A stretch of DNA of 64,000 bases, taken from positions 1 through 64,000 of the forward strand of contig NZ_JSWG01000001.1 of the NCBI RefSeq assembly GCF_000797465.1, read 5' to 3'. Source of the DNA: Psychroserpens jangbogonensis (GTDB lineage: Bacteria > Bacteroidota > Bacteroidia > Flavobacteriales > Flavobacteriaceae). Shown here piece after piece: positions 1 to 64,000 of the stretch. How positions within the stretch are numbered: position 1 is the first letter of the stretch; every line of letters begins with the position of its first letter. The notes beneath the pieces are model-generated. The model was not told the origin of the DNA and made no database searches. It saw only the letters and a program-made list of their open reading frames with translations. Both the position numbers and the translations under genes were made by a program.

Positions 1-49
1 ATTATCTTCAAACCAAATCAACTCCTAATTCATTATATCTTACTTATTA

Positions 50-80
50 TTGTATCTCAGTTTTTAAGATACTATCTTTG
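50..80 (+). promoter_or_regulatory. Putative thrS promoter
   Basis: TTG at 50-52 and TATCTTTG at 73-80 are separated by 20 bases. This fits the Bacteroidota housekeeping promoter (TTG or TTTG, about 19-21 bases, TAnnTTTG). The thrS start codon lies 23 bases downstream, so the leader would be short. No transcription start data were available; the call rests on the pattern alone. Confidence 0.6.
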
Positions 81-102
81 CCTTCCTAATTACAATCATG
101 AT

Positions 103-2046
103 ATGATACATATTACTTTACCTGATGGAACTATAAAAACTTTTGAAGAAGGAACTACTCCTATGGAGGTTGCTAAAAACATAAGTGAAGGGTTTGCAAG
201 AAATGTTATTTCAGCAAGTTTCAATAACGAAACTATTGAAACCACTACTCCTTTATTAACCGATGGCTCTTTAGTATTGTATACATGGACAAATGATGAA
301 GGAAAAAAAGCCTTTTGGCATTCTTCTTCTCATATATTAGCTCAAGCTCTCGAAGAACTCTATCCTGGAATCAAATTATCTATTGGTCCTGCTATTGAAA
401 ATGGGTTTTATTATGATGTTGACCTTGGAGACAATATTATTTCGGAAAACGATTTCAAAACCATCGAAAATAAGATGATAGAAATCGCCAGAGGGAAACA
501 TGACTTTAAAATGCGTTCTATTACTAAAGATGATGCTTTGTCATTATATAAGTCACAGAACAATGAATATAAAGTTGAATTGATTGAAAATCTTGAAGAT
601 GGAACAATCACTTTCTGTGATCATTCTACATTCACAGATTTATGTCGTGGCGGTCATATTCCTAACACAGGTATTATTAAAGCTGTCAAGTTATTATCAG
701 TAGCTGGTGCTTACTGGAGAGGTGATGAAAACAACAAACAATTAACTCGTGTTTATGGAATCTCATTTCCTAAACAAAAGGAATTAACTGAGTACTTACA
801 TTTATTAGAGGAAGCAAAGAAACGCGATCACAGAAAACTTGGTAAAGAACTTGAATTATTTACTTTTTCAAAAAAAGTAGGTCAAGGGTTACCGCTTTGG
901 TTACCAAAAGGCGCAGCTCTTAGAGAACGTTTAGAAAATTTCTTAAAAAGCGCTCAGAAAAAAGCTGGATACGAAATGGTTATCACGCCACATATTGGAC
1001 AAAAAGAACTTTATGTAACGTCTGGCCATTTTGCTAAATATGGAGAAGACAGTTTTCAACCAATAAATACTCCTAATGAAGGTGAAGAGTTCTTGTTAAA
1101 ACCTATGAATTGTCCTCATCACTGTGAAATCTATAACGCAAAGCCGTTTTCATATAAAGAACTACCAAAACGCTATGCGGAATTTGGTACAGTATATAGA
1201 TATGAACAAAGTGGTGAATTACATGGATTAACTAGAGTTAGAGGATTCACTCAAGATGATGCTCATATTTTTTGTACTCCAGACCAATTAGATAAAGAAT
1301 TTAAAGAAGTTATTGACTTAGTCTTATATGTATTTGGTTCCTTAGGTTTTGAAAACTTTAAAGCTCAAGTTTCTTTAAGAGATCCTGACAATCCGGAAAA
1401 ATATATAGGAAGTGACGAAAACTGGAAAAAAGCAGAAGACGCAATATTGAATGCTGCTATTGATAAAGGATTAGACTTTGTTGTTGAAACTGGTGAAGCT
1501 GCTTTCTACGGCCCAAAATTAGATTTTATGGTCAAAGATGCTCTAGGCCGAAATTGGCAATTAGGAACAATTCAAGTCGATTACAACCTTCCTGAACGCT
1601 TTGATTTGACATATAAAGGAAGTGATAATGAACTACATAGACCTGTAATGATCCACCGTGCTCCTTTTGGAAGTATGGAACGTTTTATTGCAATTTTACT
1701 CGAACATACAGGTGGGAATTTTCCATTATGGCTAATGCCTACTCAAGTTATTATACTCTCAATTAGTGAGAAATTTGAAAAATACACTGAAAAAGTTTTA
1801 AAATTGCTAGAAAATAACGAAATTCGCGCCCTCGCAGATAATAGAAATGAAACTATCGGGAAGAAAATTCGGGAAGCCGAAATGAGTAAAACCCCATATA
1901 TGATTATTATAGGAGAGAATGAAGAAAGCGAAAACAAAATTTCTGTTCGTCAACATGGTGGTGAAGATTTAGGCATGATTAGTGTAGATACGTTTTCAGA
2001 AATCGTTGATAGTGAAATAAAAAAGACATTAAAGACATTTAAATAA
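103..2046 (+). CDS. thrS: Threonine--tRNA ligase
   Basis: Charges tRNA-Thr with threonine in the cytoplasm. The 647-residue length is normal for the full bacterial enzyme. An N-terminal TGS domain (about 1-61) is followed by the editing domain with HSSSH (H73, H77) and CRGGH (C181, H185), which hydrolyses mischarged Ser-tRNA. The class II catalytic core carries the zinc ligand Cys in MNCPHH (C337) and His in MIHRAPFG (about H518), and the anticodon-binding domain follows from about 540. The ATG at 103 is chosen because a nearby ATG at 98 runs straight into a stop. It heads the thrS-infC-rpmI-rplT block, a common bacterial order. Confidence 0.98.
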
Positions 2047-2077
2047 AACAATTAAGTTTAACTAAAATTTATAAGCC

Positions 2078-2629
2078 ATAGCAATACGTAGAAGAAATTA
2101 CTCTAAGCGAGTAATAAAAGAAGATCAGCACAATATTAACTCTAAAATTAGAGCTGAGAAGGTGCGCCTTGTCGGTGAAAATATAGAGGTTGGAATATAT
2201 GTAACACGAGATGCACTTGCCATTGCAGATGAGCAAGGGCTTGATTTAGTTGAGATATCTCCTAAAGCTGATCCTCCTGTATGTAAAATCATGGACTATA
2301 AGAAGTTTCTTTACGAACAGAAGAAGCGTGAAAAGGCACTTAAAGCGAAAGCTTCAAAGGTGACTATAAAAGAAATTCGTTTTGGTCCTCAAACTGATGA
2401 TCATGATTACGAATTTAAAAAGAAACACGCGGAGAAGTTTTTAAAGGATGGTGCCAAATTAAAAGCATTCGTGTTTTTTAAAGGTCGTTCAATAGTTTTT
2501 AAAGAACAAGGTCAAATCTTATTATTAAGATTAGCTCAAGATCTTGAAGATTTAGGAAAAGTTGAGCAGATGCCTCGATTAGAAGGTAAGCGTATGACAA
2601 TGTTCATCGCGCCAAAAAAAGTAAAATAA
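2078..2629 (+). CDS. infC: Translation initiation factor IF-3, ATA start
   Basis: IF-3 binds the 30S subunit, checks the initiator tRNA and start codon, and keeps the subunits apart. The conserved N-terminus ([20 protein letters not shown]) is encoded in frame from 2081, but there is no ATG, GTG or TTG before a GTG at 2162, and an in-frame TAA sits at 2072-2074. Translation therefore most likely begins at ATA (2078), giving 183 residues. Starting at 2162 would give 155 residues and remove the conserved basic N-terminal arm. IF-3 genes are known for AUU-type starts through which IF-3 represses its own translation, so the ATA probably has the same role; that is inference. The linker and C-terminal domain ([20 protein letters not shown] onward) are complete. 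Confidence 0.93.
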
Positions 2630-2683
2630 GCTGAAGAATTCAGCAATTAAGATAATAAGCGAAACGTAAATAAAAATAGGAAA

Positions 2684-2881
2684 ATGCCTAAAATGAAAAC
2701 CAAGTCAAGTGCTAAGAAACGTTTTAAACTAACTGGCACTGGTAAAATTAAAAGAAAGCACGCTTTCAAGAGTCATATTTTGACAAAGAAATCGAAAAAG
2801 CGTAAGCTTAAGTTAACTCATGATGGTTTAGTACATAAATCAGATGAGAACAATATTAAAACAATGTTACGTTTAAAGTAA
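2684..2881 (+). CDS. rpmI: 50S ribosomal protein L35
   Basis: Small basic protein of the large ribosomal subunit. It has 65 residues, the usual length, and begins [20 protein letters not shown], the standard L35 opening, with the [15 protein letters not shown] core after it. It lies between infC and rplT, as in most bacteria, and is probably on the same transcript. Confidence 0.97.
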
Positions 2882-2885
2882 TATC

Positions 2886-2964
2886 GTTTTAATCGGTTAA
2901 AACAAATTATAAACCCTGGAGTTAGGCAAAACAATTTAGCAAGTATCGAAATAACGATCGCCTA
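2886..2964 (+). promoter_or_regulatory. Possible structured leader of rplT
   Basis: The 106-base gap between rpmI and rplT can form a hairpin GTTTTAA-TCGG-TTAAAAC (2886-2903). It can also form a second nested structure, TAGGC (2923-2927) with GCCTA (2960-2964), enclosing ATCG/CGAT (2945-2948 and 2955-2958). Neither is followed by a T-run, so they do not look like terminators. L20 represses its own operon by binding leader RNA in several bacteria; whether that happens here is not shown by the sequence. Confidence 0.3.
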
Positions 2965-2987
2965 CTACAAAAAACCAATTTAAAAAA

Positions 2988-3332
2988 ATGCCAAGATCAG
3001 TAAATTCAGTAGCGAAGAGAGCCAGAAGAAAAAAGGTTCTTAAGCAAGCAAAAGGTTACTTCGGAAGACGTAAAAACGTTTGGACAGTAGCAAAAAACGC
3101 GGTTGACAAAGCGATGCAATATTCGTATAGAGACCGTAGAGTAAAAAAGAGAACATTCCGTTCATTATGGATTATGCGTATTAACGCAGGAGCTAGACAA
3201 CATGGAATGAGCTATTCAAGATTTATGGGGAAACTTAAAGCTAACAATATCGAATTGAACCGTAAAGTTCTTGCCGATTTAGCAATGAATAATCCAGAAG
3301 CTTTTGAAGCAATAGTAAACAAAGTAAAGTAA
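2988..3332 (+). CDS. rplT: 50S ribosomal protein L20
   Basis: Binds 23S rRNA early in large-subunit assembly. It has 114 residues with the typical start [20 protein letters not shown] and the [20 protein letters not shown] and [12 protein letters not shown] blocks of the family. It is the last gene of the translation block, and a strong hairpin terminator follows 36 bases after its stop. Confidence 0.98.
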
Positions 3333-3368
3333 GGCAAACGCCTAAATAATAACAACAATTCGCTTATA

Positions 3369-3400
3369 AAAACCGATTCAGAAATGAATCGGTTTTTTTT
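3369..3400. terminator. rplT terminator, usable on both strands
   Basis: Perfect 10-bp stem AACCGATTCA (3371-3380), GAAA loop, TGAATCGGTT (3385-3394), then eight T residues. An A-run on the other side makes it usable for the leftward gene at 3493-3759 too. A near-identical copy occurs at 11017-11046. Confidence 0.9.
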
Positions 3401-3490
3401 ATGAAATAAGCCAATATAAAAGTATTGAACTTTAATGCATAAATAGCACTTCAGTTTTTAAAGACTTAATTTTATTATAAATTAGTTCAA

Positions 3491-3730
3491 TTTCACTTTG
3501 GAATGATACTCGAACCTTCTTTTGGAATGATACGTGCTCCTTCTTTAGGGATGATCCTTGCTCCTTCTTTAGGAATGATCCTTGCTCCTTCTTTAGGAAT
3601 GATCCTTGCTCCTTCTTTAGGAATGATCCTTGCTCCTTCTTTTGGAATGATACGTGCACCTTCTTTTGGAATGATCCTTGCTCCTTCTTTTGGAATGATC
3701 CTCGCGCCTTCCTTAGGAAGGATAGAGTCA
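3491..3730 (-). repeat. 24-bp in-frame tandem repeat, about ten units
   Basis: About ten contiguous 24-bp units lie inside the coding sequence at 3493-3759. Units at 3563, 3587 and 3611 are identical, and the others fall into two sub-types (TTTAGG...ATCCTTG and TTTTGG...ATACGTG), with more divergent units at each end. Because 24 is a multiple of 3, unit gain or loss keeps the reading frame. Adjoining units have no spacers between them, so this is not a CRISPR array. Confidence 0.95.
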
Positions 3731-3759
3731 CCTTTCTTGTCGTTAGATTCTTTAGTCAT
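3493..3759 (-). CDS. Small GARIIPKE-repeat protein
   Basis: Unrecognised 88-residue protein. After a short hydrophilic start (MTKESNDKKGDSILPKE) it consists of eight perfect GARIIPKE repeats and ends GSSIIPK. There is no signal peptide or membrane segment. Three frames are open across the repeat; this frame is preferred because it has an ATG start with a sensible N-terminus. It also shares its motif with the membrane protein at 6455-7084 (GSRIIPKAE, GDTIPKAS), which sits in the divergent operon. The regular Gly, paired Ile, Pro-Lys pattern suggests a multivalent binding platform or a repeated protease target; both are guesses. It could still be a non-coding satellite. Confidence 0.6.
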   Translation of the reverse strand: MTKESNDKKGDSILPKEGARIIPKEGARIIPKEGARIIPKEGARIIPKEGARIIPKEGARIIPKEGARIIPKEGARIIPKEGSSIIPK

Positions 3760-4178
3760 TATATTGTTGTTAGGATTAATTAATTACTATATTAAGAAAA
3801 ATATGTAATTTTAGCAAGCTATTAACTCTTTAAATATCAATCCTCCAGACGAAATTAATTATTAATGACCTTAGAACATCATAAAAAAGAAGTATTTAAA
3901 ATGCTTTCGATTTATATGATTTCAAGCTAGGTACTTCTTCCAGTTTTAGATCTTATTACCTACTTCAATTAATACTACTTTCATTCCTATCCTTTGCTAT
4001 TATTCTTTTCGGAAATTTCTCGACAAGCCTTGTTCTATATGCAAGACATAGCTAGCGAATACAATTGTAGTCAAATTCTAAAAATAAAATCTCTTTCTTT
4101 GAATATAGGCGTTGACATTCATTAAAAAGTAATAAAGATTCTCAAAACAATAGATATAATTATTGTATTTTAGCTTGA
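3760..4178. other. Gene-free divergent intergenic region
   Basis: These 419 bases separate the divergent repeat-protein gene and the cyclase operon and should hold both promoters. No convincing TTTG/TAnnTTTG pair was found. TATTTTAG at 4166-4173 is a weak -10-like match just before the cyclase start. An 8-bp inverted repeat (AAGAAGTA at 3887-3894, TACTTCTT at 3932-3939) could form a long-loop hairpin. No protein-coding stretch with a recognisable family was seen. Confidence 0.5.
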
Positions 4179-6458
4179 ATGTCTAAGACCCGCCGACTAG
4201 CTGCCATTATGTTTACCGATATCGTCGGTTTTACATCTTTAATGGGTAGTGATGAACAAAAAACCTTAGAAATATTAGAAAAGAACAGAAAGATCCATAA
4301 ACCAATTATTAATGAGTTTAATGGTACCTGGATAAAAGAGCTTGGCGATGGAGTTATTGCCAGCTTTAACACAGTGTCTGATGCCGTAAATGCAGCAATT
4401 AAAATACAGGAGACTTGCAATGCTGCTGCCGATTATAGCTTACGCATTGGTATCCATCAAGCAGAAGTAGTTTTTGAAGATGATGACGTATTTGGAGATG
4501 GTGTTAATATCGCGGCTCGAATTCAAACTGCTGCAAAACCGGGCTGTATTTTTATTTCTGAATCTGTAAATAATAATATTTCCAACAAAAATCACATTAA
4601 GACTCATTTTGTAAAAGAGGAGAAACTGAAAAATGTAACTCAGCCAATGAGATTATATCAAGTGTTGTTCCAAGGGAGTGAGAAGATAATACCCGAAATA
4701 GATATTGTAAAAAAAACACCAAAGAAACGCTTAATTTATTTTGTTGCATTGAGTTTGATTTTAGCAGCAATATTTATGATTCTAAAGCTAACGAATGCTT
4801 TTTCTTTAGAAAAGATAGAAACCAATAACAAAATTGCTGTTTTAGAATTTGAAAATACTACATCAAATGAAAAACTAAATAACGTTGGCAAAATAGCATC
4901 CAATTGGATTATTCATGGTATTACTGAAAATCAACTAGGTCAGGTCATTTCGCCAAAATTAGTAAATGATTATACAACAATTTTAAAATCAGAAACTGGG
5001 TCAACAGACCTCAATAATTTATTAAAAAATTATTTTAAACCAGATAAAGTAATTGTAGGTGTATATTATGAAGAAAATGGTAACCTTTTACTTCAGTGCT
5101 CAATTAAAGATGGTTTAATTGATGAAACACTGATATCATTTGAAACCATATCATGTGATCCAAATTCGCCATTAGATTGTGCAGAAAAATTAAAGCAAGA
5201 AATTTTAGGTTATTTATCTACAGTAGATAAACAAGATAATCAAGGTTATATTGAAGACAAAGATAAGCAAACTGTTACTTCCTATTTTGAGGAAACACCT
5301 CCTAGCTATGAAGCTTATCAGTACCTTTTAAATGCACTCGAAAACAATAGTAATCCAAAACTTTATTTAGAATTATTAAATAAATCCATTGCAACTGATG
5401 CTAGTTTTTTTGAACCAAAAATGCATAAGATAGCTTTTTATTATAATCAAGGAGAGTTTAAAATTTCAGACTCATTAAGGCTTTTGATTGATGTTAAATC
5501 AAAATTAAATGATAGGCAAGAAAGCATTATGTTGTTTTATGAGTCCATATTAAAAGGAAAAAATGATAAAGCATATAGGGCTCACAAAGAAGAGTACAAA
5601 AAAGCTTATAAAGACATGTCTACTAATATGACTACCATGACAATTGCATTGCAATATGTCAATAGACCTGAAGACATTGGAGTCATATTTAATGAAATTC
5701 CAATGGAAGATTTAATTTTAGAAGATTGTTCTAATTGTGGTTTTAGGTACTATTTAAAAAGCCTAGCTGATGTTGAACTAGGAAACTATGATGAAGTCAT
5801 TAAAACACTTCTACCAATTACTAACGTTATTGAAGCTAATTATTTAAAACGTCCGTTAATAAGTGCATTTGTGAAATCGGGAAAATATTCTGAATTAGAA
5901 AAATATCTGTCTGATTATAAACTTACGGCACCTACTTCTGATATAGATTATCTAATGTCCTTTACTGGAATTCAATTCATAAATTCTAATCAAACTGAAG
6001 AAGCCAACACGTATTTCAATAAAATAATTTCAAGAAAAAATACAACCTTAAATTCCGCTGATTTGGCTCAAGCCTATTATTTTAAAAATGATTATGCAAA
6101 TGCTCTAGAACAGTATAAATCATTGCATGACACCAACGAAAACAACATTGACTATATTGTTCGTATAGCTATAAGTTTCTTTAGAAATGGTAATTCTGAA
6201 GAAGCTAAAACCTATATTGATAAATTAATTAATTTAAAAACAGATTTTCAATTTGGTGCCATTGATTATGGTCTATCTCAGTATTATGCTTCAATCGGAG
6301 ATAATGACAAAGCTCTTCAATTACTTGAAAAAGCGGTTGCTCAAGGTTTTAATTTCACCCCAACAACATTTCAAAACGATCCTCATTTTAGAAATATAAA
6401 AGACAGCCCTGAATTTATTAATCGCATAATGAACTATTGGAAAAACAAAACATCATGA
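4179..6458 (+). CDS. Class III nucleotide cyclase with membrane segment and TPRs
   Basis: Predicted to make cAMP (or cGMP) from ATP (or GTP). The N-terminal class III catalytic domain (about 5-165) has both metal Asp residues (D14 in FTDIVGFTSL, D57 in LGDGVIASF). It also has the Lys typical of adenylate cyclases (K53) and the transition-state Asn/Arg pair (N110, R114 in GVNIAARIQ), so it looks active. One membrane helix follows (about 185-203), then a region beginning IAVLEFENTT that resembles TolB/FlgO N-terminal domains, then TPR-like helices to residue 759. With a single helix, the TPR part would lie outside the inner membrane, as a sensor. It is the first gene of the accessory operon; its stop overlaps the next start (ATGA). 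Confidence 0.9.
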   Translation: MSKTRRLAAIMFTDIVGFTSLMGSDEQKTLEILEKNRKIHKPIINEFNGTWIKELGDGVIASFNTVSDAVNAAIKIQETCNAAADYSLRIGIHQAEVVFEDDDVFGDGVNIAARIQTAAKPGCIFISESVNNNISNKNHIKTHFVKEEKLKNVTQPMRLYQVLFQGSEKIIPEIDIVKKTPKKRLIYFVALSLILAAIFMILKLTNAFSLEKIETNNKIAVLEFENTTSNEKLNNVGKIASNWIIHGITENQLGQVISPKLVNDYTTILKSETGSTDLNNLLKNYFKPDKVIVGVYYEENGNLLLQCSIKDGLIDETLISFETISCDPNSPLDCAEKLKQEILGYLSTVDKQDNQGYIEDKDKQTVTSYFEETPPSYEAYQYLLNALENNSNPKLYLELLNKSIATDASFFEPKMHKIAFYYNQGEFKISDSLRLLIDVKSKLNDRQESIMLFYESILKGKNDKAYRAHKEEYKKAYKDMSTNMTTMTIALQYVNRPEDIGVIFNEIPMEDLILEDCSNCGFRYYLKSLADVELGNYDEVIKTLLPITNVIEANYLKRPLISAFVKSGKYSELEKYLSDYKLTAPTSDIDYLMSFTGIQFINSNQTEEANTYFNKIISRKNTTLNSADLAQAYYFKNDYANALEQYKSLHDTNENNIDYIVRIAISFFRNGNSEEAKTYIDKLINLKTDFQFGAIDYGLSQYYASIGDNDKALQLLEKAVAQGFNFTPTTFQNDPHFRNIKDSPEFINRIMNYWKNKTS

Positions 6459-7084
6459 TGATATTTTTACAAGCTGCAGAAGCACCTGATACTATAGATC
6501 AATTGATAAAGCTAATTGAAGTAATAATTTGGCCATTAACTGTAGTTGGCGCTTTATTCCTTTATAGAAAAAATTTTAAACATATTTTATCTCGAGTGGG
6601 TAATTTTAAAATTGGACCAAACGGTTTAGAAATGACACTTTTAGAAAAAACTCTTGAAGAAGCTAAATCTATAATTCCATTTAGAAATCCAATGTTATCA
6701 GCAAATGAAGGAGAAGTCATAATGTCTAAAGATGGAAGTAGAATTATACCTAAGGCCGAAGGAGATACTATTCCTAAAGCCAGTCAAGATGAAACATTAT
6801 ATCAAACCAATCATGCTGATACTCCCCTTTTGGAGTTATTAGAGCTACAAGAAGCTATTAACAAAAAATTAAAAAGTGTCCTAGCTCAAAATGAGATCAT
6901 CAATACTGGCTCATCAAACTATTCCTTAACTAGTGATTTAGAAAACCATAAAATCATAAATAATCAAACTACAAATCAACTAAAAAAGTTGATTGAATTA
7001 ATGAATATTGGTTTAAATACACCCCAAATCACCTATGATCAAGTAATACAAATGAAAAAATTGTTTATTAATATTTCCATTTAA
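6455..7084 (+). CDS. One-pass membrane protein with IIPK repeat motif
   Basis: Unrecognised protein of 209 residues. The ATG at 6455 overlaps the cyclase stop by four bases, which favours it over a TTG at 6437 and suggests translational coupling. One membrane helix (about 22-37) is followed by a basic stretch (YRKNFKH), which places the C-terminal part in the cytoplasm. Residues about 86-110 form three degenerate units, EGEVIMSKD, GSRIIPKAE and GDTIPKASQ. These match the repeat of the divergent small protein at 3493-3759 (GARIIPKE, GDSILPKE). The rest is polar and predicted helical. Its place between a cyclase and a caspase-like protease suggests a membrane adaptor or protease substrate; neither is shown. 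Confidence 0.75.
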   Translation: MMIFLQAAEAPDTIDQLIKLIEVIIWPLTVVGALFLYRKNFKHILSRVGNFKIGPNGLEMTLLEKTLEEAKSIIPFRNPMLSANEGEVIMSKDGSRIIPKAEGDTIPKASQDETLYQTNHADTPLLELLELQEAINKKLKSVLAQNEIINTGSSNYSLTSDLENHKIINNQTTNQLKKLIELMNIGLNTPQITYDQVIQMKKLFINISI

Positions 7085-7094
7085 AACAAATCAA

Positions 7095-9326
7095 ATGAAT
7101 CAACTCGATAATGCATACGCTTTGATTATTGGTGTGGATAATGAACAAAAACAACCACAAGTTTTAAAAGATGCCATAGCAATTCGTGACATCCTTTCTG
7201 ATGAAGTTCATTGTGGATATAAGAAGGAGAATATTACACTTCTGCTGGATACAGAAGCTACTACTGAAAATATTATTGGAGCGATTGACAGTTTCATTGC
7301 TAAAATAGATGAAAATTCGTCATTCTTACTTTTTTATTCTGGACATGGAGGTTACTATGAAGGCCGCTCCTATTTATTGCCACATGGAGCTTCAAGTGAA
7401 AATTTAATTTTCGGTAAAGATTTAAGAATCAAACTAAATCAAATGAAATCAAAAAGAATGATTATTCTCTTTGATTGTTGTCATGCTGGCGGATTTTTTG
7501 ATGGTGAAGATAAAAAGCTAACGAGAAACAGTGGTAATCAAAATCCCAATAGTGTATCTCGTTCTTCAAATTTAAATGGTATAGCTCAAGACATAGACAA
7601 TGAACAAGGGATGGCAATAATTGCTTCTTCTCAAACAGATGAATTATCATGGGGAACACAAGGTGAATACAGCCTTTTTACGACTTGCCTTTTAGAAGCC
7701 CTTCAAGCAAAACATAAACATTTTTTTGCCGACGAATACATTAGAATGGTAGAAACCGTTAATTACGTTTTCACAAGAGTTCCAGAAATGATTAAATCAC
7801 TTAAGGAAATAAGTGATATCGTAAAAGATCAAACACCTTACGCTAATCTTCAAATGAATAATGACTTTATCATAAGTTATATTCCTAATCAATTTAAAGA
7901 GAAAATAGTAACTAATAAATTTAAAACTCCTCCAATAAACACAAACTCAGCAGAGCCTAAAGAGGCTAATTCTGTTGAATCGTGGGAAAGAGAAGAAGGC
8001 AACAATCTACTTCTTTTTATACATGGTTTTTCCGGTGAATCAAAAGGAACATTTGGGAATATCCCAGAATTATTGCAATCAGATTCTAACTTTGATGGTT
8101 GGGCAATGAAGCCTTTAGGTTATACTCATTTTGTGCAACCTGAATTAGGTAAAGATATTTGGGCAGCAATCTTAGATATTGATAAAATAGCTGGATATCT
8201 AAAAACATCTATAGCATATAAATTTAAAGACTATGATCGTATAGCAATTGTTGCACATAGTCTTGGAGGACTAGTAGCCCAAAAAGCGGTTCTTGGTTTA
8301 GATAAAGAAAGTAGAAATAGAATTTCTCATATTATATTATTTGGTACACCAAGTAATGGTATAGCTTCTGAATTACTTAGCAAACAATGGAATACGAAGT
8401 ACAGCGCAATGAGCAGTAATGGTGATTTTATAAAATCACTTCGTAATGAGTGGAAAAGCACATTTAATGATAAATATCCTTTTAAACTTAAAGTTGCGGC
8501 TTCTACTGATGATCAATATGTGTCGGTTGATTCTTGTCATGAACCATTTGAAAAAGAACATCGTGAATTTGTAAAAGGCAAGCATTTAATGATGGTGAAA
8601 CCTGAAGGCAAGAAAGATGATGCCTACTCTTTGATTTTAAACACATTAACAGGAAATAAGTTTTTTAATCAATATACTAATAAAGAAGAAATAAATTTAA
8701 TTCTTGGTAAATACGACGCGGTTGTAAATGAATTATTACCAAGAAAAGATGATTTGGATAAAAATGGTCTTACACGATTAATTTTTGCTCTTGAAGGTCT
8801 AGAACGTAATGACGAAATCTATAATATTCTCAATAATCATCCAATTGCTAAAGACAATACAGATTTAATGGGAATTATTGGTGGTAGACATAAACGTGAC
8901 TACCTTAAAACCTTTTTAGCTAAGTCTAGTAACTTATCAATAGAATACTATAGCAAGGCACTTAAATTATCTGTTGAAAATCAAGACTATCCTCAAATTT
9001 ACTACCATGCCATAAATTTGGCGTTTTTAAGTATTGTAACAGATCCTGAAGGCGGAGAAAGCAATATGATGAAATACGCCAAACAAGCACTTGAAGCCTC
9101 AGAACATTGTAGAGACAATGTATGGAAATATGCTACTGTAGCTGAAGCTAATATGTATATTGGCAATATGGAAAAAGCTCAAGAGTACTACATTAAAGCT
9201 TCAGAAAATGCACCAATTAGAGAAAAATTATCTATGCATACTAACGCTTATACAGGCTATGTCGCATTAACAAATATAGAAGATGACAAATTCACACAAT
9301 TTCTAAAAGCAAGATTATTAAGTTAA
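7095..9326 (+). CDS. Caspase-like protease fused to alpha/beta hydrolase and helical repeats
   Basis: Three-part, 743-residue protein without a signal peptide. Residues about 5-265 are a caspase/metacaspase (C14-type) domain with the His in FYSGHGG (H84) and Cys in FDCCHAGG (C129). Residues about 300-500 are an alpha/beta hydrolase with an oxyanion-type LLLFIHGFSG start and a nucleophile elbow AHSLGG (S389), of the lipase or PGAP1-like kind. Residues about 525-743 are TPR-like helices. The stretch IIGGRHKRDY...YYHAINLAFL recalls the TRAFs-binding-type region found in other bacterial conflict proteins. The gene starts 10 bases after the membrane protein. Caspase, TIR and cyclase genes together fit a regulated immune or cell-death system; substrates are unknown. 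Confidence 0.88.
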   Translation: MNQLDNAYALIIGVDNEQKQPQVLKDAIAIRDILSDEVHCGYKKENITLLLDTEATTENIIGAIDSFIAKIDENSSFLLFYSGHGGYYEGRSYLLPHGASSENLIFGKDLRIKLNQMKSKRMIILFDCCHAGGFFDGEDKKLTRNSGNQNPNSVSRSSNLNGIAQDIDNEQGMAIIASSQTDELSWGTQGEYSLFTTCLLEALQAKHKHFFADEYIRMVETVNYVFTRVPEMIKSLKEISDIVKDQTPYANLQMNNDFIISYIPNQFKEKIVTNKFKTPPINTNSAEPKEANSVESWEREEGNNLLLFIHGFSGESKGTFGNIPELLQSDSNFDGWAMKPLGYTHFVQPELGKDIWAAILDIDKIAGYLKTSIAYKFKDYDRIAIVAHSLGGLVAQKAVLGLDKESRNRISHIILFGTPSNGIASELLSKQWNTKYSAMSSNGDFIKSLRNEWKSTFNDKYPFKLKVAASTDDQYVSVDSCHEPFEKEHREFVKGKHLMMVKPEGKKDDAYSLILNTLTGNKFFNQYTNKEEINLILGKYDAVVNELLPRKDDLDKNGLTRLIFALEGLERNDEIYNILNNHPIAKDNTDLMGIIGGRHKRDYLKTFLAKSSNLSIEYYSKALKLSVENQDYPQIYYHAINLAFLSIVTDPEGGESNMMKYAKQALEASEHCRDNVWKYATVAEANMYIGNMEKAQEYYIKASENAPIREKLSMHTNAYTGYVALTNIEDDKFTQFLKARLLS

Positions 9327-9434
9327 TAATACGGAATCTCGGAAATAGCATTTATAAAAAAGTTACGGCTTACTAAAATAATCAGTATATTAACATTCCC
9401 TTAATTGATCCAAACCAACTAAAAACTAAATAAT

Positions 9435-10301
9435 ATGAGTACAGAAACTATTTTTGTAAGCTACTCTAGTGACGATAGACCATTTGCATTAGGGTTAGTA
9501 AAAGAGCTACAAAGTTTAGGGGCAAACGTATGGATAGATCAATTGGGTATTGGTTTAGGTGAAAACTGGGATAATGCTATTGAAGAAGCACTAGAGAAAT
9601 CGGAAACTTTTATGCTTATTTTATCACCTACATCTGTTGAATCACAAAATGTTCAAGATGAAGTATCAATTGCTATAAACACAAAAAAGAAACTTGTCCC
9701 CATATTAATTAAAGAATGCGAATTACCAATGCGATTGCAGCGCAGACAATATGCTGATTTAACTAACGATCCTGATAAAGCCATTATTGACATTTTAACT
9801 TTTCTTGGTTTAAAAGAAAAGGCTTCAACTAGCTTAAACAAAATATTGGCACTAATTGGAGTTACTGAAGCTCCAAAAAAAGTTATTCAAAAAGTAACAG
9901 AAGAATTAACGGGTAAAAAAATTAAACAAGAAGTTAACGCACAAGATTTACTAGTTTCAGATGCTGAAATTGAACAGGCTATTAATATGCATAAAAAAGG
10001 GATTAAAAAAAACTGGCAAATGATAGGGATAGTTGCCTTTATTAGTGTAGCCTTAGTATCTGTGTTGTTTTTTAAAACTGATCTTTTAACAATAGATTTA
10101 AAACTAGCTATACCAGCATGTTTGTCACTAAATTTATTATCAATTAAACCATATAGTAGTATAAAAAAGGAAGTTAGAAATATTGATCTTATAGAGCTAC
10201 TCAAACTTAAACGAGAACGGCTTACACGTGTTATTAATAATTTAAATGCTACTGAAATCGAGAAGTTTAATAATGAATTTTATAATTATATTAAAATTTA
10301 A
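9435..10301 (+). CDS. TIR-domain membrane protein
   Basis: The N-terminal TIR domain (about 4-125) shows the family landmarks: FVSYSSDD (7-14), VWID (32-35), the acidic GENWDNAIEEAL segment (42-53), ILSPTSVES (62-70) and the following Glu (E76). Bacterial TIR domains often break down NAD+ or make signals from it. A Glu in the 42-53 segment could be the catalytic one, but this cannot be assigned by eye. After a linker, two membrane helices (about 195-213 and 220-236) and a charged tail follow. A 108-base gap from the caspase gene could hold a separate promoter, though none was recognised; the next gene starts 11 bases after its stop. Confidence 0.9.
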   Translation: MSTETIFVSYSSDDRPFALGLVKELQSLGANVWIDQLGIGLGENWDNAIEEALEKSETFMLILSPTSVESQNVQDEVSIAINTKKKLVPILIKECELPMRLQRRQYADLTNDPDKAIIDILTFLGLKEKASTSLNKILALIGVTEAPKKVIQKVTEELTGKKIKQEVNAQDLLVSDAEIEQAINMHKKGIKKNWQMIGIVAFISVALVSVLFFKTDLLTIDLKLAIPACLSLNLLSIKPYSSIKKEVRNIDLIELLKLKRERLTRVINNLNATEIEKFNNEFYNYIKI

Positions 10302-10312
10302 TACCAGTATAT

Positions 10313-11008
10313 ATGAAGCGCATTGATGATAAAATTAAAGAAATTGAAAAAAAAGACAAAACAAGTAGATGGCTTTATTATGTAATTATTGCAGGAGTAA
10401 TTGGGTTTATATATTTTGCCAGTACTACAAGAAAGGAAATTGGTCTTAAAAATGTTGAAATTTCTGATCTTAAAATAACGCAATCAAAAATATACAAAGA
10501 TTTAGACTCAGTTAATAATCAAACACAAAAATTATATAATGACTTAAAAAATAGTCTTCGTCCTGAAGAATATTGGAAGCACATTAAAAATGACAACACA
10601 GTAGAAGGCTATATTGGTTATATAACCAATGATTGGGGAATTAACAAAGAACCGTATATTCCAAATGCAATCGCAGCCGTTAAATCAAATAATGCTATTG
10701 GTCTTAATGGTTGGTTATTTGTCGGAAGTAAAAAGAATGACGGCATTTATAAAAGTAGAACAGATATTATTGAGGTTATCTATAGAAAAGGATCTAATGG
10801 AAATATTGCAACTTCAGAACCACAAGTTGGAGATATTGTAAGATTAAAGAATACAAGAAATCGTATTACGTACAAACGTAAAGATAAAGTAGGAAGGCGA
10901 AATCATTCTAACGATCAAGGCTTTAGAAATAAAACAAAAGCAGTGGTTGTAGATGTCTATAAAGAAACTGGAAATACTAATTTTAATGTCAAAATTTGGT
11001 ATTACTAA
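10313..11008 (+). CDS. One-pass membrane protein, unknown C-terminal domain
   Basis: Unrecognised, 231 residues. A charged N-terminus is followed by a membrane helix (about 19-36) and a likely coiled coil (about 40-75). A C-terminal domain follows whose end, with VGDIVRLKNTRNRI and KAVVVDVYKETGN, looks like a small beta-rich, SH3-like fold. It lies 11 bases after the TIR gene and ends at the copy of the rplT terminator, so it is the last gene of the accessory set. The topology suggests a bitopic sensor or anchor partner for the TIR protein, which is inference from position only. Confidence 0.7.
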   Translation: MKRIDDKIKEIEKKDKTSRWLYYVIIAGVIGFIYFASTTRKEIGLKNVEISDLKITQSKIYKDLDSVNNQTQKLYNDLKNSLRPEEYWKHIKNDNTVEGYIGYITNDWGINKEPYIPNAIAAVKSNNAIGLNGWLFVGSKKNDGIYKSRTDIIEVIYRKGSNGNIATSEPQVGDIVRLKNTRNRITYKRKDKVGRRNHSNDQGFRNKTKAVVVDVYKETGNTNFNVKIWYY

Positions 11009-11016
11009 TTCATAAG

Positions 11017-11046
11017 AAAACCGATTCAGAAATGAATTGGTTTTTT
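11017..11046 (+). terminator. Second copy of the rplT-type terminator
   Basis: The 30 bases here match 3369-3398 at all but one position (C at 3390, T here at 11038). The stem AACCGATTCA/TGAATTGGTT keeps pairing in rightward RNA through one G-U pair and is followed by a T-run. In leftward RNA the same change gives a C-A mismatch. It should therefore serve the gene ending at 11008. Its T-run overlaps the stop codon of the leftward cyclase gene. Confidence 0.8.
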
Positions 11047-12121
11047 ATTTTGAAGTAACTCTATATACGTTCAGTTTTTCTTGTTTCCCTTTAAGAATAA
11101 AATCTTCCTTTATCTCTTCAGAATTAAATAGATCACTATTTACATGATCTAATATAGTTTCAGAAATTAAAAGTGAGGCATTGTAATCGTTACACAAGCT
11201 CTGAATTCTTGATGCCGAATTTATAACGTCGCCATGAAATGCTAATTCTTTTTTTACCGTACCTACTTCAGCAACCATAATTTTTCCAGAATGAACTCCA
11301 GCTTTAAATTCAGGCATAAAACCGTATTCCGCTAAATAATAATCAGTCCTTGTGAGTAATGTTTTCTTAAAAGCAAAAAACAAATTAATACAATTATTGT
11401 TTTTAAACCCCTTTTTATTGGTCCAACTAATTACAGCTTCGTCACCTACATATTGATATACTTCTGCATCATGTTGTCGAAGTACATTATTTAAATCTTT
11501 AAAACAATCCTGAATAAATCTACTATACGTTTCATGACCAAGTTGCTCAGCAATTTTAGTTGAATCTTTAAGGTCTACAAACATTAGAATACGTTCTTCT
11601 TCTTTTGGTCTTTTATACTTACCTAAGAGCATATTCATAAACACACCACGTCCGAATTTATCATTGGCGATTCTTATAAATGAGAACACAATAGATGCAG
11701 TAATGAAATACACAACAGTATTCCAAAAAAATGGATCTTTTCTCCACCAACCTCTTTCATTTGGTAAATCAATACCAACTTGTTTTTCAATTGAAAACGA
11801 TAGAAAGCTTAAAACAATAATAATAAGTATGAAATAGATTAAGGACTTGAGTAAAATATTAACACCAAGTATCAACTTTTTACTCACATACAAATCAAAT
11901 AAATATTCGATTATAGCGTAAAAGACCCCTATTATTAAGCCTAGTATGGTTGCATAAGCAAAGAATGCGCGAATTGGGATTTGTATATCATCTTGGGTAT
12001 AATTCCCTAATTCAACTGAAAGTCCGTTATATCTTATAGTATTAAATAGTACAAAAGCAAATACCCAAAATACTATTGAACCGAACAGTAATTCAAAAAA
12101 TGCTCTTACTTTATCAATCAT
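11045..12121 (-). CDS. Membrane-bound class III nucleotide cyclase
   Basis: 358 residues with four predicted membrane helices (about 13-29, 49-70, 85-107, 132-151) and a C-terminal class III cyclase domain from about 178. Both metal Asp residues are present (D183 in FVDLKDST, D227 in YVGDEAVISW), as are the catalytic Asn and Arg (N301, R305 in VINSASRIQ). The base-selecting position that holds Lys in typical adenylate cyclases is Gln (Q223), so the substrate is uncertain. It converges on the accessory operon and precedes no obvious partner; 10 bases separate it from the upstream gene on the same strand. Unlike the cyclase at 4179 it has no TPRs. Confidence 0.88.
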   Translation of the reverse strand: MIDKVRAFFELLFGSIVFWVFAFVLFNTIRYNGLSVELGNYTQDDIQIPIRAFFAYATILGLIIGVFYAIIEYLFDLYVSKKLILGVNILLKSLIYFILIIIVLSFLSFSIEKQVGIDLPNERGWWRKDPFFWNTVVYFITASIVFSFIRIANDKFGRGVFMNMLLGKYKRPKEEERILMFVDLKDSTKIAEQLGHETYSRFIQDCFKDLNNVLRQHDAEVYQYVGDEAVISWTNKKGFKNNNCINLFFAFKKTLLTRTDYYLAEYGFMPEFKAGVHSGKIMVAEVGTVKKELAFHGDVINSASRIQSLCNDYNASLLISETILDHVNSDLFNSEEIKEDFILKGKQEKLNVYRVTSK

Positions 12122-12131
12122 TGTTTAAGCA

Positions 12132-13391
12132 TTAAGTTTTTTGCTTCTTCTTTTTGGCAGCAGGAAACAATACATTATTTAATATCAAGCGGTATCCAGG
12201 AGAAGTAGGATGTAAATCTAGTTCAGTTTTAGGATCACCAACTTTATGAGTATAATCTTCTGGATCATGACCTCCATAGAACGTGAAAAAGCCTTTTCCT
12301 TTTATGCCGTGAATATATTTAGCTTCTCCATTGGTTTTATTCTCTCCCATTACCAATACATTCGACTTAATTTGATCACGATTAAATGATGTTGTTTGCC
12401 CCATAAACCCCTTCACTAAAGCTGTGTGATTTTGACATAACATCGATGGAATTGGATCCCATTTCGCTGAAAATTCCATTAAAGAGAAATAATCTGTTGT
12501 TGGTGGAATACGACGTTTTTGAGTCATATCAATTGAAGAAAATTCATAAATATTTGGATTACGTTCCAATAAATAATCTTTAAATGCGAATGTTCTATTA
12601 TAATCTATCTTACTTTGGTAACTAGGATCACTTCCATCTCCATCAAACATAGGTTCACAAATATCAATACCTTCAGCAGATAAAGCAATATCAAAGCTAT
12701 CTGTAGCACTGCACATAGCAAACATAAAACCTCCTCCAATTACATAATCGCGTATTTTTTTAGCTACTGCCAGTTTTTCTTGTGATACCTTATTGTACCC
12801 TAAACTTAAGGCAAGTGCTTCTGCTTCTTTCTTTTCATTAATGTACCAAGATGCAGATTTGTACGCTCTATAAAACTTTCCGTATTGTCCCGAAAAATCT
12901 TCATGATGTAAGTGTAACCAATCAAACAATAATAATCCATCATTCAAGACTTCTTCATCGTAAATAGTTTCATAAGGAATTTCGGCATATGTCAATACCA
13001 TAGTTACGGCATCGTCCCAAGGTTGCTGTCCATTTGGCGAATACACTGCAATTTTAGGTGCTTTTTCTAAAACAACTGCTTCCATGTTTTGTGAAGGACT
13101 AGCGATGAAATCGAGAATTTCTTCAGCTTTAGAACTAGAAATAACCTCAAAGCTCACGCCTCTAATCGTACACTCACGACGGATTTCTTCAGAATCAGGT
13201 AATAAAAATGAACCTCCTTTATAGTTTAGTAACCATTTTACTTTTGCTTGTTTTTCAAGTGTCCAATAGGTAACACCATAAGCTTTTAAATGATTTTGCT
13301 GACCTTCTACATCCATAGGAATTAGAATATAGGATGCATAACTATTGAAGGCTATAAATAATAATACTAAAAGGGCAAATGTCTTCTTCAT
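12132..13391 (-). CDS. Conserved secreted flavobacterial protein
   Basis: 419 residues from the ATG at 13391, which starts a clear signal peptide (MKKTFALLVLLFIAFNSYA); an ATG 10 codons upstream would bury it. Orthologues in Flavobacteriia are, as I remember, often labelled asparagine synthetase B. No glutamine amidotransferase start (Cys2) or PP-loop ATP site is visible, and secretion argues against that role. Conserved-looking blocks include YSPNGQQPWDDAVTMVLTYA, VIGGGFMFAMCSATDSFDIA and FFTFYGGHDPEDYTH. The middle part resembles a Rossmann or class I amidotransferase-like fold, with Cys in AMCSATDS a possible nucleophile. Function unknown. Confidence 0.75.
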   Translation of the reverse strand: MKKTFALLVLLFIAFNSYASYILIPMDVEGQQNHLKAYGVTYWTLEKQAKVKWLLNYKGGSFLLPDSEEIRRECTIRGVSFEVISSSKAEEILDFIASPSQNMEAVVLEKAPKIAVYSPNGQQPWDDAVTMVLTYAEIPYETIYDEEVLNDGLLLFDWLHLHHEDFSGQYGKFYRAYKSASWYINEKKEAEALALSLGYNKVSQEKLAVAKKIRDYVIGGGFMFAMCSATDSFDIALSAEGIDICEPMFDGDGSDPSYQSKIDYNRTFAFKDYLLERNPNIYEFSSIDMTQKRRIPPTTDYFSLMEFSAKWDPIPSMLCQNHTALVKGFMGQTTSFNRDQIKSNVLVMGENKTNGEAKYIHGIKGKGFFTFYGGHDPEDYTHKVGDPKTELDLHPTSPGYRLILNNVLFPAAKKKKQKT

Positions 13392-13471
13392 AATCGAAAG
13401 ATAATCAAAAATTATTCCCAAACTAAATGCTTTAATATAGTTTTAGGTTTTTTAGTTAAACCGATGCTTTT

Positions 13472-14203
13472 TTAAGATAATGCTAACTGCGACAATTGAT
13501 TATAATAAGGCTTACATTCATTTAATAATGGAATTAAATGCTCAGGAACAGGGTCTGTTTTTGGTTTGTAGGATGAAAATTTAGAAGATTTATGAACGTT
13601 ATCATACCAGTATTTAGCCCAAACTCCATCTTCATCAAGCTTTTGCGGTTGCCACTCTAACATATTATTATCAAAAAGGATGTTAGCATAATGACATAGT
13701 TGTTTTAGAACACCTTCGGGATTTAAGAGCACTTTTTTGGCATCTAAAACAACAAAATCAATTCCGTTTTTCTCAAAATATTCTACTAAATCCATGTGCA
13801 ATTTATAACCTACATCAGTCATTGTTGGATTTTTAATGACCTTCGCGAATGATGGCAACATCTCTTCAGGATCTCTAGTGAGAATAACATTAACTAATCC
13901 GTCCATAAAACTTAAGTCTAGATTTAAAAGATGGTGCGTCATATTTTTAAAGAACAGTACAGGTTTTTCAGAATAATTGAGCATCGTAGTTACTACTTTA
14001 TCTCCATCATTTTCCATAGTTTCCAAAATAGTTTCTGAACCAGGATGATAGTTTTTTGCAATTGAATTCTTGAGATAATAGGCATATAAAGGTTCGTCAA
14101 ACACTTTAGTGTCTCTACGTTGTGCGAAACTATACATTAAAGCAGTAGAAATATTTCTTGGTCCAGACCACAACGAAATTCTTTTAATTGTACTATTTCT
14201 CAT
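13472..14203 (-). CDS. Sulfotransferase-like P-loop protein
   Basis: 243 residues. The N-terminal SLWSGPRNISTALMYSFAQR is the phosphosulfate-binding loop seen in sulfotransferase-family proteins, and FDEPLYAYYL and VNVILTRDPEEMLPSF are matching later motifs. The ATG at 14203 is chosen; it overlaps the end of the upstream aminotransferase gene by 11 bases, which implies co-translation. Pairing of this protein with a class IV aminotransferase is also seen, as I recall, as a fusion in plant branched-chain aminotransferase-like proteins. The acceptor is unknown, and it may not transfer sulfate at all. Confidence 0.75.
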   Translation of the reverse strand: MRNSTIKRISLWSGPRNISTALMYSFAQRRDTKVFDEPLYAYYLKNSIAKNYHPGSETILETMENDGDKVVTTMLNYSEKPVLFFKNMTHHLLNLDLSFMDGLVNVILTRDPEEMLPSFAKVIKNPTMTDVGYKLHMDLVEYFEKNGIDFVVLDAKKVLLNPEGVLKQLCHYANILFDNNMLEWQPQKLDEDGVWAKYWYDNVHKSSKFSSYKPKTDPVPEHLIPLLNECKPYYNQLSQLALS

Positions 14204-15113
14204 TTGCAACAGCTTCTTCAATTAAGTCGTGATACAAACCTGAAAGTTTTCTAGTCAAGTCTCCATATGGCTTCTCTCCTATTTCTCTCCCGTCGATTTT
14301 AGTAACTGGTGTCAATCCTCCAAAAGTTCCAGTTACAAAAGCTTCATCAGCTCCATAAACATCAAATAGCGAAAAGTCTTTTTGATGGCAAACAATTCCG
14401 TTTTTATGGCAAGCTTCAATCACTTTAGCTCGTGTAATTCCATTCATGCAATATTGACCAGTAGAAGTCAAAACTTCTCCATTTTTAATGATAAAAAAAT
14501 TAGTCGCATTACAGGTAGAAACAAAACCATTAACATCGAGCATTAATGCTTCATCAGCACCTGCTTCAATAGCCTGAATAAGCGCTTGAACTTCGTGAAG
14601 TTTACTATGGCAATTTAATCTTGGATCGAGATAATCTGGAGAACCTCTTCTAATAGTACTCGTAAATAAGGTGATTCCTTTTTGTTTGCTCTCTTCAGAT
14701 GCCTTTTTGTATTCAGGAATAATCACAACATTAGGTCCAGAAATGGTAAGTCTAGGATCTTGCGACGGTGTTTTCTTAATACCTCTCGTGATCATAATTC
14801 TCACATGCACATGATCTGTCATGTTATTTTCGTTAAGGACTTTCCAAATGGTACTAGTTAATTCTTCTTTAGTAAATGGAAACTTCATTCCAACAGTAGC
14901 TGCTGATGTCCACAAACGTTCTAAATGAACATCAAGAAATACTAAAACACCTCGATGAAGTCTCAAGGCTTCCCATATGCCATCTCCTACGAGATAACCA
15001 CTATCAAATACTGATATTTTTGCGTCATCTCTTTTGAAGAATTCGCCATTGATATAGATTTTTATGTTTTTATTTCTGTCGTCTGCAACAGCATTGTGTG
15101 TACCATGAACCAT
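14193..15113 (-). CDS. Class IV (BCAT/D-amino acid type) aminotransferase
   Basis: 306-residue PLP enzyme of fold type IV. Visible marks are the substrate-loop region INGEFFKRDDAKISVFDSGY, the PLP lysine in NCHSKLHEVQAL, the conserved Glu region DEALMLDVNGFVSTCNATN, and GITRAKVIEAC. The family includes branched-chain and D-amino acid aminotransferases and aminodeoxychorismate lyase; the exact substrate cannot be told. It is the first gene of a two-gene unit with the overlapping sulfotransferase-like gene, so the two probably act on the same metabolite. Confidence 0.85.
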   Translation of the reverse strand: MVHGTHNAVADDRNKNIKIYINGEFFKRDDAKISVFDSGYLVGDGIWEALRLHRGVLVFLDVHLERLWTSAATVGMKFPFTKEELTSTIWKVLNENNMTDHVHVRIMITRGIKKTPSQDPRLTISGPNVVIIPEYKKASEESKQKGITLFTSTIRRGSPDYLDPRLNCHSKLHEVQALIQAIEAGADEALMLDVNGFVSTCNATNFFIIKNGEVLTSTGQYCMNGITRAKVIEACHKNGIVCHQKDFSLFDVYGADEAFVTGTFGGLTPVTKIDGREIGEKPYGDLTRKLSGLYHDLIEEAVANEK

Positions 15114-15167
15114 ATAAAAGGGATTAATATGATTCTGAAAGATAACTAAAAAACAAGAGTTGTCAAT

Positions 15168-16214
15168 CTATTTTTTAAGCGGAGTTATGGAACGCTCTGG
15201 TCCAGATAACAATGATGCAATAACTTTAGTGTCTTTGAATTGTTCTAAAATGATTTTAATAAACACAGTGATTGGAATTGCCATAATTAAACCTGGAATT
15301 CCCCAAATAAAACCCCAAAGCATTAGCATGATAAGAACAGTAATCACATTTATTGAGAACGATTTCCCCATAAATACAGGTTCTAAAATAGCTCCAAATA
15401 CAATTTGAACTCCAGTAATCGATAAAATAAAGAAGAATAAAGTACTTGTTGGATCAAGTTCAACAAAAGCAAATATTGATAAGAGGATCACTGAAATGAA
15501 CGAACCTACCATTTGAACAAAATTAATTAAGAATGCAAAAAGTCCCCAGAAAATAGGAAAACTCACATCAAAAAATACACATGCTAAACCTGTAAATACT
15601 CCAGTCAATAAACTAACTAAAAACTTAACTTTAATAAACGTAATTAAGTCTTTCTCTATTTTCATAAAGGCTTTAATAGATGTATGTTTTCGCTTTAAAA
15701 TGGTATTATTCATCACCTTGTGCATATTGATAGATTCTGACAACCATAAGATGGTGAAAAAGGTAATCATCAATATATTAGTCAAAAACTTTCTTATAAA
15801 ATCGAAAGTAGATCCTATATTTTCTTTCTGAAAAAATTGTCCTAAAATATTGCCCTCTGACCCATAATCAATTCCGAATTTATCCTGCAAATAAAGCATC
15901 AAATCATGAATTTTCACTTCAGCTTTACCAAAAAATCCTGTATTGTTAGATAAGATTTGTCTACTAGACAATTGGACTAATTCTACTCCAATAAAAACAC
16001 CTAATGCAATCACACCAATCACAATAACTATGCTCAACAATCTTGGAACCTTTCTTCTACTCAACCCACGCATTAATGGCAAAAACAACAATGCAATAAA
16101 CATAGATGAGAACAATGGTATAAAAATAAAAGATAGAATCTTTAGTAAATAAAATACCAAAGGAATTACTATAAATAATAAGAGTGTATTAGTAGTACGT
16201 CTTTCTTCTAGCAT
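15168..16214 (-). CDS. AI-2E/PerM family membrane transporter
   Basis: 348 residues, about eight membrane helices, with the family's long soluble insert (about 95-150) and C-terminal motif region VQMVGSFISVILLSIFAF and LMLWGFIWGIPGLIMAIPIT. Members export or import small molecules such as autoinducer-2 or act as Na+/H+ antiporters; the substrate here is not known. It stands 54 bases from the aminotransferase gene on the same strand. Confidence 0.9.
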   Translation of the reverse strand: MLEERRTTNTLLLFIVIPLVFYLLKILSFIFIPLFSSMFIALLFLPLMRGLSRRKVPRLLSIVIVIGVIALGVFIGVELVQLSSRQILSNNTGFFGKAEVKIHDLMLYLQDKFGIDYGSEGNILGQFFQKENIGSTFDFIRKFLTNILMITFFTILWLSESINMHKVMNNTILKRKHTSIKAFMKIEKDLITFIKVKFLVSLLTGVFTGLACVFFDVSFPIFWGLFAFLINFVQMVGSFISVILLSIFAFVELDPTSTLFFFILSITGVQIVFGAILEPVFMGKSFSINVITVLIMLMLWGFIWGIPGLIMAIPITVFIKIILEQFKDTKVIASLLSGPERSITPLKK

Positions 16215-16286
16215 GAGGCAATTTTTCTATTCTTGACTTATAAGCAAATTTAAGTTATTATGTTGATTATTCTCTCCTAAATAAAA

Positions 16287-17825
16287 TTAAAAAGGGACAT
16301 CATTATCATCTTCTCCAGGAGCACCAAAAGCATCCGAAGCCGACGGGAAATTGTCAGGCTTAAATGTATCATCATTTGCTGCCGCATTCATTTTAGAATG
16401 GAATTCACCAAAAGGCGTATCGAAATCGTCAAGGTTATCAAACTTACCTAAGTGACCAATAAATTTCAGTCTGATATTTTCTAAACCACCATTTCTATGT
16501 TTTGCTACAATAAATTCACCTTGACCTTCTGTAGGAGAACGGTCATCATCATCCCATTCATCAATTTTGTAATATTCTGGTCTATAAATGAAACTTACGA
16601 TATCGGCATCTTGCTCAATAGCTCCAGATTCACGTAAATCTGATAATAAAGGTCTTTTACTTCCTCCACGAGTTTCGACAGCACGAGATAATTGAGATAA
16701 AGCAATTACTGGAATTGCCAATTCTTTTGCTAATGCTTTAAGGTTTCGAGAAATCGTTGATATTTCTTGTTCACGGTTTCCTCCCTTTTGACTTCCACCT
16801 GCTGTCATTAACTGCAAGTAATCAATCATAATCATCTTGATACCATATTGAGACGCTAATCTACGAGCTTTTGCACGTAAATCGAAAATAGACAACGACG
16901 GAGTATCATCAATAAACAAAGGAGCTTTTTCTAAAGTCTTTACTTTAACATTTAATTGTTCCCATTCGTGTTTTTCTAGTTTTCCTGTTCTTAATTTTTC
17001 TGAAGACAGATTGGTTTCCGAAGAAATCAAACGTGTTATTAATTGTACAGAAGACATCTCTAAAGAGAAAAAAGCTACTGGAATATTACTATCAACTGCA
17101 ATATTTCTAGCCATTGTTAATGTTAATGCCGTTTTACCCATACCAGGACGAGCTGCAATAATAATTAAATCACTAGGCTGCCATCCAGAGGTAAGTCGAT
17201 CTAATTTGGTAAATCCCGTAGGAATACCACTCATTCCCTCTTTATTAGAAATTTCTTCAATTTTCTTTTTTGCTTGAATAACTAAACTTTGAGCTGTTTC
17301 AGTAGATTTCTTGACGTTTCCTTGCGTGACTTCGTAAAGTTTTGCTTCGGCATGGTCTAATAAATCGAAAACATCTTTGGTTTCGTCGTAAGCTTCTTCT
17401 ATAATTTCGTTTGAAATTTTAATCAAACTACGTTGAATAAATTTTTGAAGAATGATACGAGCATGAAATTCTATATGCGCTGAAGATGATACTCGTTGCG
17501 TTAATGAAATAAGGTAAAAATCACCTCCAACCAAATCTAATTTTGCGTCTTTTTTTAACTGACTAGAAACAGTTAATAAGTCAATAGGCTCACTGTTTTC
17601 AAATAATTTGAAAATTGCCTCAAAGATCTGTTTATGAGCTTCTTTGTAAAAAGCATCAGCACTTAAGATATCGATGACCTCATCAACACCTTTTTTATCA
17701 ATCATCATTGCTCCAAGTACAACTTCCTCTAAATCAATAGCTTGAGGAGGTATTTTTCCTTTCTCTAAGCTAATAATTGTGCTTCTGTCGACCTTATAGC
17801 CTTGTATTTGATTGGGTTGTTTCAT
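16287..17825 (-). CDS. dnaB: Replicative DNA helicase
   Basis: Unwinds DNA at the replication fork as a hexamer. It has 512 residues. The N-terminal DnaB domain (IPPQAIDLEEVVLGAMMIDK onward) is followed by the RecA-like ATPase with Walker A ARPGMGKTAL, DDTPSLSIFDLRAKARRL, Walker B region IKMIMIDYLQLM and the arginine-rich LSQLSRAVETRGGSKRPLLS. The C-terminal tail (DNFPSASDAFGAPGEDDNDV) is acidic and low-complexity. No intein is present. Confidence 0.97.
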   Translation of the reverse strand: MKQPNQIQGYKVDRSTIISLEKGKIPPQAIDLEEVVLGAMMIDKKGVDEVIDILSADAFYKEAHKQIFEAIFKLFENSEPIDLLTVSSQLKKDAKLDLVGGDFYLISLTQRVSSSAHIEFHARIILQKFIQRSLIKISNEIIEEAYDETKDVFDLLDHAEAKLYEVTQGNVKKSTETAQSLVIQAKKKIEEISNKEGMSGIPTGFTKLDRLTSGWQPSDLIIIAARPGMGKTALTLTMARNIAVDSNIPVAFFSLEMSSVQLITRLISSETNLSSEKLRTGKLEKHEWEQLNVKVKTLEKAPLFIDDTPSLSIFDLRAKARRLASQYGIKMIMIDYLQLMTAGGSQKGGNREQEISTISRNLKALAKELAIPVIALSQLSRAVETRGGSKRPLLSDLRESGAIEQDADIVSFIYRPEYYKIDEWDDDDRSPTEGQGEFIVAKHRNGGLENIRLKFIGHLGKFDNLDDFDTPFGEFHSKMNAAANDDTFKPDNFPSASDAFGAPGEDDNDVPF

Positions 17826-17936
17826 AAATGCGAATGTAAAACAATTGTGACCTAAAACTTAAGATACGAATTTTTCAATCTTAACAGGTCATCAACAATT
17901 CAACTGTTAATAACTTGATTTTATTGTTAATAGCGA

Positions 17937-17969
17937 TAAAAAAAACCGAAACCTAAAGTTTCAGTTTTT
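17937..17969 (-). terminator. accA terminator
   Basis: In leftward RNA this reads as an A/T-flanked hairpin CTGAAAC-TTTAG-GTTTCGG followed by a run of eight U residues. It starts 23 bases after the accA stop, before the dnaB start region. Confidence 0.8.
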
Positions 17970-17991
17970 TCAATCCTTTATTTTATAAGGT

Positions 17992-18945
17992 TTAACCTTT
18001 AAAAACTCCCATTTCAGCATATTTTTCCATACGCTGTTTCACCAATTCTTTTGGTGATAAGTTTTTAAGATCGTCATACGTTTTAACGATTGCATCTCTA
18101 ACTGATAAAAATGTCTTTTCACGATTTGTATGTGCACCTCCTAATGGTTCTTTTATAATCTCGTCAACGAGTTTCAATTTTTTCATATCAGGAGCAGTAA
18201 GTTTTAAAGCTTCTGCTGCTTGTTCTTTATATTCCCAACTGCGCCATAAAATTGAAGAACAAGATTCTGGAGAAATTACAGAATACCACGTATTCTCTAA
18301 CATCATTACCTTATCTCCAACACCAATTCCTAGAGCTCCTCCAGAAGCACCTTCACCAATAATAACAGTAATGATAGGCACTTTAAGACGTGTCATCTCT
18401 AAAATATTTCTAGCAATAGCTTCACCTTGTCCACGCTCTTCAGCCTCAAAACCAGGATAAGCACCAGGAGTATCTATTAAAGTTACAACTGGAATTCCAA
18501 ATTTTTCAGCAGACTTCATTAAACGTAAAGCTTTACGATAACCTTCAGGATTAGACATCCCAAAATTTCTAAACTGTCTAGTTTTGGTATTATAGCCTTT
18601 TTGTTGACCTATGAACATAAAGCTCTGGTCTCCAATTTTACCTAAGCCACCAATCATTGCTTTGTCGTCTTTAACATTTCTATCACCATGAAGTTCTAAA
18701 AATGAATCGCCACAAAGTGCATTAATATGATCTAATGTATATGGTCTATTAGGATGACGAGACATTTGTACACGTTGCCATGCAGTAAGGTTTTTGTAAA
18801 TATCCCTTTTAGTTTCAACTAATTTTTTTTCAATCTTCTTGCATGTTTCAGTTACATCAACATCACTTTCTTTACCAATGATTTGACATTTTTCTAGTTG
18901 ATCCTGCAATTCTTTTATAGGAAGTTCAAATTCTAAGTATTCCAT
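17992..18945 (-). CDS. accA: Acetyl-CoA carboxylase carboxyltransferase, alpha subunit
   Basis: Transfers CO2 from biotin carboxyl carrier protein to acetyl-CoA in the first committed step of fatty acid synthesis, with AccD. It has 317 residues, standard length, starting [20 protein letters not shown]. The helical N-terminal region is followed by the crotonase-like core with [40 protein letters not shown] and [29 protein letters not shown] -10-like box on the minus strand (18976-18983) lies shortly upstream. No accD is nearby, which is usual in this group. Confidence 0.97.
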
Positions 18946-19071
18946 TTAAACAATTGTTTAGTTTTAGTTAGCGTACAAAACTACATATTTTTTCGATTGT
19001 AGGCACGTGAAAGGTAAGTTCGATTTAGAGGTTTAACAAAAATAATGAATATCATGATACCGAGACCAACT

Positions 19072-19986
19072 TTAGATACTTTTATCACCTATAGAAGACG
19101 TCTTCTTTTTTCGTTTATAATTCTTCATTAGTGCATCCATAAGTACCGTTATCAGTATTAAAATGGCACCATAATAAAATTGAGTACTCATAATTTCTGT
19201 TTCAGGAAACAATAGTAAAGCTAAAGCAATGCCATAAATTGGTTCTAAGTTATAGGTTAAAATTACTGTGTAAGGACTAATTAATCGCATTACATCAACA
19301 GACCCAATAAACGCATAGGCAGTACATACTGAGGCTAATATAAAAATGTAAATCCAATCTAAGGTCTTAAGCTCGAAAAACTCAAAACTGAATCCGTCTT
19401 GGAATATGATAATAAAAAGAGTCAAGAATACGACTCCACTAATAAATTCATAAAATGAAATCACAGTCGCTTGATGAACTTCAATAAATCGACCATTAAT
19501 TACTGCGAATAACGTTGAAAATAACGCTGAAGATATGCCTAAAAGAATTCCGTTTATGTATTTAATTTCACTTTGTGTAATGAGAAACACACCAATAACG
19601 ACAATGATTCCGAAAATAATTTCATACCAAATTATTCTTCGTTTATAAATTAATGGTTCTATAAATGATGCAAAAAAAGCTCCTGTTGAAAACATAGCTA
19701 AGGTGATCGATACATTAGATTGATTAATGGCTTCAAAAAATGTTATCCAATGTAAAGCAATGATAATACCAGCGCCAAAAAATTTGAGTTTGGTTTTAGT
19801 ATCAACTCTAATTTTTAATTTTATAAATCTAATATATCCATACATTAAAACGCCAGCGATTAGCATACGATACCAAACTAATGCTGTAGAACCGATAGAA
19901 ATCAATTCTCCTAAAATAGCTGTAAAACCAGCAATAAATACTAAAAAATGAAGGTGAAGATAATTCTTGGTTTTAGCGTTTGGCAT
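19072..19986 (-). CDS. EamA/DMT-family transporter
   Basis: 304 residues with ten predicted membrane helices in two similar halves, the layout of drug/metabolite transporters. Typical motifs include GSTALVWYRMLIAGVLMYGY in the first half and SPYTVILTYNLEPIYGIALA in the second. It probably exports a small metabolite, substrate unknown. Its start overlaps the end of the LptF/LptG gene by 14 bases, so the two are co-transcribed. Confidence 0.88.
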   Translation of the reverse strand: MPNAKTKNYLHLHFLVFIAGFTAILGELISIGSTALVWYRMLIAGVLMYGYIRFIKLKIRVDTKTKLKFFGAGIIIALHWITFFEAINQSNVSITLAMFSTGAFFASFIEPLIYKRRIIWYEIIFGIIVVIGVFLITQSEIKYINGILLGISSALFSTLFAVINGRFIEVHQATVISFYEFISGVVFLTLFIIIFQDGFSFEFFELKTLDWIYIFILASVCTAYAFIGSVDVMRLISPYTVILTYNLEPIYGIALALLLFPETEIMSTQFYYGAILILITVLMDALMKNYKRKKKTSSIGDKSI

Positions 19987-21046
19987 TATATAAAAGATAT
20001 GCAGCTAAGATACCAAAAACCAAATTAGGAAACCATACAGCAATGATAGGTGAGAAATCAGATTGTTCGGCCATCACTCCAAACACTTTATCGAAAAATA
20101 CGTAGACCATAGCTATAGTAATACCGAAGGCAAGATTAACTCCCATTCCTCCTCTTCTCTTCACTGAAGAAACTGCCACCGCAATAATGGTTAATATAAA
20201 TACTGAAACTGGTAAACTCCATTTCTTATACTTTACCACTTCGTAGCGTCCAATATTGGAAGATCCTCTTTGCTTTTCCTTTTCAATAAACCTATTAAGC
20301 TCTCCATATTGAAGTGTTTCAGCAATGTATTCAACAGGTGTTAAATCATCTACATCAAAAGAAAATAAGGTATCCTTTCGTCTCGTGGTTTCAATGATAT
20401 CACCATGAGCTCCAACAGTCCTTTTTGTATAGTTAGTAAGCTTATAGGTAGAATCGATATATGTAATTGAATTTGCTGAAATTTTATACATCAATTTATT
20501 CCCTTCAAAATGCTCAAGTGTAAAATTATTTCCACGCTTTGAATTGGGATCAAAACTACTTACAAAAATAAAGTCATTATCATTTATTTGTCTGTAAATA
20601 TTCTGAGTTTGAACAACATTCTTACTACTTTTTAAGTATTTATACTTAAACGTATTAAACCCTTTGCTCGCTTTTGGCGCTAAGTATAATCCAAGTACTA
20701 AAGCAAAAGCAGCAACAATTGTAGCTCCAATTAAATACGGTCGTAAAAACCTTGTAAAAGACACTCCAGAACTTAAAAATGCAACTATTTCTGTATTGTT
20801 TGCTAACTTAGAAGTGAACCAAATTACAGATAAAAATAAAAATATAGGAAACAGTAAATTGGCGAAATAGATTGTAAAATCTAAATAATACTGGGCTACT
20901 GCATGAAACGGAACTTCACGTTCCAAAATTTTTCCAATTTTTTCTGCAAGATTAACTGTAATTCCAATAGGAATAAACAGAAGCAACATCATCAAAAATG
21001 TGAACAAGTAGCGTTTTAATATGTACCAATCGAGTATTTTTAGCAT
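19973..21046 (-). CDS. LptF/LptG family LPS export permease
   Basis: 357 residues. Membrane helices at the N-terminus (starting LKILDWYILKRYLFTFLMML) and C-terminus flank a periplasmic beta-jellyroll region, the YjgP/YjgQ fold. Members form the membrane part of the Lpt machine that pulls lipopolysaccharide from the inner membrane. Which of the two paralogues this is cannot be told. It overlaps the tgt stop region by one base and the DMT transporter by 14 bases, so it sits in the middle of a three-gene unit. Confidence 0.9.
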   Translation of the reverse strand: MLKILDWYILKRYLFTFLMMLLLFIPIGITVNLAEKIGKILEREVPFHAVAQYYLDFTIYFANLLFPIFLFLSVIWFTSKLANNTEIVAFLSSGVSFTRFLRPYLIGATIVAAFALVLGLYLAPKASKGFNTFKYKYLKSSKNVVQTQNIYRQINDNDFIFVSSFDPNSKRGNNFTLEHFEGNKLMYKISANSITYIDSTYKLTNYTKRTVGAHGDIIETTRRKDTLFSFDVDDLTPVEYIAETLQYGELNRFIEKEKQRGSSNIGRYEVVKYKKWSLPVSVFILTIIAVAVSSVKRRGGMGVNLAFGITIAMVYVFFDKVFGVMAEQSDFSPIIAVWFPNLVFGILAAYLLYNAKR

Positions 21047-22176
21047 TACAGGCGCTTATCCATTTGTTTTACCATTTTGTCTTTCCAATCTCTAAAATCT
21101 CCAGCTAAGATATGTTTTCTAGCCTCTCTTGTTAACCATAAATAAAATCCGAGGTTATGAATGGTAGCAATTTGCTTTCCTAATAATTCATTTACTGTAA
21201 ACAAATGTCTAAGGTAAGCTTTACTATATTCTGTATCTACAAAAGTAATTGCCATTTCATCTATAGGAGAAAAATCATCTGCCCATTTTAGGTTTTTAAT
21301 ATTGATTGAACCATGAGCTGTAAATAACATTCCATTTCTAGCATTACGCGTTGGCATCACACAATCAAACATATCAACACCTAAAGCTATATTTTCCAAA
21401 ATATTTATTGGAGTTCCTACTCCCATTAAGTATCGAGGTTTATCCCAAGGTAATATTTCACAAACCACATCTGTCATGGCATACATTTCATCAGCTGGCT
21501 CACCTACAGACAAACCACCAATAGCATTTCCTTGAGCTCCTGCGTTTGCAATATATTCTGCAGACTGTTGTCTCAAATCTTTATAAGTACTTCCTTGAAC
21601 AATTGGAAAAAACGTTTGCTCATAATCATACATGAAAGGCGTTTTGTCTAAATGTGTCAAACAACGCTCTAACCAACGATGTGTCATATGCATCGATCGT
21701 TTGGCGTAATTATAATCACAAGGGTAAGGCGTACATTCATCAAATGCCATAATGATATCAGCACCAATACTACGTTGAATTTCCATTACCTTCTCTGGTG
21801 TAAACACATGATAACTTCCGTCGATATGTGATTTAAATTTTACACCTTCTTCTTTAATTTTTCTATTTGCCGATAATGAGTATACCTGATAACCACCAGA
21901 ATCGGTTAAAATATTTCTATCCCAATTCATAAACTTGTGCAAGCCACCTGCTTTTTCTAAAATCGGTGTTTGTGGCCTTAAGAACAAATGATAAGTATTC
22001 CCTAATATAACATCAGGATTGATATCATTTTTAAGTTCGCGTTGGTGTACTCCTTTAACAGAAGCAACGGTTCCAACAGGCATAAATATAGGTGTCTCAA
22101 TTTTACCATGATCTGTAGTTATTACTCCAGCTCTGGCTTTACTTTGAGGATCACTAGCTTTTAATTCAAAATTCAT
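21046..22176 (-). CDS. tgt: Queuine tRNA-ribosyltransferase
   Basis: Exchanges guanine 34 for a 7-deazaguanine base in tRNAs with GUN anticodons. It has 376 residues. Visible parts are the start FELKASDPQSKARAGVITTD, the nucleophile and base-binding region FMNWDRNILTDSGGYQVYSL, DECTPYP, GGLSVGEPADEM, GVGTP and the catalytic Asp in DMFDCVMPTRNARNG. The usual zinc site is altered: the C-x-C-x2-C motif is not evident near residues 300-330, where SINIKNLKWADDFSPIDEMA stands; a His-containing AYLRHLF follows. It is first in the tgt-lptFG-DMT unit, with a TATCTTTG box (minus strand, 22197-22204) upstream. Confidence 0.93.
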   Translation of the reverse strand: MNFELKASDPQSKARAGVITTDHGKIETPIFMPVGTVASVKGVHQRELKNDINPDVILGNTYHLFLRPQTPILEKAGGLHKFMNWDRNILTDSGGYQVYSLSANRKIKEEGVKFKSHIDGSYHVFTPEKVMEIQRSIGADIIMAFDECTPYPCDYNYAKRSMHMTHRWLERCLTHLDKTPFMYDYEQTFFPIVQGSTYKDLRQQSAEYIANAGAQGNAIGGLSVGEPADEMYAMTDVVCEILPWDKPRYLMGVGTPINILENIALGVDMFDCVMPTRNARNGMLFTAHGSINIKNLKWADDFSPIDEMAITFVDTEYSKAYLRHLFTVNELLGKQIATIHNLGFYLWLTREARKHILAGDFRDWKDKMVKQMDKRL

Positions 22177-22342
22177 AAAACATATTCATCAGTGAGCAAA
22201 GATAATTATCTAGACGTATTATGGTCTTAAACATTTAATAAAATTATACTACTAAAAACTTAAAACTTAGATTCATTATTTTAAATCTCTTTTAAATTGT
22301 TAGCAACTGACTCAAATCGTTAATAAGTGAACTGTTTCTATT

Positions 22343-22373
22343 TTTGATTAGGCTAATGAAAACTTTATTTTTG
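22343..22373 (+). promoter_or_regulatory. Putative transketolase promoter
   Basis: TTTG at 22343-22346, 19 bases, TATTTTTG at 22366-22373: a full match to the Bacteroidota promoter pattern. The transketolase start is 26 bases downstream. Confidence 0.7.
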
Positions 22374-22399
22374 GACTTGAAATTACTCACTCTAATTAT

Positions 22400-23245
22400 A
22401 TGCCAAACACACAACAATTACAAGATTTAACAACTCAAGTTCGTAGAGACATTTTACGAATGGTACACAAGGTAAACTCTGGTCATCCAGGAGGATCTTT
22501 AGGATGTACTGAATTCTTCGTTTCACTTTATCAAGATATTATGGATAGGAAAGAGACGTTTGATATGGACGGAATTGGTGAAGACCTTTTCTTTCTTTCA
22601 AATGGTCATATCTCTCCAGTTTTCTATAGTGTGCTTGCGAGATCAGGATATTTCCCTGTAGATGAATTAAATACATTCAGACTCATTAATACTAGATTAC
22701 AAGGTCACCCAACAACTCATGAAGGTTTACCAGGAATTCGCGTGGCTTCGGGATCACTCGGACAAGGATTTAGTGTTGCTTTAGGCGCTGCTGAAACTAA
22801 AAAGCTAAATAATGACAAGCATCTTGTATACAGTTTACATGGTGATGGCGAATTACAAGAAGGACAAAACTGGGAAGGTATTATGTATGCAGCAGCAAAC
22901 AATATTGATAATATCATTTCTACTATTGATTTAAACGGACAACAAATTGATGGTTCTACTGATGATGTATTACCAATGGGAAGTGTAAGAGCTAAATTTG
23001 AAGCTTTTGGCTGGACTGTTGTTGATATTGAAAACGGAAATGACATAGATGCTATCTTAAAAGGAATGGCTGAAGCTAAATCCTTAACAGGAAACGGGAA
23101 ACCAGTTTGTGTCTTACTAAAAACAGTAATGGGTAATGGTGTTGACTTTATGATGCACACACACGCATGGCATGGTAAAGCTCCAAATGATGAGCAATTA
23201 GAAATTGGATTAGCACAAAATGCTGAAACTTTAGGAGACTATTAA
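22400..23245 (+). CDS. Transketolase, N-terminal (ThDP-binding) subunit
   Basis: 281 residues, corresponding to the first third of a classical transketolase. It carries the start of the ThDP-binding domain: RRDILRMVHKVNSGHPGGSL, GHPTTHEGLPGIRVASGSLG and the GDG...N motif (HGDGELQEGQNWEGIMYAAA, then DLNGQQ). The partner half begins 19 bases downstream, so the enzyme is a two-subunit form, as often in Bacteroidota. It moves two-carbon units in the pentose phosphate pathway; a dihydroxyacetone- or DXS-like role is less likely. Confidence 0.93.
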   Translation: MPNTQQLQDLTTQVRRDILRMVHKVNSGHPGGSLGCTEFFVSLYQDIMDRKETFDMDGIGEDLFFLSNGHISPVFYSVLARSGYFPVDELNTFRLINTRLQGHPTTHEGLPGIRVASGSLGQGFSVALGAAETKKLNNDKHLVYSLHGDGELQEGQNWEGIMYAAANNIDNIISTIDLNGQQIDGSTDDVLPMGSVRAKFEAFGWTVVDIENGNDIDAILKGMAEAKSLTGNGKPVCVLLKTVMGNGVDFMMHTHAWHGKAPNDEQLEIGLAQNAETLGDY

Positions 23246-23264
23246 TCATCAATCAAGAAAAACA

Positions 23265-24221
23265 ATGAAAACTTATACAAATACAGGAAATAAAGATACA
23301 CGCTCTGGTTTTGGAGCTGGATTAACAGAATTAGGACAAACCAATGAAAATGTTGTTGCACTTTGTGCCGATTTAATTGGTTCATTAAAAATGGATGATT
23401 TTAAAGCCAACCATCCAGAACGCTTTTTTCAAGTGGGAATTGCTGAAGCCAATATGATTGGTTTAGCTGCTGGAATGACTATTGGCGGAAAAATTCCCTT
23501 TACTGGAACTTTTGCTAACTTCTCTACTGGTCGTGTTTATGACCAAATTAGACAAAGTGTTGCTTATTCTGATAAGAATGTAAAAATCTGTGCATCTCAT
23601 GCAGGTTTAACTTTAGGTGAAGATGGAGCAACACACCAAATTCTTGAAGATATTGGTTTAATGAAAATGTTACCTGGAATGACTGTAATTAACACATGTG
23701 ATTACAATCAAACCAAAGCTGCAACTATTGCTATAGCTGCACATCAAGGACCAGTATATTTGCGTTTTGGGAGACCAAAAGTGGCTAATTTTACTCCAGA
23801 AAATCAGACTTTTGAAATCGGTAAAGCTGTGCGTTTAACTGAAGGTAATGATATCACAATTGTTGCTACTGGTCATCTCGTTTGGGAAGCTCTTGAAGCT
23901 GCAAAAGAACTTAACGAAAAAGGAATTTCGGCTGAAGTCATCAATATTCACACTATTAAACCTTTAGATGACAAGGCAATCTTAGATTCTGTTTCTAAAA
24001 CAGGTTGTATCGTCACTGCTGAAGAACATAATCATTTAGGAGGTTTAGGTGAAAGCGTGGCTAGAGTATTAGCTCAACATCATCCAACACCTCAAGAGTT
24101 TGTTGCAACTAATGATACATTCGGAGAATCTGGCACACCTGCTCAATTAATGGATAAGTATGGTCTTAATATGGATGCAATATTAAAAGCTTCAGAAAAA
24201 GTTCTTAAACGAAAAAACTAG
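23265..24221 (+). CDS. Transketolase, C-terminal subunit
   Basis: 318 residues, the pyrimidine-binding and C-terminal parts of transketolase. The conserved catalytic Glu region is FFQVGIAEANMIGLAAGMTI, and the later HAGLTLGEDGATHQ, PVYLRFGRP and TAEEHNHLGGLGESVARVLA blocks are typical. It acts only together with the N-terminal subunit encoded immediately upstream. Confidence 0.93.
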   Translation: MKTYTNTGNKDTRSGFGAGLTELGQTNENVVALCADLIGSLKMDDFKANHPERFFQVGIAEANMIGLAAGMTIGGKIPFTGTFANFSTGRVYDQIRQSVAYSDKNVKICASHAGLTLGEDGATHQILEDIGLMKMLPGMTVINTCDYNQTKAATIAIAAHQGPVYLRFGRPKVANFTPENQTFEIGKAVRLTEGNDITIVATGHLVWEALEAAKELNEKGISAEVINIHTIKPLDDKAILDSVSKTGCIVTAEEHNHLGGLGESVARVLAQHHPTPQEFVATNDTFGESGTPAQLMDKYGLNMDAILKASEKVLKRKN

Positions 24222-24225
24222 AAAA

Positions 24226-24262
24226 AGGAAAACCGTTTTAAACTGTTTTTCCTTCTTGTCTT
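24226..24262 (+). terminator. Possible transketolase terminator
   Basis: An imperfect hairpin (AAGGAAAAC...GTTTTTCCTT) starts 5 bases after the transketolase stop and ends in a T-rich tail without an unbroken U-run. Confidence 0.45.
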
Positions 24263-24348
24263 AATGAAATTAGAATGATTGGAAAGAAATAATATTCATT
24301 TGGCAACGTTTTTGATATTATACATCAAAATCACAAAAAACGAATATT

Positions 24349-24939
24349 ATGCAAAAATTAGTTATTAGCACATTTGTATTAGCGTTATTATGTTTTAATG
24401 TTAATGCACAAGACGGAACCTCATTTGGTATCAAAGCGGGTTTAAATTATAATGCCAATGGTGATTATTTTGAATCTATTGGTGATAATGCTCAAAACCC
24501 TGATCGCAATATTGGCTATCATGTAGGAGTTTTTGGGAAAATCGGAAATCGGCTTTTCTTCAGACCTGAATTAGTTTATACTGCTACCAAAAGTAGTTAT
24601 GATAGTGATGACTTCTCTATGAAGAAAATTGATGCTCCTTTATTAATTGGCGCAAAAGTTCTTGGACCTGTTAGTGTTTTTGCAGGCCCTTCACTACAAT
24701 ATATATTAGATACAGAATTTGACGGAATTGACATTAACGATGTTGAAAACGACTTCTCTATTGGATTAAACTTTGGTATCGGTTTAAATATCAATAAGGT
24801 TGGAATTGATTTGAGATACGAAAGAGGCTTTAGTGATAACGAAGCTATTTTTATTGATAACAATCTAGGTAATAGTGTTGTGAGTAGAGTTGACACAAGA
24901 CCTGATCAATTAATACTAAGTTTATCTCTCGCTCTTTAA
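24349..24939 (+). CDS. Outer membrane beta-barrel (porin-family) protein
   Basis: 196 residues. Signal peptide MQKLVISTFVLALLCFNVNA, then alternating strands with FGIKAGLNYN, HVGVFGKIGNRLFFRPELVY, APLLIGAKVLGPVSVFAGPS, IGLNFGIGLNINKVGIDLRY and a C-terminal LILSLSLAL strand. This is the small 8-stranded beta-barrel family common in Bacteroidota. A general outer membrane or transport role is likely; the ligand is unknown. It is a single gene with a strong downstream terminator. Confidence 0.88.
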   Translation: MQKLVISTFVLALLCFNVNAQDGTSFGIKAGLNYNANGDYFESIGDNAQNPDRNIGYHVGVFGKIGNRLFFRPELVYTATKSSYDSDDFSMKKIDAPLLIGAKVLGPVSVFAGPSLQYILDTEFDGIDINDVENDFSIGLNFGIGLNINKVGIDLRYERGFSDNEAIFIDNNLGNSVVSRVDTRPDQLILSLSLAL

Positions 24940-24959
24940 GAACGAGAATATTTGATATA

Positions 24960-24988
24960 AAAAAAGCCGCTAAATGCGGCTTTTTTTT
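24960..24988. terminator. Bidirectional terminator
   Basis: GCCGC-TAAAT-GCGGC stem with an A-run before and eight T residues after. It sits between two converging genes (24939 and 24991) and can serve both. Confidence 0.9.
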
Positions 24989-24990
24989 AT

Positions 24991-25932
24991 TTAATTATCA
25001 TCTTGATTTGAAAGTGCTGTACTGGAATCTAAATAATTGGGTATTCCATCATTATCAGTATCGTCATTAGTTGGATCTCCATTATTATCAATATCTTCAT
25101 AACGTGTTAATACACCATCACCATCATCGTCTACATCGAAAAAATCAGGAATATCATCATTGTCTGTATCATCGTCAAAAACATTACCATCTTGGTTTAT
25201 ATCTTCTAAAAATGACATTACTAAATCTGCATCATGGTCGTTAAACTCGGAAGTATATAATTCAAACTTAAAAATAAGGTTTGCGTATTGTGGAATACCA
25301 AAAGGAGGTGCACTAAAATAAGCCAACCCAGAAGGGACAAACATTACACCTAAACCGTAATTGTCGTATGAAAATGTTCCGTCTCCATTGTCAATAATAG
25401 TTGTAGCAGTACCAAAATCTGGCAATACTACTCTCCAAGCTTCTATAAGAGTTATAAGATCTAAACTTGTTGCATTCACTGTACTATCAAAATCTTCACC
25501 ATCAAATAAGTTTCCAAAATAATTAATGTTTACAGTATCTGATGAATTAGGATTATCTCCTCCTCCTTGACTTAATTTGAGTGTGTAATATTCATATTCT
25601 ACGTCTCTATATTCTGTAGTAAATGTTTCAATATCATCAATCAATAACGTATTATTAGCTGGATCTGGTAAATCTTCATAAATACCGTCCTCATTCTCAT
25701 CCGGAAGCTCCAGAATTACAATATCATCATAAGTATAATTTCCAGGAGTCTCAAACAAGGAAGAATTATAATAATGCGTACTCATATACTTCAATAAAGA
25801 ATCTTTATCGGCTTCTTGTTGAACAGTTCTATCTCTTGCTGGCACTTGTGTAAAACCGTCATCATCATTCTTACATGAGACGAAACATAAGACTAAAAGC
25901 AGAATAACTGCAATGGTATTTCTAAATGTCAT
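24991..25932 (-). CDS. FKBP-type peptidyl-prolyl isomerase lipoprotein with calcium-type repeats
   Basis: 313 residues from the ATG at 25932, which begins a lipoprotein signal (MTFRNTIAVILLLVLCFVSC). The middle (about 120-230) resembles an FKBP domain (DTVNINYFGNLFDGEDFDST, VMFVPSGLAY, NLIFKFELYT). The C-terminus (about 240-305) holds acidic repeats such as DINQDGN, DTDNDDIPDFFDVDDDGDGV and DTDNDGIPNYLDS. These resemble thrombospondin type 3 calcium loops. An outer-membrane or periplasmic folding role is likely, with calcium binding at the tail. A relation to gliding protein GldI is possible but not shown. Confidence 0.82.
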   Translation of the reverse strand: MTFRNTIAVILLLVLCFVSCKNDDDGFTQVPARDRTVQQEADKDSLLKYMSTHYYNSSLFETPGNYTYDDIVILELPDENEDGIYEDLPDPANNTLLIDDIETFTTEYRDVEYEYYTLKLSQGGGDNPNSSDTVNINYFGNLFDGEDFDSTVNATSLDLITLIEAWRVVLPDFGTATTIIDNGDGTFSYDNYGLGVMFVPSGLAYFSAPPFGIPQYANLIFKFELYTSEFNDHDADLVMSFLEDINQDGNVFDDDTDNDDIPDFFDVDDDGDGVLTRYEDIDNNGDPTNDDTDNDGIPNYLDSSTALSNQDDN

Positions 25933-26072
25933 AACTAGGTATATTTTCTTTAACAATCATTCAAAATATAAGAACTATTTTAAATGATACAATATTGCTT
26001 ATTTTTAAGGTGCAAGATACAATAATATATATTTTTGCATCAAACAATTAACGCCATTTTTACAACTTTAAT

Positions 26073-26453
26073 ATGCGAGTAGACAAATACCTTTGGAGTA
26101 TTAGATATTTTAAGACCAGAAGCATAGCAACAAATGCTTGCAAAAAAGGTCATGTAAAGGTTAATGAACAAGTAGCCAAAGCAAGTAGAGATGTATACCC
26201 TACTGATAAAATTGAATTGCGTAAAGATCAAATCAATTATGTTATTGTAGTTAATGATTTACCGGAAAGCAGAGTTGGTGCAAAATTAGTAGATATTTAC
26301 AGAACAGATATTACGCCTAAAGAAGCTTTTGAAGCAAAAGATCTATTAAAGTACTCAAAAGATTATTACAGAAAAAAAGGAGTTGGAAGACCAACAAAAA
26401 AAGACAGAAGAGATATAGATGGCTTTTATGAAACTCCTGAAGAAGATATCTAA
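26073..26453 (+). CDS. S4-domain RNA-binding protein (Hsp15-like)
   Basis: 126 residues beginning MRVDKYLWSIRYFKTRSIAT, a classical S4 RNA-binding domain, followed by a basic tail. Hsp15-type proteins bind stalled 50S-nascent chain complexes, and this one is probably similar. A TATTTTTG box at 26030-26037 lies 35 bases upstream. It precedes a phosphoribosyltransferase gene by 56 bases. Confidence 0.88.
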   Translation: MRVDKYLWSIRYFKTRSIATNACKKGHVKVNEQVAKASRDVYPTDKIELRKDQINYVIVVNDLPESRVGAKLVDIYRTDITPKEAFEAKDLLKYSKDYYRKKGVGRPTKKDRRDIDGFYETPEEDI

Positions 26454-26509
26454 AATTAAAACCTACATTAAGAAAACTCTTTTTTATCTTTGAAAAAATC
26501 AAAACTAGC

Positions 26510-27013
26510 ATGAGCATTACAAAAAATATAATACTCAATCATCAGGAAATTCAGCATAAAATAAGACGTATTGCTTACCAAATTTATGAGAGCAACGTTT
26601 ATGAAGAAGAAATTATTCTTGCTGGAGTTCAAGAAAATGGCTTTTTGTTAGCAAAGAAACTTAAACAAAATTTAGAAAAAATCTCTGAGATAAAGCCTAT
26701 TCTTTGTAAAGTCATTATTGATAAAAAAAATCCACTTGCTGAAATCACAACATCTCTTGGGAAAGATGACTACACAAATAAATCTTTGGTTTTAATTGAT
26801 GACGTTCTAAATTCTGGCAGTACACTTATCTATGGTGTAAAGCACTTTTTAGATGTACCTCTAAAGCAATTTAAAACGGCAGTACTCGTAAATAGAAATC
26901 ATAAAAAGTATCCCGTTAAGGCTGATTTTAAAGGTATTTCTCTATCGACATCTTTGCATGAACATGTAGAAGTAATCTTATCTGGCAAACAATTTGAAGC
27001 ATACTTAAAATAA
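26510..27013 (+). CDS. PyrR-like phosphoribosyltransferase
   Basis: 167 residues. The PRPP-binding motif is LVLIDDVLNSGSTL, with Ser in place of the usual Thr after Asn. Other family parts are LAGVQENGFLLAKKL and a C-terminal STSLHEHVEVILSG. Family members are purine or uracil phosphoribosyltransferases or PyrR regulators; the substrate is unclear. It converges with aroK, the two stops overlapping by nine bases. A TATCTTTG box occurs at 26485-26492. Confidence 0.85.
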   Translation: MSITKNIILNHQEIQHKIRRIAYQIYESNVYEEEIILAGVQENGFLLAKKLKQNLEKISEIKPILCKVIIDKKNPLAEITTSLGKDDYTNKSLVLIDDVLNSGSTLIYGVKHFLDVPLKQFKTAVLVNRNHKKYPVKADFKGISLSTSLHEHVEVILSGKQFEAYLK

Positions 27014-27523
27014 TTCAAGTAAAACAGATTCGACAACTTTGTCTAATGACAATGCATCTGTTTTTATAATAATATCTGCTTGTTCATAGATAGGAGCTCT
27101 TTCAAATACATGTTTTCCTATAAATTCTAATAGATTTTCTTTTGTATCAATATGAGAAATTAGAGGTCTACTAGATTTTTCTTCAAATAAACGCTCTGTA
27201 AGATTTGAAATAGATGATTTAAGGTAAATCATTTTAGAATGTTCTGCTTCTTTAATAATATTCAAATTATTTCCATAACAAGGCGTTCCACCACCTAAAG
27301 CAACAATAGCCTTTCTTTTAGTTATAACTTCCTTTAAATAAAGGTGTTCTTGCTTCCTAAAAAAAATCTCTCCTTTAGTTTTAAAAATATCACTAACCTT
27401 CATTCCTACTTTTTCTTCAATGTAAGTATCGAAATCAATAAAATTATAATTTACAACCTTTGATAATTTCTTACCAACAGAAGACTTTCCTGAGCCCATA
27501 TATCCAACTAAAATTAGTGTCAT
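27005..27523 (-). CDS. aroK: Shikimate kinase
   Basis: Phosphorylates shikimate on the way to aromatic amino acids. It has 172 residues, the usual size, with the P-loop LVGYMGSGKSSVGKKL, FDTYIEEK, the substrate motif ALGGGTPCY and the lid segment RPLISH. It is monocistronic and converges with the phosphoribosyltransferase gene. Confidence 0.95.
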   Translation of the reverse strand: MTLILVGYMGSGKSSVGKKLSKVVNYNFIDFDTYIEEKVGMKVSDIFKTKGEIFFRKQEHLYLKEVITKRKAIVALGGGTPCYGNNLNIIKEAEHSKMIYLKSSISNLTERLFEEKSSRPLISHIDTKENLLEFIGKHVFERAPIYEQADIIIKTDALSLDKVVESVLLELF

Positions 27524-27598
27524 TTTGTTGTTATAAATTGATTATTAAAAACATAAGTATAGTGATCACAAAAAAACAAAAAAATATCCAATAATAGG

Positions 27599-27629
27599 TT
27601 TGGATTATTAATTAAACGTTTTATATTTG
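27599..27629 (+). promoter_or_regulatory. Putative tRNA-Lys promoter
   Basis: TTTG at 27599-27602, 19 bases, TATATTTG at 27622-27629. This is the best match to the Bacteroidota pattern in the window; the mature tRNA begins 24 bases downstream. Confidence 0.8.
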
Positions 27630-27652
27630 CACCCTCGTTAGAGAAACTTATT

Positions 27653-27725
27653 GACCAGTTAGCTCAGTTGGCAGAGCATCTCCCTTTTAAGGAGAGGGTC
27701 CTGGGTTCGAGCCCCAGACTGGTCA
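27653..27725 (+). tRNA. tRNA-Lys (anticodon TTT)
   Basis: 73 nt with a full cloverleaf. The acceptor stem GACCAGT/ACTGGTC has discriminator A. The D-arm contains AGCTCAGTTGGCAGAGC, the anticodon loop CTTTTAA gives TTT, and the T-arm has GGTTCGAGCCC. CCA is not encoded. Confidence 0.97.
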
Positions 27726-27731
27726 CAACAA

Positions 27732-27762
27732 AAAAAGTTAAGCATTCGCTTAACTTTTTTTT
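27732..27762 (+). terminator. Terminator after tRNA-Lys
   Basis: GTTAAGC-ATTC-GCTTAAC stem (27737-27754) flanked by an A-run and nine T residues. It lies between the two tRNA genes, so the Leu tRNA is either made from its own promoter or by readthrough. TATCTTTA at 27763-27770 is a near -10 match for it. Confidence 0.85.
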
Positions 27763-27780
27763 TATCTTTATTGAAATAAT

Positions 27781-27864
27781 GCGCACGTGGCGGAATTGGT
27801 AGACGCGCCAGCTTGAGGGGTTGGTGGACATTAGTCCGTGGAAGTTCGAGTCTTCTCGTGCGCA
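27781..27864 (+). tRNA. tRNA-Leu (anticodon GAG)
   Basis: 84 nt with a long variable arm, as expected for Leu. Acceptor GCGCACG/CGTGCGC, discriminator A, anticodon stem CCAGC/GTTGG and loop TTGAGGG give GAG. The variable arm contains TGGACATTAGTCC, and the T-arm has AGTTCGAGTCT. CCA is not encoded. Confidence 0.96.
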
Positions 27865-27975
27865 CATTTACATCTTTCCATTCTTTATAATTAGGTACCA
27901 AATCATAAAATAAATATAATTATCGAGGCTCATTTAAAAAAAAGCTTATTTTTGTTTAATCTTTTTAATTGAAAA

Positions 27976-28875
27976 ATGAACAATATTAAAAGTACGTTTA
28001 GTATTAAAGACCTCGAAAATCTAACTGGCATTAAAGCCCATACCATCAGAATATGGGAAAAAAGATACAATCTACTTCAACCAGAGAGAACTGATACCAA
28101 TATTAGATATTACAGCTTAAGTAATCTTCAAAAATTACTTAACATAAGTTATTTAAATAATAACGGTTATAAAATATCAAAAATAGCTTCACTAGAAAGT
28201 GATGCTATTCCTCAGCTTGTAAAAGAAGTTGCGCAAAGTGATACTACTAATAATCATGCTATTGACACTTTTAAATTGTCTATGCTTAATTTTGATCAAA
28301 AGTTATTTTACGATACTTATGAAAACTTAATTAAAGAAAAATCATTTAGTGAGATTTTTTATCAAGACTTAATTCCACTACTTTCTGAAATAGGAATGCT
28401 TTGGCAAACAGATACAATTACACCTGCACATGAGCACTTTCTAACCTCTCTTATAAGACAGAAAATTTTAGTAAACACCGAGCTAATTCAATCTAAAAAT
28501 CAAGTAAATAGCGACAAAACATTCGTATTATATCTTCCTGATAATGAGGTTCATGAATTAGGATTAATGATTATTAATTATGAAATAATTTCTAGAGGAC
28601 ATCAAGCTATATTTTTGGGTCAAAGTGTCCCAATTGGTGGTCTAAAAGATCTTCTTAATTATTATGATGATATCACCTTTGTTTCTTACTTTACTGTAAA
28701 ACCTGAGAAAGACGCTATTGTTGATTACATTAAAGACTTTTCGAAACAATTACTAGTTAAAGACTCAATTAAATTATGGATATTAGGAAGAATGTTAGAT
28801 GAAATTAATTTAACTTCACTACCAAAACAAATTGTTCCATTCAAAACAATTGATGATTTAGTTAAAAAACTCTAA
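27976..28875 (+). CDS. CarH-like MerR regulator with B12-binding domain
   Basis: 299 residues. The N-terminal MerR helix-turn-helix (about 7-75, IKAHTIRIWEKRYNLLQPER) is followed by a helical bundle with W-x9-E-H (W143, E153, H154), the cobalamin-cap signature of CarH. A cobalamin-binding domain follows with E-x-H-x-x-G (E191, H193, G196 in EVHELG), the usual lower axial ligand site. CarH proteins repress carotenoid genes in the dark and release DNA when light breaks the adenosylcobalamin bond. Placement 53 bases before crtI on the same strand supports that role. A TATTTTTG box (27947-27954) precedes it. Confidence 0.88.
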   Translation: MNNIKSTFSIKDLENLTGIKAHTIRIWEKRYNLLQPERTDTNIRYYSLSNLQKLLNISYLNNNGYKISKIASLESDAIPQLVKEVAQSDTTNNHAIDTFKLSMLNFDQKLFYDTYENLIKEKSFSEIFYQDLIPLLSEIGMLWQTDTITPAHEHFLTSLIRQKILVNTELIQSKNQVNSDKTFVLYLPDNEVHELGLMIINYEIISRGHQAIFLGQSVPIGGLKDLLNYYDDITFVSYFTVKPEKDAIVDYIKDFSKQLLVKDSIKLWILGRMLDEINLTSLPKQIVPFKTIDDLVKKL

Positions 28876-28913
28876 AATTTTACTATTAAAGCTAGAATTG
28901 TTTAACTTTTATG

Positions 28914-28921
28914 TAAATTTG
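28914..28921 (+). promoter_or_regulatory. -7 box of the crt operon
   Basis: TAAATTTG ends seven bases before the crtI ATG, so the transcript would be nearly leaderless. No good TTTG partner stands at about 19 bases, which fits a regulated promoter. The CarH-like regulator would be expected to bind here. Confidence 0.45.
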
Positions 28922-28928
28922 TTAAACA

Positions 28929-30392
28929 ATGAATAAATGTATTGCCATAATAGGTTCCGGATTTTCAGCTTTATCGGCTTCGTGCTATTTAGCTCAAAAT
29001 GGATACGATGTTTCTGTTTTTGAAAAAAACGCTACAGTTGGTGGTCGTTGCAGACAAATAAAAAAAGAAGGATTTACATTTGACATTGGTCCGAGTTGGT
29101 ACTGGATGCCAGATGTTTTTGAAAAATTCTTTGGAGACTTCGGCAAATCTACTTCAGATTTTTATGAATTGGATAAGTTGAGTCCTGCTTACAAAATATT
29201 CTTTAAAGACGAGGTCATTACTATAGGAGATACTCTAGATAAAATATGTGACGAATTTGAGCGTATTGAACCAGGAAGTTCAAAAGCTCTAAGAAAGTTT
29301 ATTAAAAAAGCAGCATCTAATTATGAAATCGCAATAAACAAAGTCGTCCTTAAACCTGGGATCTCTCCATTTGAATTAGTAACTCCAGAAACAGCACTGC
29401 GTGTAGATCAATTTTTTAAAACTATAAGTGGTGACGTAAGAAAGAGTTTTAAAAATCCTAAACTTATTTCTACACTTGAGTTTCCAGTATTGTTTTTAGG
29501 TGCTAAACCTAATAAAACACCTTCCTTTTATAGTTTCATGAACTATGCTGATTTTGGCTTAGGTACTTGGCATCCTAAAGGAGGTATGTACGAAGTTATA
29601 AAAGCGATGACATCTTTAGCTGAAAGCTTAGGCGTAATCATTCATACAAATAGTCCCGTTGACAAGATTAATGTAGAAAACAAATCAACTACATCTATAA
29701 TAATTAATGGAGAAACTAAGAATTTCGATATTGTATTAAGCGGAGCAGATTATCATCATTCTGAAACCTTATTAGATCAAAAATACAGGCAATATTCTGA
29801 AGCTTATTGGAGTAAAAAAACATTTGCACCTTCTTCTCTCCTATTTTATGTTGGTTTTGATAAAAAACTTAAAAATGTAGAGCATCATAACTTGTTTTTT
29901 GATACAAATTTTGAAGCGCATGCAGAAGAAATTTATGATAATCCGCAATGGCCAAAAGACCCTCTGTTTTATGCTAATTTCCCATCTGTAACTGATGACT
30001 CAATGGCACCAGAAAACAATGAGACTGGTTTTTTCTTAATTCCGATTGCTCCAGGAATTGAAGATACAGATGAATTAAGAGCTCAATATTTTGATATCAT
30101 CATGTCTCGTTTTGAAAAACTGACAAATCAGAAAATTAAAAATAATATTATATTTAAAGAGTCCTTCTGTGTTAAAGATTTCATTAAAGAATATAATTCT
30201 TATAAAGGTAATGCATATGGAATGGCAAATACACTTTCTCAAACTGCATTTCTAAGACCCAAATTAAAAAGTAAAAAGGTAAATAATCTTTATTTCACAG
30301 GACAATTAACGGTTCCAGGACCAGGAGTTCCTCCTTCACTAATTTCAGGGAAATTAGTGGCAGAACTCATTATTAAACACCATAAAAATTAA
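28929..30392 (+). CDS. crtI: Phytoene desaturase
   Basis: FAD-dependent conversion of phytoene to lycopene. It has 487 residues with an N-terminal dinucleotide-binding fold (IAIIGSGFSALSASCYLAQN, EKNATVGGRCRQIKKEGFTF) and the C-terminal CrtI signature (NLYFTGQLTVPGPGVPPSLI). It is first of a tight crtI-crtB-crtZ-crtY operon, with one base between this stop and the crtB start. Confidence 0.96.
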   Translation: MNKCIAIIGSGFSALSASCYLAQNGYDVSVFEKNATVGGRCRQIKKEGFTFDIGPSWYWMPDVFEKFFGDFGKSTSDFYELDKLSPAYKIFFKDEVITIGDTLDKICDEFERIEPGSSKALRKFIKKAASNYEIAINKVVLKPGISPFELVTPETALRVDQFFKTISGDVRKSFKNPKLISTLEFPVLFLGAKPNKTPSFYSFMNYADFGLGTWHPKGGMYEVIKAMTSLAESLGVIIHTNSPVDKINVENKSTTSIIINGETKNFDIVLSGADYHHSETLLDQKYRQYSEAYWSKKTFAPSSLLFYVGFDKKLKNVEHHNLFFDTNFEAHAEEIYDNPQWPKDPLFYANFPSVTDDSMAPENNETGFFLIPIAPGIEDTDELRAQYFDIIMSRFEKLTNQKIKNNIIFKESFCVKDFIKEYNSYKGNAYGMANTLSQTAFLRPKLKSKKVNNLYFTGQLTVPGPGVPPSLISGKLVAELIIKHHKN

Positions 30393-30393
30393 T

Positions 30394-31233
30394 ATGAAAG
30401 CAATTTTTGATACCGTTTCACACCAATGTAGTAAGACTGTTACTCAATCTTATAGCACATCGTTTTCTTTAGCTACAAAAATGCTATCAAATTCAATTCG
30501 TCAAGACATTTACAACATTTATGGTTTTGTAAGATTCGCTGATGAGATTGTTGATAGCTTCCATGATTATGACAAAGAGTTGCTCTTTAATAACTTTACT
30601 CACGATCTCGAGTTAGCATTGGTACAAAAAATAAGTCTAAATCCTATTTTAAACTCTTTTCAAGAAACGTATCACAGATACAACATTGATAAAAGTTTAG
30701 TTGATGCGTTTATGAAAAGTATGCGTTTAGATTTACACAAGAATAATTACCTTACAGAATCTGAATATAAAGAATACATTTATGGTTCTGCAGATGTTGT
30801 TGGTTTAATGTGTTTAAAGGTTTTTGTAAAAGGTAATAAAGAAAAGTATGATTCTCTTAAAGATTCAGCAATGAGTTTAGGTTCAGCCTTTCAAAAAGTG
30901 AATTTCTTAAGAGATTTAAAAGCAGATTTTGAAGATTTAAGCCGAACTTATTTTCCAAACACGGACTTAAATCATTTAGATGAAACATCTAAAAAAAATA
31001 TTATAGATGATATAGAAAGCGATTTCTCTAAAGGCCTTCAAGGCATCAAAAACCTACCTATTGAAGCTAAATTTGGTGTATTTATGGCGTACAGATATTA
31101 CAGTCAACTATTAAAGAAATTAAAGAAGACACCAGCTTTAGAAATAAAATCTACGAGAATTAGAGTACCGAACTATAAAAAATTCGAGTTGCTTACTAGA
31201 AGTTATGTCAAATATCAATTAAACCTATTATAA
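30394..31233 (+). CDS. crtB: Phytoene synthase
   Basis: Condenses two geranylgeranyl diphosphates to phytoene. It has 279 residues with both Asp-rich metal sites, FADEIVDSF and the second region LRDLKADFEDLSRTYFPN, plus the SYSTSFSLATKML start and YGSADVVGLMCLKVF. It is separated by one base from each neighbour, so translation is probably coupled. Confidence 0.96.
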   Translation: MKAIFDTVSHQCSKTVTQSYSTSFSLATKMLSNSIRQDIYNIYGFVRFADEIVDSFHDYDKELLFNNFTHDLELALVQKISLNPILNSFQETYHRYNIDKSLVDAFMKSMRLDLHKNNYLTESEYKEYIYGSADVVGLMCLKVFVKGNKEKYDSLKDSAMSLGSAFQKVNFLRDLKADFEDLSRTYFPNTDLNHLDETSKKNIIDDIESDFSKGLQGIKNLPIEAKFGVFMAYRYYSQLLKKLKKTPALEIKSTRIRVPNYKKFELLTRSYVKYQLNLL

Positions 31234-31234
31234 T

Positions 31235-31684
31235 ATGCAAACCGTACTGTGGATTCTTGTTTTTTTAGGTGTCTTTTCCACCATGGAATTTATGGCGTGG
31301 TTTACGCATAAATACGTGATGCATGGATTTTTATGGAGTTTACACAAAGATCACCACCACAAAGATCACGATAGTTGGTTTGAACGTAATGATGCCTTTT
31401 TTATTTTTTATGCGCTAGTAAGTATGACTTGTTTTTATTTATGGAGTTATGAAAATATTTGGTATTGTTTACCAATCGGACTTGGAATTATGGCGTATGG
31501 AGCTGCTTATTTTTTAGTTCATGACATCTTTATCCATCAACGTTTCAAGGTGTTTAGAAATGCCAATAATTGGTACGCTAAAGGCGTAAGACGAGCTCAC
31601 AAAATTCATCACAAGCACTTAAGTAAAGGTGATGGTGAATGCTTCGGAATGTTATTCGTACCTTTCAAATATTTCAAAAAATAA
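31235..31684 (+). CDS. crtZ: Beta-carotene hydroxylase
   Basis: Adds 3-hydroxyl groups to beta-carotene rings, giving zeaxanthin. It has 149 residues, a membrane di-iron protein with the His clusters HKYVMH, HKDHHHKDH, HDIFIH and RAHKIHHKH and about four membrane helices. It is third in the crt operon. Confidence 0.95.
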   Translation: MQTVLWILVFLGVFSTMEFMAWFTHKYVMHGFLWSLHKDHHHKDHDSWFERNDAFFIFYALVSMTCFYLWSYENIWYCLPIGLGIMAYGAAYFLVHDIFIHQRFKVFRNANNWYAKGVRRAHKIHHKHLSKGDGECFGMLFVPFKYFKK

Positions 31685-31699
31685 TAGTTTATTTTACCT

Positions 31700-32845
31700 A
31701 TGACTGGAAGTTCCCATTTCGATTACATCATTATTGGAAATGGTTTAGCTGGTTTTCAACTAGCTTTAAAACTTTCTGAAGAGTCTCATTTTAAGGACAA
31801 ACAAATTGCCCTTATTGATCCTTCAGAAAAAAACACCAATGATAAAACTTGGAGCTTTTGGCAAACTGAATCCTCACTATGGAATTCTATCATTCATAAA
31901 TCCTGGAAAAAGGCTTCTGTAATAACTTCAAAAAAAGAAATAGACTTAGAGTTAAATCCATATACCTACAATTCTGTTAAATCCTTAGATTTTTATAGAG
32001 AAGCTAAAGCACAACTCAATAAAAAAGAAAACATTCAATTTATAATTGAAAAGGTAACTTCAGTTAAAGAAAATGAATCTGTTTTAGTTACTACAAACAA
32101 AAACACATATTCGGCTTCACATGTCTTTGACAGTCGTGTTCCTGATGAATTTTCAACAGAAAAAAACAATAGTGTTTCTATTATTCAGCATTTTAAAGGT
32201 TGGGTAATTAAAACTGAAAACAATTGTTTTGATGAAACCAAGGTGGTCATGATGGATTATCGATTAAAAGATGGCGAACAAACCACTTTTATGTATGTCT
32301 TACCATTTTCAAAAACCGAAGCTTTAGTAGAGTTTACTTATTTTACTGAAAACTTAGTTGATGAACATGTTTATGATAATTATATCAAAACATATATTAA
32401 AAACTATCTGCAAATAGACCACTATTCTATAATAGAAACTGAACAAGGACAAATCCCAATGACCAATTATGATTTCTCTAAATTCAACACTAATACTGTT
32501 ACCAAAATTGGAACTGGAGGTGGCTGGGTTAAAGGTTCTACAGGATATTCCTTTAAGCTTACAGAAAAAAAAGTTGCTAAAATTATAGAAAACATTAAGG
32601 CTAATAAAACACCATCTAGTAATCTATTTAGAAGTAAATATAAATTTTACGATAAAGTGTTTTTAAAAGTTCTCAAAGATGAAAACCATAAAGGTGAATG
32701 GATTTTTAAGCAGTTTTATAGTAAAAATTCGGTTCAAACTATGTTTCGTTTTTTGGATGAAGAATCTACTTTTTTAGAAGAAGTAAAAATTATGTGGTCC
32801 TTATTCTCTTGGTCATTCATTAAAGCATTTTTTAAAACGCTTTAA
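31700..32845 (+). CDS. crtY: Lycopene beta-cyclase
   Basis: Closes both ends of lycopene to beta-rings. It has 381 residues, an NAD(P)/FAD-type fold (FDYIIIGNGLAGFQLALKLS) with the family motifs DKTWSFWQ and YVLPFSKTEALVEFTYFT and a later GGGWVKGSTGYSF. Last of the operon; its end overlaps the converging thioredoxin-like gene by 14 bases. No crtW ketolase is nearby, so zeaxanthin is the likely end product of this locus. Confidence 0.95.
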   Translation: MTGSSHFDYIIIGNGLAGFQLALKLSEESHFKDKQIALIDPSEKNTNDKTWSFWQTESSLWNSIIHKSWKKASVITSKKEIDLELNPYTYNSVKSLDFYREAKAQLNKKENIQFIIEKVTSVKENESVLVTTNKNTYSASHVFDSRVPDEFSTEKNNSVSIIQHFKGWVIKTENNCFDETKVVMMDYRLKDGEQTTFMYVLPFSKTEALVEFTYFTENLVDEHVYDNYIKTYIKNYLQIDHYSIIETEQGQIPMTNYDFSKFNTNTVTKIGTGGGWVKGSTGYSFKLTEKKVAKIIENIKANKTPSSNLFRSKYKFYDKVFLKVLKDENHKGEWIFKQFYSKNSVQTMFRFLDEESTFLEEVKIMWSLFSWSFIKAFFKTL

Positions 32846-33410
32846 GTAAATCATCAATGGTATTTGTGACTCGATCATTATTCCAATCTGCAGGTCCAGA
32901 TTTATCAACAACTATCTCACCTTTCTTATCAATAACAAAAGTTCTTGGTATTGAAGTCACATCAAATTCTTTAGGATAAGCTGTGAGTGATTGATAAACA
33001 TTAAAAGAGTAGTCTTTTTTAGATATAAATTTATTTATTACAGCAACATCTTCATTAGACACAAATAAAAATACAACATCATCATTTCCTTTGTATTTCT
33101 GATATAGCAGTTCCATACTTGGCATTTCTGCTATACATGGTGGACACCAAGTTGCCCAAAAATTTATAACAATTACCTTTCCTTTAGCAGAATTAAAATC
33201 ATACTCAGTTTCAGAAACATCATGTAACCTCCAATTATAATTTGAAATTACCTTACGTTCAGAATCATCAATTACCGAAGGCTTTACAATTAAGGTTATC
33301 CCTTTGTTTATAAACACTTGTATTGGTTGTCTTGTCTGCGGAATAATTAATAACGCAATAACAATAACGATGATTATATTGTAAATTTTTGATTTTTTTG
33401 ATCTCGCCAT
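32832..33410 (-). CDS. TlpA-like membrane-anchored thioredoxin
   Basis: 192 residues from the ATG at 33410. An N-terminal anchor (about 11-28) is followed by a periplasmic thioredoxin fold with the redox motif in NFWATWCPPCIAEMPSM and the cis-Pro loop VTSIPRTFVID. Such proteins reduce or oxidise exported proteins, for example in cytochrome c maturation or stress defence. The partner is unknown. It converges with crtY. Confidence 0.9.
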   Translation of the reverse strand: MARSKKSKIYNIIIVIVIALLIIPQTRQPIQVFINKGITLIVKPSVIDDSERKVISNYNWRLHDVSETEYDFNSAKGKVIVINFWATWCPPCIAEMPSMELLYQKYKGNDDVVFLFVSNEDVAVINKFISKKDYSFNVYQSLTAYPKEFDVTSIPRTFVIDKKGEIVVDKSGPADWNNDRVTNTIDDLLKAF

Positions 33411-33491
33411 AATAGTTAAAAAATAGAAACGCATTACCATAGTCGATAATGCGCTTCAAATCTAACAACAAAACTTTGTTTTTATATTAAA

Positions 33492-34574
33492 CTAGTTTCT
33501 TGTAACTGTAATTGAATTTGATAAATGAAATGTACCAGTCAAATTATTAGCATTTGTTACGGTAGTGATATTAGTATCGTTTTCATAACGTAAGTACCAA
33601 ATTAAACACACACCAACTCCAGCTCCATCAAAATCAACACCTTCTACAGCTGCTAATGTTGGAGGTGTTCCTAAGATCATTCCACTAGTATCAGTAATTA
33701 CCCAAGTTTCATTTGATCCAACTCTGTTATCTGGATTATCAAAACTAATTCCGCTAACCATATCTGGTGTACCATCTACAGTAAATGTAAATGGTCCTCC
33801 TGTAAGCATATCAGCATTCGGACCTCTTTCTACTCTAATAGAATTAGATAAACTAAATGTACCTGTTAAATCTGCTGCATTTGTAACTGTAGCTAAATTG
33901 GTATCATCTTCATATCGTAAATACCAGATTAAACAAACTCCACGACCAGCTCCATCAAAATCAACACCTTGTAATCCAGCTAAATCAGCAGGAGCTCCAA
34001 GAATATTTAAATTGATATCAGTAATAACGAATGTTCTGTTAGTACCTACAGCATTTGGATCTGTTGAGATTCCACTCACATTATCGGTATTTCCATCAAC
34101 AATAAAATTAAAAGGACCTCCAGATAAAACACCTGCATTTGGTTCTCCTAATCTGTTTACTGCAATAGAATTTGATAAATTAAAACTCCCTTGAAGATCA
34201 TTAGCGTTCATTCCTACTTCTAATCCTTGAAGACCATTTTCATAACGTAAATACCAAATCAAACATGTACCAACACCAGCACCATCAAAATCGACACCTT
34301 GAAGTGCTTCATTAGTTGGTGGCAAACCTAAGATGTTGCCTTGGTCATCAGTTACCACAAAAGATCTATTAGAACCTACAGCATCTGGATCTGTGGTTAT
34401 TCCGCTTACAAAATCAGAAACACCATCAACTATAAAAATAAAAGGGCCTCCTACTAATGTACCTGCATTTGGAGTTATTGCATCTGGAATTGAACTATTA
34501 TCATCATCACTACTGCAAGAAGTGGCTACAAAACCTAGAGCCAAAATTGCTAAAAACATTTTTTTAATCATCAT
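33492..34574 (-). CDS. Lipoprotein with three repeated domains
   Basis: 360 residues. Lipoprotein signal (MIKKMFLAILALGFVATSC) with an SSDDDNS spacer typical of surface-exposed lipoproteins in this phylum. Three imperfect copies of about 105-110 residues follow (starting near 38, 147 and 256). Each has GGPFxFxVDG, VSGIxxDP or similar, LQGVDFDGAGVGxCLIWYLR and a closing FxLSNSIxVxR. Each copy keeps one Cys in the CLIWYLRYE block. No known family was recognised. The repeats probably fold as independent beta domains exposed at the surface. Confidence 0.8.
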   Translation of the reverse strand: MMIKKMFLAILALGFVATSCSSDDDNSSIPDAITPNAGTLVGGPFIFIVDGVSDFVSGITTDPDAVGSNRSFVVTDDQGNILGLPPTNEALQGVDFDGAGVGTCLIWYLRYENGLQGLEVGMNANDLQGSFNLSNSIAVNRLGEPNAGVLSGGPFNFIVDGNTDNVSGISTDPNAVGTNRTFVITDINLNILGAPADLAGLQGVDFDGAGRGVCLIWYLRYEDDTNLATVTNAADLTGTFSLSNSIRVERGPNADMLTGGPFTFTVDGTPDMVSGISFDNPDNRVGSNETWVITDTSGMILGTPPTLAAVEGVDFDGAGVGVCLIWYLRYENDTNITTVTNANNLTGTFHLSNSITVTRN

Positions 34575-34647
34575 ATATAATTTTAAAGTTTATTTATTAC
34601 TTCAAAATTATGGCTTGTAATTATAATAAAATGTTAGCTAGCTAACA

Positions 34648-35319
34648 CTAAGCAGATTTTTTTAAGATTCTAATTTCTTTACGGTTGAAATTAATGTAAT
34701 TCTCATCTTTAAGTTCGTTAAGAAGAATGTTAAGTGTTGGTCGTGAAGTACCAATTAAAGAAGCAATATCTTTTTGAGTGTATGGATGTCTGATGACATT
34801 ATCACCAGTTTTCGGGCAATCATAACCGAAATCAGCACACAATTCATCTAAAAACTCAATTAATCTTGTTTTGGTATCTTTAAATAATAAAAGCTGAAGT
34901 CGACGTTCTAATTTTTTAAATTTAAATCCGATAAATTTATATATTTTGAAACTGAAAGTTTGATTATCTCTCATTAACTCATGCAATGTAGTCACTCCTA
35001 TTGGGCAGATTGATGTAGAATTATCTATTGATTGTGCAAATTCATCCCTAACGTTATCTCCAAGAATTGCTTTCTCTCCAAATAATTCTCCTTTAGACAA
35101 AATGGCTTTTACAATTTCGTCACCATTCTCATTGTAGTAACCAATTTTGACTTTTCCTTTTTCGATGAGATAAACTTTGTTTGCAGAATCCTCTTCAAAG
35201 TAGATATAATCCTTCTTTTTATAAGCATCAAAGTCATGATCGTTTTTATAGGCTTTGAATTTATGTGGACAAAGTACTTTAAACAAATTGACGTCATCAA
35301 AGAACCAGATGGATTGCAT
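34648..35319 (-). CDS. Crp/Fnr family transcription regulator
   Basis: 223 residues: cyclic-nucleotide-binding-type beta-roll (about 28-130, KVYLIEKGKVKIGYYNENGD and GELFGEKAILGDNVRDEF), a long dimer helix, and a winged helix with the recognition motif TQKDIASLIGTSRPTLNILL. The binding cassette has the FGE start and an Arg, but not the usual R-[AS]-A end, so cAMP binding is uncertain. No Fnr-type Cys cluster is seen (only scattered Cys). Two nucleotide cyclases lie in the window, but no link is shown. Confidence 0.88.
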   Translation of the reverse strand: MQSIWFFDDVNLFKVLCPHKFKAYKNDHDFDAYKKKDYIYFEEDSANKVYLIEKGKVKIGYYNENGDEIVKAILSKGELFGEKAILGDNVRDEFAQSIDNSTSICPIGVTTLHELMRDNQTFSFKIYKFIGFKFKKLERRLQLLLFKDTKTRLIEFLDELCADFGYDCPKTGDNVIRHPYTQKDIASLIGTSRPTLNILLNELKDENYINFNRKEIRILKKSA

Positions 35320-35386
35320 TTAGAGTATTTTATATTGTTAGTTACATGGAAAGTCGGATTAAAACCATAATACTTACAGTTTTACC

Positions 35387-35425
35387 AAAAAAAAAAGCCC
35401 TTGATATATCAAGGGCTTTTTTTTA
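35387..35425 (-). terminator. Aconitase terminator
   Basis: Palindrome GCCCTTGATATATCAAGGGC (35397-35416) flanked by a run of ten A residues and eight T residues. It is 17 bases after the aconitase stop, and the symmetry would let it work on both strands. Confidence 0.9.
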
Positions 35426-35441
35426 TTTAATAGTGCTTTAA

Positions 35442-37712
35442 TTAAGCAGCATTTTCTTTTTTAATTAAGTTTAAAGCAGAACCTTCATTATACCAATCTA
35501 TTTGAGGTTGATTATAAGTATGGTTTACTTTAATAGTGTCTGAACTTCCATCTGCATGAACAATTTCAATCGTCAATTGTTTTTCAGGAGCAAATTCATT
35601 TAAATCTAAGAAGTTGAATGTATCATCCTCTTGAATTAAATCGTAATCACTTTCATTTGCAAAAGTCAATCCTAACATTCCTTGTTTTTTAAGGTTTGTT
35701 TCGTGGATACGTGCAAATGATTTTACTATCACTGCAGCAACACCTAGGTGACGTGGTTGCATTGCAGCATGCTCTCTAGAAGAACCTTCTCCATAGTTAT
35801 GATCACCAATAACGATAGATTTAATTCCTGCAGTTTTATAAGCTCTAGCAGTATCTGGAACACCTCCAAAATCAGCAGTTAATTGATTTTTAACAAAGTT
35901 TGTTTTCTTGCCAAAAGCATTTACAGCTCCAATCAAAGTGTTGTTTGAAATATTATCTAAATGTCCACGGAAACGTAACCAAGGTCCAGCCATACTAATA
36001 TGATCTGTTGTACATTTTCCGAAGGCTTTTATAAGAAGTTTAGCTCCTGTGATCGAATCTCCAAGAGGAACGAAGGGTGTCAATAATTGTAATCTTTCAG
36101 AATCTGAAGCTACACTTACAACAATTCCACTTCCATCGGCCATTGGTGCTAAATATCCATTATCTTTTACTTCAAATCCTTTTGGTGGTAATTCCCATCC
36201 AGTTGGCTCATCTAACATCACTTCTTCACCATTCTCATTGATTAATGCGTCAGTTAATGGATTAAAATCTAATCGACCAGCAAGTGCTATTGCCGCCGTT
36301 AATTCTGGTGATGCTACAAAAGCATGCGTATTTGGATTTCCATCCGCGCGTTTAGCAAAGTTTCTGTTAAACGAATGCACTATACTATTCTTTGGTGCAT
36401 TTTTAGGGTCCTCATAACGAGCCCATTGCCCAATACAAGGTCCACAAGCGTTTGTAAATATCTTAGCGTCTAATTCTTCAAAAATTTGAAGAATTCCATC
36501 GCGTTCTGCAGTGTAACGAACTTGTTCAGAACCTGGATTAATTCCTAATTCAGACTTCATCTTCACTCCTTTATCTAAAGCTTGTTGTGCAACAGAAGAA
36601 GCACGTGATAAATCTTCATAAGATGAATTGGTACAAGACCCAATTAATCCCCATTCTACTTTAATTGGCCAATCATTAGCCTTAGCTTTTTCAGTCATTT
36701 CTGAACCAACACTTGTAGATAAATCTGGTGTAAAAGGACCATTTAATAAAGGGCCTAATTCAGAAAGGTTTATATCGATAACCTGATCAAAATATTGCTC
36801 AGGATTTGCATATACTTCGGCATCACCAGTTAAATGGTCTTTAACTTCGTTTGCTGCATCAGCAACATCTGCTCTATCTGTAGCACGTAAATAACGTTCC
36901 ATAGATTCATCATATCCAAAAGTAGATGTGGTTGCTCCAATTTCAGCTCCCATATTACAAATGGTTCCTTTTCCTGTACAAGACATTCCTGTTGCTCCTG
37001 AACCAAAATATTCTACAATTGCTCCAGTTCCTCCTTTTGCAGTAACAATTCCTGCTACTTTTAAAATCACATCTTTAGGTGCAGTCCATCCAGATAATTT
37101 TCCTGTTAATCTTACACCAATTAATTTAGGAAATTTTAATTCCCAAGCCATTCCTGCCATAACATCAACAGCATCTGCTCCTCCAACTCCAATGGCAACC
37201 ATTCCTAATCCACCTGCATTTACTGTATGCGAATCTGTACCAATCATCATTCCTCCTGGAAATGCATAATTTTCTAAAACTACTTGGTGAATAATTCCTG
37301 CTCCTGGCTTCCAGAAACCAATTCCGTATTTATTAGATACAGACTCTAAGAAATTAAAAACTTCATTACTCGTATTAATAGCGTGTTGTAAATCTGAAGT
37401 AGCACCATTTTTTGCCTGAATCAAGTGATCACAATGAACAGTTGTTGGCACTGCTACTTTAGTTTTACCAGCTTGCATAAATTGCAATAATGCCATTTGT
37501 GCTGTTGCATCTTGACATGCTACTCTATCTGGAGCAAAATCTACATAATCTTTCCCTCTAGTGAATGCCTTATTTGGCACTCCATCCCAAAGGTGTGAGT
37601 ATAAAATCTTTTCTGAAAGTGTAAGTGGCTTACCAACAATATCACGAGCAGCATCAACGCGCTCAGCCATATTTGAGTAAACCTTTTTAATCATGTCAAT
37701 ATCAAAAGCCAT
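35442..37712 (-). CDS. Aconitate hydratase
   Basis: Interconverts citrate and isocitrate in the TCA cycle using a [4Fe-4S] cluster. It has 756 residues, the mitochondrial-type length rather than the 870-900 of AcnB. The cluster Cys residues are visible in [14 protein letters not shown] and [12 protein letters not shown], and the substrate site includes [17 protein letters not shown] and [20 protein letters not shown]-like box and a small hairpin (CCTTG-GCTT-CAAGG on the minus strand) precede the start. Confidence 0.96.
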
Positions 37713-37914
37713 ATGTGTAATTAATAAGGGTGAATATTAGTTTATTTTCCTTGAAGCCAAGGACTGCAAAACTACAAATTTTTAGTCATATTTAAAAATG
37801 TGTAACAAAAAGTGTTAAACACTGAATATAATTTAATAAATAAGTGTTTTTGTAACATAAAATTACATTATTGTTATTTTTTTAGGATATAAAATAATAA
37901 ATTAACAATGTTGA

Positions 37915-39051
37915 CTATTTAAAATACTTTTTAATTCTAGGAGAATCTCTTAAATCGGTCATAGGTTTTTCATATAAACGATAGACTAAATACGATACTA
38001 CAAAAGTTATGAGTACATAAACCAGAAGATAAATTACAAGATCAAATCCAGCCATAGGTTCTGAAGGAATAAGATATTTCATCAACTGCATAATAATAGA
38101 ATAGTGAAATACATAGATTGCATAAGACAAAATACTAACATATGTAATTGGCACCATAATAAGTTTAGGCGCAGATTTTATCTGACTTAATAATGGTAAG
38201 GTACAAACAATGGCTATGGACTTAATTACAAAGTACCAAACATTCCAAAATTGAGGATATTCAGTAATGAACCATCCTTTTATGGGAATTAAAAAATTCA
38301 TACTTATTAAGGCTAAAATCCCAAACGTGCATGCTACATATCTTATGTTATACCAAAACTTTGGTTTGACAATTGAAATATAGGCTGCTAAAACACCATA
38401 ATAAATAGCATCAATTCTATATATCACAATTGATTTCACATTGAGTGTCCAATGTCTCATATGACGAATCGTTTCTTCTTGATTATACATCAACTTACTA
38501 AGTATAAACAAAATCAAAATAAAAAGTGTGACCAGCAAGAATGATCTTGATCGAGACGCATTTTTTCTAAAAAACAAAACTAAATAAAGCAATAAGGGTC
38601 CTAAAATGTAGGCAAACTCTTCAACAGACAAACTCCATGATTCAGGATAAAACCAAGGTAATTGTGAGCTGAAATTATGCAGAAAAAAACCATATTTCCA
38701 GAGTTCATCAGGAAGCTGATTACCAATATATATGGCGACCAGAATATTTATGACCAAAGTTAAATAGTAATTAGGTAAGGTTCTAAACCAACGTCTAACC
38801 CAAAAATAGGTAACTTCTTTAAAACTGAAATCTTTAGAAATATACATCTTGTATAAAATCCTTCCGATTAAAAAACCACTTAAAACAAAAAAGACATCCA
38901 CACCTAAAATCCCAAAAATACTAAACAACTTTCGGGTGACTCCTCTCATCTCAGGAACAATCCAAAGCGTATGTGAACACATTACCATAATAATGGCAAC
39001 AGCTCTCATAAGGTCTAAGCCAAAAATTCGTTTTTCATAATCTATTCGCAT
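37915..39051 (-). CDS. Acyltransferase 3 (OafA/YrhL-like) membrane protein
   Basis: 378 residues with about ten membrane helices and the acyltransferase 3 marks MRAVAIIMVMCSHTLW (with the catalytic His), FFVLSGFLIG, WSLSVEEFAYILGPLLL and a C-terminal YVFHYSIIMQL. It probably O-acetylates a surface polysaccharide or lipid. The ATG at 39051 is used; the TTG before it is less likely. It diverges from the copper gene pair. Confidence 0.9.
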   Translation of the reverse strand: MRIDYEKRIFGLDLMRAVAIIMVMCSHTLWIVPEMRGVTRKLFSIFGILGVDVFFVLSGFLIGRILYKMYISKDFSFKEVTYFWVRRWFRTLPNYYLTLVINILVAIYIGNQLPDELWKYGFFLHNFSSQLPWFYPESWSLSVEEFAYILGPLLLYLVLFFRKNASRSRSFLLVTLFILILFILSKLMYNQEETIRHMRHWTLNVKSIVIYRIDAIYYGVLAAYISIVKPKFWYNIRYVACTFGILALISMNFLIPIKGWFITEYPQFWNVWYFVIKSIAIVCTLPLLSQIKSAPKLIMVPITYVSILSYAIYVFHYSIIMQLMKYLIPSEPMAGFDLVIYLLVYVLITFVVSYLVYRLYEKPMTDLRDSPRIKKYFK

Positions 39052-39090
39052 CAAAAAAAGCCTTAGTTTTGTTTAGGTTGTAAACTCAAA

Positions 39091-40233
39091 ATGAAGTCCA
39101 AAATACTAAAATATACATTGCTGTTCATAGTTTTATTAACTATTGTTGGTGGTATCTACTATTTAAAACTTCCTAATAGGCATAAAGCCATTGTTAAAAC
39201 CAAGCTTTATCATGGTTTAGGTATTGTAGATGAAAGATGGAATATTCAATCAAATGATTCATCAATAAGCTTAATTACTCCAACTTTAGTGATAGATAAT
39301 ATCTATAAATCTATGGAAGGTCCTAAAGTAATTCGTTCATTTCAGCTTGACGATACTAAAAATGAATTGGTTTGGATTACATCCTTTGGAACGAAAGCTT
39401 TAAGTACTAATGAAGTAGATCAACTTTCTAATGATTATGTCTGTCATACTAATATTGATTTATTTGAAGGGGAACATTACTCAAGATGGAATCTCAATCA
39501 CAGGATTGGTGAACAATACCCTCGTTTAACGTCTATGAGTAATGGAATTGAAAACTACAAATTCCCAGAGGGGTTTGGATTTCCAGTGTTTACTAATGAA
39601 AATTTACTTTTAGCGACCCAATCATTGAATCATAATATCAAAGGAGATCCTTTTACAATAAAACACGAAGTAAATTTGGGTTTCAAACCGCATAGTAAAC
39701 AAATGAAACCTTTAATGAGCAAAACAGTTTTTGTGATGCTTCCTTATGATGCAGAAAACCCGTTTCAAGGTCCAACAGACACTAGTCCTAATATGTGTTT
39801 GCCTGTTGAAACAAAAAATCATAGTTATAAAAACAACCAAGGTGAATCCTTATCAGGTCATTGGGTTATTTTTCCAGGTAAGGACAACTACAGTTATGAT
39901 ATTACACATCAACTTCAGTTAAAAGATAGCACGACCATGCATCATATAGCAGCGCATTTACATCCTTTTGCTGAAACGTTAGCCTTAAGAGATAAAACAG
40001 CTGATTCTATATTATATGTTTCTAAAGCTGAAAACTATACTGATAAAATCGGACTTAAAAGCGTGTCGTACTTCTCAAGTGCAGAAGGCATTATGTTATA
40101 TCCAGATCACAAGTACGAATTGGTTTTACAAACTAATAATTCAACTACCGTAAATCAAGATATGATGGCAAGCATGTTTGTGTTTTTATATGACAAAGAA
40201 ATGCATGACAAACTAAAATCTTATAAACCTTGA
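39091..40233 (+). CDS. PHM-like copper-binding protein (tentative)
   Basis: 380 residues with an N-terminal membrane anchor (about 8-25). The C-terminal region has TMHHIAAHLHPFAETLALRD and, later, DMMASMFVFLYD. This layout (HxH, then a Met near the end) resembles the CuB half of ascorbate-dependent copper monooxygenases of the PHM type. The N-terminal copper half is not evident. The overlapping SCO1 gene, a copper chaperone, supports a copper role. The match is by eye only, so the protein could be a non-catalytic relative or unrelated. Confidence 0.55.
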   Translation: MKSKILKYTLLFIVLLTIVGGIYYLKLPNRHKAIVKTKLYHGLGIVDERWNIQSNDSSISLITPTLVIDNIYKSMEGPKVIRSFQLDDTKNELVWITSFGTKALSTNEVDQLSNDYVCHTNIDLFEGEHYSRWNLNHRIGEQYPRLTSMSNGIENYKFPEGFGFPVFTNENLLLATQSLNHNIKGDPFTIKHEVNLGFKPHSKQMKPLMSKTVFVMLPYDAENPFQGPTDTSPNMCLPVETKNHSYKNNQGESLSGHWVIFPGKDNYSYDITHQLQLKDSTTMHHIAAHLHPFAETLALRDKTADSILYVSKAENYTDKIGLKSVSYFSSAEGIMLYPDHKYELVLQTNNSTTVNQDMMASMFVFLYDKEMHDKLKSYKP

Positions 40234-40829
40234 CAATCGTAAGACTTTTAGTTGGATTACTACTTACGCTTTTTATGAGTTGCAATACATCAACTAAAGA
40301 TCTTCCAGTTTTAAATTTCAAGGTTGACGCTACAGGAAACAAGAGCTACTACAAAATCAATTACGAAGGCTTCTCCAATCAATTAGGCCAACCATTCACG
40401 ACTGATAATATAGAAAACAAGATATGTATCGCAAATTTTTTCTTTACACGTTGCCCAAGTATTTGTCCTCCAATGCGAACAGAATTAATTTCAATTGCTG
40501 AAGAGTTTTCAGATGATAAAAACGTGATGCTTATTTCGCACACTATAGACCCAAAGAATGATTCGATCTCTGTTTTGAAAACATATGCTGAAGCTACAGG
40601 AATTCCAGATGACAAATGGCAGTTTATAAGAGCTTCAGAAGAAGAAACCTTACTTCAAGCAGAAACTTATATGACTAATTTCAAACCTAATGAAGATGGT
40701 TCAGATTTTTATCATAGTAGCTTTGTTGCTTTGGTAGACGAGCAACAACAAATTAGGGGATTTTATAATGTACTAATTAAGGAAGATGTAGAACGTTTGA
40801 AAAGAGATCTAAAACACTTATTGCGTTAA
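40230..40829 (+). CDS. SCO1/SenC copper chaperone lipoprotein
   Basis: 199 residues, thioredoxin fold. A TTG start overlaps the upstream stop by four bases (TTGA). Lipoprotein signal (LLLTLFMSC) is followed by the copper motif RCPSICPPM and a later His in YHSSFVALVD. SCO proteins insert copper into cytochrome oxidase or other cuproenzymes. Co-translation with the upstream putative copper protein suggests it serves that protein. Confidence 0.88.
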   Translation: MTIVRLLVGLLLTLFMSCNTSTKDLPVLNFKVDATGNKSYYKINYEGFSNQLGQPFTTDNIENKICIANFFFTRCPSICPPMRTELISIAEEFSDDKNVMLISHTIDPKNDSISVLKTYAEATGIPDDKWQFIRASEEETLLQAETYMTNFKPNEDGSDFYHSSFVALVDEQQQIRGFYNVLIKEDVERLKRDLKHLLR

Positions 40830-41911
40830 TAATATTCTAAATAAGTATTAGGTTTGTCAAGATAAGTATTAATATGGTTTTGAACTTTTTCATACACTCT
40901 TACTTCAGGATATACAATAACGCCAATTGCTCTTCCCGACCATTCGTTTAAATCAATATAATAATCCTGAGATTCGTGTTTTACATTTAATCTGATGTGC
41001 TCTGGCAATGCTTCAATATCTTTTGGATTATTAAAATGAATCTTACAGTATTTTGGCTTTCCAGAAAAATAGCTAAATGCCAAAATATGGTCATAAAAAC
41101 CTAATAAGTTTAAAAACGGAAATACAATTGCAATAAAAAATAAGGCGATTGATTTTGGGTGTTTTGCTACAAATAAATCTTTAGGCGAAAACGATGATTT
41201 ATAAAACAAATAGAACAATACAAATACATTAAAAAAGGTCATTGGAAACACAATATATCCATAACCTCCTTTAACAAAAGTTGCCACAATGATTGCATGC
41301 ATCAGCGTAATTGACCAAATTCCAATTTTTCTAGTTTTAGGAAAGATTAAGAATGCTCCAAACGATGCTTCTAAAAATGGAACAGCATAGGTAAATGCTA
41401 ATCGCATCCATTCAGGCATAAAAGGAATACGTTTACTAAGACCATGTGCCCATTTTTCAAAAAAGAGCGCATTCCATTTATGCATGCCACTCCAAAAATA
41501 GGTTCCGACCAAAATTAAAAGAATGCATTGCTTAACAAGTTTAGGGTTTTTATTGAACTGTGTCAATGCTAAAACCATAAATATAATTTCAAAATAAAAG
41601 GGCTGAATTCTATTTTGATCTAACACTACCCAAAAGACGTAAATGCCAATTACGATTATGCTCAGTTTCCAGATTGGCCTAAAAACAAAACCCAAGAAAC
41701 TCAAAACAAACAATGATATTAGTACAAGATCTATATTGTAATTAGGTACTGGAATTCCTTCAAAAACAGAAACCAATGGAAATAAACGGTCTGAAAACCA
41801 TATTCTTGGTGACACGACTATTGGAATGAGAAACGCAAAAAAAGCAAACAGTCGCACCCAAAATAGTTTGTCTTCTTTAAGATTATGAAATTTACTTAAA
41901 AGGTTAGTCAA
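40826..41911 (-). CDS. HTTM/vitamin K carboxylase-like membrane protein
   Basis: 361 residues with about eight or nine membrane helices and a C-terminal soluble tail. The order of helices and motifs such as HKWNALFFEKWAHGL, PFLEASFGAF and LMHAIIVATF resembles the HTTM/MauE-type group. The start is TTG at 41911. It converges with the SCO1 gene with four bases of overlap. The function is unknown. Confidence 0.7.
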   Translation of the reverse strand: MTNLLSKFHNLKEDKLFWVRLFAFFAFLIPIVVSPRIWFSDRLFPLVSVFEGIPVPNYNIDLVLISLFVLSFLGFVFRPIWKLSIIVIGIYVFWVVLDQNRIQPFYFEIIFMVLALTQFNKNPKLVKQCILLILVGTYFWSGMHKWNALFFEKWAHGLSKRIPFMPEWMRLAFTYAVPFLEASFGAFLIFPKTRKIGIWSITLMHAIIVATFVKGGYGYIVFPMTFFNVFVLFYLFYKSSFSPKDLFVAKHPKSIALFFIAIVFPFLNLLGFYDHILAFSYFSGKPKYCKIHFNNPKDIEALPEHIRLNVKHESQDYYIDLNEWSGRAIGVIVYPEVRVYEKVQNHINTYLDKPNTYLEYY

Positions 41912-41998
41912 CTTATAAATAGCTTTAAATTACTAAGAGGAATTTAAGATACTATTAAAAATTAAAAAGAAAGGTAAGTTGTATTAAATGTTTTAAAT

Positions 41999-42952
41999 CT
42001 AAAACAAGCTCTTAACGATTTGCTCATCAGTCACGCCTTCAGCTTCAGCTTTGTAGTTTTTGATAATTCTATGTCTAAGAATTCCTTGAGCGACGGCTTG
42101 AACATTCTCAATATCTGGAGAGAACTTGCCATTAATAGCTGCGTGTGTTTTAGCTGCAAGAATTAAATTTTGTGACGCTCTAGGTCCAGCTCCCCAATCT
42201 ATAAATTCCTTTACTAAGTCTGTAGCCGTATTTGAATTTGGTCTAGTTTTACTAACCATAGTTACTGCATACTCTATAACATTATCTGCTACAGGAATAC
42301 GACGAATCACGTTTTGGAAACCAATAATTTCTTCTGCCGTAAATAAAGGATTTACTGTAGCCTGAACATCTGTAGTTGTCGCTTTTACCACTTGAACTTC
42401 CTCTTCAAAAGATGGGTATTCTAAATTGATAGCAAACATGAAACGGTCTAATTGAGCTTCTGGTAAAGGATATGTTCCTTCTTGCTCTATAGGGTTTTGA
42501 GTTGCCAGAACGAAATATGGTAAATTCAGTTTATACTGGTGACCAGCAACTGTTACAACACGCTCTTGCATTGCTTCTAACAAAGCTGCTTGAGTTTTTG
42601 GAGGTGTTCTATTAATTTCATCAGCTAAGATGATATTGGCAAATATTGGGCCTTTTATAAATTTAAAATGTCTGCTTTCGTCTAGAATTTCACTTCCTAG
42701 AATATCACTTGGCATTAAATCTGGTGTAAACTGAATACGTTTAAAATCTAAACCGAGCGCTTGAGCAATAGTATTAACCATTAAGGTTTTTGCTAAACCA
42801 GGAACACCGATTAACAAAGAGTGACCACCAGAAAATATTGAAATTAATATTTGATTTACGACCTCATCCTGACCAACAATAACTTTGGCAACTTCAGTTT
42901 TTAAGGCATTATATTTTTTTATAAATTGTTCTATTGCAGCAACGTCAGACAT
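41999..42952 (-). CDS. MoxR-family AAA+ ATPase
   Basis: 317 residues from the ATG at 42952 (an upstream ATG at 42979 would overlap the SurA gene). Walker A GVPGLAKTLMV, Walker B ILADEINR, and sensor and arginine motifs TQNPIEQEGTYPLPEAQLDR and GPRASQNL are all present. MoxR proteins act as chaperone-like ATPases, usually beside DUF58 and VWA genes, none of which is nearby. It starts two bases after the SurA stop, so it is in the folding-factor operon. Confidence 0.93.
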   Translation of the reverse strand: MSDVAAIEQFIKKYNALKTEVAKVIVGQDEVVNQILISIFSGGHSLLIGVPGLAKTLMVNTIAQALGLDFKRIQFTPDLMPSDILGSEILDESRHFKFIKGPIFANIILADEINRTPPKTQAALLEAMQERVVTVAGHQYKLNLPYFVLATQNPIEQEGTYPLPEAQLDRFMFAINLEYPSFEEEVQVVKATTTDVQATVNPLFTAEEIIGFQNVIRRIPVADNVIEYAVTMVSKTRPNSNTATDLVKEFIDWGAGPRASQNLILAAKTHAAINGKFSPDIENVQAVAQGILRHRIIKNYKAEAEGVTDEQIVKSLF

Positions 42953-42954
42953 AC

Positions 42955-44412
42955 TTATTGTTTTTCTTTTTTTAACCAATTACTTGTAAACTCACAATCT
43001 CTATAATCGCCATTAATCTTTATGTAAGTATCATTGATTTTTTCTTCTTGCCATTTAGCAATTTCTTGTATTTGTTTATCTTGAAGCGCTAAGTTTTTAA
43101 TTTTCAAGTAGTCTTTTGCAAAATTAGCTTCATGCTCATCAATTCTATCTGTAACAGTAAGGATCTTATATTTCAATGGATTTACTCTATCCTGATCTTG
43201 CAAAACTAGACTCATTTCGTTATCTTTTAAATCCTGAATTTGTCCGTATAATTCTGGATCCATTTTCGTCAATTCAAAATTAAAATCTTGAGTGTAAGGA
43301 TTGATTAACTGTCCACCATCATTTTTAGTTTCCTTTTCGTCACTAAACTCTTTTGCTGCTGCAGCAAATGTTAACTCTCCTGCTAAAATACGTTCTCTAA
43401 TCTCATTGATTTTATCCTTAGCTGCTGTTTTAGCTTCATCAGTAACCTTAGGTCTGAGCAATATATGTCTAACATCATATTCTTGACCTCTAATCTTTTC
43501 AAGTAAAACAATGTGGTATCCAAAATCAGATTCGAAAGGATCTGAAATTTCACCTTCTTGCATAGAGAAAGCTACATCTCTAAACTCTTTAACCATTCTA
43601 GGTCGCTTTTTATTCAGTGTATATTTACCTCCATCTTTTCGAGATGCAATATCATCAGAATAAAACACAGCCTTAGTTGTAAAGCTTGCTCCATTTTCGA
43701 TAACATCCGCTTTAAACCCTTTAAGTCTATCAATAACACTTTGCTTTTCAGCTTCATTTATTTCAGGAATAACAACAATTTGAGCTACTTTTAATTCAGT
43801 ACCAAAATCAGGACGTTCCTCTTCAGGAATGCCGTTAAAGTATTCTCTAACTTCTTCAGGAGTTACTTCAATCTCTGATACAATTTTACGTTGCATATCA
43901 GATGCTAACTTTGAGTTTTTGTTAATCTCAAACATTTCATCACGTAAGCTTTGTTCACTATCCTTATTATAAAATGCAAGTAATTCGTCCATCGTACCTC
44001 CTTTAGTTTCTAAGAAAGCATTTATTTGTTGTTCTATACTTGAGCGTATCTCTAATTCGTTAATTGAAATACTATCTTGAATGGCATGATGTGCATATAA
44101 TTTATCTTCAAGTAATTTACCAAACAATTGGCAGCGTGTAATGTCTGCTGTAGAAACACCTCTTGCTTGAAGCTGAATAAATTCTTTATCAATATCAGAA
44201 TCTAGAACAACATAATCACCAATTACTGCAGCCACACCATCGATCTTAATGCGATCGCTAGCCTTAACAGTATCCTTTTGTGTTTTAGATTCTACAACTT
44301 CGTCTTCAATAATCTCTTGTCCTACAACTATTTGCATACACAACGCTAAAGCTATGGTTATTGCAAGTTTGGTGTTATTTATAAATTTCAAATTGTTTAT
44401 TTTTAATAGCAT
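42955..44412 (-). CDS. SurA-like periplasmic peptidyl-prolyl isomerase
   Basis: 485 residues from the ATG at 44412; a TTG at 44391 giving MKFINNTKLAIT would be a tidier signal peptide, so the start is uncertain. SurA N-terminal region (IKIDGVAAVIGDYVVLDSDI, LLEDKLYAHHAIQDSI), then two parvulin domains (about 220-320 and 325-425; EVAQ.., YDVRHILLRPK and DGGKYTLN, FGYHIVLLE). It probably helps outer membrane proteins fold. Upstream overlap with the next SurA-like gene implies coupling. Confidence 0.9.
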   Translation of the reverse strand: MLLKINNLKFINNTKLAITIALALCMQIVVGQEIIEDEVVESKTQKDTVKASDRIKIDGVAAVIGDYVVLDSDIDKEFIQLQARGVSTADITRCQLFGKLLEDKLYAHHAIQDSISINELEIRSSIEQQINAFLETKGGTMDELLAFYNKDSEQSLRDEMFEINKNSKLASDMQRKIVSEIEVTPEEVREYFNGIPEEERPDFGTELKVAQIVVIPEINEAEKQSVIDRLKGFKADVIENGASFTTKAVFYSDDIASRKDGGKYTLNKKRPRMVKEFRDVAFSMQEGEISDPFESDFGYHIVLLEKIRGQEYDVRHILLRPKVTDEAKTAAKDKINEIRERILAGELTFAAAAKEFSDEKETKNDGGQLINPYTQDFNFELTKMDPELYGQIQDLKDNEMSLVLQDQDRVNPLKYKILTVTDRIDEHEANFAKDYLKIKNLALQDKQIQEIAKWQEEKINDTYIKINGDYRDCEFTSNWLKKEKQ

Positions 44413-45229
44413 CTTTGGTAATATCTGTTTCAAGCTTTTTAATAAGCTCTAGTTTTCTTTTATTGATTATAATCTGGTCAATGGTAGGTTTTACATAGTC
44501 TAAAGGTGCTGTATCGTTCTGAAATAAAACATCTTTAATTTGCACCAAATATAGGTCTAATGAATCTTTGAGTTGTATAAAATTAGATTTTTTTAACAGT
44601 TCTTTTTTATTTTCTGAATTTACCGTAGGAATTTTGTTTACAATCTGTGAAGTCTGTATCCATAAGGAATCATTTAGCGAATATGATTTAAATTGAACAG
44701 AAATAGAATCTAGATACTGTTTATCCTCATCATTAAATCTTTTAAATCTGTTTTTAATCTCGTCTTCATTAATAGCATTCTTAGGAATGGTAATATATCT
44801 AAACCTCACTAACTCCTCATTGAGTTTAAATGTTTCCTTATTAGCTTCATAAACCTCTTGTGCTTCTACATCACTGACCACAGTATCTATACTCCTTTTT
44901 ACCAATGCATCAAGATAGGCTTTTGTGAAGAGGTCCTTTTTATATTGATTCACGAGCTTTTCAAAATTCTCTTGTTTTTCTTCTGAAAGATTACGGTCTG
45001 CTCCATCAACGAGAAGTAATTGCGTAGCCCAACGATTGATAAATCCATTTACAATAAACGTACTGTCTTCTTCAGAAACACTATCAGCAACAAGATCTTT
45101 TATATCTTCTTCGTAAAGATAGGAATCGTTAACTCTTGCCACAGGAATTCCATCTTCAGCTGTCTTAAAAAAACTACAAGATGATAATCCAATGAAACCC
45201 AATATGAGTAGAAAATGTTTTTTCAACAA
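44375..45229 (-). CDS. SurA-like lipoprotein without isomerase domain
   Basis: 284 residues from a TTG start directly after the previous stop (45230). Lipoprotein signal (MLKKHFLLILGFIGLSSC). The helical region DGIPVARVNDSYLYEEDIKD matches the SurA N-terminal chaperone domain, but no parvulin active-site block was seen. It is flanked on both sides by parvulin proteins in one operon, so it likely takes part in the same outer-membrane protein folding pathway, as a holdase. Confidence 0.8.
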   Translation of the reverse strand: MLKKHFLLILGFIGLSSCSFFKTAEDGIPVARVNDSYLYEEDIKDLVADSVSEEDSTFIVNGFINRWATQLLLVDGADRNLSEEKQENFEKLVNQYKKDLFTKAYLDALVKRSIDTVVSDVEAQEVYEANKETFKLNEELVRFRYITIPKNAINEDEIKNRFKRFNDEDKQYLDSISVQFKSYSLNDSLWIQTSQIVNKIPTVNSENKKELLKKSNFIQLKDSLDLYLVQIKDVLFQNDTAPLDYVKPTIDQIIINKRKLELIKKLETDITKDAIKNKQFEIYK

Positions 45230-47170
45230 CTAGTTTAGTATTTGAGATTTTACCTTTTTAAGAACTTTCTTATTGACTTTTACAGAATAGCGTTCATTAA
45301 GCGATTTGATCCAATCCTTTTCAATTTGATTTTGGTAATCACTAACAACTCTTCCTCTACTTTCAGAAAGTGTTTTTATGCTTTTTGGCAATACAGAATC
45401 AACCAATATAACGTGGTATGCGTCGTTATGCTTGTATATTTCTGACGTCCCTTTTTTAAATTCAAAATCTTTTGGTAATGCCTGATTACCAAATTCGAAC
45501 ACATCTTTAGTTGATATAATATTTTGTGCTTCGTCTTGATTAAGTTCAGCCTCTATAGTTTCAATGGCAGTACCTTTATTTAATAGTTTGATGGCTTTAT
45601 TAATCATTTTTTCATTTGCAGAAGATAAGATTACGGCATCTACTCTATCTTCCCACATATAATCGTTTTTATGGTTTTCATAATAGGCATTCAAACCAAC
45701 AGAATCTTTAGATGCAGCATTCCATACTTGTTTTTCCATGAGGTCAAACAATAATAAACCATCTCTATATTCTTTTAAAACATGTGCGAAATCTTCATTT
45801 TCAAATTCCAAATTATCTTTATGATATTGAATTATCTGATTTTCTTTAAACTTATTGTAAACACCATTAACAAGAGCATTTGAGCTCATGCTTTTATTAG
45901 CATACTCGCGTTGCTTTTTAAATAGATGTTGAGCGAAATCACCATAGCTCATTGTTTTATTCTCAATTGTAATGAATGTTTTTTCTTGCTCTATATCTAC
46001 AGGAACAATCCAAGCTTGCTTAAAGAAATTGTCATTAATTATACTTGTAAAGTAAGATAATGCTTCTTTATTATCTGCTACCTTATACGTCTCATCTAAT
46101 TGCTTGGCTAAAGACGAATTAATAAGTTGCGAACGTGAATCACGTTTTACTTTGTTTTCAAATACTGCTTTGACTTCTTCGTAAGGCTGAATTCCTTTTT
46201 TGTCAATAAGTTTAACAATATGCCAACCAAAATCTGTTTTGAAAGGTTTTGAAACCTCATCCTTTTTATTAAGGCTGAACGCCATATCTTCAAATTCTTT
46301 TGAACCAAGTTGTCCTCCTGTAAATGGCGATAAAGCGCCACCTTTACTTGAAGAGCTTTTGTCATCTGAAAACTGTTTAGCTAAGGATTGAAACTTTTCT
46401 CCTTGTTGCAATTTCTTATAGATCTCTTTGATTCGAGTTTCAGGATTTAGTAAACTATCTTTTTGGTTTTTTGAAACCATAATATGAGCAACAGTCACTT
46501 CACCTAATGAAGGACGTTTCCCTGTAACACTAACAATGTGATAGCCGAAACGCGTTCTAAAAGGCATTGAAACTTCACCTACTTTGGTATTAAAAGCTAC
46601 TGTTTCAAAAGCATATACCATTTTAAATGCAGAGAAGAATCCTAAATCTTCCGCAAAAACCGTTTTACCATTATGCACTTCCTTTTGAACAGGAGTATAA
46701 CCTTCATTTATGATACGTTTACGCAATTCTAGTAATCGGTTGTATACTTGGGTTGTATCAGTCTCACTTTCTTCTATTCTAATTAAAACATGTGAAGCAC
46801 TGATATCCATAGTCGAACGATCATATGCTTCTTTTACTAAAGTTTCTGTCACTTTACTATCAGACATGAAATTTTTAGTCAATTGTGATTTATAATTAGA
46901 AAACTCTCTAATATATTTTGCGTCTTTATCTAGTTCTAAACGTTTTGCCTCTTTAACTTTTAATTGATAATTAATAAAAAGCTCAAGGTAAGCATCCACA
47001 TCTTTTTGCGATTCATCTTTTACCAAATCTAAATTCTTGTTATAAACTCTAACGAATTCTGAAGCCATAATAGACTCATCATCAACGGTAAACAAGACGT
47101 TTTTTTTATCAATCTGTGCAAAAACAGTAACTGATAAACAAAAGAAAATAGCAGTAATAAGTTGTTTCAT
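45230..47170 (-). CDS. Parvulin-type peptidyl-prolyl isomerase
   Basis: 646 residues with a signal peptide (MKQLITAIFFCLSVTVFA). Two parvulin domains: ISASHVLIRIEES...FGYHIVSVTG (about 122-220) and VTVAHIMVSK...SDDKSSSSKGG...FGWHIVKLID (about 225-325), then a long helical C-terminus. It is the first gene of a four-gene unit: parvulin, SurA-like lipoprotein, SurA-like isomerase and MoxR. Confidence 0.92.
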   Translation of the reverse strand: MKQLITAIFFCLSVTVFAQIDKKNVLFTVDDESIMASEFVRVYNKNLDLVKDESQKDVDAYLELFINYQLKVKEAKRLELDKDAKYIREFSNYKSQLTKNFMSDSKVTETLVKEAYDRSTMDISASHVLIRIEESETDTTQVYNRLLELRKRIINEGYTPVQKEVHNGKTVFAEDLGFFSAFKMVYAFETVAFNTKVGEVSMPFRTRFGYHIVSVTGKRPSLGEVTVAHIMVSKNQKDSLLNPETRIKEIYKKLQQGEKFQSLAKQFSDDKSSSSKGGALSPFTGGQLGSKEFEDMAFSLNKKDEVSKPFKTDFGWHIVKLIDKKGIQPYEEVKAVFENKVKRDSRSQLINSSLAKQLDETYKVADNKEALSYFTSIINDNFFKQAWIVPVDIEQEKTFITIENKTMSYGDFAQHLFKKQREYANKSMSSNALVNGVYNKFKENQIIQYHKDNLEFENEDFAHVLKEYRDGLLLFDLMEKQVWNAASKDSVGLNAYYENHKNDYMWEDRVDAVILSSANEKMINKAIKLLNKGTAIETIEAELNQDEAQNIISTKDVFEFGNQALPKDFEFKKGTSEIYKHNDAYHVILVDSVLPKSIKTLSESRGRVVSDYQNQIEKDWIKSLNERYSVKVNKKVLKKVKSQILN

Positions 47171-47425
47171 TGTTTTGTAATTATGAATTAAATAAATAAT
47201 ACGATTGTGTCAAACTTCAGCAAAAATAATACAATTCACACATTTAACAAGATGCTTTTTTTAAACGTACTAATATTCTTTTTAGTATTTAATGAAAAGT
47301 CTGTTATTTAAGGCTTTATTAACTAGTTAAATATCAAGTTATCAACACGAAAACGATATAGTTCTATCGCAAAATTTCAAATCATTTGTTTATTCTTATT
47401 TTTGATTGAAACCAAAAAATTATAT

Positions 47426-48325
47426 ATGATGAAAAATTACTTTTCAATTTTATTTAGTCTTGCCATTTGTCTATCGTTTGCGCAAACTACATATAATGGC
47501 AATGGAAACACAGGTTTTGGAGGTGTTATTGGACCAGGATCAATGATAATTGATGACGATGGAACAACAATTACTTTTGAAGTTACAAGAGGGCCTGGAG
47601 AATTTTTTGATGCCTTAGTTATTTATTTAGACACCTCTACAGGAGGACGAACTTCTATTGATGCTGATCTAAATGATCAAGGTGACCCTTTGAGAAGAGC
47701 CATTTCAAGTGCTGGAGATAATGCTTCAGTATTAAGCTTTCCTGCTGGATTTGAACCTGATTATGCTATGGCAGTCGAAACAGGTTTTGGTGGTTTATGG
47801 TCAATTCCTGCTTCTGGTGTTATTGGAGATAATGACTTGCCTTTTGTCACCTCATTAGAGTCATCGTTAATCTTGTCAAGTGATGCCACATTTACTCTTG
47901 AAGTAGACTGGACAGAATTAGGATTAACCTCTTTAGACGGATTTAGATTTATTGGCATCTATCTAAATGCTACTAATGGTTTCACATCTGATGAAGCTTT
48001 TGGTTCTGATGTTGCAGGAGGAAACATTGGAGGATCAGACTTTGCTTTTACTTCAAGTTTTGAATACGGAAACACTTTGAGTATTCAAGAGTTTAACTCA
48101 GAAGTAACTGCAGAAATAGTTAACAATTCATTAATTGTAAATAATTACATTGGAGACTTAAACGTAAATGTATTTGATGTTTTAGGAAAAGCTATTAAAT
48201 CAATAAACACGGTTAGTGATTCAAAGAGTTTTAGTACGTTATTAGATTTAAGCAAAAATCAATTGTATTTTATACGTGTTGAAGGTGTAAATTTCACCAA
48301 AACACTAAAGGTTATATTACGATAA
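47426..48325 (+). CDS. T9SS type A sorted secreted protein
   Basis: 299 residues from the ATG at 47426. Signal peptide (MKNYFSILFSLAICLSFAQ), a single domain rich in Gly/Asp/Ser (about 25-215), and a C-terminal type A T9SS sorting domain of about 75 residues (IVNNSLIVNNYIGDLNVNVF, then NQLYFIRVEG...KTLKVILR). The domain is exported by the type IX system and cut or anchored on the cell surface. The N-terminal domain was not recognised. A TATTTTTG box lies at 47397-47404. Confidence 0.85.
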   Translation: MMKNYFSILFSLAICLSFAQTTYNGNGNTGFGGVIGPGSMIIDDDGTTITFEVTRGPGEFFDALVIYLDTSTGGRTSIDADLNDQGDPLRRAISSAGDNASVLSFPAGFEPDYAMAVETGFGGLWSIPASGVIGDNDLPFVTSLESSLILSSDATFTLEVDWTELGLTSLDGFRFIGIYLNATNGFTSDEAFGSDVAGGNIGGSDFAFTSSFEYGNTLSIQEFNSEVTAEIVNNSLIVNNYIGDLNVNVFDVLGKAIKSINTVSDSKSFSTLLDLSKNQLYFIRVEGVNFTKTLKVILR

Positions 48326-48349
48326 ACCGATTTTAAACACCAATAAACT

Positions 48350-48386
48350 AAAACAGCGATTGAAAGTACTCAATCGCTGTTTTTAT
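48350..48386 (+). terminator. Terminator of the T9SS type A gene
   Basis: 12-bp perfect stem AACAGCGATTGA (48352-48363) and TCAATCGCTGTT (48370-48381) with a six-base loop and trailing T-run. Confidence 0.9.
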
Positions 48387-48433
48387 TATAAAAAAAGACA
48401 GTATATTTATTGCAACAAAATTCATCCCTCGTA

Positions 48434-48889
48434 ATGCTTTACACTACAGAAATTATAGTTAAAGTCCCTCTTGATGCATTTATTAAAAAAATGGATAACA
48501 TCGATAACATGAAACATTGGCAAAGAGGACTTCAATCTACCGAACATATTTCGGGTAATCCCGGAGATCTAGGATCAAAAATAAAACTCAATTATAAGTA
48601 TGATAAACGTGACATGGAAATTATAGAAACAATTACCAAAAGTAATTTCCCTCATGAGTTTCATGCCACTTATAGTGCTACAGGAATGAATAATATTCAA
48701 AAAAATTATTTTTCTGAAACTGCAGATGACTTTACTAAATGGACTTCAGTAAATCATTTTATTCCTCTAAGCTTCTCCATGAGAGTTATGCTTTTTCTAA
48801 TGCCAAAAGCCTTTAAAAAACAGTCAAACAAATACATGCAGGATTTTAAAAATTTTGCTGAAAATGGGACTTCTATAGCCAATGCGTAA
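48434..48889 (+). CDS. SRPBCC-family protein
   Basis: 151 residues starting MLYTTEIIVKVPLDAFIKKM, a START/Bet v 1-like lipid-binding or coenzyme-type fold judged from its N-terminal strand-helix pattern and polyketide cyclase-like order. The TTG at 48410 is rejected in favour of the ATG at 48434. Ligand unknown. Its end overlaps the next gene by eight bases. Confidence 0.75.
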   Translation: MLYTTEIIVKVPLDAFIKKMDNIDNMKHWQRGLQSTEHISGNPGDLGSKIKLNYKYDKRDMEIIETITKSNFPHEFHATYSATGMNNIQKNYFSETADDFTKWTSVNHFIPLSFSMRVMLFLMPKAFKKQSNKYMQDFKNFAENGTSIANA

Positions 48890-49118
48890 ACTCAAACTTA
48901 TCTGGGACTTTCGTGGACCTAACGCATTAAAAACTGCAGAGCACCACACCATTCATTTAAAAGAATATATTGCAATTCAAAAATTAAGCGTTAACATTAC
49001 TGGTTTTAATGCCTTGAGTGATATGCATGCCATTGCATTTATGGTTGTAGATGAACAAGACATGAAACCCATTAGAGACGCATTAAAACCTCATCGAGGA
49101 CAAGTATACCAAGACTAA
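48882..49118 (+). CDS. Small conserved-looking protein
   Basis: Unrecognised, 78 residues, MRKLKLIWDFRGPNALKTAE onward. The mix suggests a small alpha/beta (ferredoxin-like) fold with several His (EHHTIHLKEY). The gene overlaps the SRPBCC gene by eight bases and precedes the M1 peptidase gene by 18 bases, so it belongs to that run. No function can be assigned. Confidence 0.65.
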   Translation: MRKLKLIWDFRGPNALKTAEHHTIHLKEYIAIQKLSVNITGFNALSDMHAIAFMVVDEQDMKPIRDALKPHRGQVYQD

Positions 49119-49136
49119 TTTAACATTTATTATATA

Positions 49137-50990
49137 ATGAATATCACAAAACATATTGCGCTTTTCACACTTTTACTAATGGTTTTCAGTTGCCAAACGG
49201 AAACTAAAGAAGAAAAACAAACCGCAAGTTATGCTGAAGAATTGCATTCATTTGCAAGACCTAACACCTCTGCAATCAAGCATTTAAACTTAGATATAGA
49301 TGTCGACTTTGAAACTGAAATCATTAGCGGAATAGCAACTTACACCATAGAAAACAATAATGCTACAGAAATCATTTTGGATACTAAATTTTTAGTTATC
49401 GATAATGTAGAAGCTGATGGAAAAACAACAACTTTTAAACTTGGTGAATTTGATGAGCTGTTAGGGCAACCTCTAACTATAGATATTAAAAACTCAACCA
49501 AAACAATAACGGTTACTTACAAAACAACCGAAAAAACTGAAGCTTTACAATGGCTAACTCCACAACAAACAGCCGATAAGGCCCATCCTTTTTTATTCAC
49601 TCAAGGACAAGCTATTTTAACTAGAACATGGATTCCTATTCAAGATAGCCCACAAATTCGTATCACTTATGATGCAACAGTAAAAGTCCCAAAGGAATTA
49701 ATGGCTGTAATGAGTGCTGAAAATCCGAAAACAAAATCTGCTAACGGAGAGTATTCATTTAAAATGAAACAACCAATTTCGCCTTATTTAATAGCACTTG
49801 CTGTAGGAGATATTGAATATAAAGCGGTAAGTAATCGCACAGGAGTTTATGCAGAAAAATCAATGGTAGATAAAGCACAATTCGAATTTTCAGATATGGA
49901 AAAGATGGTTGTTGCTGCCGAAAACCTATATGGTGATTACGATTGGGATCAATTTGATGTCATTGTCTTACCGCCTAGTTTTCCCTTTGGAGGCATGGAA
50001 AATCCACGTTTAACTTTTGCTACACCAACAGTTATTGCTGGTGATAAAAGTTTAACCTCTTTAATTGCTCACGAATTAGCACATTCGTGGTCTGGAAACC
50101 TAGTAACCAATGCCACATGGAATGATTTCTGGCTAAATGAAGGTTTTACAGTATACTTTGAAATACGAATCATGGAAGCTGTTTACGGAAAAGACCGGGC
50201 AAATATGATTGCTTTGATTGGCAGACAAGATTTAGACGATGAAATTGAAAACCTTAAAAAGGAACCTAATAGAACAAAACTGAAACTAAACCTTAAAGGT
50301 AAAAACCCTGATGATGGCATGAACAGTATTGCTTATGACAAAGGCTACTTGTTTTTACGAACTCTGGAAGAAACTGTAGGACGCGAAAAATTTGATGTAT
50401 TCTTAAAAAACTATTTTAAAACGCATGCATTTTCTACGATCACAACTGAAAAGTTTCTAAACTATTTAAATGCAAATCTTTTAGAACCAAATAACATCAC
50501 ATTTAATACTGAAGAATGGATTTTTCAACCAGGAATACCTTCTAACCAAGCTATAATTGCTTCAGATAAGTTTGCAAACGCTGAGAAAACCTTAAATCAT
50601 TTTTTAAAGAGTGATACTATTGATGCGTCTCTAACAATTGATTGGACAACTCTAGAATGGGTTCACTTTATTAGAAATTTCCCAAAAACGATGACAGCTA
50701 AAGATGTATCTCGTTTTGATGAAGCTTTTAACTTGTCTAATGCCACAAATTCACATATTGCTATGGTTTGGTTTGAACAAGCCATTAACTTAGATTATCA
50801 TGGTAATAATGTAGATCAAAACATTGAAGACTTTTTAATTAGAGTTGGTAGACGTTGGTATGTGGAAACACTATTTAAGGCATTCGAAAAGAATGGTAAA
50901 ACGGAAGAGGCTTTGGCTATCTATAAGAAATCAAGAGCAAACTACCATTCGGTAACAGCCAATACTATTGATAAGTTATTAGGACTATAG
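49137..50990 (+). CDS. M1-family aminopeptidase lipoprotein
   Basis: 617 residues. Lipoprotein signal with Cys in LMVFSCQTE. The exopeptidase motif FGGMENPRL precedes the zinc site HELAH (H312, E313, H316) with the third ligand E335 in WLNEGFT. The N-terminal beta domain and a C-terminal HEAT-like region of leukotriene A4 hydrolase type complete it. It removes N-terminal residues from peptides in the periplasm. Confidence 0.93.
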   Translation: MNITKHIALFTLLLMVFSCQTETKEEKQTASYAEELHSFARPNTSAIKHLNLDIDVDFETEIISGIATYTIENNNATEIILDTKFLVIDNVEADGKTTTFKLGEFDELLGQPLTIDIKNSTKTITVTYKTTEKTEALQWLTPQQTADKAHPFLFTQGQAILTRTWIPIQDSPQIRITYDATVKVPKELMAVMSAENPKTKSANGEYSFKMKQPISPYLIALAVGDIEYKAVSNRTGVYAEKSMVDKAQFEFSDMEKMVVAAENLYGDYDWDQFDVIVLPPSFPFGGMENPRLTFATPTVIAGDKSLTSLIAHELAHSWSGNLVTNATWNDFWLNEGFTVYFEIRIMEAVYGKDRANMIALIGRQDLDDEIENLKKEPNRTKLKLNLKGKNPDDGMNSIAYDKGYLFLRTLEETVGREKFDVFLKNYFKTHAFSTITTEKFLNYLNANLLEPNNITFNTEEWIFQPGIPSNQAIIASDKFANAEKTLNHFLKSDTIDASLTIDWTTLEWVHFIRNFPKTMTAKDVSRFDEAFNLSNATNSHIAMVWFEQAINLDYHGNNVDQNIEDFLIRVGRRWYVETLFKAFEKNGKTEEALAIYKKSRANYHSVTANTIDKLLGL

Positions 50991-51028
50991 AGTTGCCAAA
51001 AACTAAAACTTTGTTCAATTATGAAGAT

Positions 51029-52096
51029 TCAAATATTGGTAAGTACCCAAAGCTCTACTTCTTCTGAAGAACGCCAATGTTGATCTCGTTTTGTTTTACT
51101 TGAAGCTGCTTTCACTGATTTTTTAAAACATCTTTCTAATTGAAACCTGTTTCCTTCAGCTAATTCTTTTTCTATAGGATGTTCTGGAGTCACATTGGTT
51201 ATTTGGGCCAAATTCGAGAAGATGAGTACTAGTTTTCCTTCAGGTAAGAGTCTTTTTTTAGCCTCAGCAAAAAAATCTGGAAATAAAGTCTTATTGTAAT
51301 AAATGGCATCATCAATACTGCTCAAATTATGAGTCTCTGGCAGCCAAGGCGGATTAAACACAATCAATTCGGTCTGCATTTCCCACTTACCAAATAGATG
51401 TCCTAAATTAAGTTCAATCTTTCGAGCTAGCTTAGTTGTACCCATAAACTCTATCAAGCCAACAATTGCATTGGGATTTATATCAGTCGCATATACCTTT
51501 TGGAAATTATGTTGTATCATTTGAAAGGACAATACACCGCAGCCTATTCCTATTTCTATAGCCGTTTTCTTTAAACCTTTATAATGCTTTAACCAATTAT
51601 CAAAAAGCACTAAATGCTCAAAACGAGTAGGAAAGTATGTTCCGTAGTAAGGATGAATTTTGTTGCGAAGTACAGGTATAGAGATTCCGTTTTGGTACCA
51701 TTGCCAAGCACTATTCAATCCTTGTATTTGAGGAAAAGTCAATAAGAAATGTTTGTTTTCTGGGTAAAGTTTTTCTAACCAGCCAATGCTAGGAGATTTC
51801 TTTGTACATAATTTATGATCAACAATTTCTAATAAAACTAGATTTGAAAGTTTATAATATTCTGAGCGATACTTTTGTTGCTCCTGAAAAGATTTATTAG
51901 GTAATTTTAGTTTTAGATATTTGTGTAAATCCTCAAGAAGGGATAATCCGTCATTATAAAAATCCTTGATTAGTATGGATTCACCTTTTTTTAAGGCCTC
52001 TATAATAGGTCTAACCTCTGTTCCATGAGTGAAAGATTTTAATTTTTTGTCAAATGCAATAGGTTCTGGTTTGTTTACTTCTATATCAGTAATCAT
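51029..52096 (-). CDS. HemK-like class I methyltransferase
   Basis: 355 residues. SAM-binding motif IEIGIGCGVLSFQMI, acidic loop YATDINPNAIVG and catalytic-site motif NPPWLPET, where Trp replaces the Tyr of NPPY. The C-terminal half resembles N5-glutamine or DNA/RNA adenine-type methyltransferases, and the N-terminal half is helical. The target is unknown. A direct repeat GGTAGGTTTCC / GGTAGGTAAACC (from 52097) lies right before the start. Confidence 0.8.
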   Translation of the reverse strand: MITDIEVNKPEPIAFDKKLKSFTHGTEVRPIIEALKKGESILIKDFYNDGLSLLEDLHKYLKLKLPNKSFQEQQKYRSEYYKLSNLVLLEIVDHKLCTKKSPSIGWLEKLYPENKHFLLTFPQIQGLNSAWQWYQNGISIPVLRNKIHPYYGTYFPTRFEHLVLFDNWLKHYKGLKKTAIEIGIGCGVLSFQMIQHNFQKVYATDINPNAIVGLIEFMGTTKLARKIELNLGHLFGKWEMQTELIVFNPPWLPETHNLSSIDDAIYYNKTLFPDFFAEAKKRLLPEGKLVLIFSNLAQITNVTPEHPIEKELAEGNRFQLERCFKKSVKAASSKTKRDQHWRSSEEVELWVLTNI

Positions 52097-52296
52097 TGGT
52101 AGGTTTCCTTTTTTGATAAGGTAGGTAAACCTATTTGCCTATTACTATTATCCTTGTATTATTATTCAAGTAACATTGACAACAACATTTATAGTAAATT
52201 ACTCTTTCTCTGTTTATTTATAAAATTCAAAGGTTTTACTTCTGGTTCATTTTCTTTCATTAACTTAGTAATCTTAGATTTAAATCCTATACAATT

Positions 52297-52677
52297 TTGA
52301 AAACCATTATAAATACACCAAAAGCTCCTGCTCCAATTGGTCCATATAATCAAGCTGTTTTAACGGGAAACACCTTATATACTTCTGGTCAAATTGCATT
52401 GAATGTAGACACGGGAGAACTGGTAATGGATTCTATTCAAGCTGAGACTAAACAGGTGATGGAAAACCTAAAAGCCGTCTTAGAAGTTGCCGAAATGACT
52501 TTTAACAATGTGATTAAAACGTCAATATTTATTAGTGATATGCATAACTTTTCTCAAATAAACGAAGTGTATGCTCTATATTTTGATGCTGACTCTGCTC
52601 CTGCTCGTGAAACAGTGGAAGTCGCCAATTTACCAAAGTTTGTTAATGTTGAAATTAGCATGATTGCTGTAAAGTAA
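52297..52677 (+). CDS. ridA: RidA family enamine/imine deaminase
   Basis: 126 residues with TTG start. The sequence opens KTIINTPKAPAPIGPYNQAV, the family's standard opening, and ends with APARETVEVANLPKFVNVEI, including the active-site Arg. RidA hydrolyses reactive 2-aminoacrylate to pyruvate and ammonia. It stands 12 bases before the TIGR02757-like gene. Confidence 0.94.
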   Translation: MKTIINTPKAPAPIGPYNQAVLTGNTLYTSGQIALNVDTGELVMDSIQAETKQVMENLKAVLEVAEMTFNNVIKTSIFISDMHNFSQINEVYALYFDADSAPARETVEVANLPKFVNVEISMIAVK

Positions 52678-52689
52678 CTCAACCTTATT

Positions 52690-53472
52690 TTGGCAAAAAC
52701 GTTAAAACTATCTAAAAAAGAACTCAAAGAATTTCTTGACACAAAAGTCGAACAATACAATCATCCAAGATTTATTGACAGTGATCCAATACAAATACCT
52801 CATCAGTTTTCTAAAAAAGAAGATATTGAAATTGCAGGATTCTTAACTGCCACTATTGCTTGGGGAAACCGTAAAAGTATCATTAATAATGCTCATAAAA
52901 TGATGCAACTTTTAGAGCAATCACCTTACGACTTTATAATTAATCATCAAGATTCAGATTTAGAAAGACTAACCGACTTTGTGCATCGCACGTTTAATGG
53001 CAATGATTTTATTCAGTTTATCAAAAGTTTGAAGCATATCTATGAAAACCACAACGGATTAGAAGCTGTGTTTTCTGCAAACCTTAAAGAGCAATCACTT
53101 CAGCATTCAATTCATCAATTCAAAACTCATTTTTTTGAAATTAATCATTTGCCAAGAACACAAAAACACGTGAGTGATCCTTTAAAAAATTCAGCAGCAA
53201 AACGTATTAACATGTACTTAAGATGGATGGTACGACAAGATCAAAATGGTGTGGATTTCGGTATTTGGAAACACATCAGTCCGTCACTTCTATCCTGTCC
53301 GTTAGATGTCCATTCTGGCAATGTAGCTCGCAAATTAGGTTTACTTAAACGCAAACAAAATGATGGCAAAGGTTTAAATGAATTGGATAATGCATTACGA
53401 AAACTAGATCCAATCGATCCTGTTAAATATGATTTTGCACTATTTGGTTTAGGTGTTTTTGAAGGCTTTTAA
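52690..53472 (+). CDS. TIGR02757 family protein
   Basis: 260 residues with TTG start. Helical and soluble, with conserved-looking blocks FLTATIAWGNRKSIINNAHK, MYLRWMVRQDQNGVDFGIWK and LDVHSGNVARKLGL and an end DPVKYDFALFGLGV. These recall the family named TIGR02757 (DNA-glycosylase-like fold), whose role is not settled. It follows ridA closely, so they probably share a transcript. Confidence 0.8.
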   Translation: MAKTLKLSKKELKEFLDTKVEQYNHPRFIDSDPIQIPHQFSKKEDIEIAGFLTATIAWGNRKSIINNAHKMMQLLEQSPYDFIINHQDSDLERLTDFVHRTFNGNDFIQFIKSLKHIYENHNGLEAVFSANLKEQSLQHSIHQFKTHFFEINHLPRTQKHVSDPLKNSAAKRINMYLRWMVRQDQNGVDFGIWKHISPSLLSCPLDVHSGNVARKLGLLKRKQNDGKGLNELDNALRKLDPIDPVKYDFALFGLGVFEGF

Positions 53473-53479
53473 ATAAACA

Positions 53480-55414
53480 CTATTCTGTTTTAGTATTCTC
53501 ACCTGACATTACACTATTCGTAGTGCTATTCAACCAGACTTTACGCAACTTGATTTGGTTAGCAGTAGCATTCACATTTTCTACGATTTCTGTTTTAGTT
53601 GTATACGCTTGAGATAACTTTGTTTTAATAATAACTTCTTCTCCGTTTCTATCTATGACAACATTAATATCATCTCCAACTTGTGCACGATACATTTGCA
53701 TTAATAGAGTTCTGGCGTTAGCTATATTAGCTTCTGTTCCATTTACGGACTTAACAACATCATTTTCAATTACACCGTTTTCAACCCAAAAACTATTGTC
53801 TTCAACATTAGACGAGAAAAACAAAATCCCTTTTTCTTGATCTGCAGCAAAAACTGATCCACTACCAGATTGAATAAACCCAGTTCCGATTTTTGAATCT
53901 TCAAAAGTTAAACCTACTCTTTCTAAAAACAAACTATAATCTATTGGAGTATTACCTACAACATGTGTGTTTAAAAACTCACCAATGGAAGGATACGTCA
54001 TACTTACAATTTCATCAATTAACGATTCATCTTCAAACGGTTTTTCGATTCCATATTTATTTGACAATTCTTTCATTAAGCTCAACATACTTCGAGTTCC
54101 GTTGCTTTCTTCTCGCAACAAAATATCTATACACATACCTAATAACGCACCTTTTTGATACACGTTAGAATAATTTGCTTTGAATGGTTCCTCTAAAACA
54201 TTTTCACTCATTTCAGTAAAACTCATTTCATCATCATAGTATATTGTAGATCTTAAAATCTCAGAATTAACAACTTTATAATAGTCTTGAGGTGTAATTA
54301 AACCTTCATGCACTTGAAAATGTTGTGCAAAATATTCAGTAACACCTTCATACATCCATAAGTGTTTTGAAAAGGTTGGCTGATTATAATCGAAATAATG
54401 CACATCTTCAGAATGCACAGTAAGAGGCGTTACGATATGAAAAAACTCATGAGCAACAACATCAATAACAGATTGAGCCAAGGATTCTTCTGATCGTGTC
54501 TCTTGCAAGACAGCAACTGTTGAAGTATGGTGTTCTAGAGCACCTAAACCTTTTGGCTGACCTTCACTTCTATCAGTTAAATACAAGTAAATATCATAAC
54601 GTGATGTTGAATCCATATCACCTAAATAGGCTTTTTGAGCTTCCATCATTTTGAAAACAGTCTCCTTCAAAGATGATGCTTTATGCTTTTTGTTCGGTGA
54701 ATACACACTCAAGACAATCTTAATATCACCAACCATAAACTCCTCGACGTCTAATTTACCATACATCATTGGGTTGTCTGTAATATCGAAATAACGAGGT
54801 GCAAAATAACTTGTCGTAATCTTAGTACCATCTGGACTAGATTTAACGTTTGTATTTTGCAATGCAGTAGATCGTTCAAAGGTTGCAGGAGCTGTTACAT
54901 CCAATGTATATTGTGCATTTTTAAGCGAATCAAAATAACCAATAAATCCGTGTAAATTTAACACGTAGTTTTCAGGAGAAATATTAGTACCTCCAGGTGA
55001 AAAAGGAATCTCTTCCCCAATACCACCTTGAATTTCTAAGTCAAAAGTATCATTAACATAGTATCCTAATTTATCTAAAAGTGTCGCATTAACAATTTGC
55101 CAAGTGTTGTCATCTAATCTATTTATTGGCATTTCATTACCATTGTAATCAAAAGCTTTTAAATCGTCAATATATTTTCCAAAATCATTAACAGCATAAC
55201 TTCCTTGAATAATTCTTGGCATTCTATAGGTCACAGTGTCTAAAGTAAAACGACCAGGATTTATAGTTACAGGAGCTTTATCATCTACAACTTGAGTTAA
55301 ATTTATTGATGTAGCTATTGGGTTTGCAGATGCTAAATCATTAGTATCATTTTTTGCAGAGCCACAAGCAAAAAGTAAAATACTCAATGCGGTTATTGAT
55401 AAGATATGTTTCAT
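53480..55414 (-). CDS. M61-family glycyl aminopeptidase-like lipoprotein
   Basis: 644 residues. Lipoprotein signal (LSITALSILLFACG). Zinc site HEFFH (H322, E323, H326) with a third ligand near E356 in LWMYEGVTEYF, in the M61 order, and a C-terminal PDZ-like domain (about 500-590: FFSSNVEDNSFWVENGVIEN, DDINVVIDRNGEEV). It cuts N-terminal Gly or Ala residues from peptides in the periplasm. It converges with the TIGR02757-like gene. Confidence 0.9.
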   Translation of the reverse strand: MKHILSITALSILLFACGSAKNDTNDLASANPIATSINLTQVVDDKAPVTINPGRFTLDTVTYRMPRIIQGSYAVNDFGKYIDDLKAFDYNGNEMPINRLDDNTWQIVNATLLDKLGYYVNDTFDLEIQGGIGEEIPFSPGGTNISPENYVLNLHGFIGYFDSLKNAQYTLDVTAPATFERSTALQNTNVKSSPDGTKITTSYFAPRYFDITDNPMMYGKLDVEEFMVGDIKIVLSVYSPNKKHKASSLKETVFKMMEAQKAYLGDMDSTSRYDIYLYLTDRSEGQPKGLGALEHHTSTVAVLQETRSEESLAQSVIDVVAHEFFHIVTPLTVHSEDVHYFDYNQPTFSKHLWMYEGVTEYFAQHFQVHEGLITPQDYYKVVNSEILRSTIYYDDEMSFTEMSENVLEEPFKANYSNVYQKGALLGMCIDILLREESNGTRSMLSLMKELSNKYGIEKPFEDESLIDEIVSMTYPSIGEFLNTHVVGNTPIDYSLFLERVGLTFEDSKIGTGFIQSGSGSVFAADQEKGILFFSSNVEDNSFWVENGVIENDVVKSVNGTEANIANARTLLMQMYRAQVGDDINVVIDRNGEEVIIKTKLSQAYTTKTEIVENVNATANQIKLRKVWLNSTTNSVMSGENTKTE

Positions 55415-55508
55415 AACAAAATTTTCTTTTTATAGACGCACAAAATTACAATAGGTTACACTTAATTTAGCAAAGGTTTTGTTAAAATAGATGTTGTATT
55501 TTAGCCTT

Positions 55509-56516
55509 ATGTCTAAACCATTGATTAGTATTCTAACGCCTTTTAAAAACACAACTGAGTTTTTACCTGAATGTTTAGAATCTATCATACAGCAAACGTA
55601 TAAGAATTGGGAATTGCTAATCATCGATGATCAGTCTTCAGATGACAGCTTTAGTATTGTAAATGAATTTGTTCAATTAGATCCACGCATTAAGTTGTTT
55701 AAAAATACAGGTTCCGGAATTATAGATGCCTTGCGTCTAGCTTTTGAAAAAAGTTCAGGAACTTACATCACTAGAATGGATAGTGATGACATAATGCATC
55801 CTGAAAAGCTGGAAATTATGCTGAAAGATTTACAGCAATACGGCAGGAAACACATCGCTTTAGGTCTAGTAAAATACTTTAGCTTAGCTGGTATTGGTGA
55901 TGGTTATGCTAAATACGAAACATGGTTAAACCGACTTACTTCTAAAGGAACAAACTACTCAGAAATTTATAAAGAATGTGTCATCCCTTCACCATGTTGG
56001 ATGTTACATCGAGAAGACTTGCTTGAATGTGAAGCATTTAATCTAAGTCGTTACCCAGAAGATTACGATTTGACGTTTAGATTTTTCAAAAATAATATCA
56101 AATGCATTCCAAGTAATCGCGTTTTACATTACTGGAGAGATTATAGCACTAGAGCATCAAGAACAGACAGCAACTATGCCGAGAATCATTTTCTAGAGAT
56201 CAAATTACATTACTTTTTAGAACTCAATTATAATCCTTCAAGACCACTGACACTTTGGGGAGCTGGACAAAAAGGAAAAACTATCGCAAAAATGTTGCAA
56301 ATAAAAGGTATTGACTTTATTTGGGTTTGTGATAATCCAAAAAAAATCGGCAAACATATTTATGATATAGAGTTGTTCAATTTTAAACATTTAAAAACAC
56401 TTCTAAACCCTCAAAGTATCGTAACCGTTGCTAATTCAAAGGAACAGGAAATCATCAAATTGTATTTTGAATCTATAAAAATGAAAGTAATGAACGATTA
56501 TTTTTTCTTTTGTTAA
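55509..56516 (+). CDS. Family 2 glycosyltransferase
   Basis: 335 residues from the ATG at 55509. GT-A fold with ISILTPFKNTTEFLPECLES, IIDDQSSDDS, the DxD-type motif ITRMDSDDIMHPEKLE and YPEDYDLTFR with WRDYSTRAS. The C-terminal 90 residues contain a Rossmann-like stretch (LTLWGAGQKGKTIAKMLQIK, WVCDNPKKIGKHI), an unusual extra that resembles a nucleotide-sugar-binding or reductase-like module. The acceptor is unknown. A TATTTTAG box precedes the start. Confidence 0.88.
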   Translation: MSKPLISILTPFKNTTEFLPECLESIIQQTYKNWELLIIDDQSSDDSFSIVNEFVQLDPRIKLFKNTGSGIIDALRLAFEKSSGTYITRMDSDDIMHPEKLEIMLKDLQQYGRKHIALGLVKYFSLAGIGDGYAKYETWLNRLTSKGTNYSEIYKECVIPSPCWMLHREDLLECEAFNLSRYPEDYDLTFRFFKNNIKCIPSNRVLHYWRDYSTRASRTDSNYAENHFLEIKLHYFLELNYNPSRPLTLWGAGQKGKTIAKMLQIKGIDFIWVCDNPKKIGKHIYDIELFNFKHLKTLLNPQSIVTVANSKEQEIIKLYFESIKMKVMNDYFFFC

Positions 56517-56570
56517 TTAAAAGTAATAATAGAATAATATATAATTATAGAATTATTATTTAATTTGCTA

Positions 56571-56578
56571 TATATTTG
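56571..56578 (+). promoter_or_regulatory. -7 box of the repeat surface protein gene
   Basis: TATATTTG at 56571-56578 overlaps the first possible TTG start (56576), so the TTG at 56585 is the better start. No upstream TTTG at 19 bases is evident. Confidence 0.4.
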
Positions 56579-56584
56579 AAAACC

Positions 56585-59500
56585 TTGAAACTAAATTTCC
56601 CTTTCCTTATTATTTTATGTTTTTTTTTGTTCAGTAATCAAACTGATGCATTAAATCTATCAAATAATACGTCGTCAATTAGCATTAAAAAGAATTGCCC
56701 TGCTCCTATTATTTCGACTTTCTCCCCTTTAACAGGACCAGAAAACACCCTTATAACTATTTCAGGAGTTAATTTCTTGGATGTTGTTTCCGTACAATTT
56801 GAAGGAATGGATGTTGGATTCTCAATAATTAATGATACTGAAATCAATGCATTTGCTCCTGCAACATTGTCAATGTCTTCTCAAATTGTTCTGATAAGTT
56901 CTGGTGGATGTATTGGAACATCTCCTAATTCATTCACTCTAATTGAAGTTGATTGCAATTCTGGTAATGATGAAATCTATATCTCTGAAGTATATGATTC
57001 TGATGGAGGTAGCTATGGTGTTTTTGAACTTTACAACCCAACAAACAGTACCATCAATTTAAGTACTGTTTATGAAATTGAAAGATATGGTAATATAGGT
57101 GATGCTGCACCAAGTAATACAATTCCGTTAGCTGGTTCTATAAATCCATTTGACACTTTTATTATAGAAATGGGAAGTACTGGAAATACGTGTAGTGGTT
57201 TATTACCTAACATTACTCTTGCTGCTGGTATTAATGCAAATGATGAAATAAGATTGCTTAAAAACACACTTGTTATTGATGTCATTTATACTGATGACGA
57301 GATAGGTTATACTTTTATAAGAAATGCTGATGCTGTTGCTCCATCCAGTACATTTAATATTAATGATTGGACACTTTCTGAAACCGAAGATTGTTCAAAT
57401 CTCAGAATGCACACAGAAGATCCAATCACTATACCTAATATAACACAACCTGTATCTCAAGATGTTTGTGAAAATGGCAGCACATCCTTTTCTGTGTCAG
57501 TTGATACTGGAACCTATACTTACCAATGGAAAGTTCTTAATGCGACAGGAAACTGGGTTAACGTTGTTAATAACGCAAACTATTCAGGAGCAACAACAAA
57601 TGTATTAATGGTGAACAATATCCCATTAAGCTTTGATGGGAATCAATATTATTGTGAAATCACTTCTGCTAATTGCGACTTGTTAAGCGTTGCTGTTCAG
57701 CTACAAATTATCTCTCCAGAAATAGATACGATTTCAGATCAAAACGTTTGTACTGAATACACTTTACCAGTACTTACCAATGGAAACTATTTCTCCTTGA
57801 CTGGCGGAAACGGAACAACTTTTAGTGCTGGAGATATCATCACAACAACACAGACAATATTTATCTACAATGAAGTTGGTACTGCTCCTGACATCTGTTT
57901 TAACGAAAGTAGTTTTACCGTTACAGTTGCTGGAACACCTTTAGTTGATACAATCTCAGATCAAAATGTTTGTACTGATTATACCTTGCCTGCACTAATC
58001 AACGGAAACTATTTTTCTTTGTCTGGTGGAAACGGAACAGCTTTTAATGTTGGAGATATCATCACAACCACACAGACTATATTTATCTACAATGAAGTTG
58101 GTACTGCTCCAGATACTTGTTCTAACGAAAGTAGTTTTACAATTACAGTTTCTGGAACACCATTGGTAGACACAATTTCAGATCAAAATGTTTGTTCTGA
58201 CTTCACATTACCTGTATTAACTAACGGAAACTATTTCTCTTTGACCGGAGGTAACGGAACGACTTTTAGTGCTGGAGATATTATCACAACTACACAGACT
58301 ATATTCATATATAATGAAATCGGAACCGCTCCTGATACTTGTTCTAACGAAAGCAGTTTTACAATTACTGTGACTGGGACACCCTTAGTCGATACAATTT
58401 CAGATCAGAATGTGTGCACAGAATACACCTTACTTGCATTAACTAATGGAAACTATTTCTCTTTGTCAGGTGGTAATGGAACGTCTTTTAGTGCTGGAGA
58501 TATCATTACAACAACACAGACTATTTTTATTTATAATGAAATCGGTACTGCTCCTAACATCTGCTCTAACGAAAGTAGTTTTACAATTACAGTTTCTACA
58601 ACGCCTTTAGTGGACACAATTTTAGATCAGACTGTTTGTTCTGACTTTACATTACCTGTATTAACCAACGGAAACTATTTCTCTTTGTCTGGTGGAACAG
58701 GAACAATTTTTAGTGCTGGAGATATCATCACAACTACGCAGACCATATTCATATACAATATAATAGGAACACCTCCAGATACTTGTTCTAACGAAAGTAG
58801 TTTTACAATTACTGTGTCTTCAACACCTTTAGTAGATGTGATATCAGATCAGAATGTTTGTTCTGATTTCGCATTACCTGCATTAACCAACGGAAACTAT
58901 TTCTCTGCGTCTGGTGGAACTGGAACAACTTTTAGTGCTGGAGATATCATCACAGCAACGCAGACTATTTTTATATATAATGAAACTGGAATTGCACCAA
59001 ATACCTGTTCTAATGAAAGTAGTTTTATAATAACAGTTTCTGGAACACCTTTAGTAGATACAATTCTTGATCAGAACGTTTGTTCTGACTTTACCTTACC
59101 TGTTTTAACTAATGGATCCTATTTCTCTTTGTCTGGTGGAACAGGAACTACTTTTAGTGCTGGAGATATTATCTCAACAACACAGACGATTTTTATCTAT
59201 AATGAATTCGGAACGCCTCCAGATACCTGTTCTAACGAAACTAGTTTTACAGTTACAATTTCCGGAACACCTTTAGTTGATACAATTCTTGATCAGAATG
59301 TTTGTTCTGACTTTACATTACCTGTATTAACTAACGGAAACTATTTTTCGGCTTCTGGTGGAACTGGTTCGGCTTTCAGTGCTGGAGATATTATCTCAAC
59401 TACGCAGACTATTTTTATCTATAATGAAATTGGAACCGCTCCTGATACTTGTTCTAATGAAAGTAGTTTTATAGTAACAGTTTCTGGAACGCCATTAGTT

Positions 59501-60187
59501 GATACCATTCCTGATCAAAATCTTTGTACAGACTTCATCTTACCTGTATTAACCAATGGAAACTATTTCTCTGCTACAGGTGGAACTGGAACGACTTTTA
59601 GTCCTGGAGATATTATCTCAACAACACAGACTATATTTATCTATAATGAATTCGGAACACCTCCAGATACATGTTCTAACGAAACTAGTTTTACAGTTAC
59701 TGTTAATTCTTCTACTGATTTCAGTCTTACCGAAGCAAATATTGAAGTTCTAAATGGGACTTTAATTGTTAATATGAGTGATCAAACACTTAATTATGAA
59801 TATGCCGTAACCGATTTTAATTTCCAGACGGATAATACATTTTCAAATATACCTGCAGGCTCTTATCTTTTATTCGTTAGGGAAATTGATGGCTGTTTTA
59901 CCAAATCTATAATTTTTGAGATCACTTTGGATTTATTTATTCCTAAGTTTCTTACACCAAATGGTGATGGTTTTAAGGACACTTGGAAAATCATCGACAG
60001 AAATAATATCATCAAAGACGTTTACATTTTTGACAGATATGGGAAACTCCTTAAACATATTATTGGAACTGCAGTTTCTTGGGATGGAACATTTAATGGA
60101 AAAGCGCTTGGAACTAATGATTTTTGGTACATCATAAATTTAAGAACTACCAAACAATTAAAAGGTCATTTCACATTAAAACGATAG
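56585..60187 (+). CDS. Giant T9SS type B surface protein with nine repeats
   Basis: 1200 residues from TTG 56585; signal peptide LNFPFLIILCFFLFSNQTDA. In order: an IPT/TIG-like domain (about 40-120), a lamin-tail-like domain (about 125-275, DEIYISEVYDSDGGSYGVFE), and an Ig-like domain (about 285-375). Nine 74-residue repeats follow (378-1043), each with a Cys pair region (DQNVCxxFTLPVLTNGNYFS, PDTCSNESSF) and a GDIITTTQTIFIYNE core. Last comes a C-terminal type B sorting domain with LTPNGDGFKDTWKII (about 1117 on). The type B domain shows secretion by T9SS and attachment to the surface; gliding or adhesion is the usual guess, but function is open. Confidence 0.9.
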   Translation: MKLNFPFLIILCFFLFSNQTDALNLSNNTSSISIKKNCPAPIISTFSPLTGPENTLITISGVNFLDVVSVQFEGMDVGFSIINDTEINAFAPATLSMSSQIVLISSGGCIGTSPNSFTLIEVDCNSGNDEIYISEVYDSDGGSYGVFELYNPTNSTINLSTVYEIERYGNIGDAAPSNTIPLAGSINPFDTFIIEMGSTGNTCSGLLPNITLAAGINANDEIRLLKNTLVIDVIYTDDEIGYTFIRNADAVAPSSTFNINDWTLSETEDCSNLRMHTEDPITIPNITQPVSQDVCENGSTSFSVSVDTGTYTYQWKVLNATGNWVNVVNNANYSGATTNVLMVNNIPLSFDGNQYYCEITSANCDLLSVAVQLQIISPEIDTISDQNVCTEYTLPVLTNGNYFSLTGGNGTTFSAGDIITTTQTIFIYNEVGTAPDICFNESSFTVTVAGTPLVDTISDQNVCTDYTLPALINGNYFSLSGGNGTAFNVGDIITTTQTIFIYNEVGTAPDTCSNESSFTITVSGTPLVDTISDQNVCSDFTLPVLTNGNYFSLTGGNGTTFSAGDIITTTQTIFIYNEIGTAPDTCSNESSFTITVTGTPLVDTISDQNVCTEYTLLALTNGNYFSLSGGNGTSFSAGDIITTTQTIFIYNEIGTAPNICSNESSFTITVSTTPLVDTILDQTVCSDFTLPVLTNGNYFSLSGGTGTIFSAGDIITTTQTIFIYNIIGTPPDTCSNESSFTITVSSTPLVDVISDQNVCSDFALPALTNGNYFSASGGTGTTFSAGDIITATQTIFIYNETGIAPNTCSNESSFIITVSGTPLVDTILDQNVCSDFTLPVLTNGSYFSLSGGTGTTFSAGDIISTTQTIFIYNEFGTPPDTCSNETSFTVTISGTPLVDTILDQNVCSDFTLPVLTNGNYFSASGGTGSAFSAGDIISTTQTIFIYNEIGTAPDTCSNESSFIVTVSGTPLVDTIPDQNLCTDFILPVLTNGNYFSATGGTGTTFSPGDIISTTQTIFIYNEFGTPPDTCSNETSFTVTVNSSTDFSLTEANIEVLNGTLIVNMSDQTLNYEYAVTDFNFQTDNTFSNIPAGSYLLFVREIDGCFTKSIIFEITLDLFIPKFLTPNGDGFKDTWKIIDRNNIIKDVYIFDRYGKLLKHIIGTAVSWDGTFNGKALGTNDFWYIINLRTTKQLKGHFTLKR
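57716..59713 (+). repeat. Nine 222-bp in-frame tandem repeats
   Basis: Repeat starts at 57716 and then every 222 bases (phases checked at 57725, 57947 and 58169), giving nine copies. The copies are highly similar at DNA level, so unit number could change by recombination or be misjudged in assembly. Each encodes one 74-residue surface domain. Confidence 0.93.
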
Positions 60188-60211
60188 TTCCTTTTACATC
60201 TAAGTTTTATG

Positions 60212-60219
60212 TAACTTTG
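60212..60219 (+). promoter_or_regulatory. -7 box of uvrB
   Basis: TAACTTTG ends five bases before the uvrB ATG, as in the near-leaderless promoters elsewhere in the window. No TTTG partner was found. Confidence 0.45.
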
Positions 60220-60223
60220 TAAG

Positions 60224-62230
60224 ATGCGTTTTAAAGTACAATCCGAATTCAAACCTACAGGTGATCAACCTCAAGCTATTCAACAATTAGTTGATGGAAT
60301 TAACTCTAACGAAAAGTATCAAACTTTACTTGGAGTAACTGGTTCTGGGAAAACGTTTACAGTTGCCAATGTCATAGAAGAAGTGCAAAAACCAACACTT
60401 GTTTTAGCACATAACAAAACTTTAGCAGCTCAATTATACTCTGAGTTTAAACAGTTTTTTCCTGAAAATGCAGTGGAGTATTTTGTGTCTTATTATGATT
60501 ACTACCAACCTGAAGCTTACATTCCTGTTTCTGGTGTTTATATAGAAAAAGATTTGTCTATCAACGAAGAAATTGAGAAGATGCGGTTGAGTACAACCTC
60601 TTCCCTATTATCGGGTCGTCGAGATGTAATTGTAGTCGCTTCCGTGTCGTGTTTATATGGTATTGGTAATCCTGTTGAATTTCAGAAGAATGTAATTTCA
60701 TTGGAAGTCAATCAAGAGATTTCAAGAACCGATTTATTACATCGATTGGTTCAAAGTTTGTATTCTAGAACTGAAGCGGATTTTAATCATGGTAACTTCA
60801 GAATAAAAGGTGATACTGTTGATGTATTTCCTAGTTACGCAGATGACGCGTTTCGAATTCACTTTTTTGGTGATGAAATCGAAGATATCGAACAGTTCAA
60901 TATTCAAACCAATGAAGTTATTGAGCATTATGACCGACTTAATATTTATCCAGCTAATATGTTTGTAACCTCACCTGATGTTCTTCAAGGTGCCATTCGT
61001 GGGATACAAGATGATTTGGTAAAACAATTTGATTATTTTAAAGAAATAGGAAAACATTTAGAAGCTAAACGTTTGAAAGAACGAACCGAATTTGATTTAG
61101 AAATGATTCGTGAATTGGGCTACTGCTCTGGAATTGAAAACTATTCCAGATATTTAGATGGACGACTTCCAGGTACAAGACCGTTCTGTTTATTAGATTA
61201 TTTTCCAGAAGATTTTTTAATGGTTATTGATGAAAGTCATGTCACTATTTCTCAAGTTCATGCCATGTATGGTGGTGACCGAAGTCGGAAAGAAAACTTA
61301 GTAGAATACGGATTTAGATTACCAGCTGCTATGGATAATAGACCCTTGAAGTTTGAAGAATTTGAAGTCTTACAAAATCAAGTGATTTATGTGAGCGCTA
61401 CTCCAGCCGACTACGAATTGCAAAAAACAGATGGTGTTTATGTAGAACAAGTTATTAGGCCTACAGGTCTTTTAGACCCAATAATTGAAGTACGACCAAG
61501 TTTAAATCAGATAGATGATTTAATTGAAGAAATACATCAACGCATTGAAAAAGACGAACGGATTCTAGTGACAACGTTGACGAAACGTATGGCTGAAGAA
61601 CTGACAAAATATCTAGATCGTATTCAAATTCGATGTCGATACATTCATAGTGATGTCGATACCTTAGAACGTGTTGAAATCATGCAAGATTTGCGTAAAG
61701 GTGTATTTGATGTTTTAGTTGGTGTTAACTTGTTACGTGAAGGTCTTGATTTACCTGAAGTATCTTTAGTAGCAATATTGGATGCAGATAAAGAAGGATT
61801 TTTACGTTCGGCTCGATCACTAACTCAAACTGTTGGAAGAGCTGCGCGACACCTAAATGGAAAAGCAATCATGTATGCTGATAAAATCACCAAGAGTATG
61901 CAAAAGACCATTGATGAAACAGAATACAGACGAGAAAAACAAATAGCTTATAATACCAAACATAATATGGTCCCTACGGCTCTAAATAAGAGTCTAGATA
62001 ATGCCTTAACTAAAAATTCGGTAAGTACTTATAGTTACCTTTTAGAAGCTGCAAAAGCGGCTGAACCAGAAAGTGAATACTTGACTAAAGGCCAACTCGA
62101 AAAGAAAATACGTGAAAAACGTAAACTCATGGAACAAGCTGCTAAAGCTTTAGACTTTATTATTGCAGCACAACTTCGTGATGAAATTAAAGGATATCAA
62201 AAGAAATTAGAAAAAGTAAACATGTCATAG
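60224..62230 (+). CDS. uvrB: UvrABC excinuclease subunit B
   Basis: DNA damage verification and incision with UvrA and UvrC. It has 668 residues. Walker A GVTGSGKTFTVANVI, beta-hairpin region YYDYYQPEAYIPVSGVYIEK, DEAD-like FLMVIDESHVT, helicase motifs GRAARHLNGKAIMYAD and a C-terminal UVR coiled coil (EKKIREKRKLMEQAAKALDF) are all present. The SRPBCC gene starts immediately after its stop. Confidence 0.97.
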   Translation: MRFKVQSEFKPTGDQPQAIQQLVDGINSNEKYQTLLGVTGSGKTFTVANVIEEVQKPTLVLAHNKTLAAQLYSEFKQFFPENAVEYFVSYYDYYQPEAYIPVSGVYIEKDLSINEEIEKMRLSTTSSLLSGRRDVIVVASVSCLYGIGNPVEFQKNVISLEVNQEISRTDLLHRLVQSLYSRTEADFNHGNFRIKGDTVDVFPSYADDAFRIHFFGDEIEDIEQFNIQTNEVIEHYDRLNIYPANMFVTSPDVLQGAIRGIQDDLVKQFDYFKEIGKHLEAKRLKERTEFDLEMIRELGYCSGIENYSRYLDGRLPGTRPFCLLDYFPEDFLMVIDESHVTISQVHAMYGGDRSRKENLVEYGFRLPAAMDNRPLKFEEFEVLQNQVIYVSATPADYELQKTDGVYVEQVIRPTGLLDPIIEVRPSLNQIDDLIEEIHQRIEKDERILVTTLTKRMAEELTKYLDRIQIRCRYIHSDVDTLERVEIMQDLRKGVFDVLVGVNLLREGLDLPEVSLVAILDADKEGFLRSARSLTQTVGRAARHLNGKAIMYADKITKSMQKTIDETEYRREKQIAYNTKHNMVPTALNKSLDNALTKNSVSTYSYLLEAAKAAEPESEYLTKGQLEKKIREKRKLMEQAAKALDFIIAAQLRDEIKGYQKKLEKVNMS

Positions 62231-62665
62231 ATGAAAGTCAGTGAACCATTAATAGAAGTTAAACAAAGTTTCCAACAGCCAATTGAAAAGGTATGGAAAG
62301 CACTAACAGATGTTAATGAAATGAGACAATGGTTTTTTGAAAACATTTCTGCTTTTGAACCAACTGTTGGATTTAAGACTCAATTTACTGTAGAATCTGA
62401 AGACCGCAAGTTTCCTCATTTATGGGAAATAACTGAGGTTATTCCATTCAAAAAAATTGTCTACAATTGGAAATATGAAGGTTATAAAGGTAATTCTTTT
62501 GTTACTTTTCAACTATCTGAAGTAGATAACCAAACACAATTATGTTTAACAACAAAAGTCACTGAAGACTTTCCAGATACTATTCCTGAATTTAAAAGAG
62601 ATAGTTGCATTGCTGGTTGGAATTATTTTATAAAAACTAGTTTAGTAAACTTCTTCAATAATTAA
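62231..62665 (+). CDS. AHSA1/SRPBCC-family protein
   Basis: 144 residues of the AHSA1 type: start VKQSFQQPIEKVWKALTDVN, MRQWFFENISAFEPTVGFKT and a C-terminal CIAGWNYFIKTSLVN. Members bind hydrophobic ligands or activate chaperones; the partner is unknown. The ATG directly follows the uvrB stop, so the two are co-transcribed. It converges with the TerB-like gene with four bases of overlap. Confidence 0.88.
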   Translation: MKVSEPLIEVKQSFQQPIEKVWKALTDVNEMRQWFFENISAFEPTVGFKTQFTVESEDRKFPHLWEITEVIPFKKIVYNWKYEGYKGNSFVTFQLSEVDNQTQLCLTTKVTEDFPDTIPEFKRDSCIAGWNYFIKTSLVNFFNN

Positions 62666-63063
62666 TTATACTGAACTTTAAAAATATCGATTAAGAAATC
62701 TGGCGGAACTATTTTATTTGGAAAGCTTTCCATTAAATCAAGAACTCTATTAATAGAATCATGACTTAAACCCATTCTTAATCCAAAATTATGAAGTTTC
62801 ACTAACTCTTTAGGACTAACTTCTATGTCCAAATTCATTAGTAATACTAATCTATGGAATTGCACAATACGTTCACTATGAGATTTAAGATTTACATACG
62901 TTATAGGATGCTCTATTAAATAGTTAAAATCTTCTTTTGAAATATCTAACTGTTTGGCTACCCCAAAAAGGAATCTATATTCAATGGATTTTATATTTTC
63001 ATTTGTCTGAGCGAAGGCTATCATTTCAGATAGTAGACTCAATTTTTCAACACGATTTATCAT
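62662..63063 (-). CDS. TerB-like helical protein
   Basis: 133 residues, all helical: MINRVEKLSLLSEMIAFAQT, then EYRFLFGVAKQLDISKEDFN, as in TerB/tellurite-resistance folds. In annotated genomes such small proteins near uvrB are sometimes, as I recall, mislabelled as excinuclease subunits; no such domain exists here. Metal binding or stress signalling is possible but not shown. Confidence 0.65.
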   Translation of the reverse strand: MINRVEKLSLLSEMIAFAQTNENIKSIEYRFLFGVAKQLDISKEDFNYLIEHPITYVNLKSHSERIVQFHRLVLLMNLDIEVSPKELVKLHNFGLRMGLSHDSINRVLDLMESFPNKIVPPDFLIDIFKVQYN

Positions 63064-63374
63064 TACGAGGGATTATGATTTTGATTTTTATAAAGTTAAT
63101 AAGTTTCTTTTGCTGTAAACCTTGATAAAACGTAGGTTATCGAAAAACGAGTCGCTTTTCATCGGTTTTTTCCTACTTTCATGCATAAATCAATTATAAC
63201 TATTTGATTGTTAGTATTTTATATAAAACATGCATTTCATCGATTATTCAGTCCATTAAAATTATTATCGATGAAATGCATCTTAAATAATTATATAATT
63301 TTATGTACATTCGTTTTTATTGGTTTTATTAGGAAAAGACCTCAATAAAAACCCAAATCACAAAAAACAATAGA
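63064..63374. other. Gene-free divergent region with long inverted repeat
   Basis: These 311 bases lie between the leftward TerB-like gene and the rightward DUF1456 gene and should contain both promoters. No TTTG/TAnnTTTG pair stood out. The main visible structure is the inverted repeat at 63230-63281. Confidence 0.5.
63230..63281. repeat. Perfect 15-bp inverted repeat, 22-base loop
   Basis: ATGCATTTCATCGAT (63230-63244) pairs with ATCGATGAAATGCAT (63267-63281) without mismatches. No T-run follows, so it is not a simple terminator. It could be a regulatory hairpin, an operator, or a remnant of a mobile element. Confidence 0.85.
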
Positions 63375-63617
63375 ATGACTAATAACGACATATTTAAAAA
63401 ATTAAGAGTAGCTCATAAACTTAGAGACGATGATATCGTGAAAATTTTAGAGTTGGTAGACTTCAGAATAACGAAAAGCGAGCTTAATGCCATGTTTAGA
63501 CGTGAAGATCATCCAAATTATATGGAATGTGGTGACCAAGTTTTAAGAAACTTCCTTAACGCATTAATAATCCATTTGCGTGGTCCGATGCCAAAACCTC
63601 AAAAAAGGAAGCTTTAA
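63375..63617 (+). CDS. Short DUF1456 protein
   Basis: 80 residues, MTNNDIFKKLRVAHKLRDDD onward. DUF1456 proteins usually hold two copies of a 70-residue unit (about 150 residues); this one keeps a single copy, with RREDHPNYMECGDQVLRNFL as the conserved block. It ends with a basic PKPQKRKL tail. The function of the family is unknown. Confidence 0.8.
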   Translation: MTNNDIFKKLRVAHKLRDDDIVKILELVDFRITKSELNAMFRREDHPNYMECGDQVLRNFLNALIIHLRGPMPKPQKRKL

Positions 63618-63699
63618 ATTATCATTATCGTAAAAATAAAAACCTTAACACAAAATGTTGATTTAAGACCGTAAATTGCATATTGATTAAATCGTCCCT

Positions 63700-64000
63700 A
63701 TGATTGACATTTCAAATGCAACTAAAGTCATTCCTAATATTACAGAAACTGAGATAAAAGCTCTTAATATAAGGTATAAATCGCTTACAGCAACTGAGCG
63801 AATTAAACAATTATACATCGACTTTGATGTGACAGAAGTTATGCTTACTAGTTCTTTTGCAGCTACTTCAGCATTTCTATTAAAGTTATTTTCTGAAGCG
63901 AATAAAAAGCAACAAGTTTTTTTTATTGATACTGGCTATCATTTTGAAGACACCTTAAAATACAAAGAACAACTTACCCAACAATATGGACTGAATGTCT
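63700..64000 (+). CDS. cysH: Phosphoadenylyl-sulfate reductase, 5' part
   Basis: The reading frame from ATG 63700 is open to the window end (100 codons). It encodes VMLTSSFAATSAFLLKLFSE, the SSFGAQ-type loop, and FFIDTGYHFEDTLKYKEQLT, matching the PAPS/APS reductase start. The conserved C-terminal ECG-type Cys region lies beyond the window, so the choice between PAPS and APS as substrate is open. It reduces activated sulfate to sulfite for cysteine synthesis. Confidence 0.85.
   Translation, partial: MIDISNATKVIPNITETEIKALNIRYKSLTATERIKQLYIDFDVTEVMLTSSFAATSAFLLKLFSEANKKQQVFFIDTGYHFEDTLKYKEQLTQQYGLNV

Follow-up and report, generated by a model that had tools for sequence, protein, structure and literature searches.

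A tandem-repeat microprotein encoded beside a membrane sensor and caspase-TPR-S gene set of Flavobacteriaceae: a possible decoy substrate

Results

The locus and its genes

The window, a stretch of 64,000 nucleotides from Psychroserpens jangbogonensis, contains a run of genes (3493-11008) inserted as a discrete block between rplT and a cyclase gene resident at the site (Table 1). The sequence-only reading had listed six genes in this run, and their ORFs and domains were confirmed. Pfam assigned Guanylate_cyc (3e-13) and TPRs to the product of 4179-6458, TIR_2 (5e-28) to that of 9435-10301, and Peptidase_C14 (2e-21), an alpha/beta hydrolase and TPR-S (PF20308, 3e-12, above the cut-off) to the caspase protein, hereafter CASP. 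The helical repeats previously noted at the C-terminus of the caspase-hydrolase fusion are therefore present and can be named as members of the known TPR-S family. The ORF of the IIPK membrane protein opens with TTG at 6437, and comparison with locus L030 makes an ATG start near 6455/6458 the likelier one.

Table 1. Features of the run, with positions in the window
Feature	Position	Strand	Evidence
REP, divergent repeat microprotein, 88 aa, (GARIIPKE)n	3493..3759	-	ORF call
REP promoter-like element	3786..3818	-	Conserved across loci; window sequence
Start of ancestral 2-TM sensor N-terminus, decayed, with internal stop codon	3865..3949	+	blastn to L030
Membrane sensor: cyclase (aa 8-161), TM, TolB-like/TPR region	4179..6458	+	Pfam, alignment
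IIPK/IWP membrane protein: N-terminal TM, disordered linker, C-terminal four-helix domain	6437..7084	+	
Linker with REP-like sites SKDGSRIIPKAEGDTIPK	6725..6778	+	Low pLDDT region
CASP: caspase, alpha/beta hydrolase, TPR-S	7095..9326	+	Pfam, alignment, model
TIR-TM protein, Glu76 nearly invariant	9435..10301	+	Pfam, alignment
TM, coiled coil, C-terminal domain (SH3b-like by eye), one-pass protein	10313..11008	+	

Distribution and insertion site

The core of the system, a membrane TPR sensor with a caspase(-hydrolase)-TPR-S protein, was found at 40 distinct Flavobacteriaceae loci, counted after removal of duplicates. A sensor lies near the caspase in all 40, with intervening genes in a few and a truncated sensor in L038. 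The set thus recurs in other genera and is not a chance arrangement of the window. The full caspase-hydrolase-TPR-S fusion is present in about 13 of the 199 Flavobacteriaceae genera sampled, and the companion sensor allowed it to be traced further within the family, for example in Lacinutrix, Gaetbulibacter, Winogradskyella, Lutibacter, Altibacter, Ulvibacter and Muriicola. A class-wide search of 395 genomes added only distant partial sensor matches in 2 genomes of another family, and a contig search with the window's IIPK protein alone as query gave no matches.

Within the genus of the window, the IIPK protein was found in 2 of 23 genomes and the stretch between rplT and the following conserved gene measures 0.5 to 11 kb. 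The site in G020, among the shortest rplT sites read, holds only a cyclase resembling that encoded at 11045-12121 of the window. This length variation, together with the cyclase-only site, indicates that the system was inserted in a variable site between rplT and the cyclase. The gene at 11045-12121 (minus strand) encodes a class III cyclase with N-terminal TM segments and is found at the rplT site in most congeners; it occurs with or without the system, and the copy in G001 has an internal stop. It was rejected as a part of the system, because it stands at the same site in congeners lacking the system. A phage origin was also rejected, since the sensor has no relative in the viral contigs scanned. 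One locus (L034, 3950-13645) has two tandem systems, each with its own distinct repeat gene.

The repeat microprotein REP

The divergent GARIIPKE gene had been pointed out by the sequence-only reading and proved real; what had gone unnoticed is that a lineage-specific counterpart exists at every caspase-bearing locus (40/40, those of L038 and L045 being taken from six-frame translations). At sensor-only loci with enough flank, REP was found in 0 of 2 (L068 and L069; Fisher p 0.001), after exclusion of L064, L073 and L085 for contig ends or interruption. REP is a small divergent gene adjoining the sensor, or the IIPK protein gene in L035, L054 and L058, and REP and sensor starts are mostly 101-136 bp apart. 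At most loci a conserved promoter-like element precedes REP, with its TTG about 19 nt ahead of YACTAATATAGT and a distance of about 36-43 nt to the REP ATG.

The repeat in the window is a 24-bp minisatellite of 8.5 copies (3515-3719). REPs are 22-296 residues long, usually consist of tandem repeats and have no hydrophobic signal sequence; of their 3040 residues, 7 are aromatic or Cys. Repeat period and sequence vary by lineage, tracking the caspase tree, and L074 and L088, which share 89% identity over sensor and caspase, have about nine and about two REP units, respectively. The idea that the repeat is non-coding DNA was rejected, because the periods are multiples of three and the changes fall at third positions. 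Differences between repeat units numbered 65, 48 and 570 at the first, second and third codon position, with 544 synonymous versus 53 non-synonymous codons, indicating that REP is a translated protein under selection. No published description of the repeat gene was found in literature searches, and this repeat partner appears to be undescribed so far.

The sensor and its cyclase

All other sensors in the alignment start with a 2-TM segment, and a cyclase takes its place in the window only. When the window was compared with L030 by blastn, coverage was confined to 3496-3949 and 4799-6478; the sensor part common to L030 begins at 4799, and the decayed sensor start at 3865-3949 lies 105 bp from the REP ATG, which is the spacing of other loci. 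Because the other aligned sensors have the 2-TM start and the ancestral remnant is found upstream, the cyclase on the window's sensor is a private and probably recent graft. According to the sequence-only reading, sensing in the whole system would fall to the cyclase. The window's sensor certainly carries a fused class III cyclase domain, but the absence of this domain from the homologous sensors aligned and the ancestral start left behind upstream make such a role highly improbable. The TolB-like/TPR domains of the sensor are predicted to be periplasmic, and the alignment revealed conserved cysteines. At L068, an extra sensor-like gene (3293-5548), kin to the window's cyclase-TPR protein, lies near a sensor that has no caspase or REP.

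Caspase, hydrolase and the motif in REP

CASP has an H84/C129 dyad, D26, S82 and D127 as S1-pocket candidates, and S389 as hydrolase serine. H84, C129, D26 and D127 are invariant in 19 homologues, and the catalytic residues named from the window alone (caspase dyad, hydrolase Ser and TIR Glu) are for the most part conserved among homologues. The best PDB match of the CASP model was MALT1 (E 1e-8); D26 and D127 fall at acid positions of the Lys/Arg pocket, which are two of the S1 positions of MALT1/TbMCA2. The hydrolase is similar to lipases and to the Legionella phospholipase PlaB. The caspase of one clade (L043-L046, L059, L072, L075 and L082) has no hydrolase, and the IIPK protein is absent there as well. 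REP is retained in this clade, so that its partner is expected in the sensor/caspase core.

The REP motif can be written as hydrophobic-x-(Pro/Ser)-Lys. The pattern [IVLM]x[PS][KR], which was derived from the same REPs on which its enrichment was tested, occurred in 27 of 34 non-redundant REPs versus 7.2 in shuffles. At the position before Lys/Arg, Pro was enriched 2.7-fold and Ser 1.6-fold, and the C-terminal residue was Lys/Arg in 18 of the 35 REPs (p 2e-5). Repeats with Lys before Pro or with no fitting Lys were found in L032, L034a/b, L039 and L042. MALT1 tolerates Ser, Ala and Pro at P2 and favours Leu at P4 (PMC6207715), AtMCA-IIf prefers Pro (also Tyr and Phe) at P2 and Ile/Val at P4 (PMC10896300), and metacaspases cut after Lys or Arg alike (PMC10896300). 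As far as sequence can tell, the REP motif fits a metacaspase/paracaspase cut site, and the motif itself suggests that this caspase may prefer Lys over Arg.

The motif in the membrane partner

Residues 87-126 of the IIPK protein, where pLDDT is mostly below 50, form a predicted disordered linker, which in the clade of the window carries REP-like repeats matched to the REP of the same locus. REP and linker share IIPK in the window and L030, DGSSIIPK in L051 and L052, and DGGGINPK in L050 and L086; the I/N switch is concordant in 6 of 6 loci, and the sister loci L030 and L050 differ. In permutations that ignore phylogeny, REP matched the IIPK protein of its own locus better than those of others (p 5e-5, and p 0.005 within the window clade), and in the short-caspase clade it matched its own sensor loop (p 0.002). 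In that short-caspase clade, which has neither IIPK protein nor hydrolase, the TM2-TM3 sensor loop carries ASSKSG, ASAKSA, VTSK or ATSK.

For IIPK proteins without repeats, the locus-specific match to REP was not significant (p 0.39, again by permutation ignoring phylogeny). Lys is the single well-conserved linker position in these proteins and is found in 17 of 19 over the whole alignment. No motif-bearing partner was found for the KSK clade (L033, L037, L074, L079, L081 and L088). The REPs of these six loci are of the KSK/TSK type and have no matching linker; the sensor loop there holds a conserved KKPLLDxxGxPxPGK stretch instead. Gene conversion between REP and linker repeats could be an alternative explanation for the identical repeats in the six-locus clade; it does not easily explain the sensor-loop case. 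A fold search with the C-terminal domain of the IIPK protein gave weak HEPN/HepT-like matches only (E above 0.4). What these comparisons show is a motif common to REP and a membrane partner.

TIR, accessory genes and neighbours

The TIR gene is present in the window and in about two thirds of the caspase-bearing loci and missing from about one third; L033, L036, L037, L043-L045, L074, L079 and L081 retain the sensor, the caspase and REP, and no gene of the set matched TIR there. The presence of TIR, of the TM-coiled-coil protein and of a small PGDYG-like gene varies between loci. By eye, TIR and the TM-coiled-coil protein are apparently fused in some loci (L055 and L041), suggesting that they act jointly. 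The PGDYG-like gene, which belongs to the phage family phrog_419, lies between caspase and TIR in many loci (for example L030, 12965-13189, and L104, 626-874) and is missing from the window, and an orphan copy is found at the rplT site of G016.

A defence-island context was not consistent across loci, conflict-type neighbours being found at two of them. At L074 (14614-18424) an nSTAND1 NTPase and a TIR protein adjoin the system, and its neighbour at L079 (15388-20967) is a protein of 1859 aa that combines hydrolase-like regions with CHAT and TPR-S. In L035, the genes that separate the sensor from the IIPK protein were considered as restriction-modification, a reading rejected because they are gluconate metabolism genes.

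Discussion

REP as a possible decoy of the caspase

Our preferred reading, which we put forward tentatively as quite possible rather than probable, is a membrane-linked suicide or conflict circuit in which REP serves as a tandem decoy (pseudo-)substrate of the caspase. A perturbation would be detected by the TolB-like/TPR domains of the sensor together with the TIR-TM and TM-coiled-coil proteins. TIR, where present, would produce an NAD-derived signal for TPR-S to read, and the activated caspase would cut after Lys in the cytosolic IIPK linker, or in the TM2-TM3 loop of the sensor, with the hydrolase attacking membrane lipid. REP, as a cytosolic and disordered tandem array of the caspase cut site, would occupy the caspase, so that only strong activation could outrun the decoy and repeat copy number would set the threshold.

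We favour a decoy because REP accompanies the caspase at every locus and is missing from both evaluable sensor-only loci, because its motif agrees with MALT1/AtMCA-IIf preferences and with the pocket acids of CASP, because it matches its own IIPK protein or sensor loop down to the I/N switch, and because of the conserved linker Lys and the Lys/Arg ends of REPs. Weighing against it are the KSK clade without a partner, the repeats with unfitting Lys and the lack of a significant match for repeat-less IIPK proteins; the absence of TIR from about a third of loci weighs against the circuit. What the sequence shows directly is the gene set, a coding and conserved REP, the motif match, and the pocket and catalytic residues; cleavage, the signal and killing we infer, as we do the role in defence, for which we look to composition and distribution. 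The more specific proposal, that a cut-site array, encoded apart from a bacterial paracaspase and transcribed divergently, controls this protease, co-evolves in sequence and copy number with a membrane substrate and acts as a tunable death buffer, is possible and in our view doubtful. To our knowledge, a cut-site-array decoy co-evolving with the true substrate is found in no known system.

The same motif could also remain uncut, with REP as a multivalent docking scaffold whose motif binds TPR-S or another domain and so clusters caspases or recruits them to the membrane protein. Tandem motif arrays suit such scaffolds, the motif recurs in a membrane partner, some repeats have Lys-Pro or no fitting Lys, and the motif stands at the end of many REPs, a placement also known from C-terminal TPR ligands; nevertheless, the agreement with paracaspase P4-P1 preferences and the conserved S1 pocket for basic residues lead us to regard a scaffold as rather unlikely. 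Still less credible is REP as a precursor that the caspase cuts into numerous copies of one short peptide, which would then act, inside the cell or after release, as a signal or toxin. Such a role would suit identical repeats whose units, like many REP C-termini, end in Lys, but REP has no hydrophobic signal sequence, the peptide sequence varies between lineages, and some REPs (L056, L083 and L088) hold just one or two motif copies.

A separate question, compatible with any mechanism of REP, is whether the set is a flavobacterial death programme that serves envelope stress or development instead of a defence system. The predicted periplasmic sensor with its conserved cysteines, the inconsistent defence-island context and the lack of sensor relatives in the viral contigs scanned point in this direction. 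Against it stand the patchy, insertion-like distribution, the combination of TIR, caspase and TPR-S typical of conflict systems, the fast-changing REP and the phage-family small gene in many loci, and we consider such a programme unlikely.

How bacterial caspases are restrained in healthy cells is largely open, and a separate string of cut sites, if the decoy reading is true, would be a simple and evolvable threshold device. The lineage-specific REP sequence names a predicted cut site for each protease, and a family of tandem-repeat microproteins that is easily taken for low-complexity sequence gains a defined genetic partner.

Comparison with known systems

TPR-S (Tetratricopeptide Repeats-Sensor, PF20308) is said to have been described in conflict modules by Burroughs and Aravind in 2020. 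As in those modules, a caspase-type protease is fused to TPR-S here, often with a TIR gene; the present system differs in adding the membrane TPR sensor, the IIPK/IWP protein and REP, and in that TIR is optional. The cyclase domain of the window has weak PycC matches, as in Pycsar, whereas no cyclic-nucleotide effector is among the Pfam/PADLOC matches of the set and the cyclase is private to the window. Craspase (TPR-CHAT; PMC9729208) likewise joins TPRs to a protease of the caspase fold in the setting of bacterial conflict; here the protease is C14 and not CHAT, no CRISPR gene was seen in the set, and no Csx30 counterpart was identified. With the MALT1 paracaspase and metacaspases CASP has in common the fold, the His/Cys dyad, the acidic S1 positions and the predicted motif preference, but it is bacterial, fused to hydrolase and TPR-S, and has no Ig or death domain by Pfam. 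In Type IV Thoeris, as PMC12847820 cites Rousset et al. 2025, TIR-made N7-cADPR activates a caspase-like protease. TIR and a caspase-like protease likewise share one operon in the window and about two thirds of loci, whereas TIR is not obligatory here and the hydrolase, TPR-S, membrane sensor and REP set the system apart. In its gene composition, the set resembles the known TIR/caspase/TPR-S conflict systems, and we place it among them as a variant.
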